A stretch of 64,000 nucleotides of DNA from Isoptericola jiangsuensis (GTDB taxonomy: Bacteria; Actinomycetota; Actinomycetes; Actinomycetales; Cellulomonadaceae). The notes under the pieces were generated by a model, which was not told the DNA's origin, ran no database searches, and saw nothing but the letters and a program-made list of their open reading frames with translations. Position 1 is the first letter of the stretch. Each line of letters begins with the position of its first letter. The stretch is taken from contig NZ_PDJJ01000001.1 of NCBI RefSeq assembly GCF_002563715.1, positions 3,286,001 through 3,350,000 on the forward strand, given 5' to 3'. The translations under genes were made by a program, and so were the position numbers. This document shows positions 1-64,000 of the stretch, piece after piece.

Positions 1-647
1 ACGGCGGCCGCGCCGAGCGGCGCGGACGTGTAGTCCTCGGCGCCGAGGGTGATGCCGGCCTCCGCGAGGACGTCGCGGACGGTCGACCCGGTGGTGCGCA
101 GCAGGATCACCGACCCGTCCACGGACACGTGCACCTTCTTCACCGTGGACACGCGCAACGGCTCGCGCCCGAGGGGCTCGCTGCGGGACGCGGCGCTCGT
201 GACCGCGCCGTCGGCGCGGGGGCCCAGCGCCGCGAGGAGCTCGCCGACGGTGTGCGCCGTCGTGGCGAGCGTGACGACCTCCCCGTCGATCTCCAGGGTG
301 ACGTCGCGGCTGGTGCGCACGACGACCTCGCCGTCGCGGGGGGCGCGCTGGTCGAGACCCGGCTGCACGAGGTCGTCGGGGCCGGGGTGGATGCCGTGGA
401 ACGCGAGGACGTCCGCGACGGTCCGGCCGTAGCCGTCGACCTCGCGGACCTTCCCGTCGACGTCGAGCTCGACGCTCGAGTGCGCGTCGACGACCGCGTA
501 GGAGCCGACGGCGACGGACACCAGGACCGTGCCGTGCACCGCGCCGCGGGCGATCTGCGGGAGCGGACCGCGGCTGCCGACGAACGCCAGGGCGTCCCTG
601 CGCCGTACCGGCTGCTTCCGCCGCGCCTTGGACCTCGTCACGGGCAC
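1..647 (-). CDS. rpfB: Resuscitation-promoting factor (RpfB-type), N-terminal part, cut by window edge
   Basis: Reading the minus strand from about 647 gives an unbroken frame to the window edge, so the gene is partial at its 3' end. A basic N-terminus (RSKARRKQ) is followed by one hydrophobic segment (HGTVLVSVAVGSYAVV) that would anchor or export the protein. After it come tandem ubiquitin-like DUF348 repeats, seen as units of the type VELDVDGKVREV...TVADVLAFHGI, VTLEIDGEVV...TVGELLAAL and VHVSVDGSVI...TVRDVLAEAGI. This is the architecture of RpfB, a secreted peptidoglycan-cleaving enzyme that wakes dormant cells; the G5 and transglycosylase-like domains would lie outside the window. The order metG-tatD-rpfB matches other actinobacteria. 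The start is uncertain: GTG codons at 647, 641 and 671 are all in frame and none has a clear ribosome binding site. Confidence 0.85.
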   Translation of the reverse strand, partial: MPVTRSKARRKQPVRRRDALAFVGSRGPLPQIARGAVHGTVLVSVAVGSYAVVDAHSSVELDVDGKVREVDGYGRTVADVLAFHGIHPGPDDLVQPGLDQRAPRDGEVVVRTSRDVTLEIDGEVVTLATTAHTVGELLAALGPRADGAVTSAASRSEPLGREPLRVSTVKKVHVSVDGSVILLRTTGSTVRDVLAEAGITLGAEDYTSAPLGAAA

Positions 648-693
648 CAGACCGTAGCCGACGCGGGGCACCGCTGGGAAGCCTGGCCGGGCG

Positions 694-1704
694 TCACCAC
701 GGGCCGTAGACCTGCTCGGACGTGGCCGACACGGCGGCGCAGACCTCGGCGAGGGGCCGGTCGAGGACCTCGGCGACGGCGTGCACGGTGTGCGCGACGA
801 CGTACGGCGCGTTGGGCCGTCCCCGGTACGGGTGCGGCGGCAGGTAGGGGGCGTCCGTCTCGACCAGCACGAGGTCGAGGGGGACGGCGCGCAGCGCGGC
901 CCGCAGGTGCTCGTTGCGGGGGTAGGTGACCGGGCCCGCGAACGACAGGTACCAGCCGTGCTCGGCGGCGAGCCGCGCCATCTCCTCGTCCCCGGAGTAG
1001 CAGTGGAACACCGTGCGTTCCGGGGCACCGTCGGCGAGGAGCACGTCGATCACCTGCTGGTGGGCGTCCCGGTCGTGGATCTGCAGGGCGAGCCCGAGCT
1101 CCTTGGCGAGCGCGACGTGCGCGCGGAACGCCTCCCGCTGCGCGACCTCGCCGAGCGGTCCCGTGCGGAACAGGTCCATGCCGGTCTCGCCGACGGCACG
1201 GACCCGCGGGTTGTCGCGGGCCACCTGCGCGACCCGGGCGACGGCGTCGTCCAACGACGTCGTGTGGTGCGGCTGCGGGTCCGGCTCCAGCCCGTCCGGG
1301 CCGACCTCGTGGACGCCTGCGTGGAGCACCGCCTCGTTGGGGTGGATCGCGACGGCGCCCAGCAGCCGCGCGAGCCCCCCGCCCGCCGTCGCCGCGGCGT
1401 GCTCGGCGGCGACCCGCAGCAGCGCGTCCGTCCACGCGACCGACGGCAGGTCGCAGCCCACCTGCACCAGCCGGTCCACCCCCGACGCCGCGGCGTGCGC
1501 GAGCTGACCGCCGACCGCGTGCCGCTCCCCCGTCACGGCCGCCAGGCGGTCGTCGAGGTCGTGCGCGGCCAGCGCCGGGTGCTCCCCCACGGCCGCGAGG
1601 TCGAGCACCGGCCCGATCGCGTCGAGGTGGGTGTGGTTGTCGACCACGGGGACGGGCAGCGGCTCCGCCTGCGGCGGGAAGCCGCGCTCACGCTGGCGCG
1701 CCAT
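694..1704 (-). CDS. tatD: TatD family metal-dependent DNase/hydrolase
   Basis: A 336-residue TIM-barrel amidohydrolase-fold protein. Near the N-terminus VVDNHTHLD carries the HxH metal motif. Downstream are GETGMD (metal-bridging Glu), QIHDRDAH, VFHCYSGD and the late ETDAPYLPP motif that ends TatD proteins. The family includes Mg-dependent 3'-5' DNases and D-tyrosyl-tRNA deacylase-like quality-control enzymes; the exact substrate here cannot be read from sequence. The protein is longer than E. coli TatD (about 260) because of an insertion around residues 60-150. A good ribosome binding site (GGAAGGAGCGCC) precedes the ATG at 1704. It lies downstream of metG and upstream of rpfB on the same strand, a conserved actinobacterial order. 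Confidence 0.93.
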   Translation of the reverse strand: MARQRERGFPPQAEPLPVPVVDNHTHLDAIGPVLDLAAVGEHPALAAHDLDDRLAAVTGERHAVGGQLAHAAASGVDRLVQVGCDLPSVAWTDALLRVAAEHAAATAGGGLARLLGAVAIHPNEAVLHAGVHEVGPDGLEPDPQPHHTTSLDDAVARVAQVARDNPRVRAVGETGMDLFRTGPLGEVAQREAFRAHVALAKELGLALQIHDRDAHQQVIDVLLADGAPERTVFHCYSGDEEMARLAAEHGWYLSFAGPVTYPRNEHLRAALRAVPLDLVLVETDAPYLPPHPYRGRPNAPYVVAHTVHAVAEVLDRPLAEVCAAVSATSEQVYGPW

Positions 1705-1738
1705 GGCGCTCCTTCCGCACGCGCGGGCAGGGACGGGC

Positions 1739-1764
1739 GGCCGGCCCGCCGTCGCGGGCCGGCC
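1739..1764 (-). terminator. GC-rich stem-loop between metG and tatD
   Basis: A perfect 10-bp stem (GGCCGGCCCG / CGGGCCGGCC) with a 6-nt loop fills the short gap after metG. It has no U-tract, as is common in high-GC actinobacteria. Because tatD follows on the same strand, it may only reduce read-through. Confidence 0.5.
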
Positions 1765-1773
1765 GGCGGGGGA

Positions 1774-3570
1774 TCAGGCCTTCTCGCGGAGGCGCTCCAG
1801 CTCCTCGTCGACGATGGACTCGTCGAGCTTGGTGAACACCGGGGACGGCTTGCCGATCTGGGTGCCCGGCACCACCGGCACCGAGGCCCACGCCGGGAAC
1901 GCGTAGGCGCCGTCGTGGCCGCCCGTGATCACCGGGTAGTGGCGCGAGTCGTCGTCGAGGTCGGCGACCTCCTCGATGACCGGCTGCGGCGCGAACTCGC
2001 CCGTGCCGCCGAGGACCTCGTGCACCGACTGCGCGGAGTGCGGCAGGAACGGCGAGAGCAGCGTGTTGCAGTCGCTCACGGCCTGCGTCGTCGTGTGCAG
2101 CACCGTGGCCAGGCGCTCCGGGTCCGCCTTGAGCTTCCACGGCTCGGTCTCCGACACGTACCGGTTGACCTCGCCGACGACGCGCATCGCCTCCGCGATC
2201 GCGGCGCGCTGCCGGTTCGACTCGATGAGGGAACCGATCCGGCCGAACGCCTCGCCCGTCGTGGCCAGCACCGCCTTGTCGACGTCCGCCGTCTCGCCCG
2301 GGGTCGGGACCTGACCGAAGTTCTTGTGCACCATGCTCGCCGTGCGGTTCACCAGGTTGCCCCAGCCCGCGACCAGCTCGTCGTTGGTGCGCCGCAGGAA
2401 GCTCTCCCACGTGAAGTCGACGTCCTGGCTCTCCGGGCCGGCCGCCGCCACGTAGTAGCGGAACGCGTCCGGCTGGTAGCGGGCCAGCATGTCCCGCACG
2501 TAGATGACGACGCCGCGCGAGGACGAGAACTTCTGGCCCTCCACGTTGAGGAACTCGCTCGACACGACCTCCGTGGGGAGCTGCAGCGACCCGTACCGGC
2601 CCGGCTCCCCGCCCTTCGACCCGCCGCCGTCGTAGCCCAGCAGCTCCGCCGGCCAGATCTGCGAGTGGAACGTGATGTTGTCCTTGCCCATGAAGTAGTA
2701 CGACCGGGCGTCGGGGTTCGTCCACCAGTCGCGCCACGCCTCGGGGGTGCCGCGGCGGCGCGCCCACTCGATCGAGCTCGACAGGTAGCCGATGACGGCG
2801 TCGAACCACACGTACAGCCGCTTGGACGGGTTGTCCTCCCAGCCCTCCAGCGGCACCGGGATGCCCCAGTCGATGTCGCGCGTCATCGCACGCGGCCGGA
2901 CGTCGTCCAGCAGGTTGCGGCTGAAGTTCAGCACGTTGGGGCGCCAACCCTGCCGGCCCTCCAGCCACAGCGACAGCGCGTCGACGAACGCCGGCAGGTC
3001 CAGGAAGAAGTGGTTCGACTCGACGAACTTCGGCGTCTCGCCGTTGATGCGGCTGCGCGGGTTCTTCAGGTCGATCGGGTCGAGCTGGTTGCCGCAGTTG
3101 TCGCACTGGTCGCCGCGCGCGCCGTCGTACCCGCAGATCGGGCAGGTGCCCTCGATGAAGCGGTCCGGCAGCGTGCGGCCCGTCGACGGCGAGATCGCGC
3201 CCATCGTCGACTTCTCGACCATGTAGCCGTTCTTGTGCACCGTGCGGAACATCTCCTGCACGACCGCGTAGTGGTTGCGCGTCGTCGTGCGGGTGAACAG
3301 GTCGTAGCTCAGGCCCAGCGACGTCAGGTCCTCGACGATGACCCGGTTGTACCGGTCCGCGAGCTCCTGCGGCGTCACGCCCTCCTGCTCGGCCTGCACG
3401 AGGATCGGCGTGCCGTGCTCGTCCGTGCCCGACACCATCAGCACGTCGTGACCCGCCATCCGCATGTGACGGCTGAAGACGTCGGAGGGAACGCCGAAGC
3501 CGGCGACGTGGCCGATGTGCCGCGGCCCGTTGGCATAGGGCCATGCCACGGCCGAGAGGATGTGGGTCAT
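1774..3570 (-). CDS. metG: Methionyl-tRNA synthetase
   Basis: A 598-residue class I aminoacyl-tRNA synthetase that charges tRNA-Met in the cytoplasm. The ATG at 3570 gives [15 protein letters not shown], with the HIGH motif at residues 18-21. A four-cysteine zinc knuckle ([17 protein letters not shown]) lies near residue 145, and the KMSKS loop appears as KFSSSRG. Length and the missing C-terminal EMAP domain fit the short bacterial form. The frame stays open upstream to about 4308, but the start at 3570 is set by the conserved N-terminus and the catalytic fold beginning there. The upstream region holds a nested dyad element (3632-3694) and the divergent nicotinamidase-like gene. Confidence 0.97.
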
Positions 3571-3631
3571 GGCCCGAATCCTACTTGCCCCCGCGTCGGG
3601 CCCACCGGGACGTCTCAGCCCTCGCCGCCGA

Positions 3632-3694
3632 GATCGACCCACCCGTGCCGAGATCGACTCACCGTGGGTCGATCTCGGCACGGGCAGGTCGATC
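3632..3694. repeat. Nested dyad repeat built from CCGAGATCGACC (copy A)
   Basis: A 27-bp left arm (3632-3658) pairs with 3668-3694 across a 9-nt centre with two mismatches. The motif GAGATCGACC occurs twice in the left half and as its complement GGTCGATC(TC) twice in the right half, so a short inner dyad sits inside a longer one. It lies between the divergent metG and pncA-like genes, so it is unlikely to be a simple terminator. A second copy of the same design is at 35987-36059. Confidence 0.75.
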
Positions 3695-3729
3695 CGGGCG
3701 GGCCTCCGCGCGGGTGGCAGAGTGGAGGC

Positions 3730-4305
3730 ATGAGCACCCGCGCCCTGATCGTCGTCGACGTCCAGCCCACGTTCTGCGAGGGCGGCGAGCTGCCCGTCGA
3801 CGGCGGGAACCAGGTCGCCGCCGACGTCGCCGCGTACGCCGCCGCGCACCGGGGACGCTACGACCTCGTCGTCACCACGCAGGACTGGCACGTCGACCCC
3901 GGCGAGCACTTCAGCGACAACCCCGACTACGTCGACTCGTGGCCCGTGCACGGCGTCGCCGGGTCCCCGAACGCCGCCCTGCACCCCGCGCTGGCCGACC
4001 TCGCCGCCGACGTCGCCGTCCGCAAGGGCCAGTACGACCACGGCTACTCCGGGTTCGAGGGCGTCACGGACGACGACCGCACCCTGGAGGACGTCCTGCA
4101 CGCCGCCGGCATCGACGCCGTCGACGTCGTCGGCCTCGCCGAGTCCCACTGCGTGCGTCGCACCGCGCTCGACGCCGTCACCGCCGGGTTCGCCACCCGC
4201 GTTCTCACGGACCTCACCGCTCCCGTCTCCCCCGAGCTCGGCGAGCGGGCCCGCACGGAGCTCGCCGCCGCGGGCGTCACCCTCACCCCGTCGACCGCCC
4301 TCTGA
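3730..4305 (+). CDS. pncA: Isochorismatase-family hydrolase, probable nicotinamidase
   Basis: A 191-residue cysteine hydrolase of the isochorismatase superfamily. The family catalytic triad is visible: Asp10 in LIVVDVQ, Lys99 in VRKGQ and Cys141 in ESHCVRRTA. The TTQDWHVD and GEHF segments supply the metal-site Asp and His residues expected of nicotinamidases. The likely reaction is nicotinamide to nicotinate plus ammonia in NAD salvage; other amidases of the family cannot be excluded. The ATG at 3730 follows GGAGGC. The gene is monocistronic, and an array of 20-bp-spaced repeats begins about 20 nt after its stop. Confidence 0.82.
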
Positions 4306-4325
4306 CACGACCCGGCACGGGCCCC

Positions 4326-4437
4326 GCGAGTCAGCGCGCCTCCCGGCGAGTCAGCGCACAGCTCCGCGACTCAGCGCACCTCCCAACGAGTCAGCGCACT
4401 CTCCCGCCAGTCGGCACACCTCCACGCGACTCAGCGC
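4326..4437 (+). repeat. 20-bp phased repeat array 1, six copies of GCGASTCAGCGC
   Basis: Copies of a 12-bp motif start at 4326, 4346, 4366, 4386, 4406 and 4426, exactly 20 bp apart. The best copies read GCGAGTCAGCGC or GCGACTCAGCGC; those at 4386 (ACGAGTCAGCGC) and 4406 (GCCAGTCGGCAC) diverge. The 8 bp between motifs are not conserved. The array occupies the space after pncA. The same motif with the same 20-bp period recurs at 37691, 39307, 39467, 39757 and 51267. Confidence 0.9.
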
Positions 4438-4537
4438 TCCGCGCCACCCGGCCGGTCTCCCCGGCCGCCGCCCGTGCCCCGAGGCCCGCCGGACGCTAGC
4501 GTGCGAGAAGCGCGTGACCGACACCGAGGAGGACCCC

Positions 4538-5047
4538 GTGGCACTTCCCCCGCCGCCCGCCGGCTGGAGCCGGCACGTCGTCAAGAGCAGGTTCGGTCTC
4601 GGACGGGACTTCGCCGTCCTGGACCCGACCACGGACGAGCAGCGCTGGTTCGTCGACGGCAAGGTCGGGGTCCGGCCGCGCGCCGACGTGCAGGACGCCG
4701 CCGGGCAGGTCGTCTACCAGGTCACGGGGCGGATGCTCGGCATCCCCAAGCACATGACGATCGCCCGCGCCGACGGCACGGAGGTCGCCTCCCTGCGCGC
4801 CAAGGTGTTCTCCCCGATCAAGGACCGCATGACGATGGAGGTCCCCGGCGGGGAGCCGTGGAACCTCACCGGGTCGTTCATCGAGAAGAACTACGCCGTG
4901 GAGGCGGGTGGACGCCCGATCGTGCAGATCACGCAGAAGTGGGTGACGATCCGCGACGCCTACACGCTGGACGTCGCGGACGGCACCGACGTCGGGCTCG
5001 CGCTCGCGGTGGTGTGGGCGATCGACCGCTGGGTCGAGCGCGACTGA
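4538..5047 (+). CDS. LURP-one-related family protein
   Basis: A 169-residue protein of the LURP-one-related (DUF567) family, which folds as a Tubby-like 12-stranded beta-barrel. Typical features are the repeating strands FAVLDPTTDEQRWFVDGK, VYQVTGRML, MTIARADGTEVASL and the late VRDAYTLDV-like strand (here IRDAYTLDVADGTDVG). Bacterial members have no assigned reaction and may bind membranes or lipids. I chose the GTG at 4538 because GAGGAGGA sits just upstream; an in-frame GTG at 4514 would add eight residues without a better binding site. No signal peptide is seen, so it is probably cytoplasmic. The stop lies 9 bp from the convergent rsmI. Confidence 0.85.
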   Translation: MALPPPPAGWSRHVVKSRFGLGRDFAVLDPTTDEQRWFVDGKVGVRPRADVQDAAGQVVYQVTGRMLGIPKHMTIARADGTEVASLRAKVFSPIKDRMTMEVPGGEPWNLTGSFIEKNYAVEAGGRPIVQITQKWVTIRDAYTLDVADGTDVGLALAVVWAIDRWVERD

Positions 5048-5056
5048 CGACGCCGG

Positions 5057-5920
5057 TCAGCGCCCGGCCAGCGCCGCCGCGTAGAGGTCGCGCTTGCCCA
5101 CGCCCGTCGCCTCGGCGACCTCGGCGACGACCGTCTTGAGGCGCTCGCCACCCTCGACGCGGGCCAGGACCTGCGGGACGAGGTCGTCGAGGCTCGGCGG
5201 CCCGGCCGGCGGGGCGCCGGCCACGACGACGCAGATCTCCCCGCGCAGCGGACGGTCGCCGTCGGCGCGCTCGGCCGCGGTGGCGGCGAGGTCGCCGAGG
5301 GGGCCGCGCAGGACCTCCTCGTAGGTCTTGGTGAGCTCGCGGCAGACGGCGGCGGGCCGGTCCGCGCCGAACGCGTGGGCCATCGCGGCGAGGGTGTCGA
5401 CGACGCGGTGCGGCGCCTCGAAGAACAGCATCGTGCGGGGCTCCGTGGCCAGCGCGCCGAGCCAGCGGGCGCGGTCGCCCGGCTTGCGGGGCACGAACCC
5501 GTCGAACGTGAACCGGTCCGTGGGCAGGCCGGACAGGGCGAGGGCGGTGAGGACGGCGGACGCGCCGGGGGCGGCGGTCACGGGCAGGCCGCGCTCCACG
5601 GCCCGCGCGACGAGCCGGAATCCCGGGTCGGACACGGCAGGCATCCCCGCGTCGGTCACCACGACGACGGTGCCGCCGCCGTCGACCACGTCCAGCAGGT
5701 CGTCGGCACGCTCCCGCTCGTTGTGCTCGTGGTACGACACGACGCGACCCCCGACGGTCACGTCGAGACGCGCAGCGAGGGCGTGGAGACGACGCGTGTC
5801 CTCGGCGGCGACGACGTCGGCCTCGGCGAGGAGCCGCAGGAGACGGGGCGAGGCGTCCTCGACGTTGCCGATGGGGGTGGCGGCCAGCACGACGGACCCG
5901 GACTCCGCAGGACGACTCAT
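5057..5920 (-). CDS. rsmI: 16S rRNA (cytidine-1402-2'-O)-methyltransferase
   Basis: A 287-residue tetrapyrrole-methylase-fold enzyme that methylates the ribose of C1402 in 16S rRNA using SAM. Family signatures are LAATPIGNVED at the N-terminus, AAEDTRR, SYHEHNERERA and VVTDAGMPAVSDPG, followed by PGASAVLTALALSGL and FDGFVPRK. Length matches the family. It is divergent from the O-mannosyltransferase gene with a 38-bp gap, an arrangement seen widely in actinobacteria. Confidence 0.96.
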   Translation of the reverse strand: MSRPAESGSVVLAATPIGNVEDASPRLLRLLAEADVVAAEDTRRLHALAARLDVTVGGRVVSYHEHNERERADDLLDVVDGGGTVVVVTDAGMPAVSDPGFRLVARAVERGLPVTAAPGASAVLTALALSGLPTDRFTFDGFVPRKPGDRARWLGALATEPRTMLFFEAPHRVVDTLAAMAHAFGADRPAAVCRELTKTYEEVLRGPLGDLAATAAERADGDRPLRGEICVVVAGAPPAGPPSLDDLVPQVLARVEGGERLKTVVAEVAEATGVGKRDLYAAALAGR

Positions 5921-5958
5921 GGGGACAACTGTCCCACGGGCACCGACGACCCCCTAGA

Positions 5959-7911
5959 GTGACCGGGGTGAGCGCCCCTGACGACGACGCACCCCCCTCC
6001 GGCGACAGCGCTGCCGGGGGCCCCGGCGACTCCACGCCGACCCGTCAGTACCCGACTCGACGCGAGGTGCACGGCCGCACCGACACCCGCGGGATCCCCG
6101 TCGTGACCGGCGCGATCCGCGCGATCACCGGGGCCACGCCGGCCGTGCGGTCCACCCGGTCCGCGCGGTCGGCGGGTTCGGCGGCGTCCGCGCCGTCGAG
6201 CCCCGCCGTCGGGTCGGCCTCCACCCCGGCCGGCGCGTCCCCGGACCACCCCGCGGCCGCGACGCCATCGGCCGACACCCCCGGCGGCACGACGACCGGC
6301 ACGGCGGCCGTCGTCACGGCGGACCGTGCCGCCCGGCCGTCCGCGCACGCCCTGCTGGTACGCCTCCTCGGCGAGCGCCGCGTCGCGATGGACACCTCCC
6401 GCCGGTCGCAGCTCGTCGGCTGGGTCGGCGTCGTCCTCGTCACGCTGGTCGCGGCCGTCACGCGCCTGTGGCACCTCGGGACGCCCGGCACCCTCGTCTT
6501 CGACGAGACCTACTACGTCAAGGACGCGTTCACGCTCGGCACCACCGGGTTCGAACGGGCCTGGCCCGACGACCCGAACGCCGCGTTCGAGGCCGGCGAC
6601 GTCACCTCCTACCTCGACCAGGCGGCCTACGTCGTCCACCCGCCCGTCGGCAAGTGGATGATCTGGCTCGGCATGGAGCTCGGCGGCGGCGCGACCAACC
6701 CGTTCGCGTGGCGGCTCGCCGGCGCCGTCGTCGGCATCGCCGCCGTGTTCCTGCTCGTGCGGATCGCCCGTCGCCTCTTCGCGAGCTCCGTCATGGGCGT
6801 CCTGGCGGGCTTCCTGCTCGCGATCGACGGGCAGGCGATCGTGCACTCCCGCACCGCGCTCCTCGACCAGTTCCTCATGTTCTGGGTGCTCGTCGCCTTC
6901 GGCTGCCTCGTCATGGACCGGGAACAGGCCCGACGACGGCTCGCGGAACGCGTGTCGGCCATCCTGGACGCCGGTGGCACCGTCGACCGGTACGGGCCAC
7001 GGCTCGGCATGCGCTGGTGGCGCCTCGCCGCCGGCGTGTCCCTCGGCCTGGCCTGCGGCGTCAAGTGGTCCGGCCTGTACTTCGTGGCCGTGTTCGGCCT
7101 GCTCACCGTCCTGTGGGACCTCACCGCCCGCCGCCGCGCGGGCATCGGCCGCTGGGCCGAGGACGGCCTCCTCGTCGACGCCGTCCCCGCGTTCCTCCAG
7201 ATCGTGCCCGTCGCGCTCGTCACCTACGTCGCCACCTGGTGGTCGTGGATCACGACGTCCGGCGGCTACTACCGGGACTGGGCCACGAACAACCCCGACG
7301 CCAGGGCGTGGATCCCGGACTGGCTCGAGAGCCTGTGGTTCTACCACCAGCAGATGTACTCGTTCCACAAGGGCCTCGACGCCGAGCACGCCTACGCCGC
7401 GCACCCCCTCGGCTGGATCGTCCAGTGGCGCCCCACGTCCTTCTACTGGCAGCGCGCCGCCGCCGGGGAGGGCACCTGCCCCACCGACGTCCAGAACGGC
7501 TGCGCCACCGCCGTCACCGCCCTCGGCAACCCCCTGCTGTGGTTCCTCGCCGCCATCGCCATCGTCGTCACCATCGCCCTCGGCATCTGGCTGCGCGACT
7601 GGCGGGCGCTCGCCGTCCTGTCCGGCACCGTCGCCGGCTGGCTCCCCTGGTTCGCGTTCGCCGACCGCACCATCTTCACGTTCTACTCGATCGTGTTCAC
7701 GCCCTGGGTCGTGCTCACCCTCGTCTACCCGATGGTCGTCGCCCTCGAACGCAGCCGTTGGCGCCAGGGCAAGGGCGGTGTCCTCGCGGTCGTCGGCGTG
7801 ATCGTCGCCGCGATCACCCTCGTGTCGGTGGCGTTCTACCCGTTCTGGTCGGCCCTGCAGGTGCCGTACGACTATTGGCACCAGGTGTTCCGCTTCCAGA
7901 ACTGGATCTGA
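5959..7911 (+). CDS. pmt: Polyprenyl-phosphate-mannose protein mannosyltransferase (PMT family, GT39)
   Basis: A 650-residue integral-membrane glycosyltransferase. The first 150 or so residues are predicted disordered, rich in Ala, Ser, Thr and Pro, and precede a cationic stretch and the first membrane helix near residue 155. The first extracellular loop has the catalytic acidic pair in LVFDETYYVKDA, and VHPPVGKW is also typical. Several hydrophobic segments follow, with the loop motif WWSWITTSGGYYRDWA. The enzyme transfers mannose from polyprenyl-phosphate mannose to Ser/Thr of secreted proteins during Sec export. GTG codons at 5959 and 5968 are both possible starts. Confidence 0.93.
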   Translation: MTGVSAPDDDAPPSGDSAAGGPGDSTPTRQYPTRREVHGRTDTRGIPVVTGAIRAITGATPAVRSTRSARSAGSAASAPSSPAVGSASTPAGASPDHPAAATPSADTPGGTTTGTAAVVTADRAARPSAHALLVRLLGERRVAMDTSRRSQLVGWVGVVLVTLVAAVTRLWHLGTPGTLVFDETYYVKDAFTLGTTGFERAWPDDPNAAFEAGDVTSYLDQAAYVVHPPVGKWMIWLGMELGGGATNPFAWRLAGAVVGIAAVFLLVRIARRLFASSVMGVLAGFLLAIDGQAIVHSRTALLDQFLMFWVLVAFGCLVMDREQARRRLAERVSAILDAGGTVDRYGPRLGMRWWRLAAGVSLGLACGVKWSGLYFVAVFGLLTVLWDLTARRRAGIGRWAEDGLLVDAVPAFLQIVPVALVTYVATWWSWITTSGGYYRDWATNNPDARAWIPDWLESLWFYHQQMYSFHKGLDAEHAYAAHPLGWIVQWRPTSFYWQRAAAGEGTCPTDVQNGCATAVTALGNPLLWFLAAIAIVVTIALGIWLRDWRALAVLSGTVAGWLPWFAFADRTIFTFYSIVFTPWVVLTLVYPMVVALERSRWRQGKGGVLAVVGVIVAAITLVSVAFYPFWSALQVPYDYWHQVFRFQNWI

Positions 7912-7974
7912 GCGGGCGGTCCTGCTTCCGTCGGGGCGGCGCCCGTCGCGGGGCCGGCGCGACGGAAGGACGAA

Positions 7975-8073
7975 GCCGGGGACGGGATGACCCGCGCACA
8001 GCCGTCATCCCCGAAGTGGAGGGCCCCCTGGGGCCCGTGAACGCGGCTGTGCGCGGGTCGTCCCGTCCCCGGC
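7975..8073. repeat. Long cruciform element with conserved apical core (copy 1)
   Basis: A 29-bp stem (7975-8003 with 8045-8073), broken only by one T-G wobble, encloses a 41-nt apical region. Positions 8010-8045 are identical over 36 nt to 39682-39717 in a second element whose stem sequence is quite different. The core holds its own hairpin, GGGCCC-CCTG-GGGCCC. The element lies between the convergent pmt and GH20 genes, so it could end transcripts from one or both sides. Stem variability with an unchanged core suggests a structure-based or mobile repeat family. Confidence 0.85.
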
Positions 8074-8084
8074 GACGCGTGAGA

Positions 8085-8124
8085 CGCCGGCGGGGCGCGA
8101 CCCGGAGGCCGCACCCCGCCGGCG
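8085..8124. terminator. Stem-loop after the GH20 gene
   Basis: An 11-bp perfect stem (CGCCGGCGGGG / CCCCGCCGGCG) with an 18-nt loop ends 6 bp from the GH20 stop. It lies between convergent genes and next to the cruciform element at 7975-8073. It is probably a Rho-independent-like terminator without a U-tract. Confidence 0.55.
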
Positions 8125-8129
8125 ACGGG

Positions 8130-9566
8130 TCAGGACCAGTCGACCTGCGGCGTGGGGTGGAACGCCCAGCCGTGGCTGCGCCAGGCGGGCGCCGCGGCGG
8201 CGGTGCGGGCGGCGAACGCGTCGAAGTCCTTCGCGTCGGGGGCGGTCCAGGCGACCTCCGCGACGGCGCCGAGGCGCGGCAGGAGCATGGAGAACAGCTC
8301 GTCGCGGGTGGTGATGGTCTCGGTCCAGATGGCGGCGGAGACGCCGGCGACGGCCTCGGCGGGCATGCCGTCGATGACGGTGGCGGGCTCCCAGTCGTAG
8401 GAGTCGCGCAGCTCGACGTAGCCGGCCCAGTGCAGGCCGAGGGGGTGGCCCTCGACGTACTGCATGTCGAGGTAGGCGTGGTTGCCGGGCGACATGATGA
8501 ACTGCGCGCCGGCGGCGGCCGCGGCGACGAACCGCTCGAACTCCTCGCCCTTCGGCTCCCAGTACTGGAGCAGGGTGCCGGGCTCGACGGGGCCGCGGGC
8601 GCCCTCCTGCCAGAAGATGGGGGTCTTGCCGTGCTCGCGGACGATGCGGGCGGCGAGCTCGACGAACTTCGCGAACTCGTCGTGGTCCATGGTGAGGACC
8701 TCGTCGCCGCCGACGTGCACCCAGTCGCCGCGGGTCATGCGGGCGATGTCGCCGATGACGTCGCGCAGGAACGGCTCGGTGGTGGGGTTGTCGAAGTGGA
8801 GGCGGGAGAAGCCGACCTCGATGCCGGAGTACGCGTCGGTGGGGAGGCCGTCGGTGGTGAGGCCGCCGTAGACGTGGGTGGCGGCGTTGACGTGCCCGGG
8901 CATGTCGAACTCGGGGACGATGGTGACGTACCGTGCCGCGGCGTACTCCTGGAGGGCGGCGTAGTCGTCGACGGTGAGGAACCCGGCGGTGCCGCCGCCG
9001 ACCTGGTTGTCGGACGCCTTCTCCAGCTCGGGGCGCGACGGGATCTCGAGGCGCCAGCCCTGGTCGTCGGTGAGGTGCAGGTGCAGCACGCGGAGCTTGA
9101 ACGCGGCGACGAGGTCGACGACGGCGCGGATGTCGTCGGGGCCGAACCAGTGGCGCACGACGTCGAAGCTGAGGCCGCGCCAGGCGTAGCGGGGGGCGTC
9201 GTGGACGACGATCGCCGGCACCGCGGGGGTGGCGTCGGTGCGCTCGACGAGCTGGCGCAGGGTGCGGGCGGCGTGCAGCAGGCCGACGGGCTCGGCGGCG
9301 ACGGCCTCGACGCCGTCGGCGGTGACGGTGAGGCTGTACCGCTCGGGGCTGTCGGCGGCGGCGGGACCGGCGGCCGGGTCGAGGCGGAGCGTGAACGGCA
9401 CGCCGTCGTCGGCGCGGCCGACGCCGACGGCGGCGAGCTGTTCGGCGACGACGTCGAGCAGGGTGCCGGGCAGGTCACCGGCGGGGGCGAGGCGCACGGC
9501 CGGGAGGGCGAGGGCCGGGGCGTCGGTGGGCAGGACCTCGGTGGGCCACGGGATGAGGGGCAGCAT
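8130..9566 (-). CDS. Beta-N-acetylhexosaminidase (GH20)
   Basis: A 478-residue family 20 glycoside hydrolase that removes terminal N-acetylhexosamine from chitooligosaccharides or cell-wall fragments, using the substrate acetamido group as nucleophile. An N-terminal GH20b-type domain (about residues 1-115) leads into the barrel, which opens with APRYAWRGLSFDVVRHW. The catalytic Asp-Glu pair is in HVGGDEV (residues 288-289). VPEFDMPGH and the late WTETITTRDELFSMLLPRL are also family hallmarks. No signal peptide is present, so it probably acts in the cytoplasm on imported or recycled sugars. The ATG at 9566 has CCAGGAG upstream. It begins 11 bp after the lipoprotein gene and is probably co-transcribed with it. 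Confidence 0.95.
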   Translation of the reverse strand: MLPLIPWPTEVLPTDAPALALPAVRLAPAGDLPGTLLDVVAEQLAAVGVGRADDGVPFTLRLDPAAGPAAADSPERYSLTVTADGVEAVAAEPVGLLHAARTLRQLVERTDATPAVPAIVVHDAPRYAWRGLSFDVVRHWFGPDDIRAVVDLVAAFKLRVLHLHLTDDQGWRLEIPSRPELEKASDNQVGGGTAGFLTVDDYAALQEYAAARYVTIVPEFDMPGHVNAATHVYGGLTTDGLPTDAYSGIEVGFSRLHFDNPTTEPFLRDVIGDIARMTRGDWVHVGGDEVLTMDHDEFAKFVELAARIVREHGKTPIFWQEGARGPVEPGTLLQYWEPKGEEFERFVAAAAAGAQFIMSPGNHAYLDMQYVEGHPLGLHWAGYVELRDSYDWEPATVIDGMPAEAVAGVSAAIWTETITTRDELFSMLLPRLGAVAEVAWTAPDAKDFDAFAARTAAAAPAWRSHGWAFHPTPQVDWS

Positions 9567-9577
9567 GGTTCTCCTGG

Positions 9578-11197
9578 TCAGGACGCGGCGACGAGCAGCG
9601 GCGCCGGGTCCGCGGGGACGAGCTCGGGGGCGAGCGTGCCGGGCACGGTCGGTCCGGACCATCCGAGGTGGACGCCGTCGGGGGCGCCGTCGGTCACCTG
9701 GTCCCAGACCCAGCCGGTGGTGACGTCCGCGCCGGTGCGGTCGGCGACGAGCACGACCTCCGCGGCCTCGGTCGCGTCGGCCACGTCGGCGAGCCGCGAC
9801 CGGTCGACGACCGAGTCGGGGCGGGTCTGGTGGACGGCCACCAGCGCCGGGGGCAGAGCGCTATTCGTTACCACTCCTTCAATATAGGTGACGAGCGCCT
9901 CGATCTCGGCGGCGTCCACCTGTCCGGGCGGGCGCGTGCCGTCGGAGGGCCGGGCCTCCGGGCTGAGCGTGACGCCGACCCCGCCGAGGGTCAGCAGCCC
10001 CTCCCACGCCTCGACGGCGTCGGCGGGGGCGGCGGCACCGAGCGGCACGTCGAGCAGGACGTACAGGTCGGCGGCGAGGGCACGGGTCACCATGGCCTCC
10101 AGCGCTGCGGACCGCTCGCCCTCGAGGTCGCCGTCGGCGTCCTGGCCGACGCGGACGACCAGGGTCGGGACCACGGGGTCGGACGAGGTCTCGACGTACG
10201 CCGCGGCGTCGTCCTTCGCCCGCGCGACGACGTCGGCGGGCTCGTCCCACCAGTCGGCCGACGTCGTCACGTAGCGGGCGGGCAGGAGGTCCTGCGCGCC
10301 GGTGGGCAGCCGCGTCCCGGCCTCGGCGGCGGCGACCCGCCACGCGAACTCCTCGGGCGGTCCGAACGACGACCCGACACCGACGACGGCGAGCGCCTGC
10401 GCGGTGTCGACGGCCTCGATGACGCGCGCCGAGGACGCGATGCGGCCGTGCGGCACAGGGACGTCGACGGCGCCGGCGGCCCGCAGCGTCGCGATGGCGG
10501 CCTCCTGCCCGGGCTGCGGGTCGGTGAGGGCGAGCACCTCGTCGAGGGCCGCGGAGGACGGCGTCGGGCCGTGCGTGGGCACGGCGGACGCGGCGGCGAC
10601 GTCGGCACGGAGGCGAGCCGCGTCGTCGGCGGGGAGCTCGGTGGGCGGCTTCTCGTCGGGCATCAGCGGCTCGACGGCCTCGAGGTGCACCACCGAGGCG
10701 CCCGCGAGGTCCGCGGCCGTCTCGGCCGGCTCCGCGCCGCCGGTCGGGGCCGGCGAGGCGGGGTCGGCGGAGGCCGGGTCGAGGGGGGTCGGGTCGTCGG
10801 GCGTGACGACGACGGCGACCTGCACGCCGAGGCGCTCCAGCTCGGCGGCGGCCCCCTGCGGGGACACGGTCTCGCCGACCAAGAGGGCCGGCGCGGCCAG
10901 GGACTCCGCGGCGGCGGCCTGCATCGCGCGGACCGCGTCGTCGTCGCCCGTGGGCGCCGCGAGGACGGCGACGGGCGAACGGTCGAAGACCTGCTGGCTG
11001 GCGGCGAGCGCGAGCTCGGCGGGGTCGTCGACGGACAGCAGCAGGGTGTGCCCCGTGGGCTGCCGGACGACGGTGCTGACCGCCGGGTCACCGGTCGGTG
11101 CTGGTGGTTCCTGCGGACCGCACCCGCCCAGGGTCAGGGCGAGGAGGGGCAGGACGGGCAGGACGAATCGGACGTTCCGTGCAGGCACACGACCCAT
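9578..11197 (-). CDS. Putative lipoprotein of unknown function
   Basis: A 539-residue protein with a lipoprotein signal: basic start (GRVPARNVRF), hydrophobic core (VLPVLPLLALTL) and lipobox LGGC. The mature part is Ala/Asp/Glu/Pro-rich with alternating alpha/beta-like strands such as HTLLLSVDDPAELALAASQQVF, SPVAVLAAP, PALLVGE and VQVAVVVTPDD. These resemble Rossmann-like or cell-wall-binding-repeat-2-like segments, but I cannot assign a family. It lies downstream of the CBS/GGDEF-like gene and 11 bp before GH20. Codons at about 9859-9890 are unusually AT-rich for this genome (TAT ATT GAA GGA ... GTA ACG AAT) and include an AAGGAG followed by GTG. Confidence 0.75.
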   Translation of the reverse strand: MGRVPARNVRFVLPVLPLLALTLGGCGPQEPPAPTGDPAVSTVVRQPTGHTLLLSVDDPAELALAASQQVFDRSPVAVLAAPTGDDDAVRAMQAAAAESLAAPALLVGETVSPQGAAAELERLGVQVAVVVTPDDPTPLDPASADPASPAPTGGAEPAETAADLAGASVVHLEAVEPLMPDEKPPTELPADDAARLRADVAAASAVPTHGPTPSSAALDEVLALTDPQPGQEAAIATLRAAGAVDVPVPHGRIASSARVIEAVDTAQALAVVGVGSSFGPPEEFAWRVAAAEAGTRLPTGAQDLLPARYVTTSADWWDEPADVVARAKDDAAAYVETSSDPVVPTLVVRVGQDADGDLEGERSAALEAMVTRALAADLYVLLDVPLGAAAPADAVEAWEGLLTLGGVGVTLSPEARPSDGTRPPGQVDAAEIEALVTYIEGVVTNSALPPALVAVHQTRPDSVVDRSRLADVADATEAAEVVLVADRTGADVTTGWVWDQVTDGAPDGVHLGWSGPTVPGTLAPELVPADPAPLLVAAS

Positions 11198-11233
11198 CCT
11201 TGCGCATCGATGGCCGTCGGGTCGATGCCCTGG

Positions 11234-12367
11234 TCAGCGGTGGCGCCGTGACGGCAGGCTCGGTGCGCCGCCCGGGGGTGCGGCGACCCGCACGGAGTCG
11301 CTGAAGGAGCGGTCGGACCCGCGCACGGGCACGTCGGCTGGACTGTCGGCGGGGCCGGCGGCCGGGCGCGACGACGTCTCGGCCGGCCCGCTCCCCCGCC
11401 GGGTGTCGACCGGTTCGCGGACCGCCAGGGCGTCCCCGGCGGACAGCAGCGCCTCCGCCTCGCGCACGAGTCGTTCCGGGTCGGCCGAACCTTCCGGCGA
11501 CCAGACGACCGAGGAGCGCAGCGCGGGCCACACCAACGCGTCGAGGTGCACGGGCGGTTCCGTGACCTGTGCCAGCACGTGCCGGCGCAGCTGGTCGGCG
11601 GACGCCGCGGCGTGCACGTCGTCCATGGGCGGCAGGATGGCGAGCACGGCGAACCGGTCGCCGTCGACGCGTCCGGCCTCGCACCCGCGCGGCAGGTCGC
11701 GCCCGAGCCGCGCGCCGAGCTCCGCCAGGACGGCGTCACCCGTGGCGAGCCCGTGCCGCGCGTTGAGGTCCGCCATCCGGTGGACGTCCAGCAGGACCAG
11801 CACGACGCGGGTGCCGCCGCCGCGCACCAGCTCGCAGCGCCGGCCCAGGGAGTGCCAGGTCGCCGCGCGCGTCGGCAGGCGGGTCTGCGGGTCCTGCGTC
11901 GACCGTTCCGCGAGCGCCGCCACGAGGGACCGCATGAGGTCGGCCGTCCCGGCGCCCGCCCAGGTGGGTCCCGCGACGAGCACGTCGTCGTAGCGGTGCT
12001 CCTCGGCGCGCTCCATGGCCCGGGTCGCGACGGCGGACACGGCGTCGTCGGGGCGCACCACGAGGGGTTCCCAGTGGGTGACGGTGGCGACGGGGCGCCG
12101 TTCCAGGACGGCACGGCCGTAGCCGAGCCGGCCCGTGAGGGCGGCGGCGAGGCCGGACCGCATGACCATCCCGACGCGGTCCGACGCGTCGTCGGTGACG
12201 ACGACGCACGACACCTCGGGGTTGCGGAACATCACCTCGAGCTGACCGACGGGCATCGAGGACCCGACGACGGTGAGGGGCTGGGCGAGGTCGGACACGA
12301 CCCCGGCGAGGCGGGCGCCGCCGCGCAGCTGCCGGTGCCGGGCCACCTGGCTGATCTCGTCATGCAC
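11234..12367 (-). CDS. CBS-domain protein with degenerate GGDEF domain
   Basis: A protein of about 377 residues. The N-terminal half looks like a CBS pair: PLTVVGSSMPVGQLEVMFRN, then CVVVTDDASDRVGMVMRSGL, and later WEPLVVRPDDAVSAVATRAM. A GGDEF-like domain follows, opening with the linker DPQTRLPTRAAT (compare DPLTGLPNR) and containing LVLLDVHRMADLNARHG. The signature itself reads DGDRF where active diguanylate cyclases have GGDEF, so catalysis is doubtful; it may bind a nucleotide or act as a sensor. The C-terminal 70 residues are disordered. The GTG at 12367 is my choice because the fold begins there, but the frame is open to 12616 and there is no clear ribosome binding site. Confidence 0.72.
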   Translation of the reverse strand: MHDEISQVARHRQLRGGARLAGVVSDLAQPLTVVGSSMPVGQLEVMFRNPEVSCVVVTDDASDRVGMVMRSGLAAALTGRLGYGRAVLERRPVATVTHWEPLVVRPDDAVSAVATRAMERAEEHRYDDVLVAGPTWAGAGTADLMRSLVAALAERSTQDPQTRLPTRAATWHSLGRRCELVRGGGTRVVLVLLDVHRMADLNARHGLATGDAVLAELGARLGRDLPRGCEAGRVDGDRFAVLAILPPMDDVHAAASADQLRRHVLAQVTEPPVHLDALVWPALRSSVVWSPEGSADPERLVREAEALLSAGDALAVREPVDTRRGSGPAETSSRPAAGPADSPADVPVRGSDRSFSDSVRVAAPPGGAPSLPSRRHR

Positions 12368-12512
12368 GGGCCCAGGATGGCGTCGCGGGCACGCGACATG
12401 TCGGATGAAAGGGACATCCGTGACAGTGTTCGGCCACTGTTCACCCCGGTTCACCGTCCGTCCACCCGGACGACGGCGGGACGTGCCGACGGACGGGCCC
12501 CGCGGACGCGAC

Positions 12513-12557
12513 GACGCCCCGGGCCGGACCGTCGGCGCCGGTCCGGTCCGGGGCGTC
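12513..12557 (-). terminator. Terminator of the sulfide operon (TauE gene)
   Basis: A 19-bp stem (12513-12531 with 12539-12557) with one G-U wobble and a 7-nt loop lies immediately after the TauE/SafE stop. It separates the sulfide-detoxification genes from the downstream CBS/GGDEF-like gene on the same strand. Confidence 0.7.
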
Positions 12558-12564
12558 GGGGGTC

Positions 12565-13428
12565 TCAGGCGCGGGCGCGCACCCGCAGGGGGCAGCGGGT
12601 CCCGGCGACGTGGCACCCGACCGCGGCGACCGCCCCGGCGACCGCGACGACGGCGACGGCGACGGCTGCGGGCCCGGGCAGCTCCTGGACGAGCACGAGC
12701 ACGCCCATGACGAGCACGAAGTACCCGAACCCGCGCCGCAGCGCCGCCTCCGGCACGTGCGCCGTGAGGCGGGCACCGACGAGCGACCCGACGACGGCGG
12801 CCGCCGTCACGCCGAGCACGAGGCCCCAGTCGAGCGTCACCGACGTGAGGTAGCCCGCCAGGCCGGCGAACGACTTCATGGCGATGACCAGGAGCGACGT
12901 CCCCACGGCGACCGACATCGGCAGTCCGCCGAGCAGCGCCAGGGCGGGCACCACGAGGAACCCTCCCCCGGCGCCGACGAGGCCGGTGACGAGGCCGACG
13001 ACGAGACCGTCGATGACGATGCGCAGGACGGGCAGCTCACGGTCCTGCGGGGTCGCGGCCGCGCCGCGGCGCCCGCGGATCATCGCCCCCGCCGTCGCGA
13101 CCATCATGATCGCGAAGGCGATCATGAGGAGCGTCCCGGGGACGTGCCCGCCGACGAGCCCGCCCGCGAACGCCCCGGCCATGCCCGCCGCCCCGAAGAT
13201 CAGCCCGGTGCGCCACCGGACGTTGCCCCGCCGGGCGTGGGCGAGCATGCTCGACGCCGACGTCACGCCGACCACGAGCAGCGAGGCCGCGATGGCCTCC
13301 TTGGGCGGCATGCCCGCCACGTAGGTGAGCAGCGGGACGGTGAGGATCGATCCCCCGCCGCCCAGCAGGCCGAGGGAGACGCCCACGACCACGCCGAGCA
13401 GCAGGACGACGACCGTCGTGAGCGTCAT
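12565..13428 (-). CDS. TauE/SafE family sulfite/sulfur-compound exporter
   Basis: A 287-residue membrane protein with about eight hydrophobic segments. The N-terminal helix has the glycine-rich GLLGGGGSILTVPLL typical of TauE/SafE proteins, and the duplicate half shows GLVGAGGGFLVVPAL. The family moves anions such as sulfite, thiosulfate or sulfoacetate across the membrane. The start overlaps the stop of the persulfide dioxygenase-rhodanese gene by 4 bp, so the two are translationally coupled. In this context it most likely exports sulfite formed when sulfane sulfur is oxidised. The last 15 residues are basic. Confidence 0.9.
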   Translation of the reverse strand: MTLTTVVVLLLGVVVGVSLGLLGGGGSILTVPLLTYVAGMPPKEAIAASLLVVGVTSASSMLAHARRGNVRWRTGLIFGAAGMAGAFAGGLVGGHVPGTLLMIAFAIMMVATAGAMIRGRRGAAATPQDRELPVLRIVIDGLVVGLVTGLVGAGGGFLVVPALALLGGLPMSVAVGTSLLVIAMKSFAGLAGYLTSVTLDWGLVLGVTAAAVVGSLVGARLTAHVPEAALRRGFGYFVLVMGVLVLVQELPGPAAVAVAVVAVAGAVAAVGCHVAGTRCPLRVRARA

Positions 13429-14873
13429 GCGCCCGCCCGGGCGACGGCCGGCTCACCGGCCTGGTGGAAGACGCCGTCGGCGTCCTGCTCCTGGCGCCAG
13501 GCGGACCAGCCGGCGTAGCTGCCGTCGAGCTCGACGACGTCGTACCCGGCCCGCCGCAGGGCGCTGGCGGCCACGGAGTTGCGCACGCCGGACTGGCAGT
13601 AGGTGACGATCGTGCCGTCGTCGGGCAGACGGTCCGTGTGCCACAGGACGCGGCCCGCGCTGAGCTGCTCCGAGCCGGGGAGGTGCCCGACGGCGTGCTC
13701 GGTCTTGTTGCGGACGTCCAGCAGGAGCGCCGCGTCGAGCCCGTCGAGCTCCGCCGGCGCGACCGTGGCCGGCGTCGTGGTCGGCAGCCCCTCGAGGTCC
13801 GGGGTGAAGCCGGCGACGTGGTCGATGCCGACGCGCACGAGGTGGGCGCGGAACTCCTCGGCGACGTCCGCGTCGGGGGCGAGCAGCACCAGCGGGCGGT
13901 CCTCGGTCTCCGGGTCGTAGGCCCACGCGCCGAAGCTCGCCGCCTTGGCCGGGCCGGGCACGTTGAGGCTGCGCTCGACGGTCCCGGCGTGCACGGCGTG
14001 CTGGTCGCGGGTGTCGACGAAGATCACCTCGTCGGCGGCGAGGCGCCGCGCGACCTCGGCGTTGTCGAGGGCGCCGAGCGGCTCGAGCGGGCCGAGCAGG
14101 CGCGGGCCGTCCTTGTTCTCCTTCTTCATGCGGGCGAAGTAGGCGTGGGCGTCGGGCTGGCCGTCGAGGAGCTCGTCGATGAAGCCCTGCTCGTCGTCCT
14201 CGCGCAGGTAGGGGGCCCACCAGGCGTTGAGCCGCTCGTAGCCCACCGTCGTGGCGGGCAGGGCGCCGAGGGCCTTGCCGCAGGCGCTGCCGGCACCGTG
14301 GGCCGGGTAGACCTGCACGTGGTCGCCGAGCGCGAGGAACTCGTCGCGCAGCGAGGCGAAGAGCTGGCGGGCACCCTCGAAGCGGGTGTCGACGCCGCCG
14401 GCGGCCTCGTCGAGGAGGTCGGGCCGGCCGAGGTCGCCCGCGAAGACGAAGTCGCCCGAGAGCAGGTAGCCGGGCGCGTCGGAGAAGGCACCGTCGGTCA
14501 CGCGGAACGACAGGTGCTCGGGCGTGTGGCCCGGGGTGTGCCGCGCCTCGACGGTGATGTTGCCGATGCGGATCGCGTCGCCGTGGTGCAGCCGCTCGGC
14601 CTCGAAGCCGTACTGCCAGTCGACGCCGCCCTCGCCGGAGACGTAGGTCTCGGCGCCGGTGACGGCGGCGAGCTCGCGCGTGCCGGAGAGGTAGTCGGCG
14701 TGGATGTGGGTCTCGGTGACGGCCACGATCCGCATCCCGTGGCGCCGGGCGAGGTCGAGGTACTCGGCGACGTCGCGACGGGCGTCGACGACCACCGCCT
14801 CGCCCTTCGCCTGGCAGCCGATGAAGTAGCTCGCCTGTGCGAGGTCCTCGTCGTAGATGCGTTCGAGCAGCAT
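13425..14873 (-). CDS. Persulfide dioxygenase-like MBL hydrolase fused to two rhodanese domains
   Basis: A 482-residue fusion. Residues 1-250 form a metallo-beta-lactamase fold of the persulfide dioxygenase type, with the metal motif THIHADYLSG, the HTPGHTPEH loop, LSGDFVFAGDLGRPDL and VYPAHGAGSACG. Two rhodanese domains follow. The first (about 265-365, FVDTRDQHAVHAG) lacks the active-site Cys and ends in VLLAPDA. The second (about 375-470) has an intact loop, TYCQSGVRNS. The layout matches CstB-like enzymes that oxidise low-molecular-weight persulfides to sulfite or thiosulfate. AAGGAGG precedes the ATG. A CsoR/CstR-like operator lies about 45 bp upstream and the TauE-type exporter gene follows with a 4-bp overlap, so this is a sulfide-stress operon. 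Confidence 0.92.
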   Translation of the reverse strand: MLLERIYDEDLAQASYFIGCQAKGEAVVVDARRDVAEYLDLARRHGMRIVAVTETHIHADYLSGTRELAAVTGAETYVSGEGGVDWQYGFEAERLHHGDAIRIGNITVEARHTPGHTPEHLSFRVTDGAFSDAPGYLLSGDFVFAGDLGRPDLLDEAAGGVDTRFEGARQLFASLRDEFLALGDHVQVYPAHGAGSACGKALGALPATTVGYERLNAWWAPYLREDDEQGFIDELLDGQPDAHAYFARMKKENKDGPRLLGPLEPLGALDNAEVARRLAADEVIFVDTRDQHAVHAGTVERSLNVPGPAKAASFGAWAYDPETEDRPLVLLAPDADVAEEFRAHLVRVGIDHVAGFTPDLEGLPTTTPATVAPAELDGLDAALLLDVRNKTEHAVGHLPGSEQLSAGRVLWHTDRLPDDGTIVTYCQSGVRNSVAASALRRAGYDVVELDGSYAGWSAWRQEQDADGVFHQAGEPAVARAGA

Positions 14874-14913
14874 GCGTCCTCCTTGATCGGGGTGTCCGTT
14901 CCCCCACCAGTAT

Positions 14914-14934
14914 GGGGTATACCCCCGGGGGTAT
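14914..14934. promoter_or_regulatory. CsoR/CstR-type operator before the sulfide operon
   Basis: The perfect 16-bp palindrome ATACCCCCGGGGGTAT (14919-14934) overlaps a second one, GGGGTATACCCC (14914-14925). G/C-tract palindromes flanked by TAT/ATA are the usual targets of the CsoR/RcnR/CstR family. CstR repressors sense persulfides, and the downstream enzymes process them, so a CstR-type regulator is the likely ligand. No such regulator gene is in the window. Confidence 0.78.
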
Positions 14935-15140
14935 TCAATCGAGGGGCGTCACCGCTGGTCGGAGCGCCGAGGTGCCCCTCACCTGCCCGTGCCGTCCGGG
15001 ACCGTGGCGGGGTGCACGGCTGACGCCGAGTCACCCACCGGGCCCCGCCGCGATCGACACCCGGTCGTCGACCCGTCATCGCGCCGGGCGCGGGGGCCCG
15101 CCCGGGACCTGGGCCACGTGCTACCCGCCCGGGCGGACGG

Positions 15141-15860
15141 TCAGCGGACGGGCCGCTCGGCCGCGACGACCTGCCGCACCGCGTCCAGGACGGCCCGGGG
15201 CGCGGCGACGGCCTCGCGCGCGACCCGCTCCAGGTCGCGACGGGCGCGGCGGCGCCGGGCGTCCCGCTCGGCGAGACGCAGAGTGCGGGCCAGCGGCACG
15301 ACGTCGGCGAGGACGTCGGCCCGTGCGGCGTACCCGGCCGGGTCGAGGGCGGCGGTCCAGCGGGCGAACCGGGTGACGCGCGCCTCGGGCTCCGCAACGA
15401 GCAGGTCGTGACGGCGCAGGTCGTCGACGCGGACGAGCTCGCGGGGTGGCAGGCCGGGCCGGCGCTCGACGAGCCGGGTCAGGTCGAGCGCACGGGCCTG
15501 CACGAACACGCGCTCCAGCAGCGAGCGCCGGTACGCGTGCGCACGCCGGATCGGCTCCCAGTCGGGGTCGGCGAGGTCGTGCAGGCCGCCGAACCGGCCC
15601 TTGCCGTCGGGGAACCGGCCGGCGGCGGTGCCGTCGGGCAGCCCGGCACGCTCCGCCACCGCCACGTCGACGGCGCGGCACGCGTCGCACAGGGTCTGGG
15701 ACTGCCGGTAGATGCCGAGCGGCCAGGTCCCCACCAGGCACGCGGTGCACAGGACCGCACCGGTGGTGGTGTCGATCCCGCGTCGACGCAGCTCCGCGGT
15801 GCGCGGGCCCGGGCGGGTGGCCTCGACGAGACCGCCGAGGTCGAGGGTGTGATGGTTCAT
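15141..15860 (-). CDS. Hypothetical protein with two CxxC pairs
   Basis: A 239-residue protein that I do not recognise. Near residues 38-62 it has CTAC and CDAC, 21 residues apart, which could form a zinc-binding knuckle. The rest is Arg- and Ala-rich with long helical stretches (ADVLADVVPLARTLRLAERD) and many charged residues, and there is no signal peptide or membrane helix. It stands alone. A near-perfect 20-bp palindrome (15881-15900) starts about 20 bp upstream of the ATG and may be an operator. The 14941-15140 gap on its other side shows no gene. Confidence 0.65.
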   Translation of the reverse strand: MNHHTLDLGGLVEATRPGPRTAELRRRGIDTTTGAVLCTACLVGTWPLGIYRQSQTLCDACRAVDVAVAERAGLPDGTAAGRFPDGKGRFGGLHDLADPDWEPIRRAHAYRRSLLERVFVQARALDLTRLVERRPGLPPRELVRVDDLRRHDLLVAEPEARVTRFARWTAALDPAGYAARADVLADVVPLARTLRLAERDARRRRARRDLERVAREAVAAPRAVLDAVRQVVAAERPVR

Positions 15861-15880
15861 CGAACTCTCCCTTCGCGCTT

Positions 15881-15900
15881 CCCGTCACGGTCGTGACGGG
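15881..15900. promoter_or_regulatory. Palindromic operator candidate
   Basis: CCCGTCACG-GT-CGTGACGGG has 9-bp perfect arms around a 2-bp centre and lies 21-40 bp upstream of the CxxC protein start. The size and spacing suit a homodimeric repressor or activator. No matching regulator is adjacent. Confidence 0.5.
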
Positions 15901-16042
15901 CCGGTCTTCCTCCTGGGGCACCGTGCGCGGGGGGCGCGGTTGCCGGACCAGCACGCGGAGGGCGTGTCGCTGGTCGCTCGTGACCTGGGGAGAAATCTAG
16001 CGCACGGGGCCGACAGCGGCTCGTGCGGGCAGGCGCCCGGGC

Positions 16043-16258
16043 TCAGGCGGCGTCGGCGTCGTCCTCGCGCTCCCGGGCCGGACGTCCCACGGCGGGGGCC
16101 TGTGCGGTCGGGTCCCGGTGCGCGAGCCCGTCGGCCTCGTCGAGGCGCGAGTAGTGCGGGTCGGGGTCCGTCCCGACGATCTTGCCGATGACGGTCCCGC
16201 GCAGTCGGCGGAGAGCTTCAGTGAACCTGAACATCGTGGAAGATGATGCCAGGGGCAT
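16043..16258 (-). CDS. Small conserved-looking basic/acidic protein
   Basis: A 71-residue polypeptide. Its middle, FRFTEALRRLRGTVIGKIV, is a basic amphipathic helix, and DPDPHYSRLDEADGL and an acidic tail (REREDDADAA) follow. I have a general impression that actinobacteria encode similar short proteins, but no function can be given. The ATG at 16258 is preferred because AGGAA lies about 6 nt upstream; the ATG at 16234 lacks a binding site. It follows tRNA-Ala and its terminator on the same strand. Confidence 0.55.
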   Translation of the reverse strand: MPLASSSTMFRFTEALRRLRGTVIGKIVGTDPDPHYSRLDEADGLAHRDPTAQAPAVGRPAREREDDADAA

Positions 16259-16341
16259 CCGTTCCTGGCACGTCGAAACGCTTCGGTCGTCAGGATCCGG
16301 CACTCCGGGCGCACGGCGCCCGCCACCCGTCCGACCACAGC

Positions 16342-16375
16342 GAAAGGGCCGCCGACCTGAGTCAGCGGCCCTTTC
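16342..16375 (-). terminator. Terminator after tRNA-Ala
   Basis: An 11-bp stem (GAAAGGGCCGC / GCGGCCCTTTC) with a 12-nt loop directly follows the tRNA 3' end on the minus strand. The pattern is that of an intrinsic terminator. Confidence 0.75.
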
Positions 16376-16380
16376 CGGGG

Positions 16381-16453
16381 TGGAGCTAGGGGGATTCGAA
16401 CCCCCGACCTTCTCATTGCGAACGAGACGCGCTACCAACTGCGCCATAGCCCC
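16381..16453 (-). tRNA. tRNA-Ala (anticodon CGC)
   Basis: A 73-nt cloverleaf. The acceptor stem GGGGCTA/TAGCTCC contains the G3-U70 pair that identifies alanine tRNAs. The anticodon loop is TTCGCAA, giving CGC, which reads GCG codons. The T-arm is GGGGG-TTCGAAT-CCCCC. CCA is not encoded. A -10-like TAATCT lies a short distance upstream on the minus strand. Confidence 0.97.
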
Positions 16454-16527
16454 GTGGAGCGGTTGCAAGATTAGCACCCTCGCCGGGCCTGGGACCAAAT
16501 CGGCTCCGGGGCGCCGGGCGTGACGTG

Positions 16528-16559
16528 CGTCGCACCGGCCCCGAGGGGCCGGCGCGACG
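16528..16559 (-). terminator. Terminator of sepX
   Basis: A 15-bp stem 10 bp beyond the sepX stop. Its only non-Watson-Crick position is G-U when transcribed as the minus strand but A-C on the plus strand, which supports minus-strand function. Confidence 0.65.
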
Positions 16560-16569
16560 ACCGGCGAGG

Positions 16570-17613
16570 TCAGCCCGCGGCGCGGCGGCGGGCGAGGATC
16601 TGCTCGAGCGGAAGCCCGAGCGTCTCGGTGCGCGGCCGCGGCTCGTCCCCGGCCAGGGGCTCGGCCGGGGTCTCGGGCGCCACGGACGCACGCTGCTCCC
16701 CGGCGGCAGGCCGGGGTGCGGGCGCCGACGACGTCGCGAGCTCCGGCGGGAGCGGGACGGTGGGTCGCGGCGCGAGCGGCTTGGTCACGTAGGTGGGCAG
16801 CGGCACGGGCACGGGGTCCCAGGGCTCGCCGCCGACGGGCCGGGTGACGCCGACGGTGCCGAGCGGGATCGGGGCCGGCTCGGGCTCCGACTCGGGGGCC
16901 ACCGGCTCGTCGGTGGCGACGGCCGGCGTGGTCCGCGCGCGGGGCGCGCCGGTGGGCACCGTGGCCGCGGGCTGCACGCGCGGGATCATCTGTGTGCTGG
17001 TGTCCGAGGGGTGCACGGCCAGCCCGGTGATGCGCGCCCGGTTGCGGGGCGCGTACGGCCCGCCGTGGGCGAGGGTCCGCTCCTGCGTGGCGCGCTGCCG
17101 CTGGGCCCGTCGGTCGGCGCGCCACCGGGCGTCGGACCGCCGGGCGGCGACGACGGCGACCCGGCCGAGCACGAGGACGACGGCGAGCAGCACCGACGGC
17201 ACGGTCGCGACGGGCCAGGGCACGTACCCGAGGCCGACGACGGTCCACGCCGCGGCGGTGAGCAGCGCGAGGAGCACGGTCAGGGTGAGGCGGCGGCGGG
17301 CCCGGGCGGCACGACGCTCCAGCACCTGGAGGCGGGCCGTGCGGTCACCGGACCGGGGGTGCGGCCCCCCGGAGCCGGCGGTCACCCGCGGTGTCGCGCC
17401 GGTGGGGGGCGTGCCCGACGTGCGTCTCGCCGTCATGCCGCGCCTCCCGTTCGTCCCGTCCGCCATCGCGAGCACCCGCAGCCCGCCGGAGAACCGGTCG
17501 TCCAGGCCGGCGTCGGCGAGGACCTGCCGGCGGCGCAGCTGCTGCGGCACCCAGAAGCCGAGCCACAGCACGACCAGCGCGAGGGCTGCGAGTCCTGCCG
17601 GCGACGTCTCCAC
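16570..17613 (-). CDS. sepX: Divisome protein SepX/GlpR-like membrane protein
   Basis: A 347-residue membrane protein. One N-terminal helix (GLAALALVVLWLGFWVP) is followed by a cytoplasmic basic region with the arginine-rich RAARARRRL. Two closely spaced helices come next (LTVLLALLTAAAWTVVGLGY and VPSVLLAVVLVLG), and then a long Pro/Ala/Thr-rich disordered tail. This matches SepX, an actinobacterial divisome protein that supports FtsZ-ring stability. It lies beside rimJ and the 5-formyltetrahydrofolate cyclo-ligase gene, as I recall for other actinobacteria, which strengthens the call. Confidence 0.8.
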   Translation of the reverse strand: METSPAGLAALALVVLWLGFWVPQQLRRRQVLADAGLDDRFSGGLRVLAMADGTNGRRGMTARRTSGTPPTGATPRVTAGSGGPHPRSGDRTARLQVLERRAARARRRLTLTVLLALLTAAAWTVVGLGYVPWPVATVPSVLLAVVLVLGRVAVVAARRSDARWRADRRAQRQRATQERTLAHGGPYAPRNRARITGLAVHPSDTSTQMIPRVQPAATVPTGAPRARTTPAVATDEPVAPESEPEPAPIPLGTVGVTRPVGGEPWDPVPVPLPTYVTKPLAPRPTVPLPPELATSSAPAPRPAAGEQRASVAPETPAEPLAGDEPRPRTETLGLPLEQILARRRAAG

Positions 17614-17693
17614 ACGACGAAGGTAGGCGAGCGTCGCCCGTCACGGAGGTACCGCACGGCGGCGTGTCCGCGACCTGGGCCGTGCGGAACCGC

Positions 17694-18329
17694 TCAGAGC
17701 TCGTCGCGGGCCTGCTGCCAGCGGGCGAGGAGCCCGCCGGGGACCTCCTCGGCGGTCAGCGCGAACGTGCGGTGGTCGCGCCAGTCGCCCTGGATGTGGA
17801 GGTAGCGCTCGCGCACGCCCTCGTCGCGGAAGCCGAGCTTCTCGACGACGCGCAGGCTGGCGGCGTTCTCGGGCCGGATGTTGATCTCGACGCGGTGCAG
17901 GCCGACGATGGCGAAGCAGTAGTCGGTGGCCATCGCGACGGCGGTGGGCGTGATGCCGCGTCCCGCGAACTGCCGCCCCACCCAGTAGCCGATGCTGCCG
18001 GACCGCAGGGAGCCGAGCTGGACGTTCGCCACGGTGAGCTGGCCGACGAGCTCGCCGTCGAGCTCCACGACGAACGGCAGCGCCGCCCCTGCACGGGCCT
18101 GCGCGGACAGCAGGCGGACGTACTCGCCGAACGTCGCGGACTCCGGGGTCTCGCCGGGCGAGGTCGCCTCCCAGCGTTCCAGCCAGGACGTGTTCGCGGC
18201 CCGCAGCCGCATCCAGGCCCCGCCGTCACGACGACGCAGGGGACGCAGCACGACCGCGCCCGACGGCGTGTCCTCACGCAGGGTCGCCGGCCACGGCCTG
18301 GTCACCGCCCACCTCTTCGCGTCGTTCAT
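17694..18329 (-). CDS. rimJ: GNAT N-acetyltransferase, RimJ/RimL type
   Basis: A 211-residue GNAT-fold enzyme of the kind that acetylates N-termini of ribosomal or other proteins with acetyl-CoA. Seen are VVLRPLRRRDGGAWMRLR at the front, IGYWVGRQFAGRGITPTAVAM (acetyl-CoA loop) and EINIRPENAASLRVVEKLGF, a RimJ-like ending with RYLHIQGDWRDH. The ATG at 18329 gives a normal family length. It is divergent from the cyclo-ligase gene with a gap of about 55 bp. Confidence 0.9.
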   Translation of the reverse strand: MNDAKRWAVTRPWPATLREDTPSGAVVLRPLRRRDGGAWMRLRAANTSWLERWEATSPGETPESATFGEYVRLLSAQARAGAALPFVVELDGELVGQLTVANVQLGSLRSGSIGYWVGRQFAGRGITPTAVAMATDYCFAIVGLHRVEINIRPENAASLRVVEKLGFRDEGVRERYLHIQGDWRDHRTFALTAEEVPGGLLARWQQARDEL

Positions 18330-18384
18330 GAGCCCCCGTCCGCCCCGCCCCGGGGCCACGCCAGGACCCTGCCACAATGAGGGC

Positions 18385-19041
18385 ATGCACGGCGACCCGA
18401 GGCACCCGACCGCCACCCAGCCGTACCCGATCGTGAGCGGGATGGAGACGCAGGACGCCAAGGACGAGCTCCGACGCGCCATCCGGCACCAGCGCGAGAC
18501 CCGCTCGCAGCGGCTGCGCGAGGAGGCCGCGCACGCGTTCGCGGAGGTGCTGGCGACCGTCCCCGCCGTCGCGGAGGCGGCGGTCGTGGCGACGTACGCG
18601 TCGCGTCCCGCGGAGCCGGGCACCGGCCCCCTGCTGGACCGGCTGGCCGGTCGCGGGGCGCGGGTGCTGCTGCCTGTCCTCGGCGCGGGCCTCGCCCGCG
18701 ACTGGGCCGAGTACGCCGGCCCGGAGGACCTGTGCGAGCGCGCCCCCGGCCGTCCGCCGGAGCCGGGCGGCCCCACCCTCGGGGCGGACGCCGTCGCGCA
18801 GGCCGACGTCGTCGTGGTCCCCGCCCTCGCGGTCGACACGACCGGGGCGCGGCTCGGGCAGGGCGGCGGCTGGTACGACCGCACCCTCAAGCAGGCCCGG
18901 CCGGGCGCGACCGTCGTCGCGATGGTGTACCCGGAGGAGTACTACGACGCCGCCGACCGCCCCCTGCCCGTCGCGGGCCACGACGTGGCCGTGCACGCCG
19001 TCGCCACGCCGGACGGCTGGTGGCCGCTGCCCGTCGTCTGA
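18385..19041 (+). CDS. 5-formyltetrahydrofolate cyclo-ligase
   Basis: About 218 residues. The enzyme converts 5-formyltetrahydrofolate to 5,10-methenyltetrahydrofolate with ATP, rescuing a dead-end folate. AKDELRRAIRHQR near the N-terminus and the glycine-rich LGQGGGWYDRTL close to the C-terminus are the ATP and substrate motifs of the family. The start could also be GTG 18433 or ATG 18442, which fit the usual length of about 195 residues better. None of the candidates has a well-spaced ribosome binding site. Confidence 0.92.
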   Translation: MHGDPRHPTATQPYPIVSGMETQDAKDELRRAIRHQRETRSQRLREEAAHAFAEVLATVPAVAEAAVVATYASRPAEPGTGPLLDRLAGRGARVLLPVLGAGLARDWAEYAGPEDLCERAPGRPPEPGGPTLGADAVAQADVVVVPALAVDTTGARLGQGGGWYDRTLKQARPGATVVAMVYPEEYYDAADRPLPVAGHDVAVHAVATPDGWWPLPVV

Positions 19042-19063
19042 GGACGGACGACCGACCGACGTC

Positions 19064-19090
19064 GGGCCCGGGTCGCCACGACCCGGGCCC
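19064..19090. terminator. Bidirectional terminator, cyclo-ligase gene / penicillin acylase gene
   Basis: A perfect 12-bp stem (GGGCCCGGGTCG / CGACCCGGGCCC) with a 3-nt loop lies between convergent stops. Confidence 0.75.
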
Positions 19091-19096
19091 CACGTG

Positions 19097-21844
19097 TCAC
19101 GGCGTGAGCGTCGTCGTGTCCTCGGCGGCGGCCGCCACGGCGTCCCGGCCGAACGGCCACGCGAAGCTCTCCCCCGCCGCCCAGACGGGCAGCTGGTCGT
19201 CGTAGTGCGACGACGCCGGGTGGCCCGACGACCCGGTGACGTTCACCCAGGTCGACGAGTCGAGGTCGCCCATGTCGACGACCATCCGCATCGACGGGCC
19301 CGCGGTGACGGCGAAGCTGCCGGACGCGGCGTCCCACGCGGTGGCGTTGACCACGGACGTGCCGCCCGCCATCGGGACCGGCGCGGGGTTGACGAAGTCG
19401 CGCACGAGGGCGGGCACGTCGTCGCCGCCGAGCACCGGGTGCTCGAGGCGGAGCTGGTGCAGCGAGCCCCAGTCCCAGTCGCTGGGCTCCTTGGACAGCT
19501 CGACGGTGAGGTCGCGCCGCGCGCTCGTGAGGGCGCGGGTCAGGACCTCGTCCCGCGTCTCGACGACGTTGAGGGTCGAGCGGTCGTCCCAGAACGGGTC
19601 CTCGGGCCGCTCCAGCATGTCCCGCACGACGACGAGCCAGCGGGAGCCGCCGGTGGGCAGCGCGGCCTCGGGCAGGTCGTCCCAGAAGGTCGTCGACAGC
19701 AGGTTGCGCCAGACGGCGTTGAAGTACGCGGCGGCGGCCGAGTCGCTGCCGGTGCGGTAGTCCCAGCCGGCGAGGATCTCCTGCCCGGCGGCGTCGTAGG
19801 CGTCGTCCACCTCGACGTCGAGCAGGACGGGCACCAGCGCGGCGGCGAACGGCGACCAGTCGTCCGACTGGATGGCCTCCATGTCCGCGACGGTGAAGGG
19901 ACGGCCGGCGGCGATCTGCTCCGACAGGAGGGTCCGCACCCGTTCCGAGCGGAAGCCGTGGTCCCAGTCCTGCGTGAGGTACGGGTCGTTGCCGCCCGGC
20001 AGCACCGCCTGGTTCGCGGCGACGATGAACCCGGCCTCCGGGTCCAGCGCGCGCGGCATGTCGGCGGGGTCGACGTAGCCCTGCCAGTCGTAGCGCGGGT
20101 CCCAGCCGGGGCGCGGCCACGTGCCGTCGGACGCCACCGGGCCGGGGACGACGTCGCGCACCGGGATCCTGCCGGGCGCCTGGTAGCCGATGTGGCCGTC
20201 CGTCGTGGCGAACACGATGTTCATCGCGGGCACCTCGAACAGCTCGGCCGCGGCCCGGATGTCCTGGGCGTCGGAGGCCGTCCCCATGGCGAACACGGCG
20301 TCGGCGGTGCGGCCGGGCTCGAGCGCCGTCCACGCCAGCGACACCGCGTACTCGCCGAACTCGGTGCCGGCCTCCGTCGGGGAGTCCACGACGGCGCCCA
20401 CGTCCAGGACGCCGGACAGCAGCGGACCGTGGTCCGTGGACCGCACCTCCAGCTCGACCGGGTCGCCGCCGTTGACGCGGATGGTCTCGGTGCGCACGTC
20501 GAGGTCGGCCCACTCCTCCGCCTCGGCGTCCCGCAGCCACGTGTCGCCCCGGACGCGCTCCACGAAGAAGTCGGTGACGTCGGCGCCCATGTTGGTCAGG
20601 CCCCACGACAGGTCCGCGTTGTGCCCGATGACGACGCCCGGGAACCCGGAGAACGAGAAGCCCGCCACGTCGAACGGGCACGCGTCGTCGACCTGCGTGC
20701 AGTGCAGGCCCACCTGGTACCAGATACCGGGGGCGCCGAGCGAGAGGTGCGGGTCGTTCGCGAGGATCGGCGAGCCCGACTCGGTGAGGTCGCCGGAGAC
20801 GACCCACGAGTTCGAGCCGGAGCCGTCGCCCCGGCCCACGAGCACCGGCACGGCGGCCAGCGCGTCGGCGGTGGCCTGCACGGCGTCGTCCACGGCGGCG
20901 GTGCCCAGCGCGACGCCGGTGGTGCCGTCGCCCTCCGCGTCACCCTCGGTGCCGGCGTCGGTGGAGGAGGCGTCGGTGCCGCCGGTGCCGTCCGGGTCGT
21001 CGGACGCGCCCGGCGAGACGCCGGCCGCCTCCTCGGCCCGCAGCGTCTGGTTGACGTCCCGCTTGCGCAGGATCGGCGTGTTCCCGCCCTCCGCGAAGCC
21101 CGGGTAGAGCTCCTCGACCGCGTCGACGTCCTCCAGCGTGCTGTACGCCAGCGCCCGACCCAGCTCGTCGTCGTAGTTGCCGCGCATGTCCCACGCCATC
21201 GCCTTGAGCCAGGCGAGGGAGTCCACCGGGTCCCAGGGGGCGGGCGTCGCCACGTCGACGGTGGTGCCGAGCACCGTGTACTCGACCGCGAGGTCGTCGG
21301 GGGCGCGGTCCGCGAGGTAGGCGTTGACGCCGCGCGCGTACGCCTGCAGGTAGGAGCGGGTCTCCGGGGAGACGAGGTTCCACTCCTCCTCCGCGACCTG
21401 CCGCCAGCCGAGGGTGCGCACGACCTTGTCCGCCTCGATCGCGGCGGGCACGTCGCCCACCAGCTCGGCGAGGCGGCCGGCGGTGACGTGCCGGCGGTAG
21501 TCCATCTCGAAGAACCGGTCCTGCGCGTGCACGTAGCCCTGCGCCGCGAACAGGTCCTCCGGCGTGGACGCGTACACCTGCGGCACGCCCTGGGCGTCCC
21601 GCTCGACGGTGACCTCGGCGCTCAGCCCCGCGAGCTGCTGCGTCCCGGCGAGGTCGGGCAGGGGCTTGCGCACGGTCACGACGCCGAACGTCACCGTCGC
21701 GACCAGCGCGAGGGCCACCAGGACGGCCAGACCGGCCACGGCACGCCGCAACCGGGACCGCGGCGCGGGCGCGCCGTCGTCCTCGATGGTGTCGTCGACG
21801 TCGGGCGTCGCGTCGGGCTCGTTCGATGCGGGGGTCGCTGACAC
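19097..21844 (-). CDS. Penicillin acylase family (S45) N-terminal nucleophile hydrolase
   Basis: A 915-residue precursor. An acidic N-terminus of about 35 residues precedes a membrane helix (VAGLAVLVALALVATV), so it is probably tethered outside the cell. The alpha-chain region holds VPQVYASTPEDLFAAQGYVHAQDRFFEMD, a family hallmark. The autocatalytic junction is at GSGSNSWVV, where the Ser after Gly becomes the beta-chain nucleophile. A Gly/Asp/Thr-rich spacer around residues 270-320 corresponds to the excised linker. Substrates in this family include acyl-homoserine lactones and beta-lactam or lipopeptide side chains; none can be chosen here. The GTG at 21844 lacks an obvious binding site. 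The gene is divergent from the ruc-like gene. Confidence 0.88.
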   Translation of the reverse strand: MSATPASNEPDATPDVDDTIEDDGAPAPRSRLRRAVAGLAVLVALALVATVTFGVVTVRKPLPDLAGTQQLAGLSAEVTVERDAQGVPQVYASTPEDLFAAQGYVHAQDRFFEMDYRRHVTAGRLAELVGDVPAAIEADKVVRTLGWRQVAEEEWNLVSPETRSYLQAYARGVNAYLADRAPDDLAVEYTVLGTTVDVATPAPWDPVDSLAWLKAMAWDMRGNYDDELGRALAYSTLEDVDAVEELYPGFAEGGNTPILRKRDVNQTLRAEEAAGVSPGASDDPDGTGGTDASSTDAGTEGDAEGDGTTGVALGTAAVDDAVQATADALAAVPVLVGRGDGSGSNSWVVSGDLTESGSPILANDPHLSLGAPGIWYQVGLHCTQVDDACPFDVAGFSFSGFPGVVIGHNADLSWGLTNMGADVTDFFVERVRGDTWLRDAEAEEWADLDVRTETIRVNGGDPVELEVRSTDHGPLLSGVLDVGAVVDSPTEAGTEFGEYAVSLAWTALEPGRTADAVFAMGTASDAQDIRAAAELFEVPAMNIVFATTDGHIGYQAPGRIPVRDVVPGPVASDGTWPRPGWDPRYDWQGYVDPADMPRALDPEAGFIVAANQAVLPGGNDPYLTQDWDHGFRSERVRTLLSEQIAAGRPFTVADMEAIQSDDWSPFAAALVPVLLDVEVDDAYDAAGQEILAGWDYRTGSDSAAAAYFNAVWRNLLSTTFWDDLPEAALPTGGSRWLVVVRDMLERPEDPFWDDRSTLNVVETRDEVLTRALTSARRDLTVELSKEPSDWDWGSLHQLRLEHPVLGGDDVPALVRDFVNPAPVPMAGGTSVVNATAWDAASGSFAVTAGPSMRMVVDMGDLDSSTWVNVTGSSGHPASSHYDDQLPVWAAGESFAWPFGRDAVAAAAEDTTTLTP

Positions 21845-21871
21845 GCAGGCGAGACTACCGCCCGCGTATGA

Positions 21872-21898
21872 TTGGCACTCGCATGATCTGAGTGCCAG
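21872..21898. promoter_or_regulatory. CIRCE element (HrcA operator)
   Basis: TTGGCACTC-N9-GAGTGCCAG matches the HrcA operator consensus TTAGCACTC-N9-GAGTGCTAA with a 9-bp spacer and only three changes, all in the outer bases. It ends 18 bp before the ruc-like start codon, so heat-shock control of that gene is expected. It also lies in front of the divergent penicillin acylase gene. No hrcA gene is in the window. Confidence 0.85.
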
Positions 21899-21916
21899 CC
21901 CTCGAGGAGAGATTCC

Positions 21917-22243
21917 GTGCCCACCTACGCCTACCGGTGCGCCGACTGCGGCCACGCCTTCGACATCCACCAGGCGTTCACCGACGACGCGCTCACCGTC
22001 TGCCCGGAGTGCTCGGGCCGCCTGCGCAAGCAGTACGGCTCGGTCGGCGTGACGTTCAAGGGTTCCGGCTTCTACCGCACCGACTCCCGCTCCGGCGGGT
22101 CGTCGACCGTCGGGTCGTCGGGCGGCAAGCCGTCCTCGTCCGGCGGTTCGCCCTCCGGCGGTTCGTCGTCGGGCGGGTCGTCGTCCGGCGGGTCGTCGTC
22201 CGGCGGGTCGTCCTCGGGCAGCAGCAAGGCCGCCTCCTCCTGA
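21917..22243 (+). CDS. ruc: FmdB-family zinc-ribbon protein, Ruc-like redox-regulated chaperone
   Basis: A 108-residue protein. The N-terminal zinc ribbon has two CxxC pairs (CADC and CPEC) about 20 residues apart, followed by LRKQYGSVGVTFKGSGFYRTD. The C-terminal 45 residues are disordered and built from SSGG repeats, tandem at the DNA level. This is the design of Mycobacterium tuberculosis Ruc (Rv0991c), whose zinc cysteines respond to oxidation and whose disordered tail is needed for binding unfolded proteins. As with Ruc, an HrcA site precedes the gene. GAGGAGA lies before the GTG start. Plain FmdB regulatory proteins share the zinc ribbon, so the chaperone role is by homology and context. 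Confidence 0.85.
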   Translation: MPTYAYRCADCGHAFDIHQAFTDDALTVCPECSGRLRKQYGSVGVTFKGSGFYRTDSRSGGSSTVGSSGGKPSSSGGSPSGGSSSGGSSSGGSSSGGSSSGSSKAASS

Positions 22244-22338
22244 CCCCGGGCGCGTCGGGCCGTCCACAGCCCGACGCCGTCCCCAGGGCAGCGGGAGCGG
22301 CCGGCCGCACCCCCGGCCCGCGGGCCTAGCGTGCCCGC

Positions 22339-22977
22339 ATGCCCCGACCCTCCCGCGACCGCGTCCTGCGCCGCCTGCACCTGCTGGCCTGGCGCAGCCG
22401 CTTCGTCGTCGCCGCCGTCTGCTGCGGGCTCGCCGCCACGGCCACCGTCCAGGCGCTCCGACCGCCCGCACCCGCCACGACCACGGTCGTCGTCACGAGC
22501 CGCGCCGTCGAGGCCGGCACCCCGCTGCGCCGCGCCGACCTCACCACGGTCGTCGTCGACGCCGACCTGGCCCCCGCCCTCGTGACCGACCCCACCGACG
22601 TCGTCGGGCGGTCCTCCCCCGTCCGGCTGCCCGCCGGGACGCCCCTGCACCCCGGGCTCGCCACCGGTGGCGGGCTCGGCGACCAGGCGCCCCGCGGGAC
22701 CGTCGTCGTCGCCGTCGGGCTCGTCGAGGCCGGCTGGCTCGCACCCGGCGACCGCGTCGACCTGCTCGCCGCCGACGACCGCGGCCGCACCCTCGCCCGC
22801 CGCGCCCTCGTGCTGCCCGGACCCGCCGCCCGCACCGACACCTCCGGCGGCCTGCTCGGCGGCACGTCGGCCGACGGCGGCGACCGCGTCACCCTCCTCG
22901 CCGTCGACCCCGACGAGGCCGCCGCCGTGTCCGCCACCTCCGGCTGGGGGACCGTCACCGCCGTCCTCGTCCCCTGA
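22339..22977 (+). CDS. SAF-domain membrane-anchored protein (CpaB/RcpC-like)
   Basis: A 212-residue protein. A basic leader (RPSRDRVLRRLHL) and one membrane helix (FVVAAVCCGLAATATV) come first. A SAF-type beta-clip domain follows, with VVVTSRAVEAGTPLRRADLTTV, VVGRSSPVRLPAGTPLHPGL and later LVEAGWLAPGDRVDLLA, as in the Flp-pilus protein CpaB. No pilus genes are nearby, so a pilus role is not supported. A SAF-type gene between the ruc-like gene and mscL agrees with the order in mycobacteria as I remember it. Confidence 0.82.
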   Translation: MPRPSRDRVLRRLHLLAWRSRFVVAAVCCGLAATATVQALRPPAPATTTVVVTSRAVEAGTPLRRADLTTVVVDADLAPALVTDPTDVVGRSSPVRLPAGTPLHPGLATGGGLGDQAPRGTVVVAVGLVEAGWLAPGDRVDLLAADDRGRTLARRALVLPGPAARTDTSGGLLGGTSADGGDRVTLLAVDPDEAAAVSATSGWGTVTAVLVP

Positions 22978-23090
22978 CCCGCGCGACCCGCCCCCGGACG
23001 TCGTTGCACCCCGCGGCCGTCACCCGAAGAATCGGTGCCGCCGGGACAGCCCCGGCAGGGCCACCAGGCCCGGGAGGAGGAAACACCACC

Positions 23091-23498
23091 GTGAAGAACA
23101 TGTTCGACGGCTTCAAGACGTTCATCATGCGAGGCAACGTCATCGACCTCGCCGTCGGTATCGTCATCGGGGCCGCGTTCACCGGGGTGGTCTCCGCCCT
23201 CACCGAGGGCCTCGTCTTCCCCCTCGTCGCGGCCATCTTCGGGGAGCCCGACCTCACCCAGCTGTGGACCTTCAAGATCAACGAGGCCGAGTTCAGCGTC
23301 GGCCTCTTCCTCGACGCCGTCCTCAACTTCCTGCTGGTCGCCGCCGCGCTGTACTTCGTCATCGTGTACCCGATGAACAAGCTCGCCGAGCGCCGCGCCC
23401 GCGGCCAGGAGCCGGAGCCCGCCCCGGTGCCCGAGCCGAACGTCGTGCTCCTCGCCGAGATCCGCGACCTCCTCGCCGAGCAGAACCGCCGCGCCTGA
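23091..23498 (+). CDS. mscL: Large-conductance mechanosensitive channel MscL
   Basis: A 135-residue channel subunit that opens under membrane tension to release solutes in hypo-osmotic shock and works as a homopentamer. The N-terminal amphipathic helix and TM1 read FKTFIMRGNVIDLAVGIVIG, TM2 is AVLNFLLVAAALYFVIVYPMN, and the C-terminal bundle helix is LAEIRDLLAEQNR. The GTG at 23091 is set by GGGAGGAGG upstream and the family N-terminus KNMFDGFK. Confidence 0.96.
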   Translation: MKNMFDGFKTFIMRGNVIDLAVGIVIGAAFTGVVSALTEGLVFPLVAAIFGEPDLTQLWTFKINEAEFSVGLFLDAVLNFLLVAAALYFVIVYPMNKLAERRARGQEPEPAPVPEPNVVLLAEIRDLLAEQNRRA

Positions 23499-23528
23499 CG
23501 GCGCCCCGCCGGCCGCACGGCGACGGGA

Positions 23529-23618
23529 GGTGGGGCGGGTCCGGCGCGCGGTCGTCGGACGGGAAGCGCAGGTTGCACAGCAACCGTGAGCGCGACCGCG
23601 CGCCGGACCCGCCCCACC
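23529..23618. repeat. Long cruciform element, second core type
   Basis: A perfect 26-bp stem (23529-23554 with 23593-23618) encloses a 38-nt apical region that carries its own hairpin, GGTTG-CACAG-CAACC. The overall design equals the elements at 7975-8073 and 39648-39744, but neither stem nor core sequence is shared. It lies between the convergent mscL and a small minus-strand gene, so it could serve as a bidirectional terminator. Confidence 0.8.
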
Positions 23619-23647
23619 GACCCAGCGACCGCCCGAGGACCGCCGGC

Positions 23648-23860
23648 TCACCAGTGCGGCGGCACGTCCCTGCGCAGGCGGTCGTCGTTGTCGTCGTGGC
23701 CGCCGGCGTCGTCGCCGGTGACTCCCCAGACGGTCTGCGTCTCGGTCCCCTGCCGCACGACTCGTCGCGAGCGGCGACGGCGCGTCGTGGTGCCGTCGGT
23801 CGGGGTGTCCGCGGTCTCGGGCCGGCCGTCGCTCGCCTCGGGTTCCTGCTGCTCGCTCAC
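23648..23860 (-). CDS. Small hydrophilic protein of unknown function
   Basis: A 70-residue protein. A Glu/Asp/Thr-rich front is followed by a basic run (TTRRRRSRRVVRQ) and the ending GHDDNDDRLRRDVPPHW. A DDRLxRDxPPHW-like ending looks familiar to me from short actinobacterial proteins, which favours a real gene. I chose the GTG at 23860; the frame is open to 23956 but the extra part looks non-coding. No function is known. Confidence 0.6.
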   Translation of the reverse strand: MSEQQEPEASDGRPETADTPTDGTTTRRRRSRRVVRQGTETQTVWGVTGDDAGGHDDNDDRLRRDVPPHW

Positions 23861-24037
23861 CGGCCCATTGTCACCCGTTCGGGCCCGGCGGTTCTCGGGG
23901 CACGGCGTCCGCCGCGAGCTCGTCCCACCGGTCGTGGGGTGGTACCCCGGGGGCACCGACTCGCGACCTGCGGTCCGACCTAGCGGGGCGCGTGCCGGAC
24001 GGGCGGGACCGCACCGACGTCACCGTCGTCGCCGGGG

Positions 24038-27000
24038 TCAGTCCGCGGCGGGGTCCTCCGCGGGGTCGACCACCGTGGCGGACGCCGCCGAGGAGGCGGA
24101 GGCCGCCGAGGTGGCGGAGGCGGCGGACGCCGACGGCACCGGGCCGGGCTCGCCGTCGTCGGGCAGGACGGGGACCACGACCTCGGGCGGCACGACGACC
24201 CCGCCGGTGGTGCCGACGCGGGCGTCCCGCACCTGCTGGACGAGGCGGCGGACGCGGTCGGCCTCGCCGTCGGGATCCAGGAACACGGCGGCGGACCACA
24301 CCTGGGTGACGGTCCAGCCGAGGCGTTCGAGCCGCTGGGCGAGCTGTCGGTCGCGGACCCGCACGGAGGGTTCGGCGACGTAGGCGGCGTCGTCGGTGAG
24401 GACGGCGACGAGCATCTCGCCGGGCAGGTCGGGGTGGCCCACGACGAGGGGCACGTGGTCGCCGTCACCGGTGCCGTAGTCGGTCTCGACGAGGTAGCCG
24501 AGCCGCCAGAGGCGTTCACCGAGGTCGGTGACGAGACGGTCGGGGACGCGGCCGACGTCGACGCCGTTGCCGAGCTCGACCTGGTCGGCGCGGCCGGAGC
24601 GCTGCTCGGCGAGCTCGAGGAGCTCGCGCAGGAGGCGGGGGCCACCGCCGCGGAGCCGGTCGGTGTCGAGCGCGGCGGCGTCGAAGCAGGACACGACGTG
24701 CAGGCGGCGGCGGGTGGCGCCGACGGCGCCGAGCAGCATGGCCTCGCCGCCGTCTGAGCCGAGGACCCCGAAGCGGTGCAGGACGCGCCCGTGGGGCGTG
24801 CGGCCGAACCCGACGGACAGCAGGATCGTGTCGCGCTCCAGCCCGGCGACGCCGGTGATGTCGGCGACGACGACGGGCTCGGCGCGGCGCCCGGAGAAGA
24901 ACGGGGCGAGCGCGGGGTTGGCGCGCACCTCGGCGAGCAGCGCCTCGCGGATGCGGTCGGCGTGCGCGGCCGTGACGGTGACGATGCCGAGGGTCTCCTC
25001 GGGGCGGGTGAGCGCGTGCTCGATGGAGACCTCGATGACGCGGTCGACCTCGGCGCGGGTGCTCTCCACGGCGCCGGAGACCGGGTCGGGCATGCCGGAG
25101 CCGTCGACGACGTCGAGCTGGACGAGCACCTCGGCGCGGGGCACGGGGGCGGGCCGCAGCAGCCCGTCGTATCCGTGCCGTGCGAGCAGGCGGGTGAGCT
25201 CGGGGTCGCGGTTGTTCTCGCGGGGCTGGAGCGCGACGTGCGGCAGGACGTCGGCGAGCTCGACGACGCTGCTGCCGGACGCGGCGCGGGGGTCCCCGAC
25301 GACGACGACCTGGCGTCCGCGCGCCACGGCGGGCAGCACGACCTCGGTGGGGACGTGCTGGACGGCGTCGAGCACGACGAGGTCGACGGTGCGGTGCGCG
25401 GGCAGGAGGTGCGGGACGAGGGTGGGGGTGGCGAGGACGACGGGGCGCAGGCGGCGGGCGACGTCGCCGTAGGAGTCGACGAGGTCGCGCAGGGACGTCA
25501 TGCGGCCCTCGATCAGCTCGGCGAACATCGCCTCGGCGCCGTCGCGGTCCTCCCGCATGGCGGTCCCGAGGTGGGCGCGGGCGGACACCCGCACGGGGGC
25601 GGACAACGACTCCAGGTGGCGGGCGTCGAGGGCACGGAACCGGCGGGCGAGGGCGTCGAGCCCGGCACCGTCCTGCTCGGCGAGCACGGGCTGCTCGGCG
25701 AGGATCTGCTCGAACACGCTGGACCACCAGGCGAGGTCGAGCTCGGCGGGGACGAGGTCCGCGGGGACGCGCCGCGTCGTGAGGTCGTCGACGAGCTCGC
25801 CGACGCCGGCCTCGCGGGCGCGGCGCAGCAGGGCCGTGCGCTCGGGCAAGGTCTCCAGGGACTCGGGGTCGCCGACGAGCTGGTGCAGCCGCTCGGACAG
25901 GGCGTCGAGGTCGAGGTCGAGGAGGCGGGCTCCGTGCGTCGTGGTGGCGAGCACGGGCTCGAGGTCCTCGAGGTCGTGCTTCACGGCCTCGAAGGTGTCC
26001 TCGATCGTCGCGAGACCCTCGGGGAGGGTGGGCCAGCCGCCGCGCGAGGAGTGCTCCGCCCACACGTCGCGCTGGGCCGCGACCTCGATGAGAGCGGTGT
26101 GCAGGTCGGCCACGCGCACGCCGGGCCGGACCATGTCCTTGGCACGCTTGCGCAGGCGGCGGCGCGTGAACCAGCCCATCTCGACGTCGTGCTCACGCCG
26201 CCACGCGCGCGTCGCGGTGGCCTGCACGAGGTCGGTGGCGGTGCGCTCGAACACCATCGGGTGGAACACGTCGAGCGTGGAGCGCATCCCGGCGAGCATC
26301 GCGAGCTGCTCGCCCCAGCGGCGCATGGTCGTGGGCGCCTCGAGCCCGGTGACCTCCCCGGTGTAGGCGATCTGGCGGCGCAGCTGCGGCAGCGTCGCCT
26401 CCTTGAGCCGGCGGACGCGGGACAGCGCGTCCCGCGCGTCGTCCATCGTCAGGAGGTTCGCGCCGAACCACGGGGTGGCGCTGGGGCGCAGCGTGAACGC
26501 CCCGAGCGTGGCGGCGCGCTGCAGGTCGGCGGCGACGGCGCGGCGACGGTCGCCGTCCAGGGCGAGCGTCGTCGTGGCGCCGAGCCGGACCGTCGTCGAC
26601 GGTGCGGGACGCTCGGACGTGAGCCGGGCGAGCTCCTGGAGGGCGTCGTAGGCGGACACGTCCCAGGGCGCGCGCCGCTGGTGCAGGGCGTCGATGTACC
26701 CGGCGAGCTGGGCCCGGGCCCCGATGAGGGCGTCGCGCACGGCGGCGGGACCGGCGACGTCGAGGGTCTCCGGCTCGGTCGCCATCGCGCCGAGGAGTCG
26801 CCCGGTCATGTCCTCGCGCCAGGTGGGCCGCGGCGTCACGTCCAGGGAGAGACCCTCGAGGCCGAGCTCGTCGAGACGCTGCGCCAGCTTGTCCGCGGCG
26901 CGGCGGTGCCCGGTCACGTACAGCACGGACCGTCCGGCGGCCGCGGCCTCCGCGACGACCGCCGCCACCGTGCCGGCGACGTCCGCGCCGACCGGGGCGT

Positions 27001-28288
27001 CGACGAACACGTGCTGGCCACCGGCGAGGACGTCCACGACGTGCCGCTGGTCGGGGTCGAGGTCGCCGACGCCGCGCTCGCGCGCCGGGTCGGCGTCGCC
27101 GTGCCGACGGGCGGGCAGCTCGACGGCCGCGACCTTCGCGAGGGCGGTGTCGACCCCGGCGAGGGCCGCGACGAGCTCGTGACGGCCGAGCGACGGCGTG
27201 AGCTCGTCGAGGTCGTCGACGAGCGCCTGCCCGGGGTGCACGAACGTCCCGACGAGCACCCGCTGGTCGGTGCGGAGATCGTCGAGGTGCTGCCCGGCGA
27301 TCTGCGCGACGCGGTGCAGGACGTCGTCGGGGTCGAAGCCCGCCGCGGTGAACGTGGCGTCGGCGAGCGCGGTGGCGTCGAGGTCGGCGCCGCGGGCGCG
27401 CAGGGCGCGCACGAGCAGCGGGTTGAGCTCGGCGGTGGGCTCGAGGGTGAGCTCGTAGTCGGTCTCGCCCTCGCCCCGGGGGGTGAGGGTGACGGGTCGC
27501 AGCAGGATCGGCGCGTGGACGGTGCGGGTGCCGACGACCTCGTCGTCGGTGGGGGGCGTGGTGCGCCGGGCGCGCGACTCCTGCCGGGCGATGCTGACGA
27601 TCGGGATGGACGTGGTGACGGCGGGTGCCGGGCTGGCGGCGCTGTCGTCGTCGGTCGTCCCGGTGTCGGGGTCGGGTGCGGACGCGGCGCTGGCGGCGGG
27701 TGCGGACGAGGCGGAGGCCGCGCTGGTGGTGGCGGCCGACGACGCGACCTCGGCGAGCGCGGTGAGGTCGTGGCGGCGGTCGGCGGTGGGCTCGCCGGCG
27801 GCGTCGAGGTGCTCGGTCCAGGTGGCGACGCCGATGGCGAGGTAGGTGGGCGACATGCCGTAGCGGGCGGCGTGCTCGGCGGCGCGGACGACGACGGCGC
27901 GGGCGCGGCGGCGCGCCGTGGGGAAGACGGCGGGCTCGCGCACGAGGTTGGACAGGCGGGTGGCGCGTCCGGCGAACAGCCCGGCGACGCCGGAGGGGTG
28001 CGCCGTGGAGAGGTCGACGACGGCCTCCCCGAGGAGCCCGACGTCGGCGAGGCTGGAGCCGCCGACGAGGTCGACGAGCCCGGCCCGCCAGGTGCGGACG
28101 GCGTCGGCGAGCGGGGTGGGCGCGGCGGGCCGGTCGGGGTCGGAGGGGCGGGCCGCGGCGGGCTGCCCCGCGGGACGGGCGGAGGTGTCCGCGGGCGCGC
28201 CCTGCTCGGGACCGCCGGGGGCGGCCGGTGGTTCGGCCGGCGTCTCGGCGACGGCGGCAGCGGCGGAGGATCGGCGCAGCACTCTCAC
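24038..28288 (-). CDS. Giant helicase-like protein with C-terminal restriction-endonuclease-type fold
   Basis: A protein of about 1416 residues starting at GTG 28288. A Pro/Ala-rich leader is followed by a helical domain, a low-complexity Ala/Ser stretch near residues 185-215, and a superfamily-1-like helicase core split by a long coiled region. Motif remnants are present but altered. The Walker A position reads VDAPVGADVAGTVAAV, without GKT. The Walker B/DEAQ-like region is VVLDAVQHVPTE, then VVVGDPRAAS. Motif V is typical (DTILLSVGFGRTPHGRVL). The C-terminal 130 residues (RLWRLGYLVETDYG, PLVVGHP, AVLTDDAAYV, LERLGWTVTQVWSAAVFLDP) resemble the MTES_1575-type REase-fold domain found in actinobacterial helicase-like proteins. 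A role in DNA repair or defence is plausible, but ATP hydrolysis is doubtful. A second Ala/Ser-rich tail ends the protein. Confidence 0.8.
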   Translation of the reverse strand: MRVLRRSSAAAAVAETPAEPPAAPGGPEQGAPADTSARPAGQPAAARPSDPDRPAAPTPLADAVRTWRAGLVDLVGGSSLADVGLLGEAVVDLSTAHPSGVAGLFAGRATRLSNLVREPAVFPTARRRARAVVVRAAEHAARYGMSPTYLAIGVATWTEHLDAAGEPTADRRHDLTALAEVASSAATTSAASASSAPAASAASAPDPDTGTTDDDSAASPAPAVTTSIPIVSIARQESRARRTTPPTDDEVVGTRTVHAPILLRPVTLTPRGEGETDYELTLEPTAELNPLLVRALRARGADLDATALADATFTAAGFDPDDVLHRVAQIAGQHLDDLRTDQRVLVGTFVHPGQALVDDLDELTPSLGRHELVAALAGVDTALAKVAAVELPARRHGDADPARERGVGDLDPDQRHVVDVLAGGQHVFVDAPVGADVAGTVAAVVAEAAAAGRSVLYVTGHRRAADKLAQRLDELGLEGLSLDVTPRPTWREDMTGRLLGAMATEPETLDVAGPAAVRDALIGARAQLAGYIDALHQRRAPWDVSAYDALQELARLTSERPAPSTTVRLGATTTLALDGDRRRAVAADLQRAATLGAFTLRPSATPWFGANLLTMDDARDALSRVRRLKEATLPQLRRQIAYTGEVTGLEAPTTMRRWGEQLAMLAGMRSTLDVFHPMVFERTATDLVQATATRAWRREHDVEMGWFTRRRLRKRAKDMVRPGVRVADLHTALIEVAAQRDVWAEHSSRGGWPTLPEGLATIEDTFEAVKHDLEDLEPVLATTTHGARLLDLDLDALSERLHQLVGDPESLETLPERTALLRRAREAGVGELVDDLTTRRVPADLVPAELDLAWWSSVFEQILAEQPVLAEQDGAGLDALARRFRALDARHLESLSAPVRVSARAHLGTAMREDRDGAEAMFAELIEGRMTSLRDLVDSYGDVARRLRPVVLATPTLVPHLLPAHRTVDLVVLDAVQHVPTEVVLPAVARGRQVVVVGDPRAASGSSVVELADVLPHVALQPRENNRDPELTRLLARHGYDGLLRPAPVPRAEVLVQLDVVDGSGMPDPVSGAVESTRAEVDRVIEVSIEHALTRPEETLGIVTVTAAHADRIREALLAEVRANPALAPFFSGRRAEPVVVADITGVAGLERDTILLSVGFGRTPHGRVLHRFGVLGSDGGEAMLLGAVGATRRRLHVVSCFDAAALDTDRLRGGGPRLLRELLELAEQRSGRADQVELGNGVDVGRVPDRLVTDLGERLWRLGYLVETDYGTGDGDHVPLVVGHPDLPGEMLVAVLTDDAAYVAEPSVRVRDRQLAQRLERLGWTVTQVWSAAVFLDPDGEADRVRRLVQQVRDARVGTTGGVVVPPEVVVPVLPDDGEPGPVPSASAASATSAASASSAASATVVDPAEDPAAD

Positions 28289-28598
28289 GTCAGCACGGTA
28301 GACCGGCGGCGGGGGCGGCTCGGGCGGGGCACGCCGACGTCCGGGGAATCCTGGGACGGGTGCGGGGCGCCGGCGGGAGGTGGCCCCGGGGCACGACGGC
28401 GACGGCGTGGCGTGCGAGGCAGCGGAGGTGGGGACAGCGCGCATCGCGCAGGGGGCGGGCGATGCGCGCTGCCACCCGGCAGTCTGCCCGGGTCCGATGG
28501 ACCGCGTCAACAGTCTGAGGACATGTCCTGAGCGCCTATCTGCGCAGGTCCGCCGAGGTATCCGTGGAACGGCCCGCGCCATGCCATAACCTCTCCCG
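28289..28598. other. Intergenic region with an inverted repeat, no gene seen
   Basis: This 310-bp divergent region shows no credible coding frame. It contains an 11-bp inverted repeat (GCGCGCATCGC, 28437-28447, with 28459-28469) around an 11-nt centre, and a small palindrome GGACATGTCC near 28520. The last 60 bp are less GC-rich and probably hold the MFS gene promoter. Confidence 0.5.
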
Positions 28599-29825
28599 GT
28601 GCGCAATCTCCTGGAGTTGATCGCTCCGGCGCGTCTGGGGTCGGGCTTCCGGTGGTTGCTCGCGTCGAGCTGGACGAGCAACGTCGGGGACGGGATCGCC
28701 CTGGCGGCGGGCCCGCTGCTCGTCGCGTCGTTGACGGACTCCGCCGCCCTCGTCGCGCTGGCGGCCCTGCTCCCCCGCCTCCCCTGGCTCGTGTTCGGCC
28801 TGTGGGCGGGCGCGATGGCCGACCGGTGGGACCGGCGCCGGCTCGTCATCGTGTCGAACGCCCTGCGGGCGGTCGTCATCGCCGTGCTGGTCGCAGCCGT
28901 CCTCACCGGCCGGGTGGACATCACGTTCGTGCTGGTGGCGCTGCTCCTCATGGGGGTCGCGGAGGTGTTCGCGGACTCCGCCGCGCAGACGCTCCTGCCG
29001 ATGCTCGTCGACTCCAAGGACCTCGGGCTCGGAAACGCCCGCCTCCAGGCCGGGTTCCTCACGGCCAACCAGCTCGCCGGGCCACCGCTCGGGGCCGCGT
29101 TGTTCGCCGTCGGCTCGGCGTGGCCGTTCGCGGTGCAGCTCGTGTGCGGGGTCCTGGCCATCGTGCAGATCGGGCGCCTCCGGGTGCCGCCCGTCGAGCG
29201 GGACGTCCTGCCCACGCACGTGCGTCGCGACATCGCGGACGGCCTGCGCTGGCTGTGGGCGAACCCGCCGGTGCGCACGCTCGCGCTGGTGATCTTCACG
29301 TTCAACCTCACGTGGGCGGCGCCGTGGGCCGTGCTCGTCCTCTACTCGACCGAGCACCTCGGCATGGGCCCGGTCGGGTTCGGGCTGCTGACGACGGCGT
29401 CGGGCATCGGCGGGCTCGTCGCGACCGTGCTGTACGGGCGGCTCGAACGCCGCTTCTCCCTCGCCACCCTCATGAAGGTCTGCCTCACGCTCGAGGTGGT
29501 GTTCCACCTCGCCCTCGCCCTGACCACCACCGGGTGGGTCGCCCTCGTGATCCTCTTCGTCTTCGGCCTCTACGCGTTCGTGTGGGGCACGGTGTCGAAC
29601 ACGGTGCGCCAGCGCGCCGTCCCGACCGCGCTCCAGGGGCGCGTCGGGTCCGTCTACATGGTGGGCGTGTTCGGCGGGATCGTCGTGGGCAACGCGCTCG
29701 GCGGCCTGCTCGCCGAGGCCTTCGGGATCACCGCGCCGTTCTGGTTCGCGTTCGTCGGGGCCGGGCTCACCCTCGCCCTCGTGTGGCGCCAGCTCGACCA
29801 CATCGCGCACGCCGAGGCCGACTGA
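28599..29825 (+). CDS. MFS transporter, EntS-like exporter
   Basis: A 408-residue major facilitator protein with about 12 hydrophobic segments. The loop after TM2 has AGAMADRWDRRRLVIVSN, the MFS signature, and FADSAAQTLLPMLV plus NARLQAGFLTANQLAGPPLGAAL match the EntS/MFS_3 exporter group. Members export siderophores, macrolides or other small molecules by proton antiport; the substrate is unknown here. The GTG at 28599 is the chosen start. It converges on the zinc/manganese-type permease gene with a 3-bp gap. Confidence 0.87.
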   Translation: MRNLLELIAPARLGSGFRWLLASSWTSNVGDGIALAAGPLLVASLTDSAALVALAALLPRLPWLVFGLWAGAMADRWDRRRLVIVSNALRAVVIAVLVAAVLTGRVDITFVLVALLLMGVAEVFADSAAQTLLPMLVDSKDLGLGNARLQAGFLTANQLAGPPLGAALFAVGSAWPFAVQLVCGVLAIVQIGRLRVPPVERDVLPTHVRRDIADGLRWLWANPPVRTLALVIFTFNLTWAAPWAVLVLYSTEHLGMGPVGFGLLTTASGIGGLVATVLYGRLERRFSLATLMKVCLTLEVVFHLALALTTTGWVALVILFVFGLYAFVWGTVSNTVRQRAVPTALQGRVGSVYMVGVFGGIVVGNALGGLLAEAFGITAPFWFAFVGAGLTLALVWRQLDHIAHAEAD

Positions 29826-29828
29826 GGC

Positions 29829-30710
29829 TCAGCCCACCGGCTCGACCTGCACGTCCTCGGCGCGCGCCCGGTGGCGACGCAGGCGCCCGGCCAGCCCGTG
29901 CCGCGGCGCGAGGACGTAGACCAGCGCGAACACGACGCCCTGGACCACCACGACCAGCCCGCCCGTGGCGGCGTCCCACCAGTACGACAGGTAGATCCCC
30001 ACCACGGAGCACACGGCGGACACGAGCGGCGCGATGACGAGCATCCGGCCGAACCGGTCCGTCAGCAGGTAGGCCGTGGCCCCCGGGATGATGAGCATCG
30101 CCACGACGAGGACGACGCCCACCACCTGGAGCGCCACCACCGACGTCAGCGCCAGCAGGCCCAGCAGCAGCGCGCCGAGGAACCGCGGGGACAGCCCGAT
30201 GGCGAACGCGTGCAGGGGGTCGAACGCGTAGAGCACGAGATCGCGGCGCTTGAGCACCAGCACGACCAGCGCGATCGCGGCGAGGGCCGCCACCTGCACG
30301 AGCTCCGGGGTCGACACCCCCAGCACGTTGCCGAAGATGATGTGGCTCAGGTCGGTCTGGCTCGGCGTCACCGACACCATGACCAGCCCCGCCGCGAACA
30401 GGGTCGTGAACACGATGCCGATCGCCGCGTCCTCCTTGACCCGGCTGGTGTCCCGGACCACGCCGATGAGCGCCACCGCGAGGAACCCGAACACCAGAGC
30501 CCCCAGCGCGAACGGCGCGCCCACGACGTACGCCAGCACCACGCCCGGCAGCACCGCGTGCGACACCGCGTCCCCCATGAGGGACCAGCCGATCAGGACC
30601 AGCCAGCACGACAGCAGGGCGCACACCACCGCCGCGACGACGGTCGTGGCCAGCGCCCGCACCATGAAGTCGTACTGGAGCGGTTCGAGGAGCAGGTCGA
30701 GCGGGCTCAC
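29829..30710 (-). CDS. Metal ABC transporter permease (ZnuB/MntB/SitD type)
   Basis: A 293-residue membrane protein of the ABC-3 permease family with about eight helices. MVRALATTVVAAVVCALLSCWLVLIGWSLMGDAVSHAVLPGV is split by the conserved GDAVSHAVLPG motif. GISLTR-like coupling is visible in the IGLSPRFLGALLLGLLALT stretch. It imports Zn or Mn with the adjacent ATPase and binding protein. Its start overlaps the ATPase stop by 4 bp. No DtxR or Fur-type regulator is adjacent. Confidence 0.92.
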   Translation of the reverse strand: MSPLDLLLEPLQYDFMVRALATTVVAAVVCALLSCWLVLIGWSLMGDAVSHAVLPGVVLAYVVGAPFALGALVFGFLAVALIGVVRDTSRVKEDAAIGIVFTTLFAAGLVMVSVTPSQTDLSHIIFGNVLGVSTPELVQVAALAAIALVVLVLKRRDLVLYAFDPLHAFAIGLSPRFLGALLLGLLALTSVVALQVVGVVLVVAMLIIPGATAYLLTDRFGRMLVIAPLVSAVCSVVGIYLSYWWDAATGGLVVVVQGVVFALVYVLAPRHGLAGRLRRHRARAEDVQVEPVG

Positions 30711-31534
30711 GACCCCTCCCCCGCGGCCGCACCCAGGCGGTCCGCCCGGGCGGAGGGCGGAACACCGGGCACCCGACCGGCCGGAACCCCGCCGGGCTCG
30801 CCCGGGCCGCCCGGGCCCAGGTCGAGGCCGAACGCGGCGGACAGCCGGTGCGGGGCGAGGGCGTCGGCCACCGGCCCGTGGAACAGCACCCGGTGCAGGA
30901 GCAGCACCGCCTCGTCGGCGAGGTCCGGCAGGGCGTGCAGGTCGTGGGTGGACACCAGCACGGTCCGACCGTCGGCCGCGAGCTCGCGCAGCAGCGCGAC
31001 GATGGTGGCCTCCGACCGCTTGTCCACGCCGGCGAACGGCTCGTCGAGGAGCAGCACCCGGGCGCCCTGCGCGATCCCCCGGGCGACGAACGCCCGCTTG
31101 CGCTGCCCGCCGGACAGCTGCCCGATCTGCCGGTCGGCCAGGCCGGCCAGGTCGACGCGGTCGAGCGCCTCGTCGACGGCGGCCCGGTCCTGCGTGCGCG
31201 GGCGCCGCGTGAACCCCTGGTGCCCGTACCGGCCCGTCATGACGACGTCGCGCACCGAGACGGGGAACGACCAGTCGACGTCCTCGCTCTGCGGCACGTA
31301 CCCGACGACGCCCTGCCGTCGGGCCGCGGCCGGGTCCACGCCCGCGATCCGCACCGTCCCGTGGCGGGGCCGGACGACACCGGTGATCGCCTTGAACAGG
31401 GTCGACTTGCCGGACCCGTTCATCCCCACCAGCCCGGTGACGCGCCCGGCGGGCACCGTCAGCGTCACGCCGTCGAGCGCGACGACGTCGCCGTAGCGCA
31501 CCGCGACGTCCGTCACCTCGATGCCCGGCGTCAC
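30707..31534 (-). CDS. Metal ABC transporter ATP-binding protein (ZnuC/MntA type)
   Basis: A 275-residue ABC ATPase: Walker A GMNGSGKST near residue 37, Q-loop YVPQSEDVDW, signature LSGGQRKR, Walker B VLLLDEPF and switch His in STHDLHAL. YVPQSEDVDWSFP is typical of manganese/zinc importers. The GTG at 31534 overlaps the binding-protein stop by 4 bp. The C-terminal 45 residues after the ATPase fold are a Gly/Pro-rich extension. Confidence 0.93.
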   Translation of the reverse strand: MTPGIEVTDVAVRYGDVVALDGVTLTVPAGRVTGLVGMNGSGKSTLFKAITGVVRPRHGTVRIAGVDPAAARRQGVVGYVPQSEDVDWSFPVSVRDVVMTGRYGHQGFTRRPRTQDRAAVDEALDRVDLAGLADRQIGQLSGGQRKRAFVARGIAQGARVLLLDEPFAGVDKRSEATIVALLRELAADGRTVLVSTHDLHALPDLADEAVLLLHRVLFHGPVADALAPHRLSAAFGLDLGPGGPGEPGGVPAGRVPGVPPSARADRLGAAAGEGS

Positions 31535-32469
31535 GCGTCCTCCCCCGTCAGGCCCGCGACGATCGTCGCCGCGTCGTACCGCACGAGGTCCAGGTAGGTG
31601 GGGACGGGACCGTCGGGCTCGGACAGCGAGTCCACGTACAGCGTGCCCCCGAACCGCGCGCCCGTGGCCTGCACGACCTGCTGCATCGCCCGGTCGGACA
31701 CCGTGGACTCGCAGAACACGGCGGGCACGTCGTCCGCCTGCACCGTCTCGATGACGGCCGCGACCTGCTGCGGCGTGGCCTGCTGCTCGGCATTGACCGC
31801 CCACAGGTAGTGCTCCGTGAGTCCCGCGTCCCGCGCGAGGTAGGAGAACGCGCCCTCGCAGGTCACCAGGGCCCGCTCGTTCGCCGGCAACGTGTCGAGC
31901 TGCGCGACGAGGTCGTCGTGGACCTCCTGCAGCTCGGCCCGGTAGGCCGCGCCGTTGGCCGCGAAGTCCGCCGCGTGGGCGGGGTCGAGCTCGCCGAACG
32001 CGTCCACCATCGCATCGACGTACAGCTGCACGTTGAGCGGGCTCATCCAGGCGTGCGGGTTGGGCGTGCCGGCGTAGGCGTCCTCGCTGATGTCGATGAC
32101 GTCGACGCCCTCGGACACGACCACGTGCGGCACGTCGACCGAGTCCACGAACTTCGCGAACCACGCCTCCAGGTGGAGGCCGTTGTCCAGGATCAGGTCG
32201 GCGTCGGACGCCTTCGCGACGTCGCGCGGGGTGGGCTCGTAGCCGTGGATCTCCGCGCCCACCTTGGTGATGGACTCGACGCGCAGGTGGTCGCCCGCGA
32301 CGTTCTGCGCGACGTCCGCCAGGACGGTGAACGTCGTCAGGACGACGGGACGGTCGTCGGCGCCGCCGGGCGCCTCGGGCCCGGCACAGCCGGACAACGC
32401 CAGTGCGCCGACCGCCAGCGCCCCGGACCACCCTGCCGCGCGACGTCGCGCGGACCTCTTCTGCTGCAC
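31531..32469 (-). CDS. Metal ABC transporter substrate-binding lipoprotein (ZnuA/MntC family)
   Basis: A 312-residue cluster A-I binding lipoprotein and first gene of the metal importer. The signal peptide ends in the lipobox LALSGC. The mature protein shows VLTTFTVLADVAQNVAG, HGYEPTPRDVAKASDADLIL (first metal His), PNPHAWMSP (second metal His) and FCESTVSDRAMQQVV. The metal-site His, His, Glu/Asp layout suggests manganese or zinc; the His-rich loop of many zinc proteins is missing, which leans to manganese. The GTG at 32469 is preceded by GAGG at proper spacing. The upstream 40 bp are AT-rich (CTCGTTTTTCGTACG) and hold the likely promoter. Confidence 0.92.
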   Translation of the reverse strand: MQQKRSARRRAAGWSGALAVGALALSGCAGPEAPGGADDRPVVLTTFTVLADVAQNVAGDHLRVESITKVGAEIHGYEPTPRDVAKASDADLILDNGLHLEAWFAKFVDSVDVPHVVVSEGVDVIDISEDAYAGTPNPHAWMSPLNVQLYVDAMVDAFGELDPAHAADFAANGAAYRAELQEVHDDLVAQLDTLPANERALVTCEGAFSYLARDAGLTEHYLWAVNAEQQATPQQVAAVIETVQADDVPAVFCESTVSDRAMQQVVQATGARFGGTLYVDSLSEPDGPVPTYLDLVRYDAATIVAGLTGEDA

Positions 32470-32663
32470 CCCGAACCTCGTTTTTCGTACGTCCGAACTT
32501 TCGACGAGCGTACCGCCGCAACCCTGGTGCGCGCCATCGCGGACGGCCCGCTCGGGATCGCCCGACGGGCAGGACGGATGCCATGGCACGGAGCCCGCCG
32601 TCGGGCGATCACGGGGCAGGGTATGGAGCCGTCGCGCGAGCGCACGACGGCCAGGACGAAGGG

Positions 32664-32736
32664 TGCGCCTGAAAGGATTCGAACCTTCGACACCCGCTTT
32701 AGGAGAGCGGTGCTCTATCCCCTGAGCTACAGGCGC
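32664..32736 (-). tRNA. tRNA-Arg (anticodon CCT)
   Basis: A 73-nt cloverleaf with a perfect 7-bp acceptor stem GCGCCTG/CAGGCGC, anticodon stem CCGCT/AGCGG and loop CTCCTAA giving CCT, which reads AGG. The T-arm is GAAGG-TTCGAAT-CCTTT with one G-U. CCA is not encoded. No integrase or direct repeat suggests use as an attachment site. Confidence 0.96.
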
Positions 32737-32887
32737 TGGACCGGACGCTCACGCTCCGGCCGGTCACGACGGGCGGGGCGCCCGACGGACGCTGCAAGGG
32801 TACCCGGTACGACGCCGCGCGCTCGACCCGGCCCTGCGCCGCCGGAACTCGCTTGCCCGGTGGCACGCCCGGCGCCATGCTCGTCCG

Positions 32888-33367
32888 GTGCCGATCGACC
32901 AGACCCTGAGCCGCGTGGACGACGACCTCGCCCACGGACGCGTGCTGCCCGCCGTCAACCGACTGCGGAGCCTGGCGCACGGCCGACCCGACCGCCTCGA
33001 CGTGCGCGAGCGCCTGGCCGCCGTCTACCGCAGCCAGGGCGAGACGGCGCAGGCGGGCCGCTGGTCGTACCTCGCCGAGCACGCCGACCCGGCCGAGGTG
33101 GCCGCGTTCGAACGACAGTTCCGCACGCCCGGCGGGCGGCTTCGGGCGATCGCGTGGGACGGCGACGACGACACGCTCGGCCCCCTCGCCCGCACGCGCC
33201 TGCGATCCCTGCACGACGCCGCGGCGCAGGAGCCGCAGGACGCCGCGGACGACGTCCGCACGGCCCGGTTCGAGTGGGGCTGCCTGGGCATCGCCGTCGC
33301 GGTGCTCGGGCTCACGGCACTGGCTGTCGTGGGCCTGGTGACGGTGGTGCGCTGGACGCTCGGCTGA
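32888..33367 (+). CDS. DUF6584 family protein with C-terminal membrane helix
   Basis: A 159-residue protein. The first 75 residues form TPR-like helices (QTLSRVDDDLAHGRVLPAVN, LRERLAAVYRSQGETAQAGRWSYL-type), with a small FERQFRTPGG motif, and the C-terminus has one hydrophobic helix (GIAVAVLGLTALAVVGLVTV). This matches DUF6584, an actinobacterial family of unknown role. GTG start; it stands alone between tRNA-Arg and the xylR-like gene. Confidence 0.8.
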   Translation: MPIDQTLSRVDDDLAHGRVLPAVNRLRSLAHGRPDRLDVRERLAAVYRSQGETAQAGRWSYLAEHADPAEVAAFERQFRTPGGRLRAIAWDGDDDTLGPLARTRLRSLHDAAAQEPQDAADDVRTARFEWGCLGIAVAVLGLTALAVVGLVTVVRWTLG

Positions 33368-33468
33368 CCCGGGGCACCTCCGCCGGGAGGCCGCCGCGCC
33401 ATCGGTGGGCGCCCGCCCCGGCCTCGCCGGCGCCGGTGTGAGCACCGCTCGACGGTGATCCGAGGAGG

Positions 33469-34719
33469 TCAGCCCCAGGGCGCAGGATCGGCGACGACGT
33501 CGCGCAGCACCTCGCGGGCGCCACCGGTGAGGGCGGCGAACTTGCCGCCGCGGGCGGCGCGGACGTCGGGCGCGGCGAAGGGTGCGGCGAGGACGCGCTC
33601 GGTGAGGCCGGCGTGGACGTCGGGGGCGAGCCACGGCAGGAGCTCGGTGTAGACGCCGCCGAGGACGATCGTGGACACCCCGGTGAGGTTGACGAAGTCG
33701 GCGAGCGCGGAGCCGAGGGCCCGGGCGGCACGTTCCACGGCGGCCCGCGCGGTACCGCCGCCGTCCTCGTCGTCGAGCCGGGCGAGGAGGTCCGCGAGCG
33801 GCGCGTCGGCCGGGAGCCCGGCGGCGCGCAGCACGGCCTCCTTGCCGGCGTACTGCTCCAGGCAGCCGCGGGCGCCGCACGTGCAGCGCGGTCCGGCGGG
33901 GTCGACGACGACGTGCCCGACCTCGCCGTTCCAGCCGCGCTCGGCGAGGAACAGCGCGCGGTCGACGACGATCGCGGCGCCGATGCCGACGTCGCCGGAC
34001 ACGTGGAGGAACGAGTCGGGGACGTCGCCGGCGAGCTCGGCGAGGGCGGCGAGCTTGGCCTCGTTGGCGACGCGGACCGGCAGGTCGCGCAGGCCGAGGA
34101 GGGGGACGGGGTCGAGGGAGGACCACCCGAGGTTGGGGGCGACCTCGAGCTCGCCGGTGCGGGCGTCGACGAGTCCAGGCAGGGCGAGTCGCGCCCCGGC
34201 GACGCGCATGCCGGCGGCCTCGACGTCCGCGACGGCGTCGGCGGCGAGCGCCCCGAGCCGACCGAGGGTGCGGGCGGGGTCGGCGTCGTGGAACGCGCCG
34301 CGCTCGACGTGCTCGGCGACGACCTCTCCGGCGAGGTCGAGGACCCGCACGCCGAGGTAGTCGACGTTGACCTCGAGGCCGAGGCCGACGACGGTGCGGG
34401 ACGCGGGCACGAGGGGCACGGCGGGTCGGCCGGCGCGCTGCGCGGGTGCGGGGGGCAGCTCGGCGACGAGGCGGGCGGCGACGAGCCGGTCCACGAGCGT
34501 GGAGACGGTGGCGCGGGTGAGCCCGGTGGCGGCGGCGACGTCGGCGCGGGACGGTGGGACGGTGTCGGGACGCGTGCCGGCGGCGGCTGCGGCGTCGTAG
34601 ACGGCGCGGGCGACGAGGCGCAGGTTGCGTTCGCGCAGGGTGTGCTGGCGCGAGGCCTCCCCGCCGGGGTCCGCGGGCGCGGCGGAGGCGCTGGGCGTCG
34701 TCGTCGGCTCGGCGGTCAC
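33469..34719 (-). CDS. xylR: ROK-family transcriptional regulator, XylR-like
   Basis: A 416-residue regulator. The N-terminal winged helix-turn-helix ([24 protein letters not shown], about residues 55-80) is followed by a ROK sugar-kinase fold with [41 protein letters not shown] and the zinc motif [23 protein letters not shown]. Divergent placement 96 bp from xylA indicates a xylose-responsive repressor of xylAB, as in other actinobacteria. The ATP-binding motif is not needed for the regulator role. An alanine-rich leader of about 25 residues precedes the HTH. Confidence 0.88.
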
Positions 34720-34722
34720 GCC

Positions 34723-34764
34723 TTGACTCTAGCCGAACGACGGGTAATAGTTCAGCCATACAAC
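34723..34764 (+). promoter_or_regulatory. Probable xylA promoter and XylR operator region
   Basis: TTGACT (34723-34728) and TAATAG (34745-34750) are separated by 16 bp and form a sigma-70-like promoter reading toward xylA. An imperfect dyad, AGTTCAGCCATACAACA (GTT-N9-AAC), overlaps and follows the -10 box and is a candidate site for the divergent ROK repressor. The block is clearly AT-richer than its surroundings. Confidence 0.55.
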
Positions 34765-34814
34765 AAACGCCGTGGCCACCGTCGCCCCGGCGCCCGACTC
34801 GACGAGGAGACCCC

Positions 34815-35975
34815 GTGAGCGACATCAAGTACTCGTTCGGCCTGTGGACCGTCGGCTGGCCCGCCAACGACCCGTTCGGCAGCGCCACCCGCCCGGCGCT
34901 CGACCCCGCCGAGTCCATCCACAAGCTCGCCGAGCTCGGCGCGTGGGGCTTCACGTACCACGACAACGACATCTTCGAGTTCGGCGCCACCGAGGCCGAG
35001 CGCCAGGCCGGCATCGACGCCGTGAAGAAGGCGTCGCAGGAGTCCGGTCTCGTCTGCGAGATGGTCACCACCAACACGTTCTCGCACCCGATCTTCAAGG
35101 ACGGCGCGTTCACGTCGAACAACCGCGACGTGCGCCGCTTCGGCCTGAAGAAGGTCCTGCGCAGCGTCGACAACGCCGCCGAGATGGGCGCCTCCACGTT
35201 CGTCATGTGGGGCGGCCGCGAGGGCACCGAGTACGACAACTCGAAGGACCTGCACGCCGCGCACGCCCGCTACGCCGAGGGCATCGACACCGTCGCCGCG
35301 TACATCAAGTCCAAGGGCTACGACCTGCGCATCGGCCTCGAGCCGAAGCCGAACGAGCCCCGCGGCGACATCTTCCTGCCGACCATCGGCCACGCCATCG
35401 CCCTCATCGACACGCTCGACAACGGCGACATCGTGGGCCTCAACCCGGAGACGGGCCACGAGCAGATGGCGGGCCTCAACTACACGCACGGCCTCGCGCT
35501 CGCGCTGTACTGCGGCAAGCTGTTCCACATCGACCTCAACGGTCAGCACGGCCCGAAGTACGACCAGGACCTCGTGTTCGGTCACGGCGACCTGCTCAAC
35601 GCGTTCTTCACCGTCGACCTGCTGGAGAACGGCTTCCCGAACGGCGGCCCCCGCTACGAGGGCCCGCGCCACTTCGACTACAAGCCGTCGCGCACCGAGT
35701 ACCTCGACGGCGTGTGGGAGTCCGCCAAGGCGAACATGGAGACCTACGACCTCCTCGCCGCCAAGGCGAAGGCCTACCGCGAGGACTCCGAGGTCCAGGC
35801 CGCGTTCGAGCACGCCGGCATCTTCGAGCTGGCCGAGCCGACCCTCGCGGCCGGCGAGTCGTTCGACGCGTTCCTCGCCGACGAGTCCGTCGACATCGAC
35901 GCCGACAAGGTCGCCGAGCGCGACTACGGCCTGGTGCGCCTGCACCAGCTCGCGCTCCGCCACCTCATCGGCTGA
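34815..35975 (+). CDS. xylA: Xylose isomerase
   Basis: A 386-residue TIM-barrel enzyme that isomerises D-xylose to D-xylulose (and glucose to fructose) with two Mg/Mn ions. It is the short class I form typical of actinobacteria. [67 protein letters not shown] and [16 protein letters not shown] cover catalytic His and metal residues. The GTG at 34815 follows GAGGAGA. xylB follows on the same strand, separated by a 34-bp-arm hairpin. Confidence 0.98.
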
Positions 35976-35986
35976 GACGTCCCCCT

Positions 35987-36059
35987 GCCGAGATCGACCC
36001 GTGCGGACCGAGATCGACCTCCTGAAGGTCGATCTCGGTCCGCACGGGTCGATCTCGGC
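35987..36059. repeat. Nested dyad repeat built from CCGAGATCGACC (copy B), perfect 34-bp arms
   Basis: Positions 35987-36020 and 36026-36059 are perfect inverted copies around the 5-nt centre CCTGA. GAGATCGACC occurs twice in each arm, as in copy A at 3632-3694, but the bases between differ. It lies between xylA and xylB, where an RNA hairpin of this strength could stabilise the xylA message or lower xylB expression. Confidence 0.85.
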
Positions 36060-36091
36060 GCGTCACCCTCTGACTTACTCCTGGAGCGAAG

Positions 36092-37576
36092 ATGCCCCTC
36101 GTGGCAGGCGTGGACACGTCCACGCAGTCCTGCAAGATCGTCGTCCGCGACGCCGCGACGGGCGCGCTCGTGCGCTCGGGTGCCGCGAAGCACCCGGACG
36201 GCACGGAGATCCACCCGGACCACTGGTGGACGGCGTTCGGCGAGGCGGCGCGCGCCGCGGGCGGCCTGGACGACGTCGCGGCGATCGCCGTCGGCGGGCA
36301 GCAGCACGGCCTGGTGGCGCTCGACGCCGAGGGCCGCGTCATCCGTGACGCCCTGCTGTGGAACGACACCCGCTCGGCCCCGGCGGCGGAGGACCTCATC
36401 CGCGAGCTCGGTGACGGCGACCGCACCGCGGGCGCGCAGGCCTGGGCCGACGCGACCGGCTCGGTGCTCGTGGCGTCCCTGACGATCACGAAGCTGCGCT
36501 GGCTGCGCGACGCGGAGCCGGAGAACGCCGCGCGCGTCGCCGCCGTCGCGCTCCCCCACGACTGGCTGACCTGGCGCATCGCGGGCTACGGCCCCGCCGA
36601 CTCCTCGCCCCTGGGCCCGGACCTCGACGCCCTCGTCACGGACCGGTCCGACGCGTCCGGCACCGGCTACTACGACGCGCAGGGCGCCGACGGCGCGGGC
36701 GAGTACCGCCCCGACCTGCTGCGCCTCGCCCTCGGCCGCGACGACGTCGTCCTGCCGCGCGTCCTGGGTCCGGCGGAGTCCGGCGGGACCGCGCACCCGT
36801 CGGTGGCAGGCGCGGACGTCGACGGCGGGGCCCTCCTCGGCCCGGGCGCCGGTGACAACGCCGGTGCGGCCCTCGGCCTCGGCATGGAGCCGGGCGACAT
36901 CGCGATCTCGCTGGGCACGTCCGGCGTCGTGTCGGCCGTGGCGCCGCGCCGCACCGCCGACGGCTCCGGCGCGATCAACGGGTTCGCCGACGCCACGGGC
37001 AACGCCCTCATGCTGGCCGTCACCCTCAACGCGGCCCGCGTGCTGGACGCGGCGCGCACCCTGCTCGACGTCGACGTCGACGAGCTGGCCCGCCTCGCCC
37101 TCGCCGCCCCGCCCGGGTCGGACGGCCTCGTGCTCGTCCCCTACCTGGAGGGCGAGCGCACCCCGAACCGCCCCGACGCGACCGGCACCCTGCACGGGAT
37201 CCGCCTGGCCACGTCGACGCGGGAGCACCTCGCCCGCGCCTACGTCGAGGGCATGCTCTGCGGTCTCGCGGACGGCCTGGACGCGCTGCGCGCCCTCGAC
37301 GTCCCCGTCCAGCGGGTCATGCTCATCGGCGGCGCGGCCCGGTCCGCCGCGGTGCAGGAGGTCGCGACGCAGGTGTTCGGCGTGCCGATCTCCGTGCCCG
37401 AACCCGGCGAGTACGTGGCCGACGGCGCCGCCCGCCAGGCCGCCTGGGTGCTCGCCGCCGCCACGACGCCCGGCGCCGACGCCCCGGCGTGGGCGGCGAC
37501 CGTCGACACGACGCTCGCCGCCGACCCGCGGCCCGTCGTCCGGGAGCAGTACGCCGCGGTCCGCGACCTCGTCTGA
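36092..37576 (+). CDS. xylB: Xylulokinase
   Basis: A 494-residue FGGY-family kinase that phosphorylates D-xylulose to xylulose 5-phosphate for the pentose phosphate pathway. The ATP-binding start [13 protein letters not shown], substrate loop [18 protein letters not shown] and the late [13 protein letters not shown] are family motifs. The central LGTSGVVSA and [13 protein letters not shown] are also typical. The ATG at 36092 follows TGGAGCG. It forms the xylAB operon with the upstream gene. Confidence 0.96.
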
Positions 37577-37646
37577 TCCGGTCGTCCGACCAGCCTCGAC
37601 CGGGCTCGACCTGGTCCGACGCGCCGGGACCCGGCGCGGCACCGCT

Positions 37647-37680
37647 CGGCGCGGTCGGCCCTCCGGGGCCGGCCGCGCCG
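37647..37680 (+). terminator. xylB terminator
   Basis: A 15-bp stem (37647-37661 with 37666-37680) with one U-G wobble on the plus-strand RNA and a TCCG loop lies 70 bp after the xylB stop. The phased repeat array 2 starts 11 bp further on. Confidence 0.7.
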
Positions 37681-37690
37681 TCGACGTCCC

Positions 37691-37782
37691 GCGACTCAGC
37701 GCAGGCCGGCGCGAGTCAGCGCAAGGCCCCGCGACTCAGCGCAGCCAGGCGCGAGTCAGCGCAGCTCCGCGGCCTCAGCACG
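37691..37782 (+). repeat. 20-bp phased repeat array 2, five copies of GCGASTCAGCGC
   Basis: Motif copies start at 37691, 37711, 37731, 37751 and 37771, exactly 20 bp apart; a weak sixth is at 37791. GCGAC and GCGAG versions alternate, and the fifth is degraded (GGCCTCAGCACG). The array fills much of the 331-bp gene-free stretch between xylB and the GH6 gene. Confidence 0.88.
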
Positions 37783-37825
37783 ACGGGGCCCGACTCGCCG
37801 CAGGACCTGATCGGCCGACGGAGGA

Positions 37826-37839
37826 CCGAAACGTTTAGG
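37826..37839. promoter_or_regulatory. LacI-type operator candidate before the GH6 gene
   Basis: CCGAAACGTTTAGG is palindromic at 12 of 14 positions with the perfect centre AAACGTTT. It lies about 70 bp before the cellulase start. It differs from the GGNAACCGSTTNCC sites elsewhere in the window, so a different LacI-family protein is likely. Confidence 0.5.
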
Positions 37840-37907
37840 CCGTAGGGGCGCACGCACGACGCCTCCTAGCGTGGACCTCCGTCTGTCCCCTCGGATCGGA
37901 GCACAGC

Positions 37908-39284
37908 ATGCGGCAGGTACGACGACGAACCCGCTGGACGGCGCTGGCCGCCATGATGGCGCTGGGCGTGACCGGTACGGCCGGCGTGGTCGCGGCGACG
38001 ACCGCGACGGCGGCCGCCGGGTGCACGGTGGACTATCGGGTGACGTCGCAGTGGCAGGGCGGCTTCCAGGGCGACGTCGCGGTGACCAACCTCGGCGACG
38101 CGCTGGACGCGTGGGACCTCACCTGGACGACGGCGTCGGGCCAGCAGGTGACGCAGGCCTGGAACGCGGAGGTCACGCAGTCGGGCCGCACGGTGCAGGC
38201 CTCGGGTGTCGCGTGGAACGCCGCGCTCGGCGCGGACGTGACGACGAGCTTCGGCTTCATCGGCTCGTGGAGCGGCAGCAACCCGGTGCCGACGGACTTC
38301 GCGCTCGACGGCGTGCCCTGCACCGGCCAGGTGACCGGGCCGACGTCGTTGCCCACGCCGTCGGCCACCGCGACGCCGACGCCGACACCGACACCGTCGC
38401 CGGATCCCAGCGAGGAGCCCACCCCGGAGCCGACGCCGATGCCGTCCGGCGACTTCTACGTCGACCCCGGCACCCAGGCGTGGACGGCGTGGCAGGCCGC
38501 CGGCGGCACCGAGAGGGCGTTGCTGGAGAAGATCGCCCTCACCCCGCAGGCGTACTGGGTGGGCAACTGGAACGACGCCGCGACCGAGCGGGACGCCGTC
38601 GCCGACTACACGGGGCGCGCCGTCGCGGCGGGTGCCACGCCGGTCCTGGCCGTCTACGCGATCCCCGGCCGGGACTGTGGCAGCCACTCGGGCGGCGGCG
38701 TGGCCGAGAGCGAGTACGCCCGCTGGGTCGACGTCGTCGCCGACGGCATCCAGGGCGAGCCGACCGTCGTCCTCGAGCCCGACGCCCTCGCCCAGCTCGG
38801 TGACTGCAGCGGCCAGGGCGACCGGATCGGCTATCTGCGGTACGCCGCACGCGTCCTCACCGAGGCAGGTGGCCGCGTGTACGTCGACGCCGGCCACTCC
38901 GGGTGGCTCAGTGCGGCCGAGGCGGCGGACCGCCTCAACCAGGTCGGGTTCGAGCACGCCGTGGGGTTCGCCCTCAACACCTCCAACTACCGGCCGACCG
39001 CGGGCGAGCGCGCCTACGGCGAGCAGATCTCCGCGCTCACCGGCGGCGCCCGGTTCGTCATCGACACGTCCCGCAACGGCAACGGCTCCAACGGCGAGTG
39101 GTGCAACCCGCGCGGCCGCGCCCTCGGGGAGCGGCCCCGCGTCGTCGCGGAGGCGTCCGGTCTGGACGCCCTGCTGTGGGTGAAGCTGCCCGGTGAGTCG
39201 GACGGCTCCTGCAACGGCGGCCCGCCCGCCGGCCAGTGGTGGCAGGAGATCGCCCTGGAGATGGCTCGCAACGCCGCCTGGTAG
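37908..39284 (+). CDS. Secreted cellulase: CBM2 plus GH6 catalytic domain
   Basis: A 458-residue secreted cellulase. A signal peptide (RRRTRWTALAAMMALGVTGTAGVVAA...TAAA) is followed by a family 2 cellulose-binding module (about residues 37-135, CTVDYRVTSQWQGGFQGDV with closing VPC disulphide). A Pro-Thr linker (TPTPTPTPSPDPSEEPTPEP) leads to a GH6 domain of about 290 residues. The catalytic acid region is YAIPGRDCGSHSGGG, the second Asp is in VVLEPDALAQL, and YVDAGHSGW and LWVKLPGESDGSC are also conserved. The short GH6 form with open loops suggests an endoglucanase rather than a cellobiohydrolase. GGAG lies before the ATG. Repeats flank the gene on both sides. Confidence 0.95.
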   Translation: MRQVRRRTRWTALAAMMALGVTGTAGVVAATTATAAAGCTVDYRVTSQWQGGFQGDVAVTNLGDALDAWDLTWTTASGQQVTQAWNAEVTQSGRTVQASGVAWNAALGADVTTSFGFIGSWSGSNPVPTDFALDGVPCTGQVTGPTSLPTPSATATPTPTPTPSPDPSEEPTPEPTPMPSGDFYVDPGTQAWTAWQAAGGTERALLEKIALTPQAYWVGNWNDAATERDAVADYTGRAVAAGATPVLAVYAIPGRDCGSHSGGGVAESEYARWVDVVADGIQGEPTVVLEPDALAQLGDCSGQGDRIGYLRYAARVLTEAGGRVYVDAGHSGWLSAAEAADRLNQVGFEHAVGFALNTSNYRPTAGERAYGEQISALTGGARFVIDTSRNGNGSNGEWCNPRGRALGERPRVVAEASGLDALLWVKLPGESDGSCNGGPPAGQWWQEIALEMARNAAW

Positions 39285-39306
39285 CCGCGACCCGACGCAA
39301 CTTCCC

Positions 39307-39418
39307 GCGAGTCAGCGCTGTCGTCCGCGAGTCAGCGCTGTCGTCCGCGAGTCAGCGCTGTCGTCCGCGAGTCAGCGCTGTCGTCCGCGAGTCAGCGCGA
39401 GTTTCGTCGAGTCGGCGC
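39307..39418 (+). repeat. 20-bp phased repeat array 3a, six forward copies
   Basis: The 20-bp unit GCGAGTCAGCGCTGTCGTCC is repeated four times without change from 39307 to 39386. A fifth core is at 39387 and a degenerate sixth at 39407. The array starts 22 bp after the GH6 stop. Because four units are identical including the spacer, part of it arose by recent tandem duplication. Confidence 0.95.
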
Positions 39419-39466
39419 ACGGTCGCTCGCGCCAGCACGGGACGCGGCCCGCCGTCGCCTCACGAT

Positions 39467-39618
39467 GCGCTGAGTCGGCGTACCAAGCGCTGACCGAGCG
39501 GATCCTGCGCTGACTCGCGGACGACAGCGCTGAGGCAACGGGTCCTGCGCTGACTCGCGGGGACGTGCGCTGACTGACGCCATCGAGCGCTGACTCGACG
39601 ATGCCCGCGCTGACTCGG
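39467..39618 (-). repeat. 20-bp phased repeat array 3b, eight inverted copies
   Basis: The complement GCGCTGASTCG starts at 39467, 39487, 39507, 39527, 39547, 39567, 39587 and 39607, every 20 bp without drift. Spacer bases differ between copies, and three copies are partly degraded. Orientation is opposite to array 3a, so the two face each other across 39419-39466. Confidence 0.93.
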
Positions 39619-39647
39619 CTCGGCGTTCCGCGTTCCGCAACCCGGGA

Positions 39648-39744
39648 GGACGGCGCGGGGAGGCCGCGCGTCGTCGTCCTTCCCGAAGTGGAGGGCCCCC
39701 TGGGGCCCGTGAACGCGACGACGCGCGGCCTCCCCGCGCCGTCC
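39648..39744. repeat. Long cruciform element with conserved apical core (copy 2)
   Basis: A perfect 29-bp stem (39648-39676 with 39716-39744) encloses a 39-nt apical region. Positions 39682-39717 are identical to 8010-8045 of copy 1, while the stems share no evident sequence. It interrupts the inverted phased array (copies resume at 39757), which looks like insertion of the element into an existing array. Confidence 0.87.
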
Positions 39745-39756
39745 GGCACCACCGGT

Positions 39757-39828
39757 GCGCTGACTCGCGCCACGGAGCGCTGACTCGACGGAAGTTGCGC
39801 TGACTCGGCGGATCCTGCGCTGAGTCGC
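39757..39828 (-). repeat. 20-bp phased repeat array 3c, four inverted copies
   Basis: GCGCTGASTCG copies start at 39757, 39777, 39797 and 39817. They continue array 3b in the same orientation after the cruciform element. The last copy ends 20 bp before a LacI-type operator candidate and 44 bp before the pectinesterase start. Confidence 0.92.
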
Positions 39829-39847
39829 GGACGGGTTGGACGCCACC

Positions 39848-39860
39848 GGAAACCGCTTAC
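39848..39860. promoter_or_regulatory. LacI-type operator candidate (site A) before the pectinesterase gene
   Basis: GGAAACCGCTTAC fits GGNAACCGSTTNCC, a form shared with sites at 49106, 49149 and 59371. It lies 12 bp before the start codon, where a bound repressor would block initiation. Confidence 0.6.
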
Positions 39861-39872
39861 TAGCCTCGTGTC

Positions 39873-41504
39873 ATGTCCCGCACCGTGCACGTCGGCGACG
39901 ACGCCGACCTCGTCCCCACCCTGGGCCTCGCGCTGGCCGACCCCGACGTCACCGAGATCGTGGTCCATCCCGGCGTCTATCCCGAGCAGGTGGTGGTCGC
40001 GCCGCGGCGCGCCCCGCTGCTGATCAGGTCCCTCACGGGCGACCCGGCCGACGTCGTGGTGACGAGCGACCTGCGCCAGGGGGACCTCGGCGCGACGGGG
40101 ATGCCGGTGATCCAGGAGTGCGCGACGTTCACGGTGGACGCCGACGACGTGACGCTGCGGCACCTGACGATCCGCAACACGTACGACAAGCGGCGGGGCA
40201 CGGACGTCCCGGACCAGCAGGCGCTGGCGTTGCGCACGCGGGGCACGCGCGTGGTGGTGGAGGGCTGCCGGCTGCTGGGCCGTCAGGACACGCTGCTGCT
40301 GGACTCGCGGTCGTTCGCGCAGGTCAGCCACGTCCTGGTGCGTGACTGCCTGGTGGTCGGTGACGTGGACTTCGTGTACGGGCGGGCGACGGCGCTGATC
40401 GAGGGCGGGGAGGTCCGTTCGTGCGGTGCGGGGTACGTGGCGGCGCCGAGCACGGTGCGGGAGAACCCGCGCGGGTTCCTGTTCCGCGGGGTCACGTTCA
40501 CGGCGGACGACGACGTCGCGCCGGGTTCGGTGCACCTGGCGCGTCCGTGGCACCCGGGCGGGCGTCCGGAGGCGGACGGGCAGGCCCTGTTCGTGGACTG
40601 CACGGTGGGTCCGCACGTCGCGGCGGAGCGGTGGGCCGACATGGGCGGCTACTCGTGGCGGACGGACGCGCGGTTCGGCGAGGCGGGCACGACGCTCGCC
40701 CCGGGTGCGGTGGCGGCGTCGGCGGAGCACGCCCTGCCGTTGCCGGACGGCGTCGACCCCGACGCGCACCTGGCCGGCTGGTCCCCTGCGCCCGCGCCGC
40801 GGGGGCGCCTGCACGTGCTGTCCGACTCGACGGCGAGCGACTACGCGCCGGACCGGGCGCCGCGCACGGGCTGGGCGCAGGTCCTGGCGGGCCTGAGCGG
40901 CCGGGACGTGGCGAACCACGCGGTGTCGGGGATGAGCACGACGAGCCTCGTCGCGAGCGGCCACCTCGACGCCGCGCTGGAGCAGGTGGCGCCGGGCGAC
41001 GTCGTGCTGGTCGGGTTCGGCCACAACGACGCGAAGGACGACGAGCGGCACGCGGACCCGCACCGCGCCTACCCCGCGCACCTGCGCCGGGTGCTCGCGG
41101 GTGCTCGTGCCCGCGGGGCGACGCCGGTGCTGGTGACGTCGGTGGAGCGGCGCCGGTTCGAGGGCGACCGCGCGGTGTCGACGCACGGCGCGTACCCGCA
41201 GGTGGTGCGTCGCCTCGCGGAGGCCGAGGGCGTCGCGCTGGTCGACCTGACCCTCGCCACCCGACGGCTCTGGCAGTCCCAGGGCGTCGAGGGCAGCAAG
41301 GCCTCGTTCCTATGGCTGGAACCTAGCGAGTGGCCCGGCTACCCCGACGGCGAGCGGGACGACACGCACCTGTCGCTCGACGGCGCCCGCGCGGTGGCGG
41401 GGATCGTCGTCGCAGCGCTGCGCGACCTGGGTGTCCTCGATGCCGCCGAGGCGGCGGCGTCGGACGACGTGGCACCGGTCGCGGCGGCGGGCGCCGTCCG
41501 ATGA
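39873..41504 (+). CDS. Pectinesterase (CE8) fused to SGNH/CE12-type acetylesterase
   Basis: A 543-residue two-domain esterase. Residues 1-300 are a CE8 beta-helix with VIQECATFTVDADDVTLRHLTIRN-type rungs, GRQDTLLL, GDVDFVYGRA (catalytic Asp) and LARPWHPGG, so it removes methyl esters from homogalacturonan. Residues 305-510 are an SGNH hydrolase of the rhamnogalacturonan-acetylesterase type: LSDSTASDY (nucleophile Ser), GFGHNDAKDD and the final DDTHLSLDGA with catalytic Asp and His. There is no signal peptide, so it should act on imported oligomers. The stop overlaps the next gene by 4 bp. A LacI-type site lies just upstream. Confidence 0.93.
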   Translation: MSRTVHVGDDADLVPTLGLALADPDVTEIVVHPGVYPEQVVVAPRRAPLLIRSLTGDPADVVVTSDLRQGDLGATGMPVIQECATFTVDADDVTLRHLTIRNTYDKRRGTDVPDQQALALRTRGTRVVVEGCRLLGRQDTLLLDSRSFAQVSHVLVRDCLVVGDVDFVYGRATALIEGGEVRSCGAGYVAAPSTVRENPRGFLFRGVTFTADDDVAPGSVHLARPWHPGGRPEADGQALFVDCTVGPHVAAERWADMGGYSWRTDARFGEAGTTLAPGAVAASAEHALPLPDGVDPDAHLAGWSPAPAPRGRLHVLSDSTASDYAPDRAPRTGWAQVLAGLSGRDVANHAVSGMSTTSLVASGHLDAALEQVAPGDVVLVGFGHNDAKDDERHADPHRAYPAHLRRVLAGARARGATPVLVTSVERRRFEGDRAVSTHGAYPQVVRRLAEAEGVALVDLTLATRRLWQSQGVEGSKASFLWLEPSEWPGYPDGERDDTHLSLDGARAVAGIVVAALRDLGVLDAAEAAASDDVAPVAAAGAVR

Positions 41505-42943
41505 CGACGCTCACCGCCCTGCTCGCGGAGCGGGCACGCACGCTCGACGTCGCGCTGCACACGGTGGAGGTGGTGGTGGACGGCGAGGTCGTCGAGGGTT
41601 CGGCCTGCGCCCCGCTGACCCTGGACACGCCGCACCGGATGTACTCGGTGGGCAAGTCGTGGACGGCGCTGGCCGTCGGGATGCTGGCCGACGACGGGAC
41701 GTTGCGCCTGGAAGACCGCGTCGTCGACCACGTCGGCGAGCAGGTCCCGGTGCACCCGTGGCTGGAGCGGGCGACGGTCCACGACCTGCTGACGATGCGC
41801 GGCCCGCACCGCGCCACGACGTACAAGCGGTACGACGGCCCGTGGCTGGAGTCGTGGTTCCGGGTCCCGCCGACGCGGCGCCCGGGAACCGTCTTCACGT
41901 ACGACACGAGCGGGTCGTACGTGCTGTCGGCCCTGGTCGAGCGGCTGGCGGGGACGTCGTTGGCGGCGTTCCTGCACCGGCGTCTGCTGGAGCCGATCGG
42001 CGCGGGCGGGGTGCGGTTCCTCCCCGGTCCGGACGGCTGGAGCCAGGGCGGGTCGGGCCTGGTGTGCAGCGCCCGCGACCTGCGGCGGGTGGCCCAGGTG
42101 GTGCTGGACGGCGGCGTGCACGACGGCCGCGCCCTGCTCCCGCCGGGGTTCGTCGCCGCGATGACGTCGCCGCAGGCGGACACCCGCCAGCAGTCGTGGG
42201 GGTCGGAGCTCCGGCAGTCGTACGGGTTCCAGACGTGGCTTCCGGCCCGGGGCGGCTGGCTGATGTTCGGCCTCGGCGGTCAGCTCGCGTGGGGCGACCC
42301 GACGCGGCGGCTGCTGGTGGTGGTCACGGCGGACACGCAGGTGTGCCCGGCGGGTGACCAGCGGCTGATCGACGCCCTGCTGCAGAACGTCGTGCCCCGC
42401 TGGTGGGCCGGCCGGTCCACGACCTTCCCGACGTCGGCGGCCCGCCGCGCCGCGGAGAGCCCCACCGGCCAGGGTGCCGACCGTCCGACCGACGACCCGG
42501 CGGGCACCACCGACGGCGCCGGCACCGCCACGCCGTCCCTGACCTGGCCACGCCCCCACCACGACGCCGTACACGCGTGCACCGTCACCGGGCGGTGGAC
42601 CACCCACGTGCCGGGCGCCCCGGCGGACCTGTCGCTCGCCGTCGGCCCGGCCGGGGGCACGGTGTCGTCGGCGGACGCCGGCTGGGTGCTGCCGTTCGAC
42701 CTCGCGGCCCCCAGGGAGGCCACCGTGGAGGGTGCGCGGGCGGTCGTCACCGCGGGCTGGTCGGGTCCGGGCACCCTGGACCTGCGGTGCGCGGTGCTGG
42801 GCGACGAGCTCGCGTCGGTCCGGCTCCGGCTGGTGCTGACGGACGACGGCCTGCTGACCGTCGTGTCGCAGGGGTTCGGCGAGGACCTCTCCCCCGCCTG
42901 GCAGGTGGACGCGACGTACGTCCCGGCGTCCGGCAGCGCCTGA
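41501..42943 (+). CDS. Serine hydrolase of the beta-lactamase/esterase family
   Basis: A 480-residue protein. The serine beta-lactamase-like domain (about residues 1-310) has the SxxK motif in YSVGKSWTAL and YDTSGSYVLSALVERLAG as the Tyr motif, with GLGGQLAWGDP near the third box. A linker rich in Thr and Gly and a C-terminal beta-sandwich-like domain (about 360-480) follow. Translation is coupled to the pectinesterase fusion by a 4-bp overlap, which suggests a role in de-esterifying imported pectin fragments. No signal peptide is seen. Confidence 0.85.
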   Translation: MTTLTALLAERARTLDVALHTVEVVVDGEVVEGSACAPLTLDTPHRMYSVGKSWTALAVGMLADDGTLRLEDRVVDHVGEQVPVHPWLERATVHDLLTMRGPHRATTYKRYDGPWLESWFRVPPTRRPGTVFTYDTSGSYVLSALVERLAGTSLAAFLHRRLLEPIGAGGVRFLPGPDGWSQGGSGLVCSARDLRRVAQVVLDGGVHDGRALLPPGFVAAMTSPQADTRQQSWGSELRQSYGFQTWLPARGGWLMFGLGGQLAWGDPTRRLLVVVTADTQVCPAGDQRLIDALLQNVVPRWWAGRSTTFPTSAARRAAESPTGQGADRPTDDPAGTTDGAGTATPSLTWPRPHHDAVHACTVTGRWTTHVPGAPADLSLAVGPAGGTVSSADAGWVLPFDLAAPREATVEGARAVVTAGWSGPGTLDLRCAVLGDELASVRLRLVLTDDGLLTVVSQGFGEDLSPAWQVDATYVPASGSA

Positions 42944-42955
42944 CCGGCCGGACGA

Positions 42956-42994
42956 CGACGGCCCCGCCCTCCGCGTAGGAGGACGGGGCCGTCG
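42956..42994. terminator. Bidirectional terminator between the two pectin operons
   Basis: A 17-bp stem (42956-42972 with 42978-42994) with one mismatch and a short loop lies between the convergent stops at 42943 and 43008. Confidence 0.75.
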
Positions 42995-43007
42995 GACGTC
43001 GTGGACG

Positions 43008-43931
43008 TCAGCCCTTGACGGACCCGATGAGCGCACCCTTGACGAAGTAGCGCTGGATGAACGGGTAGACCAGCAGCATCGGCAGGGTCGCGATGACGAT
43101 GACGGCCATCTTCACCGACTGGGCGGGCGGGACGACGTCGACCGCGCTGGCGTCACCGTTCACGCCGGACGCGACGATGACGATCTGGCGCAGCAGCACC
43201 TGGATCGGCCACTTGGTGGAGTCGTTGATGTAGAGGATGGCGTTCTGGTACGTGTTCCAGTACCCGACGGCGTAGAACAGGCCGATCGTCGCGATGGACG
43301 CGAGCGACAGCGGCAGCACGATGCGGAAGAACGTGCCGAGGTCGGAGCAGCCGTCGATGCGGGCCGCCTCCTCGAGCGACTCGGGGATCGCCTGGAAGAA
43401 GCTGCGCATGATGACGAAGTTGAACGCGTTGATCGCCACGGGGAGGATCAGCGCCCACAGCGAGTCGATGAGGCCGAGGCTCTGCACGACGATGAACGTC
43501 GGGATCATGCCGCCGGAGAACAGCATGGTGAACACGACGAGGAAGTTGATGACGCGGCGGCCGCGCAGGTACTTCTTCGACAGGGCGTACGCCATGAGCG
43601 ACGTCAGCAGCAGGCTGACGAACGTGCCGACGATGGTGACGAACAGCGAGACGCCCATCGCCCGGAAGATCGTCGACGTCGCCAGGATGTACTTGTACGC
43701 GTCGAGGGTGAAGTCGTACGGGACGAGGATGAACGACCGGGTCGCGAGCTCGCCCGGCGTCGCGAACGAGCTGGCGAGGACGTTGAGGAACGGGATCACG
43801 CAGAGCAGCGCGAACGTGGTCAGCACGATCCCGTTGACGACACGGAACACCCGCAGGCCCGGGGAGACGCGGCGGGCGCCGGCGTTCCGGGACGGCCGGG
43901 ACGTCGTCGGCGCGGCGGTGGACTTGCTCAT
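43008..43931 (-). CDS. Carbohydrate ABC transporter permease (LplC/YtcP type)
   Basis: A 307-residue inner-membrane permease with six hydrophobic helices. The EAA loop is SLEEAARIDGCSDLGTFFRIVLPLS, which contacts the ATPase. The N-terminus (about 25 residues) is disordered. Sequence style (SGGMIPTFIVVQSLGLIDS) is that of the LplC/YtcP group that imports oligosaccharides such as unsaturated rhamnogalacturonan. It is last in the operon and partners the permease at 48027-49016. No ATPase gene is present, so a shared MsmX-like ATPase is expected. Confidence 0.93.
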   Translation of the reverse strand: MSKSTAAPTTSRPSRNAGARRVSPGLRVFRVVNGIVLTTFALLCVIPFLNVLASSFATPGELATRSFILVPYDFTLDAYKYILATSTIFRAMGVSLFVTIVGTFVSLLLTSLMAYALSKKYLRGRRVINFLVVFTMLFSGGMIPTFIVVQSLGLIDSLWALILPVAINAFNFVIMRSFFQAIPESLEEAARIDGCSDLGTFFRIVLPLSLASIATIGLFYAVGYWNTYQNAILYINDSTKWPIQVLLRQIVIVASGVNGDASAVDVVPPAQSVKMAVIVIATLPMLLVYPFIQRYFVKGALIGSVKG

Positions 43932-44410
43932 GGGTTGCTCCCGGGGTCGGGCTTGCGCAGGGCGAACAGCCCGGCGCTGACGAAGAACAGGAAGGCGACG
44001 GGGTAGAGGACGAGCTGGCTGCCGACCAGGCAGACCAGCCCGGCGGCGAGGAACCACCAGCCGGTGCCGCGGCGGCGCGGGCGGCGGCGGGCGAGGAAGA
44101 TGCCGATCGCGCCGAGCAGCAGCACGGTCACGACGGTGAACCCGAACCAGGCGGCCAGGGTGCGGGCGCCGGTGAACGCGGCGTCGAGGGCGACGCCGTC
44201 GGCGACCGTCCCGGTCTCGCGCAGCGCGGGCAGCAGGGAGTCGGCGAACGTCTGCTCGTCGACGGCGTTGACGACGAGCGCGAACCCGCCGGCCAGCACG
44301 GTGGTGAGCACCATGCCCGCGGCGGCCGACCACACTTCGACGGTGCGGCGCGGCGGCCGGTCCACCGCCCCGGCCTCGGCGGGCGCCGCCGTGCGCACCG
44401 CGGTGCTCAC
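43928..44410 (-). CDS. Small membrane protein in the pectin operon
   Basis: A 160-residue protein with four hydrophobic helices (GMVLTTVLAGGFALVV, AAWFGFTVVTVLLLGAIGIFL, GWWFLAAGLVCLVGS and LYPVAFLFFVSAGLFAL). A basic loop, RRRPRRRG, separates helices two and three. It has 4-bp overlaps with both the GH28 and the permease genes, so it belongs to the operon. It resembles DUF4064-type membrane proteins in layout, but I cannot assign a family with confidence. Confidence 0.7.
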   Translation of the reverse strand: MSTAVRTAAPAEAGAVDRPPRRTVEVWSAAAGMVLTTVLAGGFALVVNAVDEQTFADSLLPALRETGTVADGVALDAAFTGARTLAAWFGFTVVTVLLLGAIGIFLARRRPRRRGTGWWFLAAGLVCLVGSQLVLYPVAFLFFVSAGLFALRKPDPGSNP

Positions 44411-45699
44411 GCGTCCCCGCCCGTGGACGCGGTGATCCGCAGCGTGGGGCTGTCCTCGACGGTGAACGCGGCGCCGTCGTGCCCCTCGACCCGGACCCGC
44501 ACGATCTCGGAGTCCGCGACGTGGCCGAGGCGGAATCCCTGCCGGGTGACGTCCTCGACCCAGGCCGCCATGGCGGGCTGCCCGGGCACGGGGTCGGCGG
44601 CGAACGACACGGTGACGTCGTCGAGCGTGAGGTCGGTCAGCGGGGCCTCGGGCAGCCCGAACAGGTGCCCGGCGCTCGCGTGCACGTCGCGCGCCGTGAT
44701 GTGCGCGAGGTGGATGCGGCGGAACACGGGGGTGTCGTCGCCGACGGGGTGGGGGTCGCGGTCGCCGACGCGCGGCAGCTTGCCGTCGGGCCCGCAGAAG
44801 TAGAACGGGTTGACGACGAACGGGCACATGACGCCGCGCATGACGACGTTGGTGACGCGGACGTCCTCGACGACGCCGCCGCGCCCGCGCCGGGCCTTGA
44901 ACCGGATGCCGCGGTCGGTGCCCTCGAACACGCAGTTGCTGATGACGACGCCCCGCACCCCGCCGGTCATCTCGGAGCCGATGACGACGCCGCCGTGGCC
45001 GTGCACCATCGTGCAGTTGGTGATGGTGATGTTCTCGCAGGCCACCCGCTGCGGGGAGCGCTCCGTGCCGGCCTTGACGGCGATGCAGTCGTCGCCGACG
45101 TCGATGTGGCAGTCGCTGATCCGCACGTTCCGGCACGACTCGGGGTCGATGCCGTCGGTGTTGGGCGAGTCGGCGGGGTTGACGATGACGAGGTTGGTGA
45201 TCGTGACGTTGTCGCAGAGCAGCGGGTGCACGGTCCAGCTCGGCGAGTTGCGCAAGGTGACGTCGCGGAGGGTGACGCGCTCGCACTCGTGCAGGCCGAG
45301 GAGGGTGGGGCGCGGGTGCGCGAGCTCGTCCCTGCGGTTCCGGAACGTGTCCCACCAGGGCGCGCCGCCGCCGTCGATCGTGCCGAACCCGGTGATCGCG
45401 ACGTCCGTCTCGCCGCGCGCGTAGACGCACGGCTGGTGGATCGTCTCGGGGGCGCCCTCCCACCGTCCCTCGACGGGCGGGTAGAGCGCGGGGTCGGGCA
45501 CGAACTGCAGGACGGCGCCCGCCTCCAGGTGGAGCTCGACGTGCGAGCGCAGGCGCAGGGAGCCGGTGCGGTGCGTCCCGGCGGGGACGACGACCCTCCC
45601 GCCGCCGGCGCGGGCGGCGGCGTCGATGGCGGACTGCCAGCGGGCCGTCGTGGTCTCGACGTCCGCGTCGGGGGCGGTGTCGACGGTGGCGTGCTGCAC
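44407..45699 (-). CDS. GH28 polygalacturonase-type glycoside hydrolase
   Basis: A 430-residue right-handed beta-helix enzyme. The catalytic motifs of GH28 are visible: SPNTDGID, GDDCIAVKAG, GHGGVVIGSEM and IRFKARRGRGG. The front AIDAAARAGGGRVVVPAGTH is the usual first rung. There is no signal peptide; exo-acting GH28 enzymes that trim imported galacturonides (or rhamnogalacturonan) are often intracellular, so an exo-hydrolase role fits. The GTG at 45699 is chosen over upstream in-frame codons because of GGAG before it and the fold boundary. It lies inside the ABC operon. Confidence 0.92.
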   Translation of the reverse strand: MQHATVDTAPDADVETTTARWQSAIDAAARAGGGRVVVPAGTHRTGSLRLRSHVELHLEAGAVLQFVPDPALYPPVEGRWEGAPETIHQPCVYARGETDVAITGFGTIDGGGAPWWDTFRNRRDELAHPRPTLLGLHECERVTLRDVTLRNSPSWTVHPLLCDNVTITNLVIVNPADSPNTDGIDPESCRNVRISDCHIDVGDDCIAVKAGTERSPQRVACENITITNCTMVHGHGGVVIGSEMTGGVRGVVISNCVFEGTDRGIRFKARRGRGGVVEDVRVTNVVMRGVMCPFVVNPFYFCGPDGKLPRVGDRDPHPVGDDTPVFRRIHLAHITARDVHASAGHLFGLPEAPLTDLTLDDVTVSFAADPVPGQPAMAAWVEDVTRQGFRLGHVADSEIVRVRVEGHDGAAFTVEDSPTLRITASTGGDA

Positions 45700-45754
45700 G
45701 GTGCTCTCCAGGTCCTGCGGGGTGTCGGTTCGTGGCGGCGGGGCCGCCGGGTGC

Positions 45755-45784
45755 GGGGGGCGCGTCCGGCGGGACGCGCCCCCC
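45755..45784 (-). terminator. Stem-loop after the binding-protein gene, within the operon
   Basis: A perfect 13-bp stem (GGGGGGCGCGTCC / GGACGCGCCCCCC) with a GGCG loop lies between the binding protein and GH28 genes. Such stems after binding-protein genes commonly protect their mRNA and cut downstream expression, giving more binding protein than permease. Confidence 0.65.
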
Positions 45785-45806
45785 GGGTGGGGGCGACGGG
45801 TGACCG

Positions 45807-47315
45807 TCAGCCGTTCACCTCGGCGTACGCGGCGGTGTACTCGGCGATGATGTCGTCGAGGCCCTGGCCGCGGACCTCCTCGATGACGGCCTCGTAGTCG
45901 GCCATCTCGATCTGCCCGGTGATGTACTGGTTGTAGGCGTCGTTGACCTTCTGCTCGATGGTCGACCACTGCCGGTCGTACGTCTCGGAGGTCAGGGACT
46001 GCGCCGGGTTGATGACGACGTAGTCCTCGTTCTCGGCCATCTTCTCGTTGCCCTCGTCGACGTACGGCGTCGAGGACTTGTAGGTGACGACCTTCTCCGA
46101 GGGGCGCGAGGCCGCGTACGGCTGGACCTGCTGCTCCCAGGCGGTGGTGTCGGTGATGGTGACGACACCGTCGGCGTCCATCTCGTAGTGCGTGCCCTCG
46201 ACGCCGTTGGTCATGAGGGCGTACGCGTCCTCGTCGATCAGCTTGTCGACGAACGCGAGCATGCGCTGCAGGTCGGCCTCGGTCTTCACCTCGGACTTCG
46301 GGAAGGCGAGCCAGCCGCCCATGCCGCCGTTGGTGTCGGTGAGGATGCGGCGCTCGACGTCACCGGCGGTGATGTCGTTGACCAGGGCCCACGCCATCGG
46401 GGTGTCGGGGTTCGCGTTCTGGGCGAGCGCCATGTAGTTCTTCGCCTCGAACAGGCCGGTGACGACGATGCCGCCCTTGCCCTGGGCGATGGCGTCCTGC
46501 TGGTTCTGCTTCTGGACGGTGACGAACTCCTGGTTGACCGCGCCCGCCTCGTAGACGGACCGGTACCACTCCATGGCCTCCTTGTACTCGTCCGTCGTGA
46601 ACGCGGGGACGACCTGGCCGTCGTCGAGCACCTGGAACTGCTGGCCGGCGCCGAAGTAGCCGGCGAGGGAGCGGAAGCCGACGGCGAAGCTCTCGAGGCG
46701 GTCGACGAACCCGGTGGTGTCGTCCTTGCCGTTGCCGTCCGGGTCCTGCGTGGTGAACGCCTTGGCGACCTCGGTGAGCTCGTCGATGGTGTGCGGGGTC
46801 TCGAGCCCGAGGTTGTCCAGCCAGTCCTGGCGGATGACGACGCCGTAGCGGGCCTTGATCTTCTGGTACGGGACGCCGTACAGGTGGCCGTCGAGACGCG
46901 CGGACTCGAGGGTCTGCGGGTCGATCTGCGACAGGTTCGGGTAGTCGGCGAGGTAGGGCTCGACGTCCCAGAACATGCCCGAGGACATCGCCTGGCGCAC
47001 CGAGGAGCTGTTGGTCACGGTGAGGGACACGATGTCGGCCAGCGCGCCGGAGGCGAGCGCGGCGTTGATCTTCTCCTCCTTCGAGGCGTCAGGGACCCAC
47101 TGCATCTCGAACTCCTCGCCCGTGTACTCCTCGAGCGCGGTCTCGATGACGCCGTCCGCCTCGGGGGTGGTCGGCGTGTGCAGCATCGTCATCCAGGTGA
47201 TGGGGTCGGTCGACGCCTCGCCCTCCCCGGTCTCCTCGCCGCCGCTGCAGGCGGTGAGTGCCAGCGCGACGACCGCGGCGGACGCGGCACCCTTCGCGAA
47301 CGTGCCTCTGGTCAT
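45807..47315 (-). CDS. Sugar ABC transporter substrate-binding lipoprotein (LplA type)
   Basis: A 502-residue extracellular lipoprotein. The signal peptide ends in the lipobox LALTACSGG. The mature protein is the large LplA-like binding protein with DPITWMTMLHTPTTPE, LYGVPYQKIKARYGVVIRQDWLDNLG and TTGFVDRLESFAVGFRSLAG. It captures oligosaccharides for the two permeases; GH28 and the esterases in the neighbourhood make a pectin fragment the likely ligand. I chose the ATG at 47315 because AAGGAG lies 8 nt upstream; ATG 47333 would overlap the DUF624 stop. Confidence 0.92.
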   Translation of the reverse strand: MTRGTFAKGAASAAVVALALTACSGGEETGEGEASTDPITWMTMLHTPTTPEADGVIETALEEYTGEEFEMQWVPDASKEEKINAALASGALADIVSLTVTNSSSVRQAMSSGMFWDVEPYLADYPNLSQIDPQTLESARLDGHLYGVPYQKIKARYGVVIRQDWLDNLGLETPHTIDELTEVAKAFTTQDPDGNGKDDTTGFVDRLESFAVGFRSLAGYFGAGQQFQVLDDGQVVPAFTTDEYKEAMEWYRSVYEAGAVNQEFVTVQKQNQQDAIAQGKGGIVVTGLFEAKNYMALAQNANPDTPMAWALVNDITAGDVERRILTDTNGGMGGWLAFPKSEVKTEADLQRMLAFVDKLIDEDAYALMTNGVEGTHYEMDADGVVTITDTTAWEQQVQPYAASRPSEKVVTYKSSTPYVDEGNEKMAENEDYVVINPAQSLTSETYDRQWSTIEQKVNDAYNQYITGQIEMADYEAVIEEVRGQGLDDIIAEYTAAYAEVNG

Positions 47316-47329
47316 GGACCTTGCTCCTT

Positions 47330-47995
47330 TCATGACGCCTGCTCCGTCGCGGGCGTGCCGTGGGGGTGGTGCGTGGTGCGGCCCGGAAGGCCCGGGCTCT
47401 CCACCAGGGGGCTAAAGACGATGCGGGTGACGAGCGCGACGACGAGCGCCGGGATCGCCGCCCCGAAGAGCAGCAGCAGCGGTGTGGCGAGGTGCCACAG
47501 CAGCCAGGTGGTCGCGGCGACGACGGTCGCGCCCAGCACGGTCCAGTGCAGGGAGCCGAGCCCGAGCAGGAGCGCGGCGCCGAGCTGGCGCGGGAGCGAC
47601 GTGATGTCGGTGGCGGCCATCACCGGGAAGACGTAGGCGGCGACCACGACGAGGGCGACGAGCGCGACGACGTTGAGCGCGCGCACCGTGCCGTCCGCGG
47701 CCTGCAGGACGTTGGTGACGACGACCGTCCCGGTGCCGAGCAGGACCCAGCCGACGAGGACCGCGTGCCAGGTCCGCTCGCGCACGAGCCGCCAGAACGT
47801 CCGGGCGGGCGGCGGCGTCTCGCCGTGCCGCACCCAGCGGTCCAGGTACGCGGCGAGCGCGTACGACGCGGGTCCGAAGCCGACCACGCCGAGGCCGAGC
47901 ACCGTCGTCGCGACCCACAGGAGGTTGAGGTACGCGAGGCGGTACACGGCGGTCGCGGCCGTGTTGATCCGGACGAATCCTTCGAAGGAGAGCAT
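47330..47995 (-). CDS. DUF624 (YesL-like) membrane protein
   Basis: A 221-residue protein with about five hydrophobic segments. It starts with LSFEGFVRINTAATAVYRLAYLNLLWV and has FGPASYALAAYLDRWVRHGE, typical of YesL/DUF624 proteins. These are found beside Bacillus-type rhamnogalacturonan transporters (yes operon), and this position between the permease and binding protein agrees. Its exact role is unknown. Confidence 0.85.
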   Translation of the reverse strand: MLSFEGFVRINTAATAVYRLAYLNLLWVATTVLGLGVVGFGPASYALAAYLDRWVRHGETPPPARTFWRLVRERTWHAVLVGWVLLGTGTVVVTNVLQAADGTVRALNVVALVALVVVAAYVFPVMAATDITSLPRQLGAALLLGLGSLHWTVLGATVVAATTWLLWHLATPLLLLFGAAIPALVVALVTRIVFSPLVESPGLPGRTTHHPHGTPATEQAS

Positions 47996-48026
47996 GGCGG
48001 TGCCGTCGTCGTGACGCCGGGGGGCG

Positions 48027-49016
48027 TCAGTAGACGCCCTCCTCGCCGAACCTCTTGGCCATCCGGTTGGCCATGACGACGAGCACGAGCCCGACGAGGC
48101 CCTTGAAGAGGCCGACGGCGGTGGCGTAGCTCAGCTGACCGTTCTGGATGCCGGCGGTGTAGACGTAGGTGTCGAAGATCTCGCCGACCTCGCGGTTGAG
48201 GGAGTTGAGCACGAGGTACATGTGCTCGAACCCGAGCTCGAGGAAGTCGCCGATCGCCAGGATGAACATGACGATGATGGTGGGGCGGATCGCCGGGAGC
48301 GTGATGTGCCAGGTCTGGCGCAGGCGGTTGGCGCCGTCGAGCTCGGCGGCCTCGTAGAGCTGGGTGTCGACGGCGGTCATGGCGGCGAGGTAGACGATGG
48401 TGCCCCAGCCGGCGCCCTTCCAGATCTCCTGCATGATGTACATCGGCCGCAGCCAGTCGGGGTCGGTGAGGAACGCGACCGGTTCGCCGCCGGCGGCGAC
48501 GATGAGGTTGTTCACGCTCCCGCCGTCGATGGAGAGCATCACGTAGAAGATCGACACGACGATGACCCACGACAGGAAGTGCGGCAGGTAGATCACCGAC
48601 TGGATGGTGCGCTGGAAGGACCGCGTGCGGACCTCGTTGAGCAGCAGCGCCAGGATGATCGGCACGGGGAACGCGAACACGAGCATCAGCAGCGAGATGA
48701 CGACGGTGTTGCGCAGCAGCAGGAAGAACGTGTCCTCGGTGAAGAACCGCACGAAGTGCTCGAACCCGACCCAGGGGCTGCCGCCGATGCCGAGGAACGG
48801 CAGGTAGTCCTGGAACGCGACGACGAGGCCGCCCATGGGGGCGTACTTGAAGACCAGGAAGTAGAGGATCCCGGGGACCGCCATGAGGTAGAGCGTCCGG
48901 TGCTTGAGCAGGGCGTTGGTGCGCTTCCTGCGGGTGCCGCCTCCGGGGACGCCTGCTCGCACAGGGGTGCCGGCGGCGACCGCCGCCACCGCCTTCGATG
49001 CCGTCGACGCGCTCAT
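48027..49016 (-). CDS. Sugar ABC transporter permease (LplB/YteP type)
   Basis: A 329-residue permease with six helices. It shows LYLMAVPGILYFLVFKYAPMGGLVVAFQDY, SVIYLPHFLSWVIV and the EAA loop YEAAELDGANRLRQTWHITLPAI. A 35-residue Ala/Gly-rich leader precedes the first helix. It is the first gene of the operon lplB-yesL-lplA-GH28-membrane protein-lplC. Two LacI-type operator candidates lie 90 and 133 bp upstream. Confidence 0.94.
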   Translation of the reverse strand: MSASTASKAVAAVAAGTPVRAGVPGGGTRRKRTNALLKHRTLYLMAVPGILYFLVFKYAPMGGLVVAFQDYLPFLGIGGSPWVGFEHFVRFFTEDTFFLLLRNTVVISLLMLVFAFPVPIILALLLNEVRTRSFQRTIQSVIYLPHFLSWVIVVSIFYVMLSIDGGSVNNLIVAAGGEPVAFLTDPDWLRPMYIMQEIWKGAGWGTIVYLAAMTAVDTQLYEAAELDGANRLRQTWHITLPAIRPTIIVMFILAIGDFLELGFEHMYLVLNSLNREVGEIFDTYVYTAGIQNGQLSYATAVGLFKGLVGLVLVVMANRMAKRFGEEGVY

Positions 49017-49105
49017 CGCGCGGCTCCTGCGTCCGTCACAACCACCATCGGTGCGCCCTTCCGTGCTCGTCCTCGAGCCGTTCGTGGTCCCGGGCGACGT
49101 CGCCC

Positions 49106-49119
49106 GGTAACCGGTTTCA
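49106..49119. promoter_or_regulatory. LacI-type operator candidate (site B)
   Basis: GGTAACCGGTTTCA, palindromic around AACCGGTT, lies upstream of the pectin ABC operon. Confidence 0.65.
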
Positions 49120-49148
49120 GGCGAAGGTACAGGACGGTTCCGGCAATG

Positions 49149-49162
49149 GGCAACCGCTTGCC
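49149..49162. promoter_or_regulatory. LacI-type operator candidate (site C)
   Basis: GGCAACCGCTTGCC has arms GGCAA/TTGCC around CCGC. It lies 43 bp from site B, about four helical turns, so both could be bound from one DNA face. Together they may flank the operon promoter. Confidence 0.6.
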
Positions 49163-49262
49163 AACCCGGGCTGGGACCGAGCACACTGTGCGCCCCGGTC
49201 AACCACCGCGACGCCCCGGCGGGCCGCGGACGAGGTCGAGCAGCGCCGGTCGGGCGCGGGGA

Positions 49263-50636
<1,374 letters not shown>

Positions 50637-50668
50637 CTACGAGCCGCACCCGCGGATACGGTGGCGCC

Positions 50669-51259
50669 ATGCGATCCCGCCCCCTGGTGACGACCGGCGC
50701 CCTGGCCGCGACGGTGAGCGTCCTCATCGTGCTGCTGTACGCGGGCCGGATCGGGATGCACCTGGACGATCCCGGGGTGCTCGCCCTCGTGGGGGTGCTG
50801 GTCCTGGTGGCGGCGGTGGGCGTGCTGGCGTGGTGCGGGGTGGTGTCCGTGCGGGTGCGCTCCCAGGTGCGGCGCGTGGACCGGCACCGGCCGGGCGCCC
50901 CGCTGGTGGTGGGCCGCCCGACGACGGCGCTCACCGCGCAGGCACGGGCCCTGCGGGCGGGCACGCGCGGCCTGCCGCCGGACGCGGCGGACCGGGAGCA
51001 CGTGGTCTACGCGTTCCTCCCGGACCGGGTGGAGCTGTGGGTGCGCGGCGACGACGCGCCCCGCTGGTGGGTGACGCTCCCCGCGGACGTGTCCGCCGGG
51101 ACGACGGGGGCAGGCCGGTCCGGTCTCGACGCCCTCACGGTGCGCGACGGCGCCGCGACGCTCGAGCTCGTCCCGACGTCCGACGACGCCCGGGCGTGGC
51201 CGTCCCGCGCGCACCGCACGGCCGCGGTCGAACGGACCCGGGCCCTCCTCGCACGCTGA
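50669..51259 (+). CDS. Small membrane protein of unknown function
   Basis: A 196-residue protein with two N-terminal helices ([21 protein letters not shown] and [24 protein letters not shown]). A soluble part follows with several beta-strands ([41 protein letters not shown]) reminiscent of a PH-like fold. I do not recognise the family. It is divergent from thyA, and a two-copy repeat array follows its stop. Confidence 0.65.
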
Positions 51260-51266
51260 CCCGTCC

Positions 51267-51298
51267 GCGAGTCAGCACAGCGCGCGGCGAGTCAGCGC
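51267..51298 (+). repeat. 20-bp phased repeat array 4, two copies
   Basis: GCGAGTCAGCAC at 51267 and GCGAGTCAGCGC at 51287 are exactly 20 bp apart, starting 7 bp after a plus-strand stop codon. Motif, period and placement match the larger arrays. Confidence 0.8.
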
Positions 51299-51331
51299 AG
51301 GACGGCGCGGCCCGGGTGCCCGAGGACGCGG

Positions 51332-51652
51332 TCAGTGCTCGGCGTCGTCGCCCGCACCGTGGCGGGGCGGGTGGTCGAGCTCGACGGGCTCGGCGTCGTC
51401 GTCGGGTGCACCACCGAAGTGGGCGCCGCTCTCGACGGGTGCGTGCTCGCCGCTCCCCCGCTCGTCGTCGCCGTCGTCGGCGGACGCGGACGCGGACGCG
51501 GGATGTTCGACGGCCGCGAGGTCGGGCCCGGTGGCCCAGTCGCGCTCGGGGTGGACGGTGTCGCCCTCGGGCCCAGGCGCGGGCGTGGCGGCGTCGAGCT
51601 CCTCGGGCAGGATCTTGCCGGAGCCGAAGTCGGACTTGTCCCGTGCGGTCAT
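51332..51652 (-). CDS. Acidic, probably disordered protein
   Basis: A 106-residue protein rich in Asp, Glu, Ala, Gly and Pro with no membrane helix or signal. The front DKSDFGSGKILPEELD is followed by low-complexity segments (HPASASASADDGDDERGSG). No family is recognised. GC skew at third codon positions and the isolated location between two transcribed genes support coding, but only moderately. It is divergent from the OsmC-family gene. Confidence 0.5.
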   Translation of the reverse strand: MTARDKSDFGSGKILPEELDAATPAPGPEGDTVHPERDWATGPDLAAVEHPASASASADDGDDERGSGEHAPVESGAHFGGAPDDDAEPVELDHPPRHGAGDDAEH

Positions 51653-51753
51653 CGTCCGATCCTGGCACCGCCCGGGGTCGTTCGCTCGGGGTGCGGACCG
51701 GGGTGTGACGGACGCCGTCGCACGAGGCCGGGCTCCGGTGCGAGGATCGGGGC

Positions 51754-52254
51754 ATGACCGACGAGAACCTGACCGCCGACGACGCGCCCGCAGCCGTGAC
51801 CCCGAGCCCGACGGACCCGCTGTGGGTGGAGCGCACCGGGACCCGCACGTACCGGGGGTACACGGCCCGCGGCGCCACCGTGGAGATCGGCCCGGCGTCC
51901 GCGGGCGCGGTGTTCACGCCCGGGGAGCTCCTGAAGATCGCGCTGGCGGCGTGCGCGGGCATGTCGAGCGACACGAAGTTCTCGCGGGTGCTGGGTGACG
52001 ACTACGCGGTGACGATCCGCGTCGAGGACCCGAAGGACATGGAGCAGGACCTGTACCCGGTGCTGTCGGAGAAGTTCGAGATCGACCTGTCGGGCCTGGA
52101 CGAGCAGAGCCGCAACAAGACGCTCCTGCTGGCGCAGCGGTCGATCGACCGGGTGTGCACGGTGGGCCGCACCCTCAAGGCGGGCGCGCTGGTGCCCCCG
52201 GCAACGTTCGAGCAGCCGGCCGGGGACGCCCCCGGCGCCGGGTCCGGGGACTGA
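51754..52254 (+). CDS. OsmC family peroxiredoxin-like protein
   Basis: A 166-residue protein. An acidic leader of about 20 residues precedes the OsmC/Ohr fold, with ARGATVEIGP, FTPGELLKIALAACAGMSS (first reactive Cys) and QRSIDRVCTVGRTL (second Cys). The family reduces organic hydroperoxides with these two cysteines. It is followed after 7 bp by an SRPBCC gene, and both are probably co-transcribed. Confidence 0.88.
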   Translation: MTDENLTADDAPAAVTPSPTDPLWVERTGTRTYRGYTARGATVEIGPASAGAVFTPGELLKIALAACAGMSSDTKFSRVLGDDYAVTIRVEDPKDMEQDLYPVLSEKFEIDLSGLDEQSRNKTLLLAQRSIDRVCTVGRTLKAGALVPPATFEQPAGDAPGAGSGD

Positions 52255-52261
52255 GGCTCCG

Positions 52262-52738
52262 ATGACGTCGGCCCCGTACCGCGTGGAGGCGTCCCGCCTG
52301 GTGGCGGCGGACGCCGCGACGGCGTTCGCGTGCGTGGCGGACCCGCGCACGCACCCGCGGTGGATCCCGCAGACGGTGATCGCGAGCGCGCACGAGGCGG
52401 CGCCGGGCGTGGGCGAGCGGTTCACGATGGTGACGGGTCCGTTCGCGCGACGGTCGGGCCGGGGCTTCCCTGACCGGATGACGGTGACCGCGCTGGACGC
52501 GCCGTCGGGGCCGGACGGGGTGGGCCGCACCCGGGTGCGCAAGGACGGCCCGTTCCTGCGGGGCGACGCGGGGTTCGACGTCGTCCCCGTGGACGCGGGG
52601 CGCTGCCGGGTCGTGTGGTGGGAGGAGGCGTACCTGGCGGGGCCGTGGCCGCGGCGCGTCAACGCGAGGGCGGTGGGCGTGGTCCTGCGGGTCCTGCTGC
52701 ACGTGTCGTTGCGCCGCCTGGCCCGCGACCTGGCCTGA
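52262..52738 (+). CDS. SRPBCC family (START-like) protein
   Basis: A 158-residue protein with a polyketide-cyclase/START-like fold: YRVEASRLVAADAATAFACVADPRTHPRWIP at the front, then alternating strands (GERFTMVTGPF, VTALDAPSG, GFDVVPVDAGRCRVVWWEEA) and a C-terminal helix. Members bind hydrophobic ligands; the ligand is unknown. Confidence 0.8.
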   Translation: MTSAPYRVEASRLVAADAATAFACVADPRTHPRWIPQTVIASAHEAAPGVGERFTMVTGPFARRSGRGFPDRMTVTALDAPSGPDGVGRTRVRKDGPFLRGDAGFDVVPVDAGRCRVVWWEEAYLAGPWPRRVNARAVGVVLRVLLHVSLRRLARDLA

Positions 52739-52827
52739 CGCGCCGGCGCCGGGCGGCGCGCCCCTGGCGGCCGGCAAGGCGCTCGCGGTCCGGTGGCCGC
52801 GTGGGACCCGCCGGGTAGGGTCGCGGC

Positions 52828-53607
52828 ATGAGGCATCCTCGCGACGACCGCGGCCCGGACACCCCGGCGCCCGGCTCGGACGCGGTCCAGGACTCCGGCC
52901 AGGAGGTCGAGTCCTGGACCCGGTACCGACCGACGCCGCTGCTGGACGCGCTGCTCGACAAGGCGGTGACGATCCCGTCGGCCGCGATCCACAAGCACGT
53001 CGACGCCCTGCGCCGCCGCAACCCGGAGGCGGGTCCGGCGCGGATCATCGAGATCCTGGAGAAGGAGTACCTGACGCTCGTCTCGACGACGGGCGGCGCG
53101 GTCGGTGCGGCGGCGGCGGCCCCCGCGGTCGGCACGACAGCCGCCGCGGTCCTCACGACGAGCGACGTCGCGACGTTCTTCGCGTCGTCGGCGGCGTTCT
53201 CCCTGGCGGTCGCGGACGTCCACGGCATCGAGATCGACGACGTCGGACGGCGCCGCGCCCTGCTGCTCGTGTCGGTGCTCGGTGACTCGGGCGCCCGGGA
53301 CGTGGAGCGTGCGGCGGCCGGGTCGCAGGTCGCGTGGGGCAAGGTGCTGCTGACCTCGATGCCGCAGTCGAGCATCCGGCGCGTGAACAAGGTGCTGGCG
53401 CACAAGTTCCTGCGCAAGTACGCCGCGAAGTACGGCACCCTCGCGCTGGGCCGCATGGTCCCGTTCGGCGTCGGGGCGGTGATCGGGTTCGCGGGCGGCC
53501 GGGCGCTGGGGCACGGCGTCGTCGGTCAGTCGCGCAAGGCGTTCGGGCCGCCGCCGGACCACTTCCCCTGGGTGGTGGAGCAGCGGCGGCAAGCCGTCGA
53601 GGGCTGA
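52828..53607 (+). CDS. Membrane-associated hypothetical protein, EcsC-like
   Basis: A 259-residue protein. After a disordered leader comes DALLDKAVTIPSAAIHKHVDALRRRNP, then an Ala-rich membrane-like stretch (AVGAAAAAPAVGTTAAAVLT) and HGIEIDDVGRRRALLLVSVLGD. Near the C-terminus KFLRKYAAKYGTLALGRMVPFGVGAVIGFAGGRALG is a second hydrophobic region. The layout resembles EcsC-family proteins, whose function is unknown. Monocistronic. Confidence 0.65.
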   Translation: MRHPRDDRGPDTPAPGSDAVQDSGQEVESWTRYRPTPLLDALLDKAVTIPSAAIHKHVDALRRRNPEAGPARIIEILEKEYLTLVSTTGGAVGAAAAAPAVGTTAAAVLTTSDVATFFASSAAFSLAVADVHGIEIDDVGRRRALLLVSVLGDSGARDVERAAAGSQVAWGKVLLTSMPQSSIRRVNKVLAHKFLRKYAAKYGTLALGRMVPFGVGAVIGFAGGRALGHGVVGQSRKAFGPPPDHFPWVVEQRRQAVEG

Positions 53608-53688
53608 GGTTCCCGCACGCCGGGACGGGCCGTCCCTGTGCGTGACCGACGACGACGACGCCCGGGCGGGGCGCGTAGTCTCGGGGGC

Positions 53689-54975
53689 GTGAGCACCTCA
53701 CCCGTGACCGATGCCGCCGTCGACCCCGCTCTCGCCGCCCGTCTGCCGAAGCTGCGCGAGCTCTACTCCGCCCTGCAGGATCGCGGCCTGAGCCTGGACC
53801 TGACGCGGGGCAAGCCGTCCGCCGAGCAGCTCGACCTGTCGGAGTCGCTGCTGGCCCTGCCGGGAGAGGGCGTGCACACGGCCGGCGGCACGGACGTCCG
53901 CAACTACGGCGGGCTCGACGGTCTGCCGCAGCTGCGGGAGATCTTCGCGGAGCTGCTCGGCGTGCCCACCGCGCAGCTCCTGGCGCAGGACAACGCGTCG
54001 CTGCGCCTCATGTGGGACACCCTCGTGCAGGCGCTGCTGTTCGGCGTGCCGGGCGGCGAGGGTCCGTGGTCCCAGCAGGGGCCGATCACGTTCGTCTGCC
54101 CGGTGCCGGGCTACGACCGGCACTTCGCGATCTGCGAGGAGCTGGGCATCCGCATGGTGACGGTCCCGATGACGCCGGACGGCCCGGACGTCGAGGCCGT
54201 CGCCGCGCTGGTCGCGGACGACCCGTCGGTCAAGGGCCTGTGGGTGGTGCCGACGTACGCGAACCCGGACGGCTCGGTCGTGTCCGAGGACGTGGCGCGC
54301 CGCCTGGTGTCGATGCCGACCGCCGCGCCTGACTTCCGCATCTTCTGGGACAACGCGTACGCGGTGCACCACCTGACGCAGCACGAGACGACGTCGGCGA
54401 ACGCGATCGAGCTGGCCGCCGAGGCCGGCAACCCGGACCGGGTGGTCATGTTCGCCTCGACGTCGAAGATCACGTTCGCGGGGGCGGGCGTGTCGTTCCT
54501 CGCGTCGTCGCCGGGCAACATCGCCTGGTTCAAGCAGCACCTGTCGTTCCGCTCGATCGGCCCGGACAAGGTCAACCAGCTCCGCCACGCGCTGTTCTTC
54601 GGTGACGCGGCGGGCGTGCGCGCCCACATGGCGAAGCACCGGGAGATCCTCGCGCCGAAGTTCGCGGCGGTCACCCGCATCCTGGGCGAGCGGCTCGGGG
54701 ACGCGGGCGTGGCCACGTGGACGGACCCGCAGGGCGGCTACTTCGTGTCGGTCGACGTCGTGCCGGGCACCGCGGCTCGCGTGGTCGAGCTCGCGAAGGC
54801 GGCCGGCATCGCCCTGACCCCGGCCGGCGCCACCTTCCCGTACGGCCAGGACCCGGCGGACCGCAACATCCGGCTCGCGCCGTCGATGCCGCCGCTGGCG
54901 GAGGTCGAGACCGCGATGGACGGCGTGGCCACCTGCATCCTGCTCGCCGCGGCGGAGGTCGCCGCGGCGGCCTGA
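53689..54975 (+). CDS. Class Ic aspartate aminotransferase-like PLP enzyme
   Basis: A 428-residue fold-type I aminotransferase. LDLTRGKPSAEQLDLSE, NYGGLDGLPQLREIFAELLG, FVCPVPGYDRHFAICEELGI and WVVPTYANPDGSV are characteristic of the Ic aspartate aminotransferase group. The PLP lysine is in FASTSKITFAGAG, and the cofactor Asp and Tyr are in IFWDNAYAVHH. It transfers the aspartate amino group to 2-oxoglutarate. GTG start at 53689. Confidence 0.92.
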   Translation: MSTSPVTDAAVDPALAARLPKLRELYSALQDRGLSLDLTRGKPSAEQLDLSESLLALPGEGVHTAGGTDVRNYGGLDGLPQLREIFAELLGVPTAQLLAQDNASLRLMWDTLVQALLFGVPGGEGPWSQQGPITFVCPVPGYDRHFAICEELGIRMVTVPMTPDGPDVEAVAALVADDPSVKGLWVVPTYANPDGSVVSEDVARRLVSMPTAAPDFRIFWDNAYAVHHLTQHETTSANAIELAAEAGNPDRVVMFASTSKITFAGAGVSFLASSPGNIAWFKQHLSFRSIGPDKVNQLRHALFFGDAAGVRAHMAKHREILAPKFAAVTRILGERLGDAGVATWTDPQGGYFVSVDVVPGTAARVVELAKAAGIALTPAGATFPYGQDPADRNIRLAPSMPPLAEVETAMDGVATCILLAAAEVAAAA

Positions 54976-54992
54976 CGGCCGTCTCACGACGA

Positions 54993-55027
54993 CGAAGGGC
55001 GGCTCCCCGGTGGGGAGCCGCCCTTCG
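54993..55027. terminator. Bidirectional terminator, aminotransferase / ehuA
   Basis: A perfect 16-bp stem (CGAAGGGCGGCTCCCC and its complement) with a GGT loop lies between convergent stops. Confidence 0.85.
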
Positions 55028-55081
55028 CGTGTTCCTCGGCGCCCCCGAGCGTGGTGGGCGACCGAGGAGCGAGGACCGAGG

Positions 55082-55867
55082 TCAGTGCAGCACGGCCTTG
55101 AGGAACTCCTGGGTCCGCTCGTGGGTCGGGCTGGTGAACATCGTCTCGGGGTCGGCCTCCTCGACGATCTGGCCCTGGTCGAACATGAGGACGCGGTCCG
55201 ACACCTCGCGGGCGAACTGCATCTCGTGCGTGACCAGCAGCATCGTGATGTCCGTGGTGTCGGCGATCTCCTTGAGGACACCGAGGACGTCCGCGACGAT
55301 CTCCGGGTCGAGCGCGGAGGTCACCTCGTCGAGCAGCAGGATCTCCGGGTCCATCGCCAGCGCGCGGGCGATCGCCACGCGCTGCTGCTGGCCGCCGGAG
55401 AGCTGGTTGGTGCGGAAGTCCCGCTTGTCGGTCATCCCGACCTTCTCCAGCAGGCGCTCGGCGTCGGCGACCGCCTCGTCCTTGGACTTGCGCAGGACGT
55501 GCACGGGCGACTCGATGATGTTCTCCAGCACGGTCATGTTGGGGAACAGGTTGAACTGCTGGAACACCATGCCGACGCGGTTGCGCACGACGCGGCGGCG
55601 CTTCTCGGGGATGGCCACCCACTTGTCGCCCTTGTACTCGTGCGTGTACGGGTCGCCGTCGATGAGGATGGTGCCGCCGCTGAGCTCCTCCAGGGTCATG
55701 AGGAGCCGCAGGATGGTCGTCTTCCCCGAGCCGGACGGCCCGATGAGGGTGACGCGCTGCCCCTGCGGGACGCTGAAGTTCAGCCCGTCGAGGACGGTGT
55801 TGTCGCCGAACTTCTTGACGACGTCCCGGAACTCGATGGCGGGGACGTCGGTCGCGGTGGTGGTCAT
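55082..55867 (-). CDS. ehuA: Ectoine/hydroxyectoine-type ABC transporter ATP-binding protein
   Basis: A 261-residue polar-amino-acid-type ABC ATPase: Walker A GPSGSGKTT near residue 37, Q-loop MVFQQFNLFPNMTVLEN, signature LSGGQQQR, Walker B ILLLDEVTSALDPE and switch VTHEM. The ATG at 55867 has GGGAG upstream; a TTG at 55903 could extend it. It is last in the order ehuBCDA. The name rests on the binding protein and the gene order. Confidence 0.86.
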   Translation of the reverse strand: MTTTATDVPAIEFRDVVKKFGDNTVLDGLNFSVPQGQRVTLIGPSGSGKTTILRLLMTLEELSGGTILIDGDPYTHEYKGDKWVAIPEKRRRVVRNRVGMVFQQFNLFPNMTVLENIIESPVHVLRKSKDEAVADAERLLEKVGMTDKRDFRTNQLSGGQQQRVAIARALAMDPEILLLDEVTSALDPEIVADVLGVLKEIADTTDITMLLVTHEMQFAREVSDRVLMFDQGQIVEEADPETMFTSPTHERTQEFLKAVLH

Positions 55868-55895
55868 GGTCGGGCTCCCGGTGGCGGGGTTCTGG

Positions 55896-56543
55896 TCAGG
55901 CAAGGCGGACCTCCATACGTCGGACGAGCAGCGACGTCGGGTAGCTGATGAGGAGGAACAGCAGGCCCACCATGGTCAGCGGCTCGATGTACGAGAACGT
56001 GTTGGCGCCGTAGCTCTGCGCCTGCGTGTACATCTCGACGATGCCGATCGCGAAGAGGAACGGCGTCTCCTTGAACATGGAGATCGCGTAGTTGCCCAGG
56101 CCGGGCAGGGTGTTGCGGACGGCCTGCGGCAGGATGACGGCGCGCCACGTGCGGGCCCGGGTCATGTTCAGCGCGGTCGCGGCCTCCCACTGCCCCGGTG
56201 GCACCGCCTCGATGCCGGCCCGGTAGACCTCCGACATGTAGGTGGCGTAGTGGACGCCGAGGACGACGAACCCGATGACGAGCGCCGGGACCTGCGGCGG
56301 GGACAGCAGGTAGACGAACACGAGCTGCACGAGCAGCGGTGTCATGCGCACGAAGTCGACGACGAGGCGCAGCGGCACCTTGACCCACGGGCTCGGCGTG
56401 CGCATCGCGAGGGCGATGAAGAGCCCGAGGACGGACGCGATGACCATGCCCACGACGGTGGCCTGGATCGTGACGACCAGTCCGTCGAGGAGGTCGGGCA
56501 GGACGTCCCAGGCGCGCTCCCAGTTCCACAGGGTGTCGTTCAT
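55896..56543 (-). CDS. ehuD: Ectoine-type ABC transporter permease D
   Basis: A 215-residue His/Glu/Gln/Arg-opine-family permease with five to six helices. GLVVTIQATVVGMVIASVLGL at the front and the EAA loop GIEAVPPGQWEAATALNMTRARTWRAVILPQA are typical. FLFAIGIVEMYTQAQSYGANTF is a segment common in EhuD. The start overlaps the ehuC stop by 4 bp. Confidence 0.86.
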   Translation of the reverse strand: MNDTLWNWERAWDVLPDLLDGLVVTIQATVVGMVIASVLGLFIALAMRTPSPWVKVPLRLVVDFVRMTPLLVQLVFVYLLSPPQVPALVIGFVVLGVHYATYMSEVYRAGIEAVPPGQWEAATALNMTRARTWRAVILPQAVRNTLPGLGNYAISMFKETPFLFAIGIVEMYTQAQSYGANTFSYIEPLTMVGLLFLLISYPTSLLVRRMEVRLA

Positions 56544-57295
56544 CGCGCACCTCCCGTCGGCGCGGGCACCTGGGATGTGGCGAGCGCCTTGTCAGGGCTG
56601 ATCCCGAGGGTCTCGCGCAGCGTCGGCCGCGTCCCGCGGCCGAGCCGGCGCTTGGCCCGCTCCTCGAGCAGGTTCATGCCCCAGGTCAGCAGGTAGGCGA
56701 TGACGAAGTAGACGACGAGGCCCGCGCCGTAGCTGAACAGGGTGTCGCTGGTGGCCTTGCGCAGCTCGACGGTCCAGAAGTTCACGTCGTGCAGGGTGAT
56801 GTAGTAGGCCAGGGCCGACCCCTTGACGAGCTGGATGAGCAGGTTGGCGAGCAGCGGGATCATCAGCGCCCAGGCCTGGGGGAAGATGACCCGCCGCACC
56901 TTGTGGAACCAGCTCATGTTGAGCGCGGTGCAGGCCTCCCACTGGCCCTGCGGCACGGAGGCGATGGACCCGCGCACGACCTCCGACGCGTACGCGCCGT
57001 AGTTGAGGCCGAGCGCGACGACCGCGACGGCGAGCGCCTCCATCTTGAAGCCGAAGACGGGCAGCACGTAGAAGATCCAGAAGATCTGGACCACGAGCGA
57101 CGTGCCGCGGAAGAACTCGACCACGATGCGGGACGGCCCGCGCACCCAGAGGGACCGGGTGCGGGAGCCGAACCCGAGGACGACGGCGACGAGCAGCGCG
57201 AGGAGCGCGCCGCCGACCGTCATCTGCAGTGTGACGAGAATGCTGCTGCCGAGGTCGGGCAGCCTCTCGACCAGCTCCTGGATGTCACCGGACAT
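56540..57295 (-). CDS. ehuC: Ectoine-type ABC transporter permease C
   Basis: A 251-residue permease paired with EhuD. SILVTLQMTVGGALLALLVAVVLG, FRGTSLVVQIFWIFYVLP and the EAA loop ASVPQGQWEACTALNMSW match the family. A C-terminal basic tail (EERAKRRLGRGTR) is cytoplasmic. The ATG at 57295 lies 5 bp after the ehuB stop. Confidence 0.86.
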   Translation of the reverse strand: MSGDIQELVERLPDLGSSILVTLQMTVGGALLALLVAVVLGFGSRTRSLWVRGPSRIVVEFFRGTSLVVQIFWIFYVLPVFGFKMEALAVAVVALGLNYGAYASEVVRGSIASVPQGQWEACTALNMSWFHKVRRVIFPQAWALMIPLLANLLIQLVKGSALAYYITLHDVNFWTVELRKATSDTLFSYGAGLVVYFVIAYLLTWGMNLLEERAKRRLGRGTRPTLRETLGISPDKALATSQVPAPTGGAR

Positions 57296-57300
57296 GGGGG

Positions 57301-58236
57301 TCAGTAGTCCATCCCCAGCTCGTCGGCCAGGTCGGAGAGGTCCTGGTCGGGGTCGCAGAGCGCCTCGGCGGTCAGGCCCTCGGGCGGCATCTCGGCGGTG
57401 CTGAAGCCGAACGGCTCCATGATCTCGAGCCAGGCGGCCTCGTCGCCGACGATCGTGGCGAGCTGCTCGTTGTAGGCGTCGAGGAGCTCGGTGTCGCCCT
57501 GGCGGAACACCTCGGCGCCGGCACCGATCTGCGGCTCGCCGTTGATGGTGGCGATGAACGCGTCGGTGGCCTCGACGGGCGCGTCGGTCTCCTCGGCGAG
57601 GGCGCGCAGGGAGATGCCGGTCAGGGCGTAGGCGTCGGCGCGGCCGGTGGTGACGGCGTCGAGGCCGGCCTGGCGGTCGGGGACCTCCATGGCGTCGACG
57701 TCGGTGTCCTCGGCGTAGCCGGCCTCGATGGCGCCCTGGGTGACGGCGACCTTGACGTCGCCGCCCTCGACGGACTGCCAGTCGGTGAGGCCCTGGGGGT
57801 TGCCCTCGGGGACGAGGAACGCCGTGGTGTACATGATGGTGGGCTCGGCGAACGCGGCCTGCTCGCACCGCTCGGGGAGGATCGACATGCCGGCGCTGAC
57901 GGCGTCGAACCGGTCGGCCTGGACGCCGGGGATGAGGGCGTTCCACTCGACCTGGGTGCCGGAGACGGTGTCGATGCCGAGCTCGCCGTAGATGGCGCGG
58001 CCGAGCTCGACGGTGGCGCCGGTGAGCTCGCCGCCGTCCTCGTAGGAGTAGGGGACCTCGCCGAAGAAGCCGACGTTGATCTCGCCGGCGTCCTGGAGCT
58101 GGGCGAGCGTGGACTCGCCGCCCTCGGGGGCGCCGTTCTCGTCGACGGCGGTGCAGGCGGTGAGCGCGGTGAGCGCGAGGATCGAGCCGGTCGCGACGGC
58201 GGTGCGACGGCGGTTCGTGGTCCGGGTGGACGGCAC
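57301..58236 (-). CDS. ehuB: Ectoine/hydroxyectoine-type ABC transporter binding lipoprotein
   Basis: A 311-residue lipoprotein and first gene of the operon. The signal ends in LTALTAC. The mature protein shows GEINVGFFGEVPYSYEDGG, ALIPGVQADRFDAVSAGMSI, LPERCEQAAFAEPTIMYTTA and GRADAYALTGISLRALA, a pattern I associate with EhuB. It would bring in ectoines as osmoprotectants or carbon and nitrogen sources. GTG start with GGAAGGAG upstream. Other amino acid ligands cannot be excluded without modelling. Confidence 0.82.
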   Translation of the reverse strand: MPSTRTTNRRRTAVATGSILALTALTACTAVDENGAPEGGESTLAQLQDAGEINVGFFGEVPYSYEDGGELTGATVELGRAIYGELGIDTVSGTQVEWNALIPGVQADRFDAVSAGMSILPERCEQAAFAEPTIMYTTAFLVPEGNPQGLTDWQSVEGGDVKVAVTQGAIEAGYAEDTDVDAMEVPDRQAGLDAVTTGRADAYALTGISLRALAEETDAPVEATDAFIATINGEPQIGAGAEVFRQGDTELLDAYNEQLATIVGDEAAWLEIMEPFGFSTAEMPPEGLTAEALCDPDQDLSDLADELGMDY

Positions 58237-58344
58237 GGGGGTCTCCTTCCGTGGCCCGCCGGGCGTCCGGCGGGCTGGGTGTGCGGACGGTCCGACACGG
58301 TAACGAGATTCTGACGATCCGACAATCCGTGTGTCTGTGTGTTT

Positions 58345-58358
58345 GATTGTCTACAATC
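58345..58358. promoter_or_regulatory. GntR/FadR-type operator in the ehuB-gntR intergenic region
   Basis: GATTGT-CT-ACAATC is a 6-bp-arm dyad in a markedly AT-rich region. Its TTGTnnACAA centre is the usual FadR-subfamily half-site arrangement. It lies between the divergent ehuB and gntR genes and probably controls both. Confidence 0.65.
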
Positions 58359-58474
58359 GTCTGCGACGGCGTGAGACACCGGCCTGACGCGGGAGAATGC
58401 AGGGGTGCGGGTCGGCCCGCGCGCCACCGACGCACCCCACGATCGTTGTCAGGTCGTGACCTGGAAGGAGCCCC

Positions 58475-59230
58475 ATGCCCACGACGCCCCGTCCGCCGCT
58501 CGGTGGCGCGCCGGCACTGTCGCCGGTGACCCGACCCTCGACGGTCGACCTCATCACCCGGGAGCTGCGCAACGCGATCTACTCCGGCGCGCTGCGCGTC
58601 GGCAGCCCGATCCGCGAGGTCGAGATGGCGGGCCAGCTCGGCGTGAGCCGGGGCCCGTTCCGCGAGGCCGCCCAGCGGCTCGTCGCCGAGGGGCTCGTCG
58701 TCGCCACCCCGGGGCGCGGGCTCTCGGTGCGCACCCTCGGCACCGACCGCGTCCGCCCGCTCTACGCGGCCCGCACCACGGTGGAGGTCGCGGCCGGGCG
58801 GCTCGCCGTCGCGCAGGCCACCGACGCGCAGGTGGCCGAGGTCCGCGCGGCCCACGACGCCCTCGTCGAGGCCGACGCCACGCAGGACGCCCTGCGGGTG
58901 GGCGACGCCGACCTCAACGTGCACTGGACGCTGGTCGCGGCGAGCGGCAACCCGTGGCTGATGCGCTGGATGACGACCCTCATCGTCGAGGTCCGCATCG
59001 CCAGCTTCACCGTCGCGGAGGAGTACGCGGTCCGCAAGGACGCCGCCCACTCGCACACCCCGCTCGTCGAGCGCCTCGAGGCGCGGGACGCCGACGGCCT
59101 GGAGGCCGCGATCCGCGCGAACCTGGAGGCGGCGGTGACGCGCCTGCTCGCCCCCGAGGCCGCGGACGTCGAGACGCTGGAGGAGCCGCTGCCGCTGCCC
59201 GCGCCGCGGCTGGACCCGCTCGACCTCTGA
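58475..59230 (+). CDS. GntR family regulator, FadR subfamily
   Basis: A 251-residue regulator. The winged HTH (about residues 25-90) reads LITRELRNAIYSGALRVGSPIREVEMAGQ, then LGVSRGPFREAAQRLVAEGLV. The C-terminal FCD domain is all-helical with the metal-site residues in DADLNVHWTLVAASGN and AAHSHTPLVERLEARD. It is divergent from ehuBCDA and likely senses ectoine-derived metabolites or a related ligand. ATG with GGAAGGAG upstream. Confidence 0.9.
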   Translation: MPTTPRPPLGGAPALSPVTRPSTVDLITRELRNAIYSGALRVGSPIREVEMAGQLGVSRGPFREAAQRLVAEGLVVATPGRGLSVRTLGTDRVRPLYAARTTVEVAAGRLAVAQATDAQVAEVRAAHDALVEADATQDALRVGDADLNVHWTLVAASGNPWLMRWMTTLIVEVRIASFTVAEEYAVRKDAAHSHTPLVERLEARDADGLEAAIRANLEAAVTRLLAPEAADVETLEEPLPLPAPRLDPLDL

Positions 59231-59370
59231 CCGCTACCGGGCCGCCCTCCCCCGGCCCTCCCGCTCGTCGCGACCCTCCGGACCGCCGGTTTCACCCGGC
59301 GGGACGCCGTGCGGGAGCGCGCGGCGGGAAACGTCGTGATGCGGACCTTGCTACAGTTCCGCACGGCGGT

Positions 59371-59383
59371 GTAACCGGTTTCC
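59371..59383. promoter_or_regulatory. LacI-type operator candidate (site D) before GH43
   Basis: GTAACCGGTTTCC matches sites A-C. It lies 39 bp before the GH43 start and so could control both GH43 and the coupled LacI-DUF6807 gene, a typical autoregulatory arrangement. Confidence 0.7.
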
Positions 59384-59422
59384 CCGTGCCGCCCGAAGTC
59401 CCGACGACGTGACGGAAGGCCC

Positions 59423-60994
59423 ATGACCTCGTACCCCAACCCGATACTCGACGCCGACTGGCCGGACCCCGACGCGATCCGCGTCGGCGAGGACTACTGG
59501 CTGATCGCGTCGAGCTTCCACCGGGCCCCCGGCCTCCCCGTGCTGCACTCGCGCGACCTCGTGGCCTGGGAGCACGTCGCAAACGCCCTGCCCGCGCTCC
59601 CGCCCGCCGCGCACTACGCGCTCCCCCGTCACGGCTCCGGCGTGTGGGCGCCCAGCCTGCGCCACCACGACGGCCGGTTCTGGATCGTCTACCCCGACCC
59701 CGACCACGGCATCTTCGTGCTCACCGCCACCGACCCGCGCGGCCCCTGGTCCGAGCCGTGGTGCCTGCTGCCCGGTCGCGGCCTCATCGACCCGTGCCCC
59801 CTGTGGGACGACGACGGCCGCGCGTACCTCGTGCACGGCTGGGCGAAGAGCCGCGCCGGCGTGAAGAACCGGCTCACCGTCGTCGAGGTCGACGCGGGGC
59901 TGCGAGGCGTCGTCGGCCCGGCCCGCACCGTCGTCGACGGCGACGCGCTCGACGGGTTCGGCACGCTCGAGGGCCCCAAGCTGTACCGCCGCGACGGCTG
60001 GTACTGGATCTTCGCGCCGGCCGGCGGCGTCGCGACGGGCTGGCAGACGGTGTTCCGCTCCCGCAGCGTGTGGGGTCCGTACGAGCACCGGGTGGTGCTG
60101 GAGCAGGGCACCACGGACGTCAACGGGCCGCACCAGGGCGCCTGGGTCGACACCCCGGACGGCACCGACTGGTTCCTCCACTTCCAGGACCGGGGCCGGT
60201 TCGGCCGGGTCGTGCACCTGCAGCCGATGCGCTGGGACGACGACGGCTGGCCGCGCCTCGGCGTGCCGCTGGAGGGCGGGCCGGGCGACGCCACCAGTGC
60301 CTCGCCGGCCGGCCGCGGCCAGCCCGTCGCGATGCACCCGACCCCGACGGGCGACGGTGAGCACGCCGAGCCGGCGCGGACCGACCTGTTCGCCGTCCCG
60401 GGGCTCGCGCCCCGGTGGCACTGGCAGGCGAACCCGGTGCCCACCTGGGCCGACGCCCCCGGGGACGGCACCCTCCGCCTGGCCGCGCAGCCGTCGCCGC
60501 TGGGCGACCTGCGGGCGCAGGGCGCCGTGCTGTGCCAGCAGCTGCCCGGCCGGCCGAGCACCTGGACCACCACCGTCACGCTGACGGGCGGCACGGTCGG
60601 CACCCGCGCGGGCCTCGTCGTGCTGGGCCGCGAGTACGCGTGGCTCGGCCTGGAGCGCACGGACGAGGGCGCCGCCGTCGTGCAGCGCGCGGGGACCTCC
60701 GACGCCGGCGAGACGACGGTCGCGCGGCACGACGTCACCGCGGACGCCGTCGAGCTGCGCGCGGCCGTCGACGCCGACGGCGCGGTCACGTGGTCGTGGC
60801 GGGCGGACCCGGCGGGCGTCTGGCACGACACGACCCCCGAGGCCGGAACCGACGCCTGGCAGGCCGTCGCCGGGCACTGGGTCGGTGCGGAGGTCGGGCT
60901 GTTCGCCTGCGCCCCGGCCGGCGTGCCCGCCGCCCCCGACGACGGCGCCACCTTCGGCCCGGTGCACGTCACCGTGGCCGGGAAGGACGCCTGA
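59423..60994 (+). CDS. GH43 beta-xylosidase/arabinofuranosidase-type enzyme
   Basis: A 523-residue enzyme. The five-bladed propeller (about 1-310) has the base Asp in ADWPDPDAIRVGEDYWL, the pKa-modulating Asp in RGLIDPCPLWDDDG and the acid Glu in LEGPKLYRRDGWYW. A C-terminal concanavalin-like beta-sandwich (about 330-523) includes PRWHWQANPVP and TRAGLVVLGREYAWLGLER, as in GH43 beta-xylosidases. No signal peptide, so it acts on imported oligosaccharides. Its stop overlaps the next start (TGATG). Confidence 0.93.
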   Translation: MTSYPNPILDADWPDPDAIRVGEDYWLIASSFHRAPGLPVLHSRDLVAWEHVANALPALPPAAHYALPRHGSGVWAPSLRHHDGRFWIVYPDPDHGIFVLTATDPRGPWSEPWCLLPGRGLIDPCPLWDDDGRAYLVHGWAKSRAGVKNRLTVVEVDAGLRGVVGPARTVVDGDALDGFGTLEGPKLYRRDGWYWIFAPAGGVATGWQTVFRSRSVWGPYEHRVVLEQGTTDVNGPHQGAWVDTPDGTDWFLHFQDRGRFGRVVHLQPMRWDDDGWPRLGVPLEGGPGDATSASPAGRGQPVAMHPTPTGDGEHAEPARTDLFAVPGLAPRWHWQANPVPTWADAPGDGTLRLAAQPSPLGDLRAQGAVLCQQLPGRPSTWTTTVTLTGGTVGTRAGLVVLGREYAWLGLERTDEGAAVVQRAGTSDAGETTVARHDVTADAVELRAAVDADGAVTWSWRADPAGVWHDTTPEAGTDAWQAVAGHWVGAEVGLFACAPAGVPAAPDDGATFGPVHVTVAGKDA

Positions 60995-62976
60995 TGCCGC
61001 GCGGCGGGGGCGGCCCCACCATCGACGAGGTCGCGGCCGCCGCCGGGGTGTCCCGCGCGTCGGTGTCGCGCGTGATGAACGGGCACGACACCGTCTCCCC
61101 CGACGTCGTGCGGCGGGTGCGCGAGGCCGCCGACCGCCTGGAGTACCGGCCGAGCCGGCTCGCCCGCAGCCTGTCCCTGGGACGCACCAACACGGTCGCC
61201 CTGGTGGTGCCGGACCTCGGCAACCCGCTGTTCCAGAAGATCCTGCGCGGCGCGATGTCGGCCGCCGCCGGGCACGACTACCGGGTGCTCGTCGCGGAGA
61301 CGGTCGAGGCCGCCCTCGACGAGTCCGCCGTCGCCCTGGAGGCCCGGCAGCGCTGCGACGCCCTCATCCTGGCGTCCCCGCGCGGGACCGACGCCGCGCT
61401 GCGCGCGCTGCTCCCCCAGGTGGAGCCTGTGGTGCTCGTCAACCGGCAGGTGCCGGGCCTCGACGTCCCCACCGTGCGCGTCGACCACGCCAGCGGCGTG
61501 CGCGGCATGGTCGACCACCTCGTGGCCCTCGGGCACCGCGACCTCGTGTACGTCGCCGGACCGCCGTCGAGCGCGTCCGACGCCGAGCGTCGCGCCACCC
61601 TGGCCGAGGCCCGCGAACGGTTCCCCGGGCTGCGCGTCGCGACGGTGCCGGGCGGCTCGACCGTCGACGAGGGCTACCGCTGCGCCGACGCCGTCCTCGC
61701 CACCGGGGCGACCGGCGTCGTCGCCTACAACGACCTCGTCGCCCTCGGCCTGCTGGCCCGGCTCGGCGAGACGGGCGTCGCGGTGCCCGGGGACGTCTCG
61801 GTGTGCGGGTTCGACGACGTCGAGCTCGCCCGGTACGCCGCACCGCCGCTCACCACGGCGGCCGTGCCGCAGGCCGAGCTGGGACGCCGCGCGTGGCAGC
61901 TCCTGCACGACCGGATGGCCCGGGGTGCGGACTCCCGGCCGCTCGCCGTCGAGCCCGAGGGCGACGTCGTCACCCCCGCGGTGACGCTGCGCGGCAGCAC
62001 CGGGCAGGTGCCGCCCAACCGGCGGCTCGCCGTGTCGTCGACCAACCGTGCGGGGCGGGCCATCACCACCCCCGGGGACGTCCGCCCCAGCTGGGCCGGC
62101 GCGGACGACGGCTGGGTCCTGGACGCCGGCGACGGCGGGGTGCTCGCCCGCTGCTCGCGCGGCGACGACCTGCCGGGCGTGCACAGCCCCCGGCCGTTCC
62201 TGCACCCCGTGCGGTCGCTGGCGGGCGTAGCGATGACGGTGGTGAGCCCCGTCGACCACCGGCACCACTACGGGGTCTCGACCGCGGTGGCGGACGTCGA
62301 CGGCACCACCCACTGGGGCGGACGGACCTTCGTGCGGGACCGCGGCTCCACGCTGCTCGCGAACCACGGACGGCAGCGGGTCGCGGGGTCGTCGGTGCAG
62401 GACGCCGGGGCGACCCTGCGCCTGGACGTGCACTGGCTGGACGAGCACGGCGGGCAGCAGCTCGCCGAGCGTCGCCTGCTCACCGCCGTCGCGATCCCCG
62501 AGGTCGACGCGTGGGCGCTGCGCTGGGACGGCGAGCTGCGGGCCGGTGCCACCGACGTGACGATCGGCAGCCCCGCCACGAACGGCCGCCCGGGCGCCGG
62601 GTACGGGGGCATGTTCTGGCGGCTGCCGTCGGGCACGGACGCCGACGCGATCGGCCCCGAGGGGAACGTCGGCGAGGCCGTGCACGGCTCCACGGCGCCC
62701 TGGGTGGCGGTCCGCCGCCGTGACGGGGACGCCTGGACCACCCTGGTGCTCGTCCAGACCGCCGAGCGACCGGACCCGTGGTTCACGCGCGTCGGCGACT
62801 ACGTGGGCGTGGGGCCGGCACTGGCGTGGGACGCCGTCCGGACCGTGCCGGCGGGCGGGTCGCTCACGACGGACGTCGTGGCGGCCGTCGTGGACCGCCG
62901 GCTGGAGCCGGCCGACGCGGCGGACGTCGCGGCGCTGGCCGTGGCCCGGCTCGCTGCCGCGCGGGCGGCGGCCTGA
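60994..62976 (+). CDS. LacI-family regulator fused to a DUF6807 (PmoA) domain
   Basis: A 660-residue two-part protein. Residues 1-345 are a complete LacI regulator: HTH TIDEVAAAAGVSRASVSRVMNG, hinge RLEYRPSRLARSLSLGRTN, and a periplasmic-binding-like sensor ending in SVCGFDDVELARYAAPPLTTA. Residues 350-660 match DUF6807: SPRPFLHPVRSLAG, SPVDHRHHYGVSTAV and HWGGRTFVRDRG. DUF6807 members are usually separate proteins near sugar-catabolism genes and are thought to act on carbohydrates. The start is coupled to GH43. It is the best candidate to bind the four GGNAACCGSTTNCC sites. Confidence 0.92.
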   Translation: MPRGGGGPTIDEVAAAAGVSRASVSRVMNGHDTVSPDVVRRVREAADRLEYRPSRLARSLSLGRTNTVALVVPDLGNPLFQKILRGAMSAAAGHDYRVLVAETVEAALDESAVALEARQRCDALILASPRGTDAALRALLPQVEPVVLVNRQVPGLDVPTVRVDHASGVRGMVDHLVALGHRDLVYVAGPPSSASDAERRATLAEARERFPGLRVATVPGGSTVDEGYRCADAVLATGATGVVAYNDLVALGLLARLGETGVAVPGDVSVCGFDDVELARYAAPPLTTAAVPQAELGRRAWQLLHDRMARGADSRPLAVEPEGDVVTPAVTLRGSTGQVPPNRRLAVSSTNRAGRAITTPGDVRPSWAGADDGWVLDAGDGGVLARCSRGDDLPGVHSPRPFLHPVRSLAGVAMTVVSPVDHRHHYGVSTAVADVDGTTHWGGRTFVRDRGSTLLANHGRQRVAGSSVQDAGATLRLDVHWLDEHGGQQLAERRLLTAVAIPEVDAWALRWDGELRAGATDVTIGSPATNGRPGAGYGGMFWRLPSGTDADAIGPEGNVGEAVHGSTAPWVAVRRRDGDAWTTLVLVQTAERPDPWFTRVGDYVGVGPALAWDAVRTVPAGGSLTTDVVAAVVDRRLEPADAADVAALAVARLAAARAAA

Positions 62977-62988
62977 CCCGTCCGGGTG

Positions 62989-64000
62989 TCAGCGGCGGGT
63001 GCTGGCCTGCCGCTGACGCTCGAACTCGTCGGCGGGCCACGACGTCATCCCGCCGACGACGAGGCCGCTCGGCGTGCCGTCCGGGTCGCGCAGCACGTGC
63101 ACGGGCTCGCCGACGGGCCCGAACCCGGCGTGCGGCTCGGGGCGCAGCACGTCGCCGTCGACCCGCAGCCGCTCCGCCCCGTCGAACGGGTCGGCGCGGC
63201 GCGGGTCGACGAGCCAGAGGTGGTGGCCGAGCCGGACGACGTCGGTCGTGCCCCACAGGTTGGCGAACCGGCCGGTCCAGCGGTCGAGGTCGGCGAACCC
63301 GTCGTCGTCCCGACCGGTGGCCGTGCCGTCGTCCCGGGTCGCGGGACCGGCGTCGAGCGCGGCGACCACGAGGGCGAACAGGCCCGTGGCGATCGTGTCG
63401 GCGGGGCCGTCGACCGCGTTGGTCAGCACCGACACCGCGACCCGGGCGGACGGGTCGAACCACGTCCGGGTGATCTGTCCGGGGAACCCGCCGGAGTGGC
63501 CGACGAGCCGACGACCGTCGAGGTCGCGCAGCTCGAACCCGAGGCCGTAGCCGCGGCGCGGCGCGTGCGGCCGCTCGATCACGGACTCCTCCCGCTGGAG
63601 CAGGCGACGGGTCTCGGGGCGCAGCAGCGTCGACCCGTCGCAGTGCGCCATGGCCCAGCGCACCAGGTCCCGCGCCGTGGAGCAGAACCCGGTGGCGGCG
63701 GCGAGGGCGCCGGTGGTGGTCGCGGCGACGGGGAGACGGCCGTCGGCGAACACCACGGGCAGGCCGGGCGCGGCGGGTGCGGGGGCGCTGTGGCCGACGA
63801 CCGCGCGGCGCGCGACGGTCTCGTCGAGCTCGGCGGTGGTGTCGGCCAGGCCGAGGGGTTCGAGCAGCTCGCGCCGCACGTGGTCGTCGTACCGCTCCCC
63901 GGTGACGGCCTCGACGACGAGCCCGAGCAGGCCGTAGGCCAGGTTGGAGTACTTGAAGGCCTCGCCGCGGCCGAGGACCTCGCCGTCGGTGAGGACGGCG
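62989..64000 (-). CDS. Serine hydrolase (beta-lactamase family), N-terminal part outside the window
   Basis: The frame runs from the stop at 62989 through the right edge, so the N-terminus with the SxxK serine is missing. Visible are the Tyr motif FKYSNLAYGLLGLVVEAV, a GLGF-type segment (YGLGFELRDLDG) and the third box in VGHSGGFPG. The C-terminal part is a lipocalin-like beta domain. It could be a peptidase, esterase or beta-lactamase. It is convergent with the LacI-DUF6807 gene. Confidence 0.85.
   Translation of the reverse strand, partial: AVLTDGEVLGRGEAFKYSNLAYGLLGLVVEAVTGERYDDHVRRELLEPLGLADTTAELDETVARRAVVGHSAPAPAAPGLPVVFADGRLPVAATTTGALAAATGFCSTARDLVRWAMAHCDGSTLLRPETRRLLQREESVIERPHAPRRGYGLGFELRDLDGRRLVGHSGGFPGQITRTWFDPSARVAVSVLTNAVDGPADTIATGLFALVVAALDAGPATRDDGTATGRDDDGFADLDRWTGRFANLWGTTDVVRLGHHLWLVDPRRADPFDGAERLRVDGDVLRPEPHAGFGPVGEPVHVLRDPDGTPSGLVVGGMTSWPADEFERQRQASTRR

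Follow-up and report, generated by a model that had tools for sequence, protein, structure and literature searches.

In CRISPR loci, identical repeats of considerable length alternate with unique spacers, each about 30 bp. Iterons and the ParR/parC repeats are direct repeats spaced by approximately two helical turns, which bind their protein cooperatively and serve one origin or centromere. DNA uptake sequences are scattered singly and can also form inverted pairs at gene ends, and the REP/BIME repeats are species-specific. The uptake sequences of Neisseriaceae form “dialects” and reach thousands of copies per genome (PMC3630211). REP/BIME elements, considered together with RAYT, are described in three reports as extragenic, arranged in inverted pairs and of high copy number (PMC2817692, PMC8266576, PMC3733652). 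In Beggiatoaceae, the 7-bp unit TAACTGA forms 169 sets of intergenic direct repeats, mostly just upstream of start codons, which are regarded as candidate sites of a binding factor (PMC4679880). The arrays of Isoptericola jiangsuensis analysed here resemble uptake sequences in their dialects, REPs in their placement and iterons in their geometry. No tested kind combines these three, and the function of the arrays is putative. No description of the family was found among the open-access papers searched, and the matches listed for the letters of the word were unrelated by title.

The window, i.e., the whole 64-kb stretch of DNA analysed, represents positions 3286001–3350000 of the 4,041,252-base genome (G000). 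It harbours 18 exact copies of GCGASTCAGCGC (0.16 expected from 100 shuffles), all located in four places. With up to two mismatches, 56 copies occur versus 67 expected, 27 of them in the four runs; this loose total does not exceed the shuffle level, so the evidence consists of the exact copies and their register. A chain search with 20-bp steps gave 33 units in the four places, degenerate ones counted (Table 1), close to the approximately 31 occurrences reported in the initial annotation. Its statement that the starts differ by exactly 20 bp holds for the step in each run; however, its third place comprises several runs on both strands. The opposed halves of this array, as well as the other words of the congeners, had been missed. 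The neighbours were identified by family models run on seven genes beside the window arrays.

Table 1. Arrays of the window and the genes adjoining them (window positions)
Feature	Position	Strand	Description
Array 1	4326–4437	+	6 units at 20 bp including one degenerate
Array 1 neighbour, isochorismatase-fold gene	3730–4305	+	array starts 20 bp past stop
Array 2	37691–37762	+	4 units at 20 bp
Array 2 neighbour, FGGY sugar-kinase gene	36092–37576	+	array 114 bp past stop
Array 3, left half	39287–39438	+	8 units at 20 bp including degenerate; exact copies 39307–39398
Array 3 left-half neighbour, GH6 cellulase with CBM2	37908–39284	+	array 2 bp past stop
Array 3, opposed half	39447–39618	-	9 units at 20 bp including degenerate; faces left half
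Array 3, palindrome	about 39640–39757		100 bp, between the two minus-strand runs
Array 3, distal run	39757–39828	-	4 units at 20 bp
Array 3 distal-run neighbour, pectinesterase/GDSL gene	39873–41504	+	starts 44 bp past run
Array 4	51267–51298	+	2 units at 20 bp
Array 4 neighbour	50669–51259	+	array 7 bp past stop; convergent pair with the next gene
Array 4 neighbour, predicted	51332–51652	-	convergent pair with the preceding gene

The distal run of array 3 is shifted by 10 bp in the 20-bp phase relative to the other runs. The palindrome of this array is near-perfect, with an RNA fold of -95 kcal/mol (z -8.3). It has 41 matches in its own genome (its own reverse-strand match counted), several of which adjoin arrays, and at least partial matches in 18 of 18 genus genomes, from 2 to 43 in each. 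It corresponds to no Rfam family and may be either a terminator that recurs in the genome or a mobile element of small size. Rfam gave three matches over the window, none at the arrays; a SAM-IV riboswitch is located at 15870–15985 on the minus strand (63 bits). Long frames with RVSA/RESA/ASQR repeats pass through array 3 at 39372–41186 (minus) and 39193–39513 (plus). The arrays explain such repeat-rich spurious reading frames, which in array 3 could be mis-annotated as proteins.

In the whole G000 genome, GASTCAGCGC occurs 512 times (252 forward and 260 reverse). In the 1.264 Mb read, which include the window and represent 31% of the genome, 176 copies were found, all but two within or beside tandem arrays, and the array-bearing intergenic regions number 33, which scales up to about 100 arrays in the whole genome. 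The 159 exact copies of CGASTCAGCGC in this part form 33 clusters (gaps up to 500 bp). In one of these, the single exact copy has a neighbour with one mismatch at 20 bp. Thus, the motif is not common without the 20-bp period, a point on which the initial annotation had made the whole family depend: 158 of the 159 copies cluster with another exact one. Copies on the same strand and no more than 130 bp apart are spaced by multiples of 20 bp, except for one 10-bp stretch and one 19-bp step. This stretch (L032, positions 33639–33730 of the genome) consists of a 10-bp unit, GCGACTCAGC, repeated head to tail, as if half the usual step, one helical turn, fits too. Avoidance of the own word in genes was not detected beyond codon use, the word pieces occurring in coding DNA at about the maximal-order Markov expectation. 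A 12-bp word with an 8-bp spacer, found in 33 regions of 1.264 Mb, does not represent a CRISPR; here, both size and locus number agree with the view of the initial annotation.

The chain search in G000 revealed 49 chains with 262 units and the consensus GCGASTCAGCGC-AGGWYCCC, although by admitting units with at least 8 of 12 word letters it flatters the word; two chains (4 units) inside genes were left out later. We therefore rely on a threshold-free comparison of each 20-bp slot that has an exact word of the same run on either side. In 73 interior slots of G000, the word matches the consensus at 96% while the commonest spacer letters reach 59%; in 48 slots of the congener G141, the values are 99% and 50%. 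The steps between relaxed words in G000 include 104 of 20 bp, one of 19, four of 10, one of 30 and one of 38, with 15 of 40 and three of 60 coming from skipped units. In G141, there are 97 steps of 20 bp, three of 19, two of 21, one of 13, one of 23 and three of 40. Mismatches between neighbouring spacers amount to 826 in 211 pairs (G000) and 438 in 126 pairs (G141). Adjacent spacers of a chain are identical at 51% of positions versus 39.5% in random pairs for G000, and at 56% versus 35% for G141. The lack of spacer conservation noticed in the initial annotation is hence true of adjacent spacers, which differ widely, but a weak genome-wide spacer consensus, AGGWYCCC, does exist. The usual share of indels among mutations is the yardstick for the low count of spacer length changes. 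Many substitutions with few length changes point to selection on spacing, if the spacers drift by mutation after duplication. The proposal of the initial annotation that the motif is read from one side of the helix once per two turns is favoured by the step staying at 20 bp although almost half of the bases differ between neighbouring spacers, and it also fits a word that is kept better than its spacer.

Placement was counted using genes from our own codon-usage predictor, not a standard annotation. Arrays overlapping predicted genes by at least 60% were dropped, which removed 2 of the 49 chains of G000 and 6 of the 47 chains of G141. In G000, 18 of 33 array regions occupy convergent gaps compared to 73 of 507 array-free gaps longer than 60 bp (p 3e-7), while divergent gaps account for 3 of 33 versus 165 of 507 (p 0.003). 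G141, of which 400 kb were covered, has 9 of 24 array regions in convergent gaps versus 22 of 160 (p 0.008); for divergent gaps (4 of 24 versus 50 of 160) the difference is not significant. The arrays favour gene 3′ ends, convergent pairs above all. Genes next to them resemble enolase, citrate synthase and ClpC (names given by eye).

The combination of a kept word, a drifting spacer of fixed length and partly shared sites favours protein reading from one face. As the best explanation, to which we give somewhat less than an even chance, we suggest that the arrays are cooperative binding sites of a candidate sequence-specific protein, forming boundaries at gene ends, with the reader and the word co-evolving. 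Each species would possess one such DNA-binding protein, with the arrays as its tandem sites. The putative reader would recognise a 9–12 bp word in the frame GCGAG-NY-AG-NNN every 20 bp; this is close to two helical turns, and neighbouring molecules would thus lie on one face and could stack. Filled arrays, often with opposed halves, would mark the 3′ ends of genes, mainly those of convergent pairs, and each may act as a boundary which stops or insulates transcription. Since ordinary terminator-like hairpins stand beside many arrays, before or after them (judged by eye), the arrays are probably not needed for termination as such, and it is a boundary or “roadblock” role that we propose.

The same putative reader may instead be involved in chromosome folding, anchoring or segregation. 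This role, which we consider unlikely, would suit the spread of arrays over the chromosome parts read and a cooperative geometry like that of the partition-site repeats bound by ParR. However, the total counts of the word lack strand bias, no dominant site stood out in the part of the genome that was read (31%), and the placement tracks gene ends. As direct repeats whose step of 20 bp approximates two helical turns, the arrays are indeed similar to iterons and ParR centromeres, but these are single loci by rep or par genes, whereas the arrays occupy 33 regions over 31% of the chromosome, partly as opposed halves (neighbours judged by eye). In detail, therefore, the iteron likeness drawn in the initial annotation does not stand: the set is genome-wide and located at gene ends, not at a single origin. 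The TAACTGA repeats differ from the 12-bp word with its drifting 8-bp spacer, its position at 3′ ends and its dialects.

No fixed phase was found between the opposed halves in 1.264 Mb of G000, a point against the boundary explanation. Back-to-back halves joined by palindromes, e.g., GGATCCTGCGCTGACTCGCGAGTCAGCGCAGGATCC, are located at positions 798626–798767, 374510–374751 and 566449–566590 of the genome; such junctions are a possible sign of inverted template switching. The copying mechanism offered as an alternative in the initial annotation stands as the main rival in the form of a selfish or neutral minisatellite, although we think it rather unlikely. According to this scenario, slippage and inverted template switching multiply the units, ectopic gene conversion spreads and homogenises them, and they survive mostly at 3′ ends since they are harmful to promoters and genes. 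The palindromic junctions agree with it, as do the arrays of near-identical copies which stand beside diverged ones; where spacers are near-identical, recent duplication likewise preserves the word and the step. The spacer preferences, which differ between G000 and G116 among the places listed, and the absence of arrays from several branches of the genus also speak for it. That the arrays are mutationally lively is evident from slippage, from palindromic junctions and from their encroachment on genes. Nevertheless, if no reader existed, one would expect equal drift of word and spacer and a period broken by indels, and neither is seen. New waves should also land at new sites, yet the sites are shared across dialects in the one pair of genomes tested.

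The encroachment concerns arrays which enter gene ends, where the word carries the stop codon: in the forward orientation in 11 of 12 cases in G141 (GGTAG giving TAG) and in the reverse in 9 of 9 cases in G000 (CTGACTCG giving TGA). Arrays supplying stop codons are in line with the minisatellite scenario, but the uniform orientation (20 of 21) follows largely from the gene-calling procedure. Relative to the gene, the word is oriented in both ways in G000 (25 forward, 23 reverse), which speaks against the boundary explanation, and in gene sense at 25 of 29 gene ends in G141. Opposed neighbours face inward in 12 of 12 cases in G141 and are divided 5 to 5 in G000. In the fetched loci, 15 of 15 opposed pairs are inward if touching or overlapping halves are left out; since two pairs in G116 (L092, L094) are outward, we give this count no weight.

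The gene-sense orientation in G141, the location of arrays directly past stop codons and the folding of two window arrays, which surpasses that of most of their shuffles (z -3.0 and -2.6), would be expected from an RNA element of 3′ UTRs, i.e., a terminator, a stabiliser or a protein target in mRNA. We nevertheless hold this improbable. For arrays of at least 4 units (up to 260 nt), the mean fold z is -1.9 in G000 (32 arrays) and -0.5 in G141 (26 arrays) versus -1.5 in 40 array-free intergenic stretches. Moreover, the spacers of opposed halves (touching or overlapping halves left out) are on average no more alike than the background, 0.35 versus 0.395 in 6 pairs and 0.33 versus 0.35 in 11, although single units are identical in some pairs, and the orientation in G000 is mixed.

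Mobilisation of REP/BIME elements by a RAYT (Y1) transposase could account for extragenic location, inverted pairs, high copy number in many clusters and for GTAG inside most words listed. These likenesses notwithstanding, this origin is hardly credible: Y1_Tnp (PF01797, E 0.001 or better) was found in 0 of 18 genus genomes and in 5 of 14 known genomes used as a control, E. coli included. The arrays have a strict 20-bp period, and no palindromic unit was seen in them. They fold no more than other intergenic DNA, with z below -3 in 7 of 32 (G000) and 2 of 26 (G141) whole arrays versus 8 of 40 controls.

To describe the family more widely, we used a skeleton of three CGAGNYAG units at 20 bp with one mismatch allowed. 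In the genus set (18 genomes of Isoptericola including Krasilnikoviella, with Krasilnikoviella flava among them), 13 genomes have from 35 to 265 matches, G145 has 5 and four genomes have none, so the function of the arrays, if any, is dispensable. Within one species, I. halotolerans, strain CG 23 bears arrays while KCTC 19046 has no match; I. luteus, I. cucumis and sp. BMS4 are likewise array-free although their neighbours bear arrays. The words of the congeners differ: GCGASTCAGCGC, SCGAGGTAGCGC, GCGAGGTAGGCAA, GCGRGTCAGGAC and others. The letters after AG vary even between arrays of one genome (e.g., G137, G084), and this part of the dialect is therefore soft.

One dialect per species is what makes uptake sequences worth considering. 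Like those of Neisseriaceae (PMC3630211), the Isoptericola words are short, genome-wide, of one variant per species and with a constant core plus variable positions. Unlike them, however, the 12-mer stands in 20-bp tandem arrays, almost never alone (uptake sequences are expected as many solitary copies, also inside genes, while only 2 of 176 GASTCAGCGC in 1.264 Mb are outside arrays), and has approximately 500 copies instead of thousands. This explanation is thus very improbable.

Within the family, the skeleton was found in 27 of 221 genomes and 6 of 25 genera; outside the genus, G090 has 159 matches (the reversed-pattern control also gives 54 there), G011 has 20 and eleven genomes have from 1 to 8. 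A class-wide search of 394 genomes (two of the genus) detected it only in G000 and in two of the 392 genomes sampled outside the family, where it occupies a single place per genome and the spacers are almost identical. The own word was matched in 21 of 396 genomes of the order, with one or two places each outside G000 and G094. In viral contigs, no match to the own word was found, and the skeleton matched five (L298–L302), none with drifting spacers: L298 and L299 carry identical sequence, L300 has near-identical 20-bp units, while L301 and L302 (54–55% G+C) have 10-bp head-to-tail repeats containing CGAGGTAG, the core of the GT dialect at half step, which are perhaps chance simple repeats. 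The skeleton was not found in phages, and plasmids gave one 77-bp match, in a haloarchaeon. Arrays of at least three units were present at 16 of 20 loci fetched mostly from genomes with few arrays (one from the array-rich G090, two from the genus), and no recurring reader gene was noticed by eye beside the arrays of these loci.

In another genus (g7, taken to be Promicromonospora), TGTCAGAC occurs in pairs mostly 19 bp apart among the places listed, and repeatedly as two mirrored pairs, approximately 53 bp apart, whose spacers are equal or nearly so. Matches number 31 in G105 and 7 in G077, and the word is also present in the Promicromonospora loci L212, L217 and L220. These pairs resemble hairpins of considerable length at the ends of genes, in which they differ from the Isoptericola arrays; they may be related to the latter or represent something separate. 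At the enolase 3′ end of Myceligenerans indicum (L223), each arm of a long hairpin contains units of approximately 19 bp (GTGTGGTCGGTC).

The enolase 3′ flank, inspected by eye in 17 of the 18 genus genomes, bears at least three units at 20 bp in eight: of the GTCAGCGC type in G000 and G116, GTCAGGAC in G094, and the GGTAG types in G149, G110, G141, G156 and G042. Single units are present in G137 and G145, and in the remainder the flank either lacks units or has inverted repeats of another kind. Among 15 readable genomes, arrays were found at the clpC 3′ end only in G000 and G058, with two degenerate units in G116, which means that many sites are unshared.

Site sharing was studied in one genome pair, G000 and G141, pooled over gap types and lengths. 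The sampled parts gave 174 reciprocal best pairs (mean identity 71%), with 76 comparable 3′ ends having a gap of at least 30 bp in both genomes. Arrays occur in both genomes at 5 ends, in G000 only at 1, in G141 only at 7 and in neither at 63 (p 2.4e-4); hence, 5 of 6 array sites of G000 are also arrayed in G141 versus 7 of 70 otherwise. When regions counted from both flanks are merged by hand (5 to 4, 7 to 6, 63 to 62, the last left at 62 without further merging), the numbers become 4, 1, 6 and 62 (p 9e-4), or 4 of 5 versus 6 of 68. The words of these genomes differ in the central dinucleotide (TC in G000, GT in G141), so replacement of the word has left part of the sites in place.

A tree was built from enolase, ClpC and an FtsB-like neighbour for 16 genomes with more than 700 residues (G137 and G156 dropped). 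It places G094 (TC) as a sister of G058 (GT) with support of 100, and G000 and G116 (TC) in another clade, the clade of the own genome, where four supports are 40–57. Since the TC dialect appears on two separate branches, the dinucleotide changed at least twice. As judged from this tree, the arrays were lost or gained several times in the genus. Under the boundary explanation, a shift in the specificity of the reader would change the word in all arrays, while many sites would stay.

With yet more reserve, we propose that the arrays might constitute a chromosome-wide protein–DNA code of an undescribed kind: about 100 cooperative stations at gene ends with a constant step of two turns, whose word has been switched genome-wide at least twice in the genus while many sites were kept, a bacterial counterpart of a reader racing its own sites. 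If a protein does read the arrays, it would represent a new factor of DNA organisation or of boundaries, its specificity would be traceable across species from DNA alone, the co-change of a DNA-binding protein with hundreds of its sites would become testable, and the natural gains, losses and word swaps would serve as experiments. Even if the arrays are a selfish minisatellite, they would represent homogenisation across many dispersed bacterial loci.
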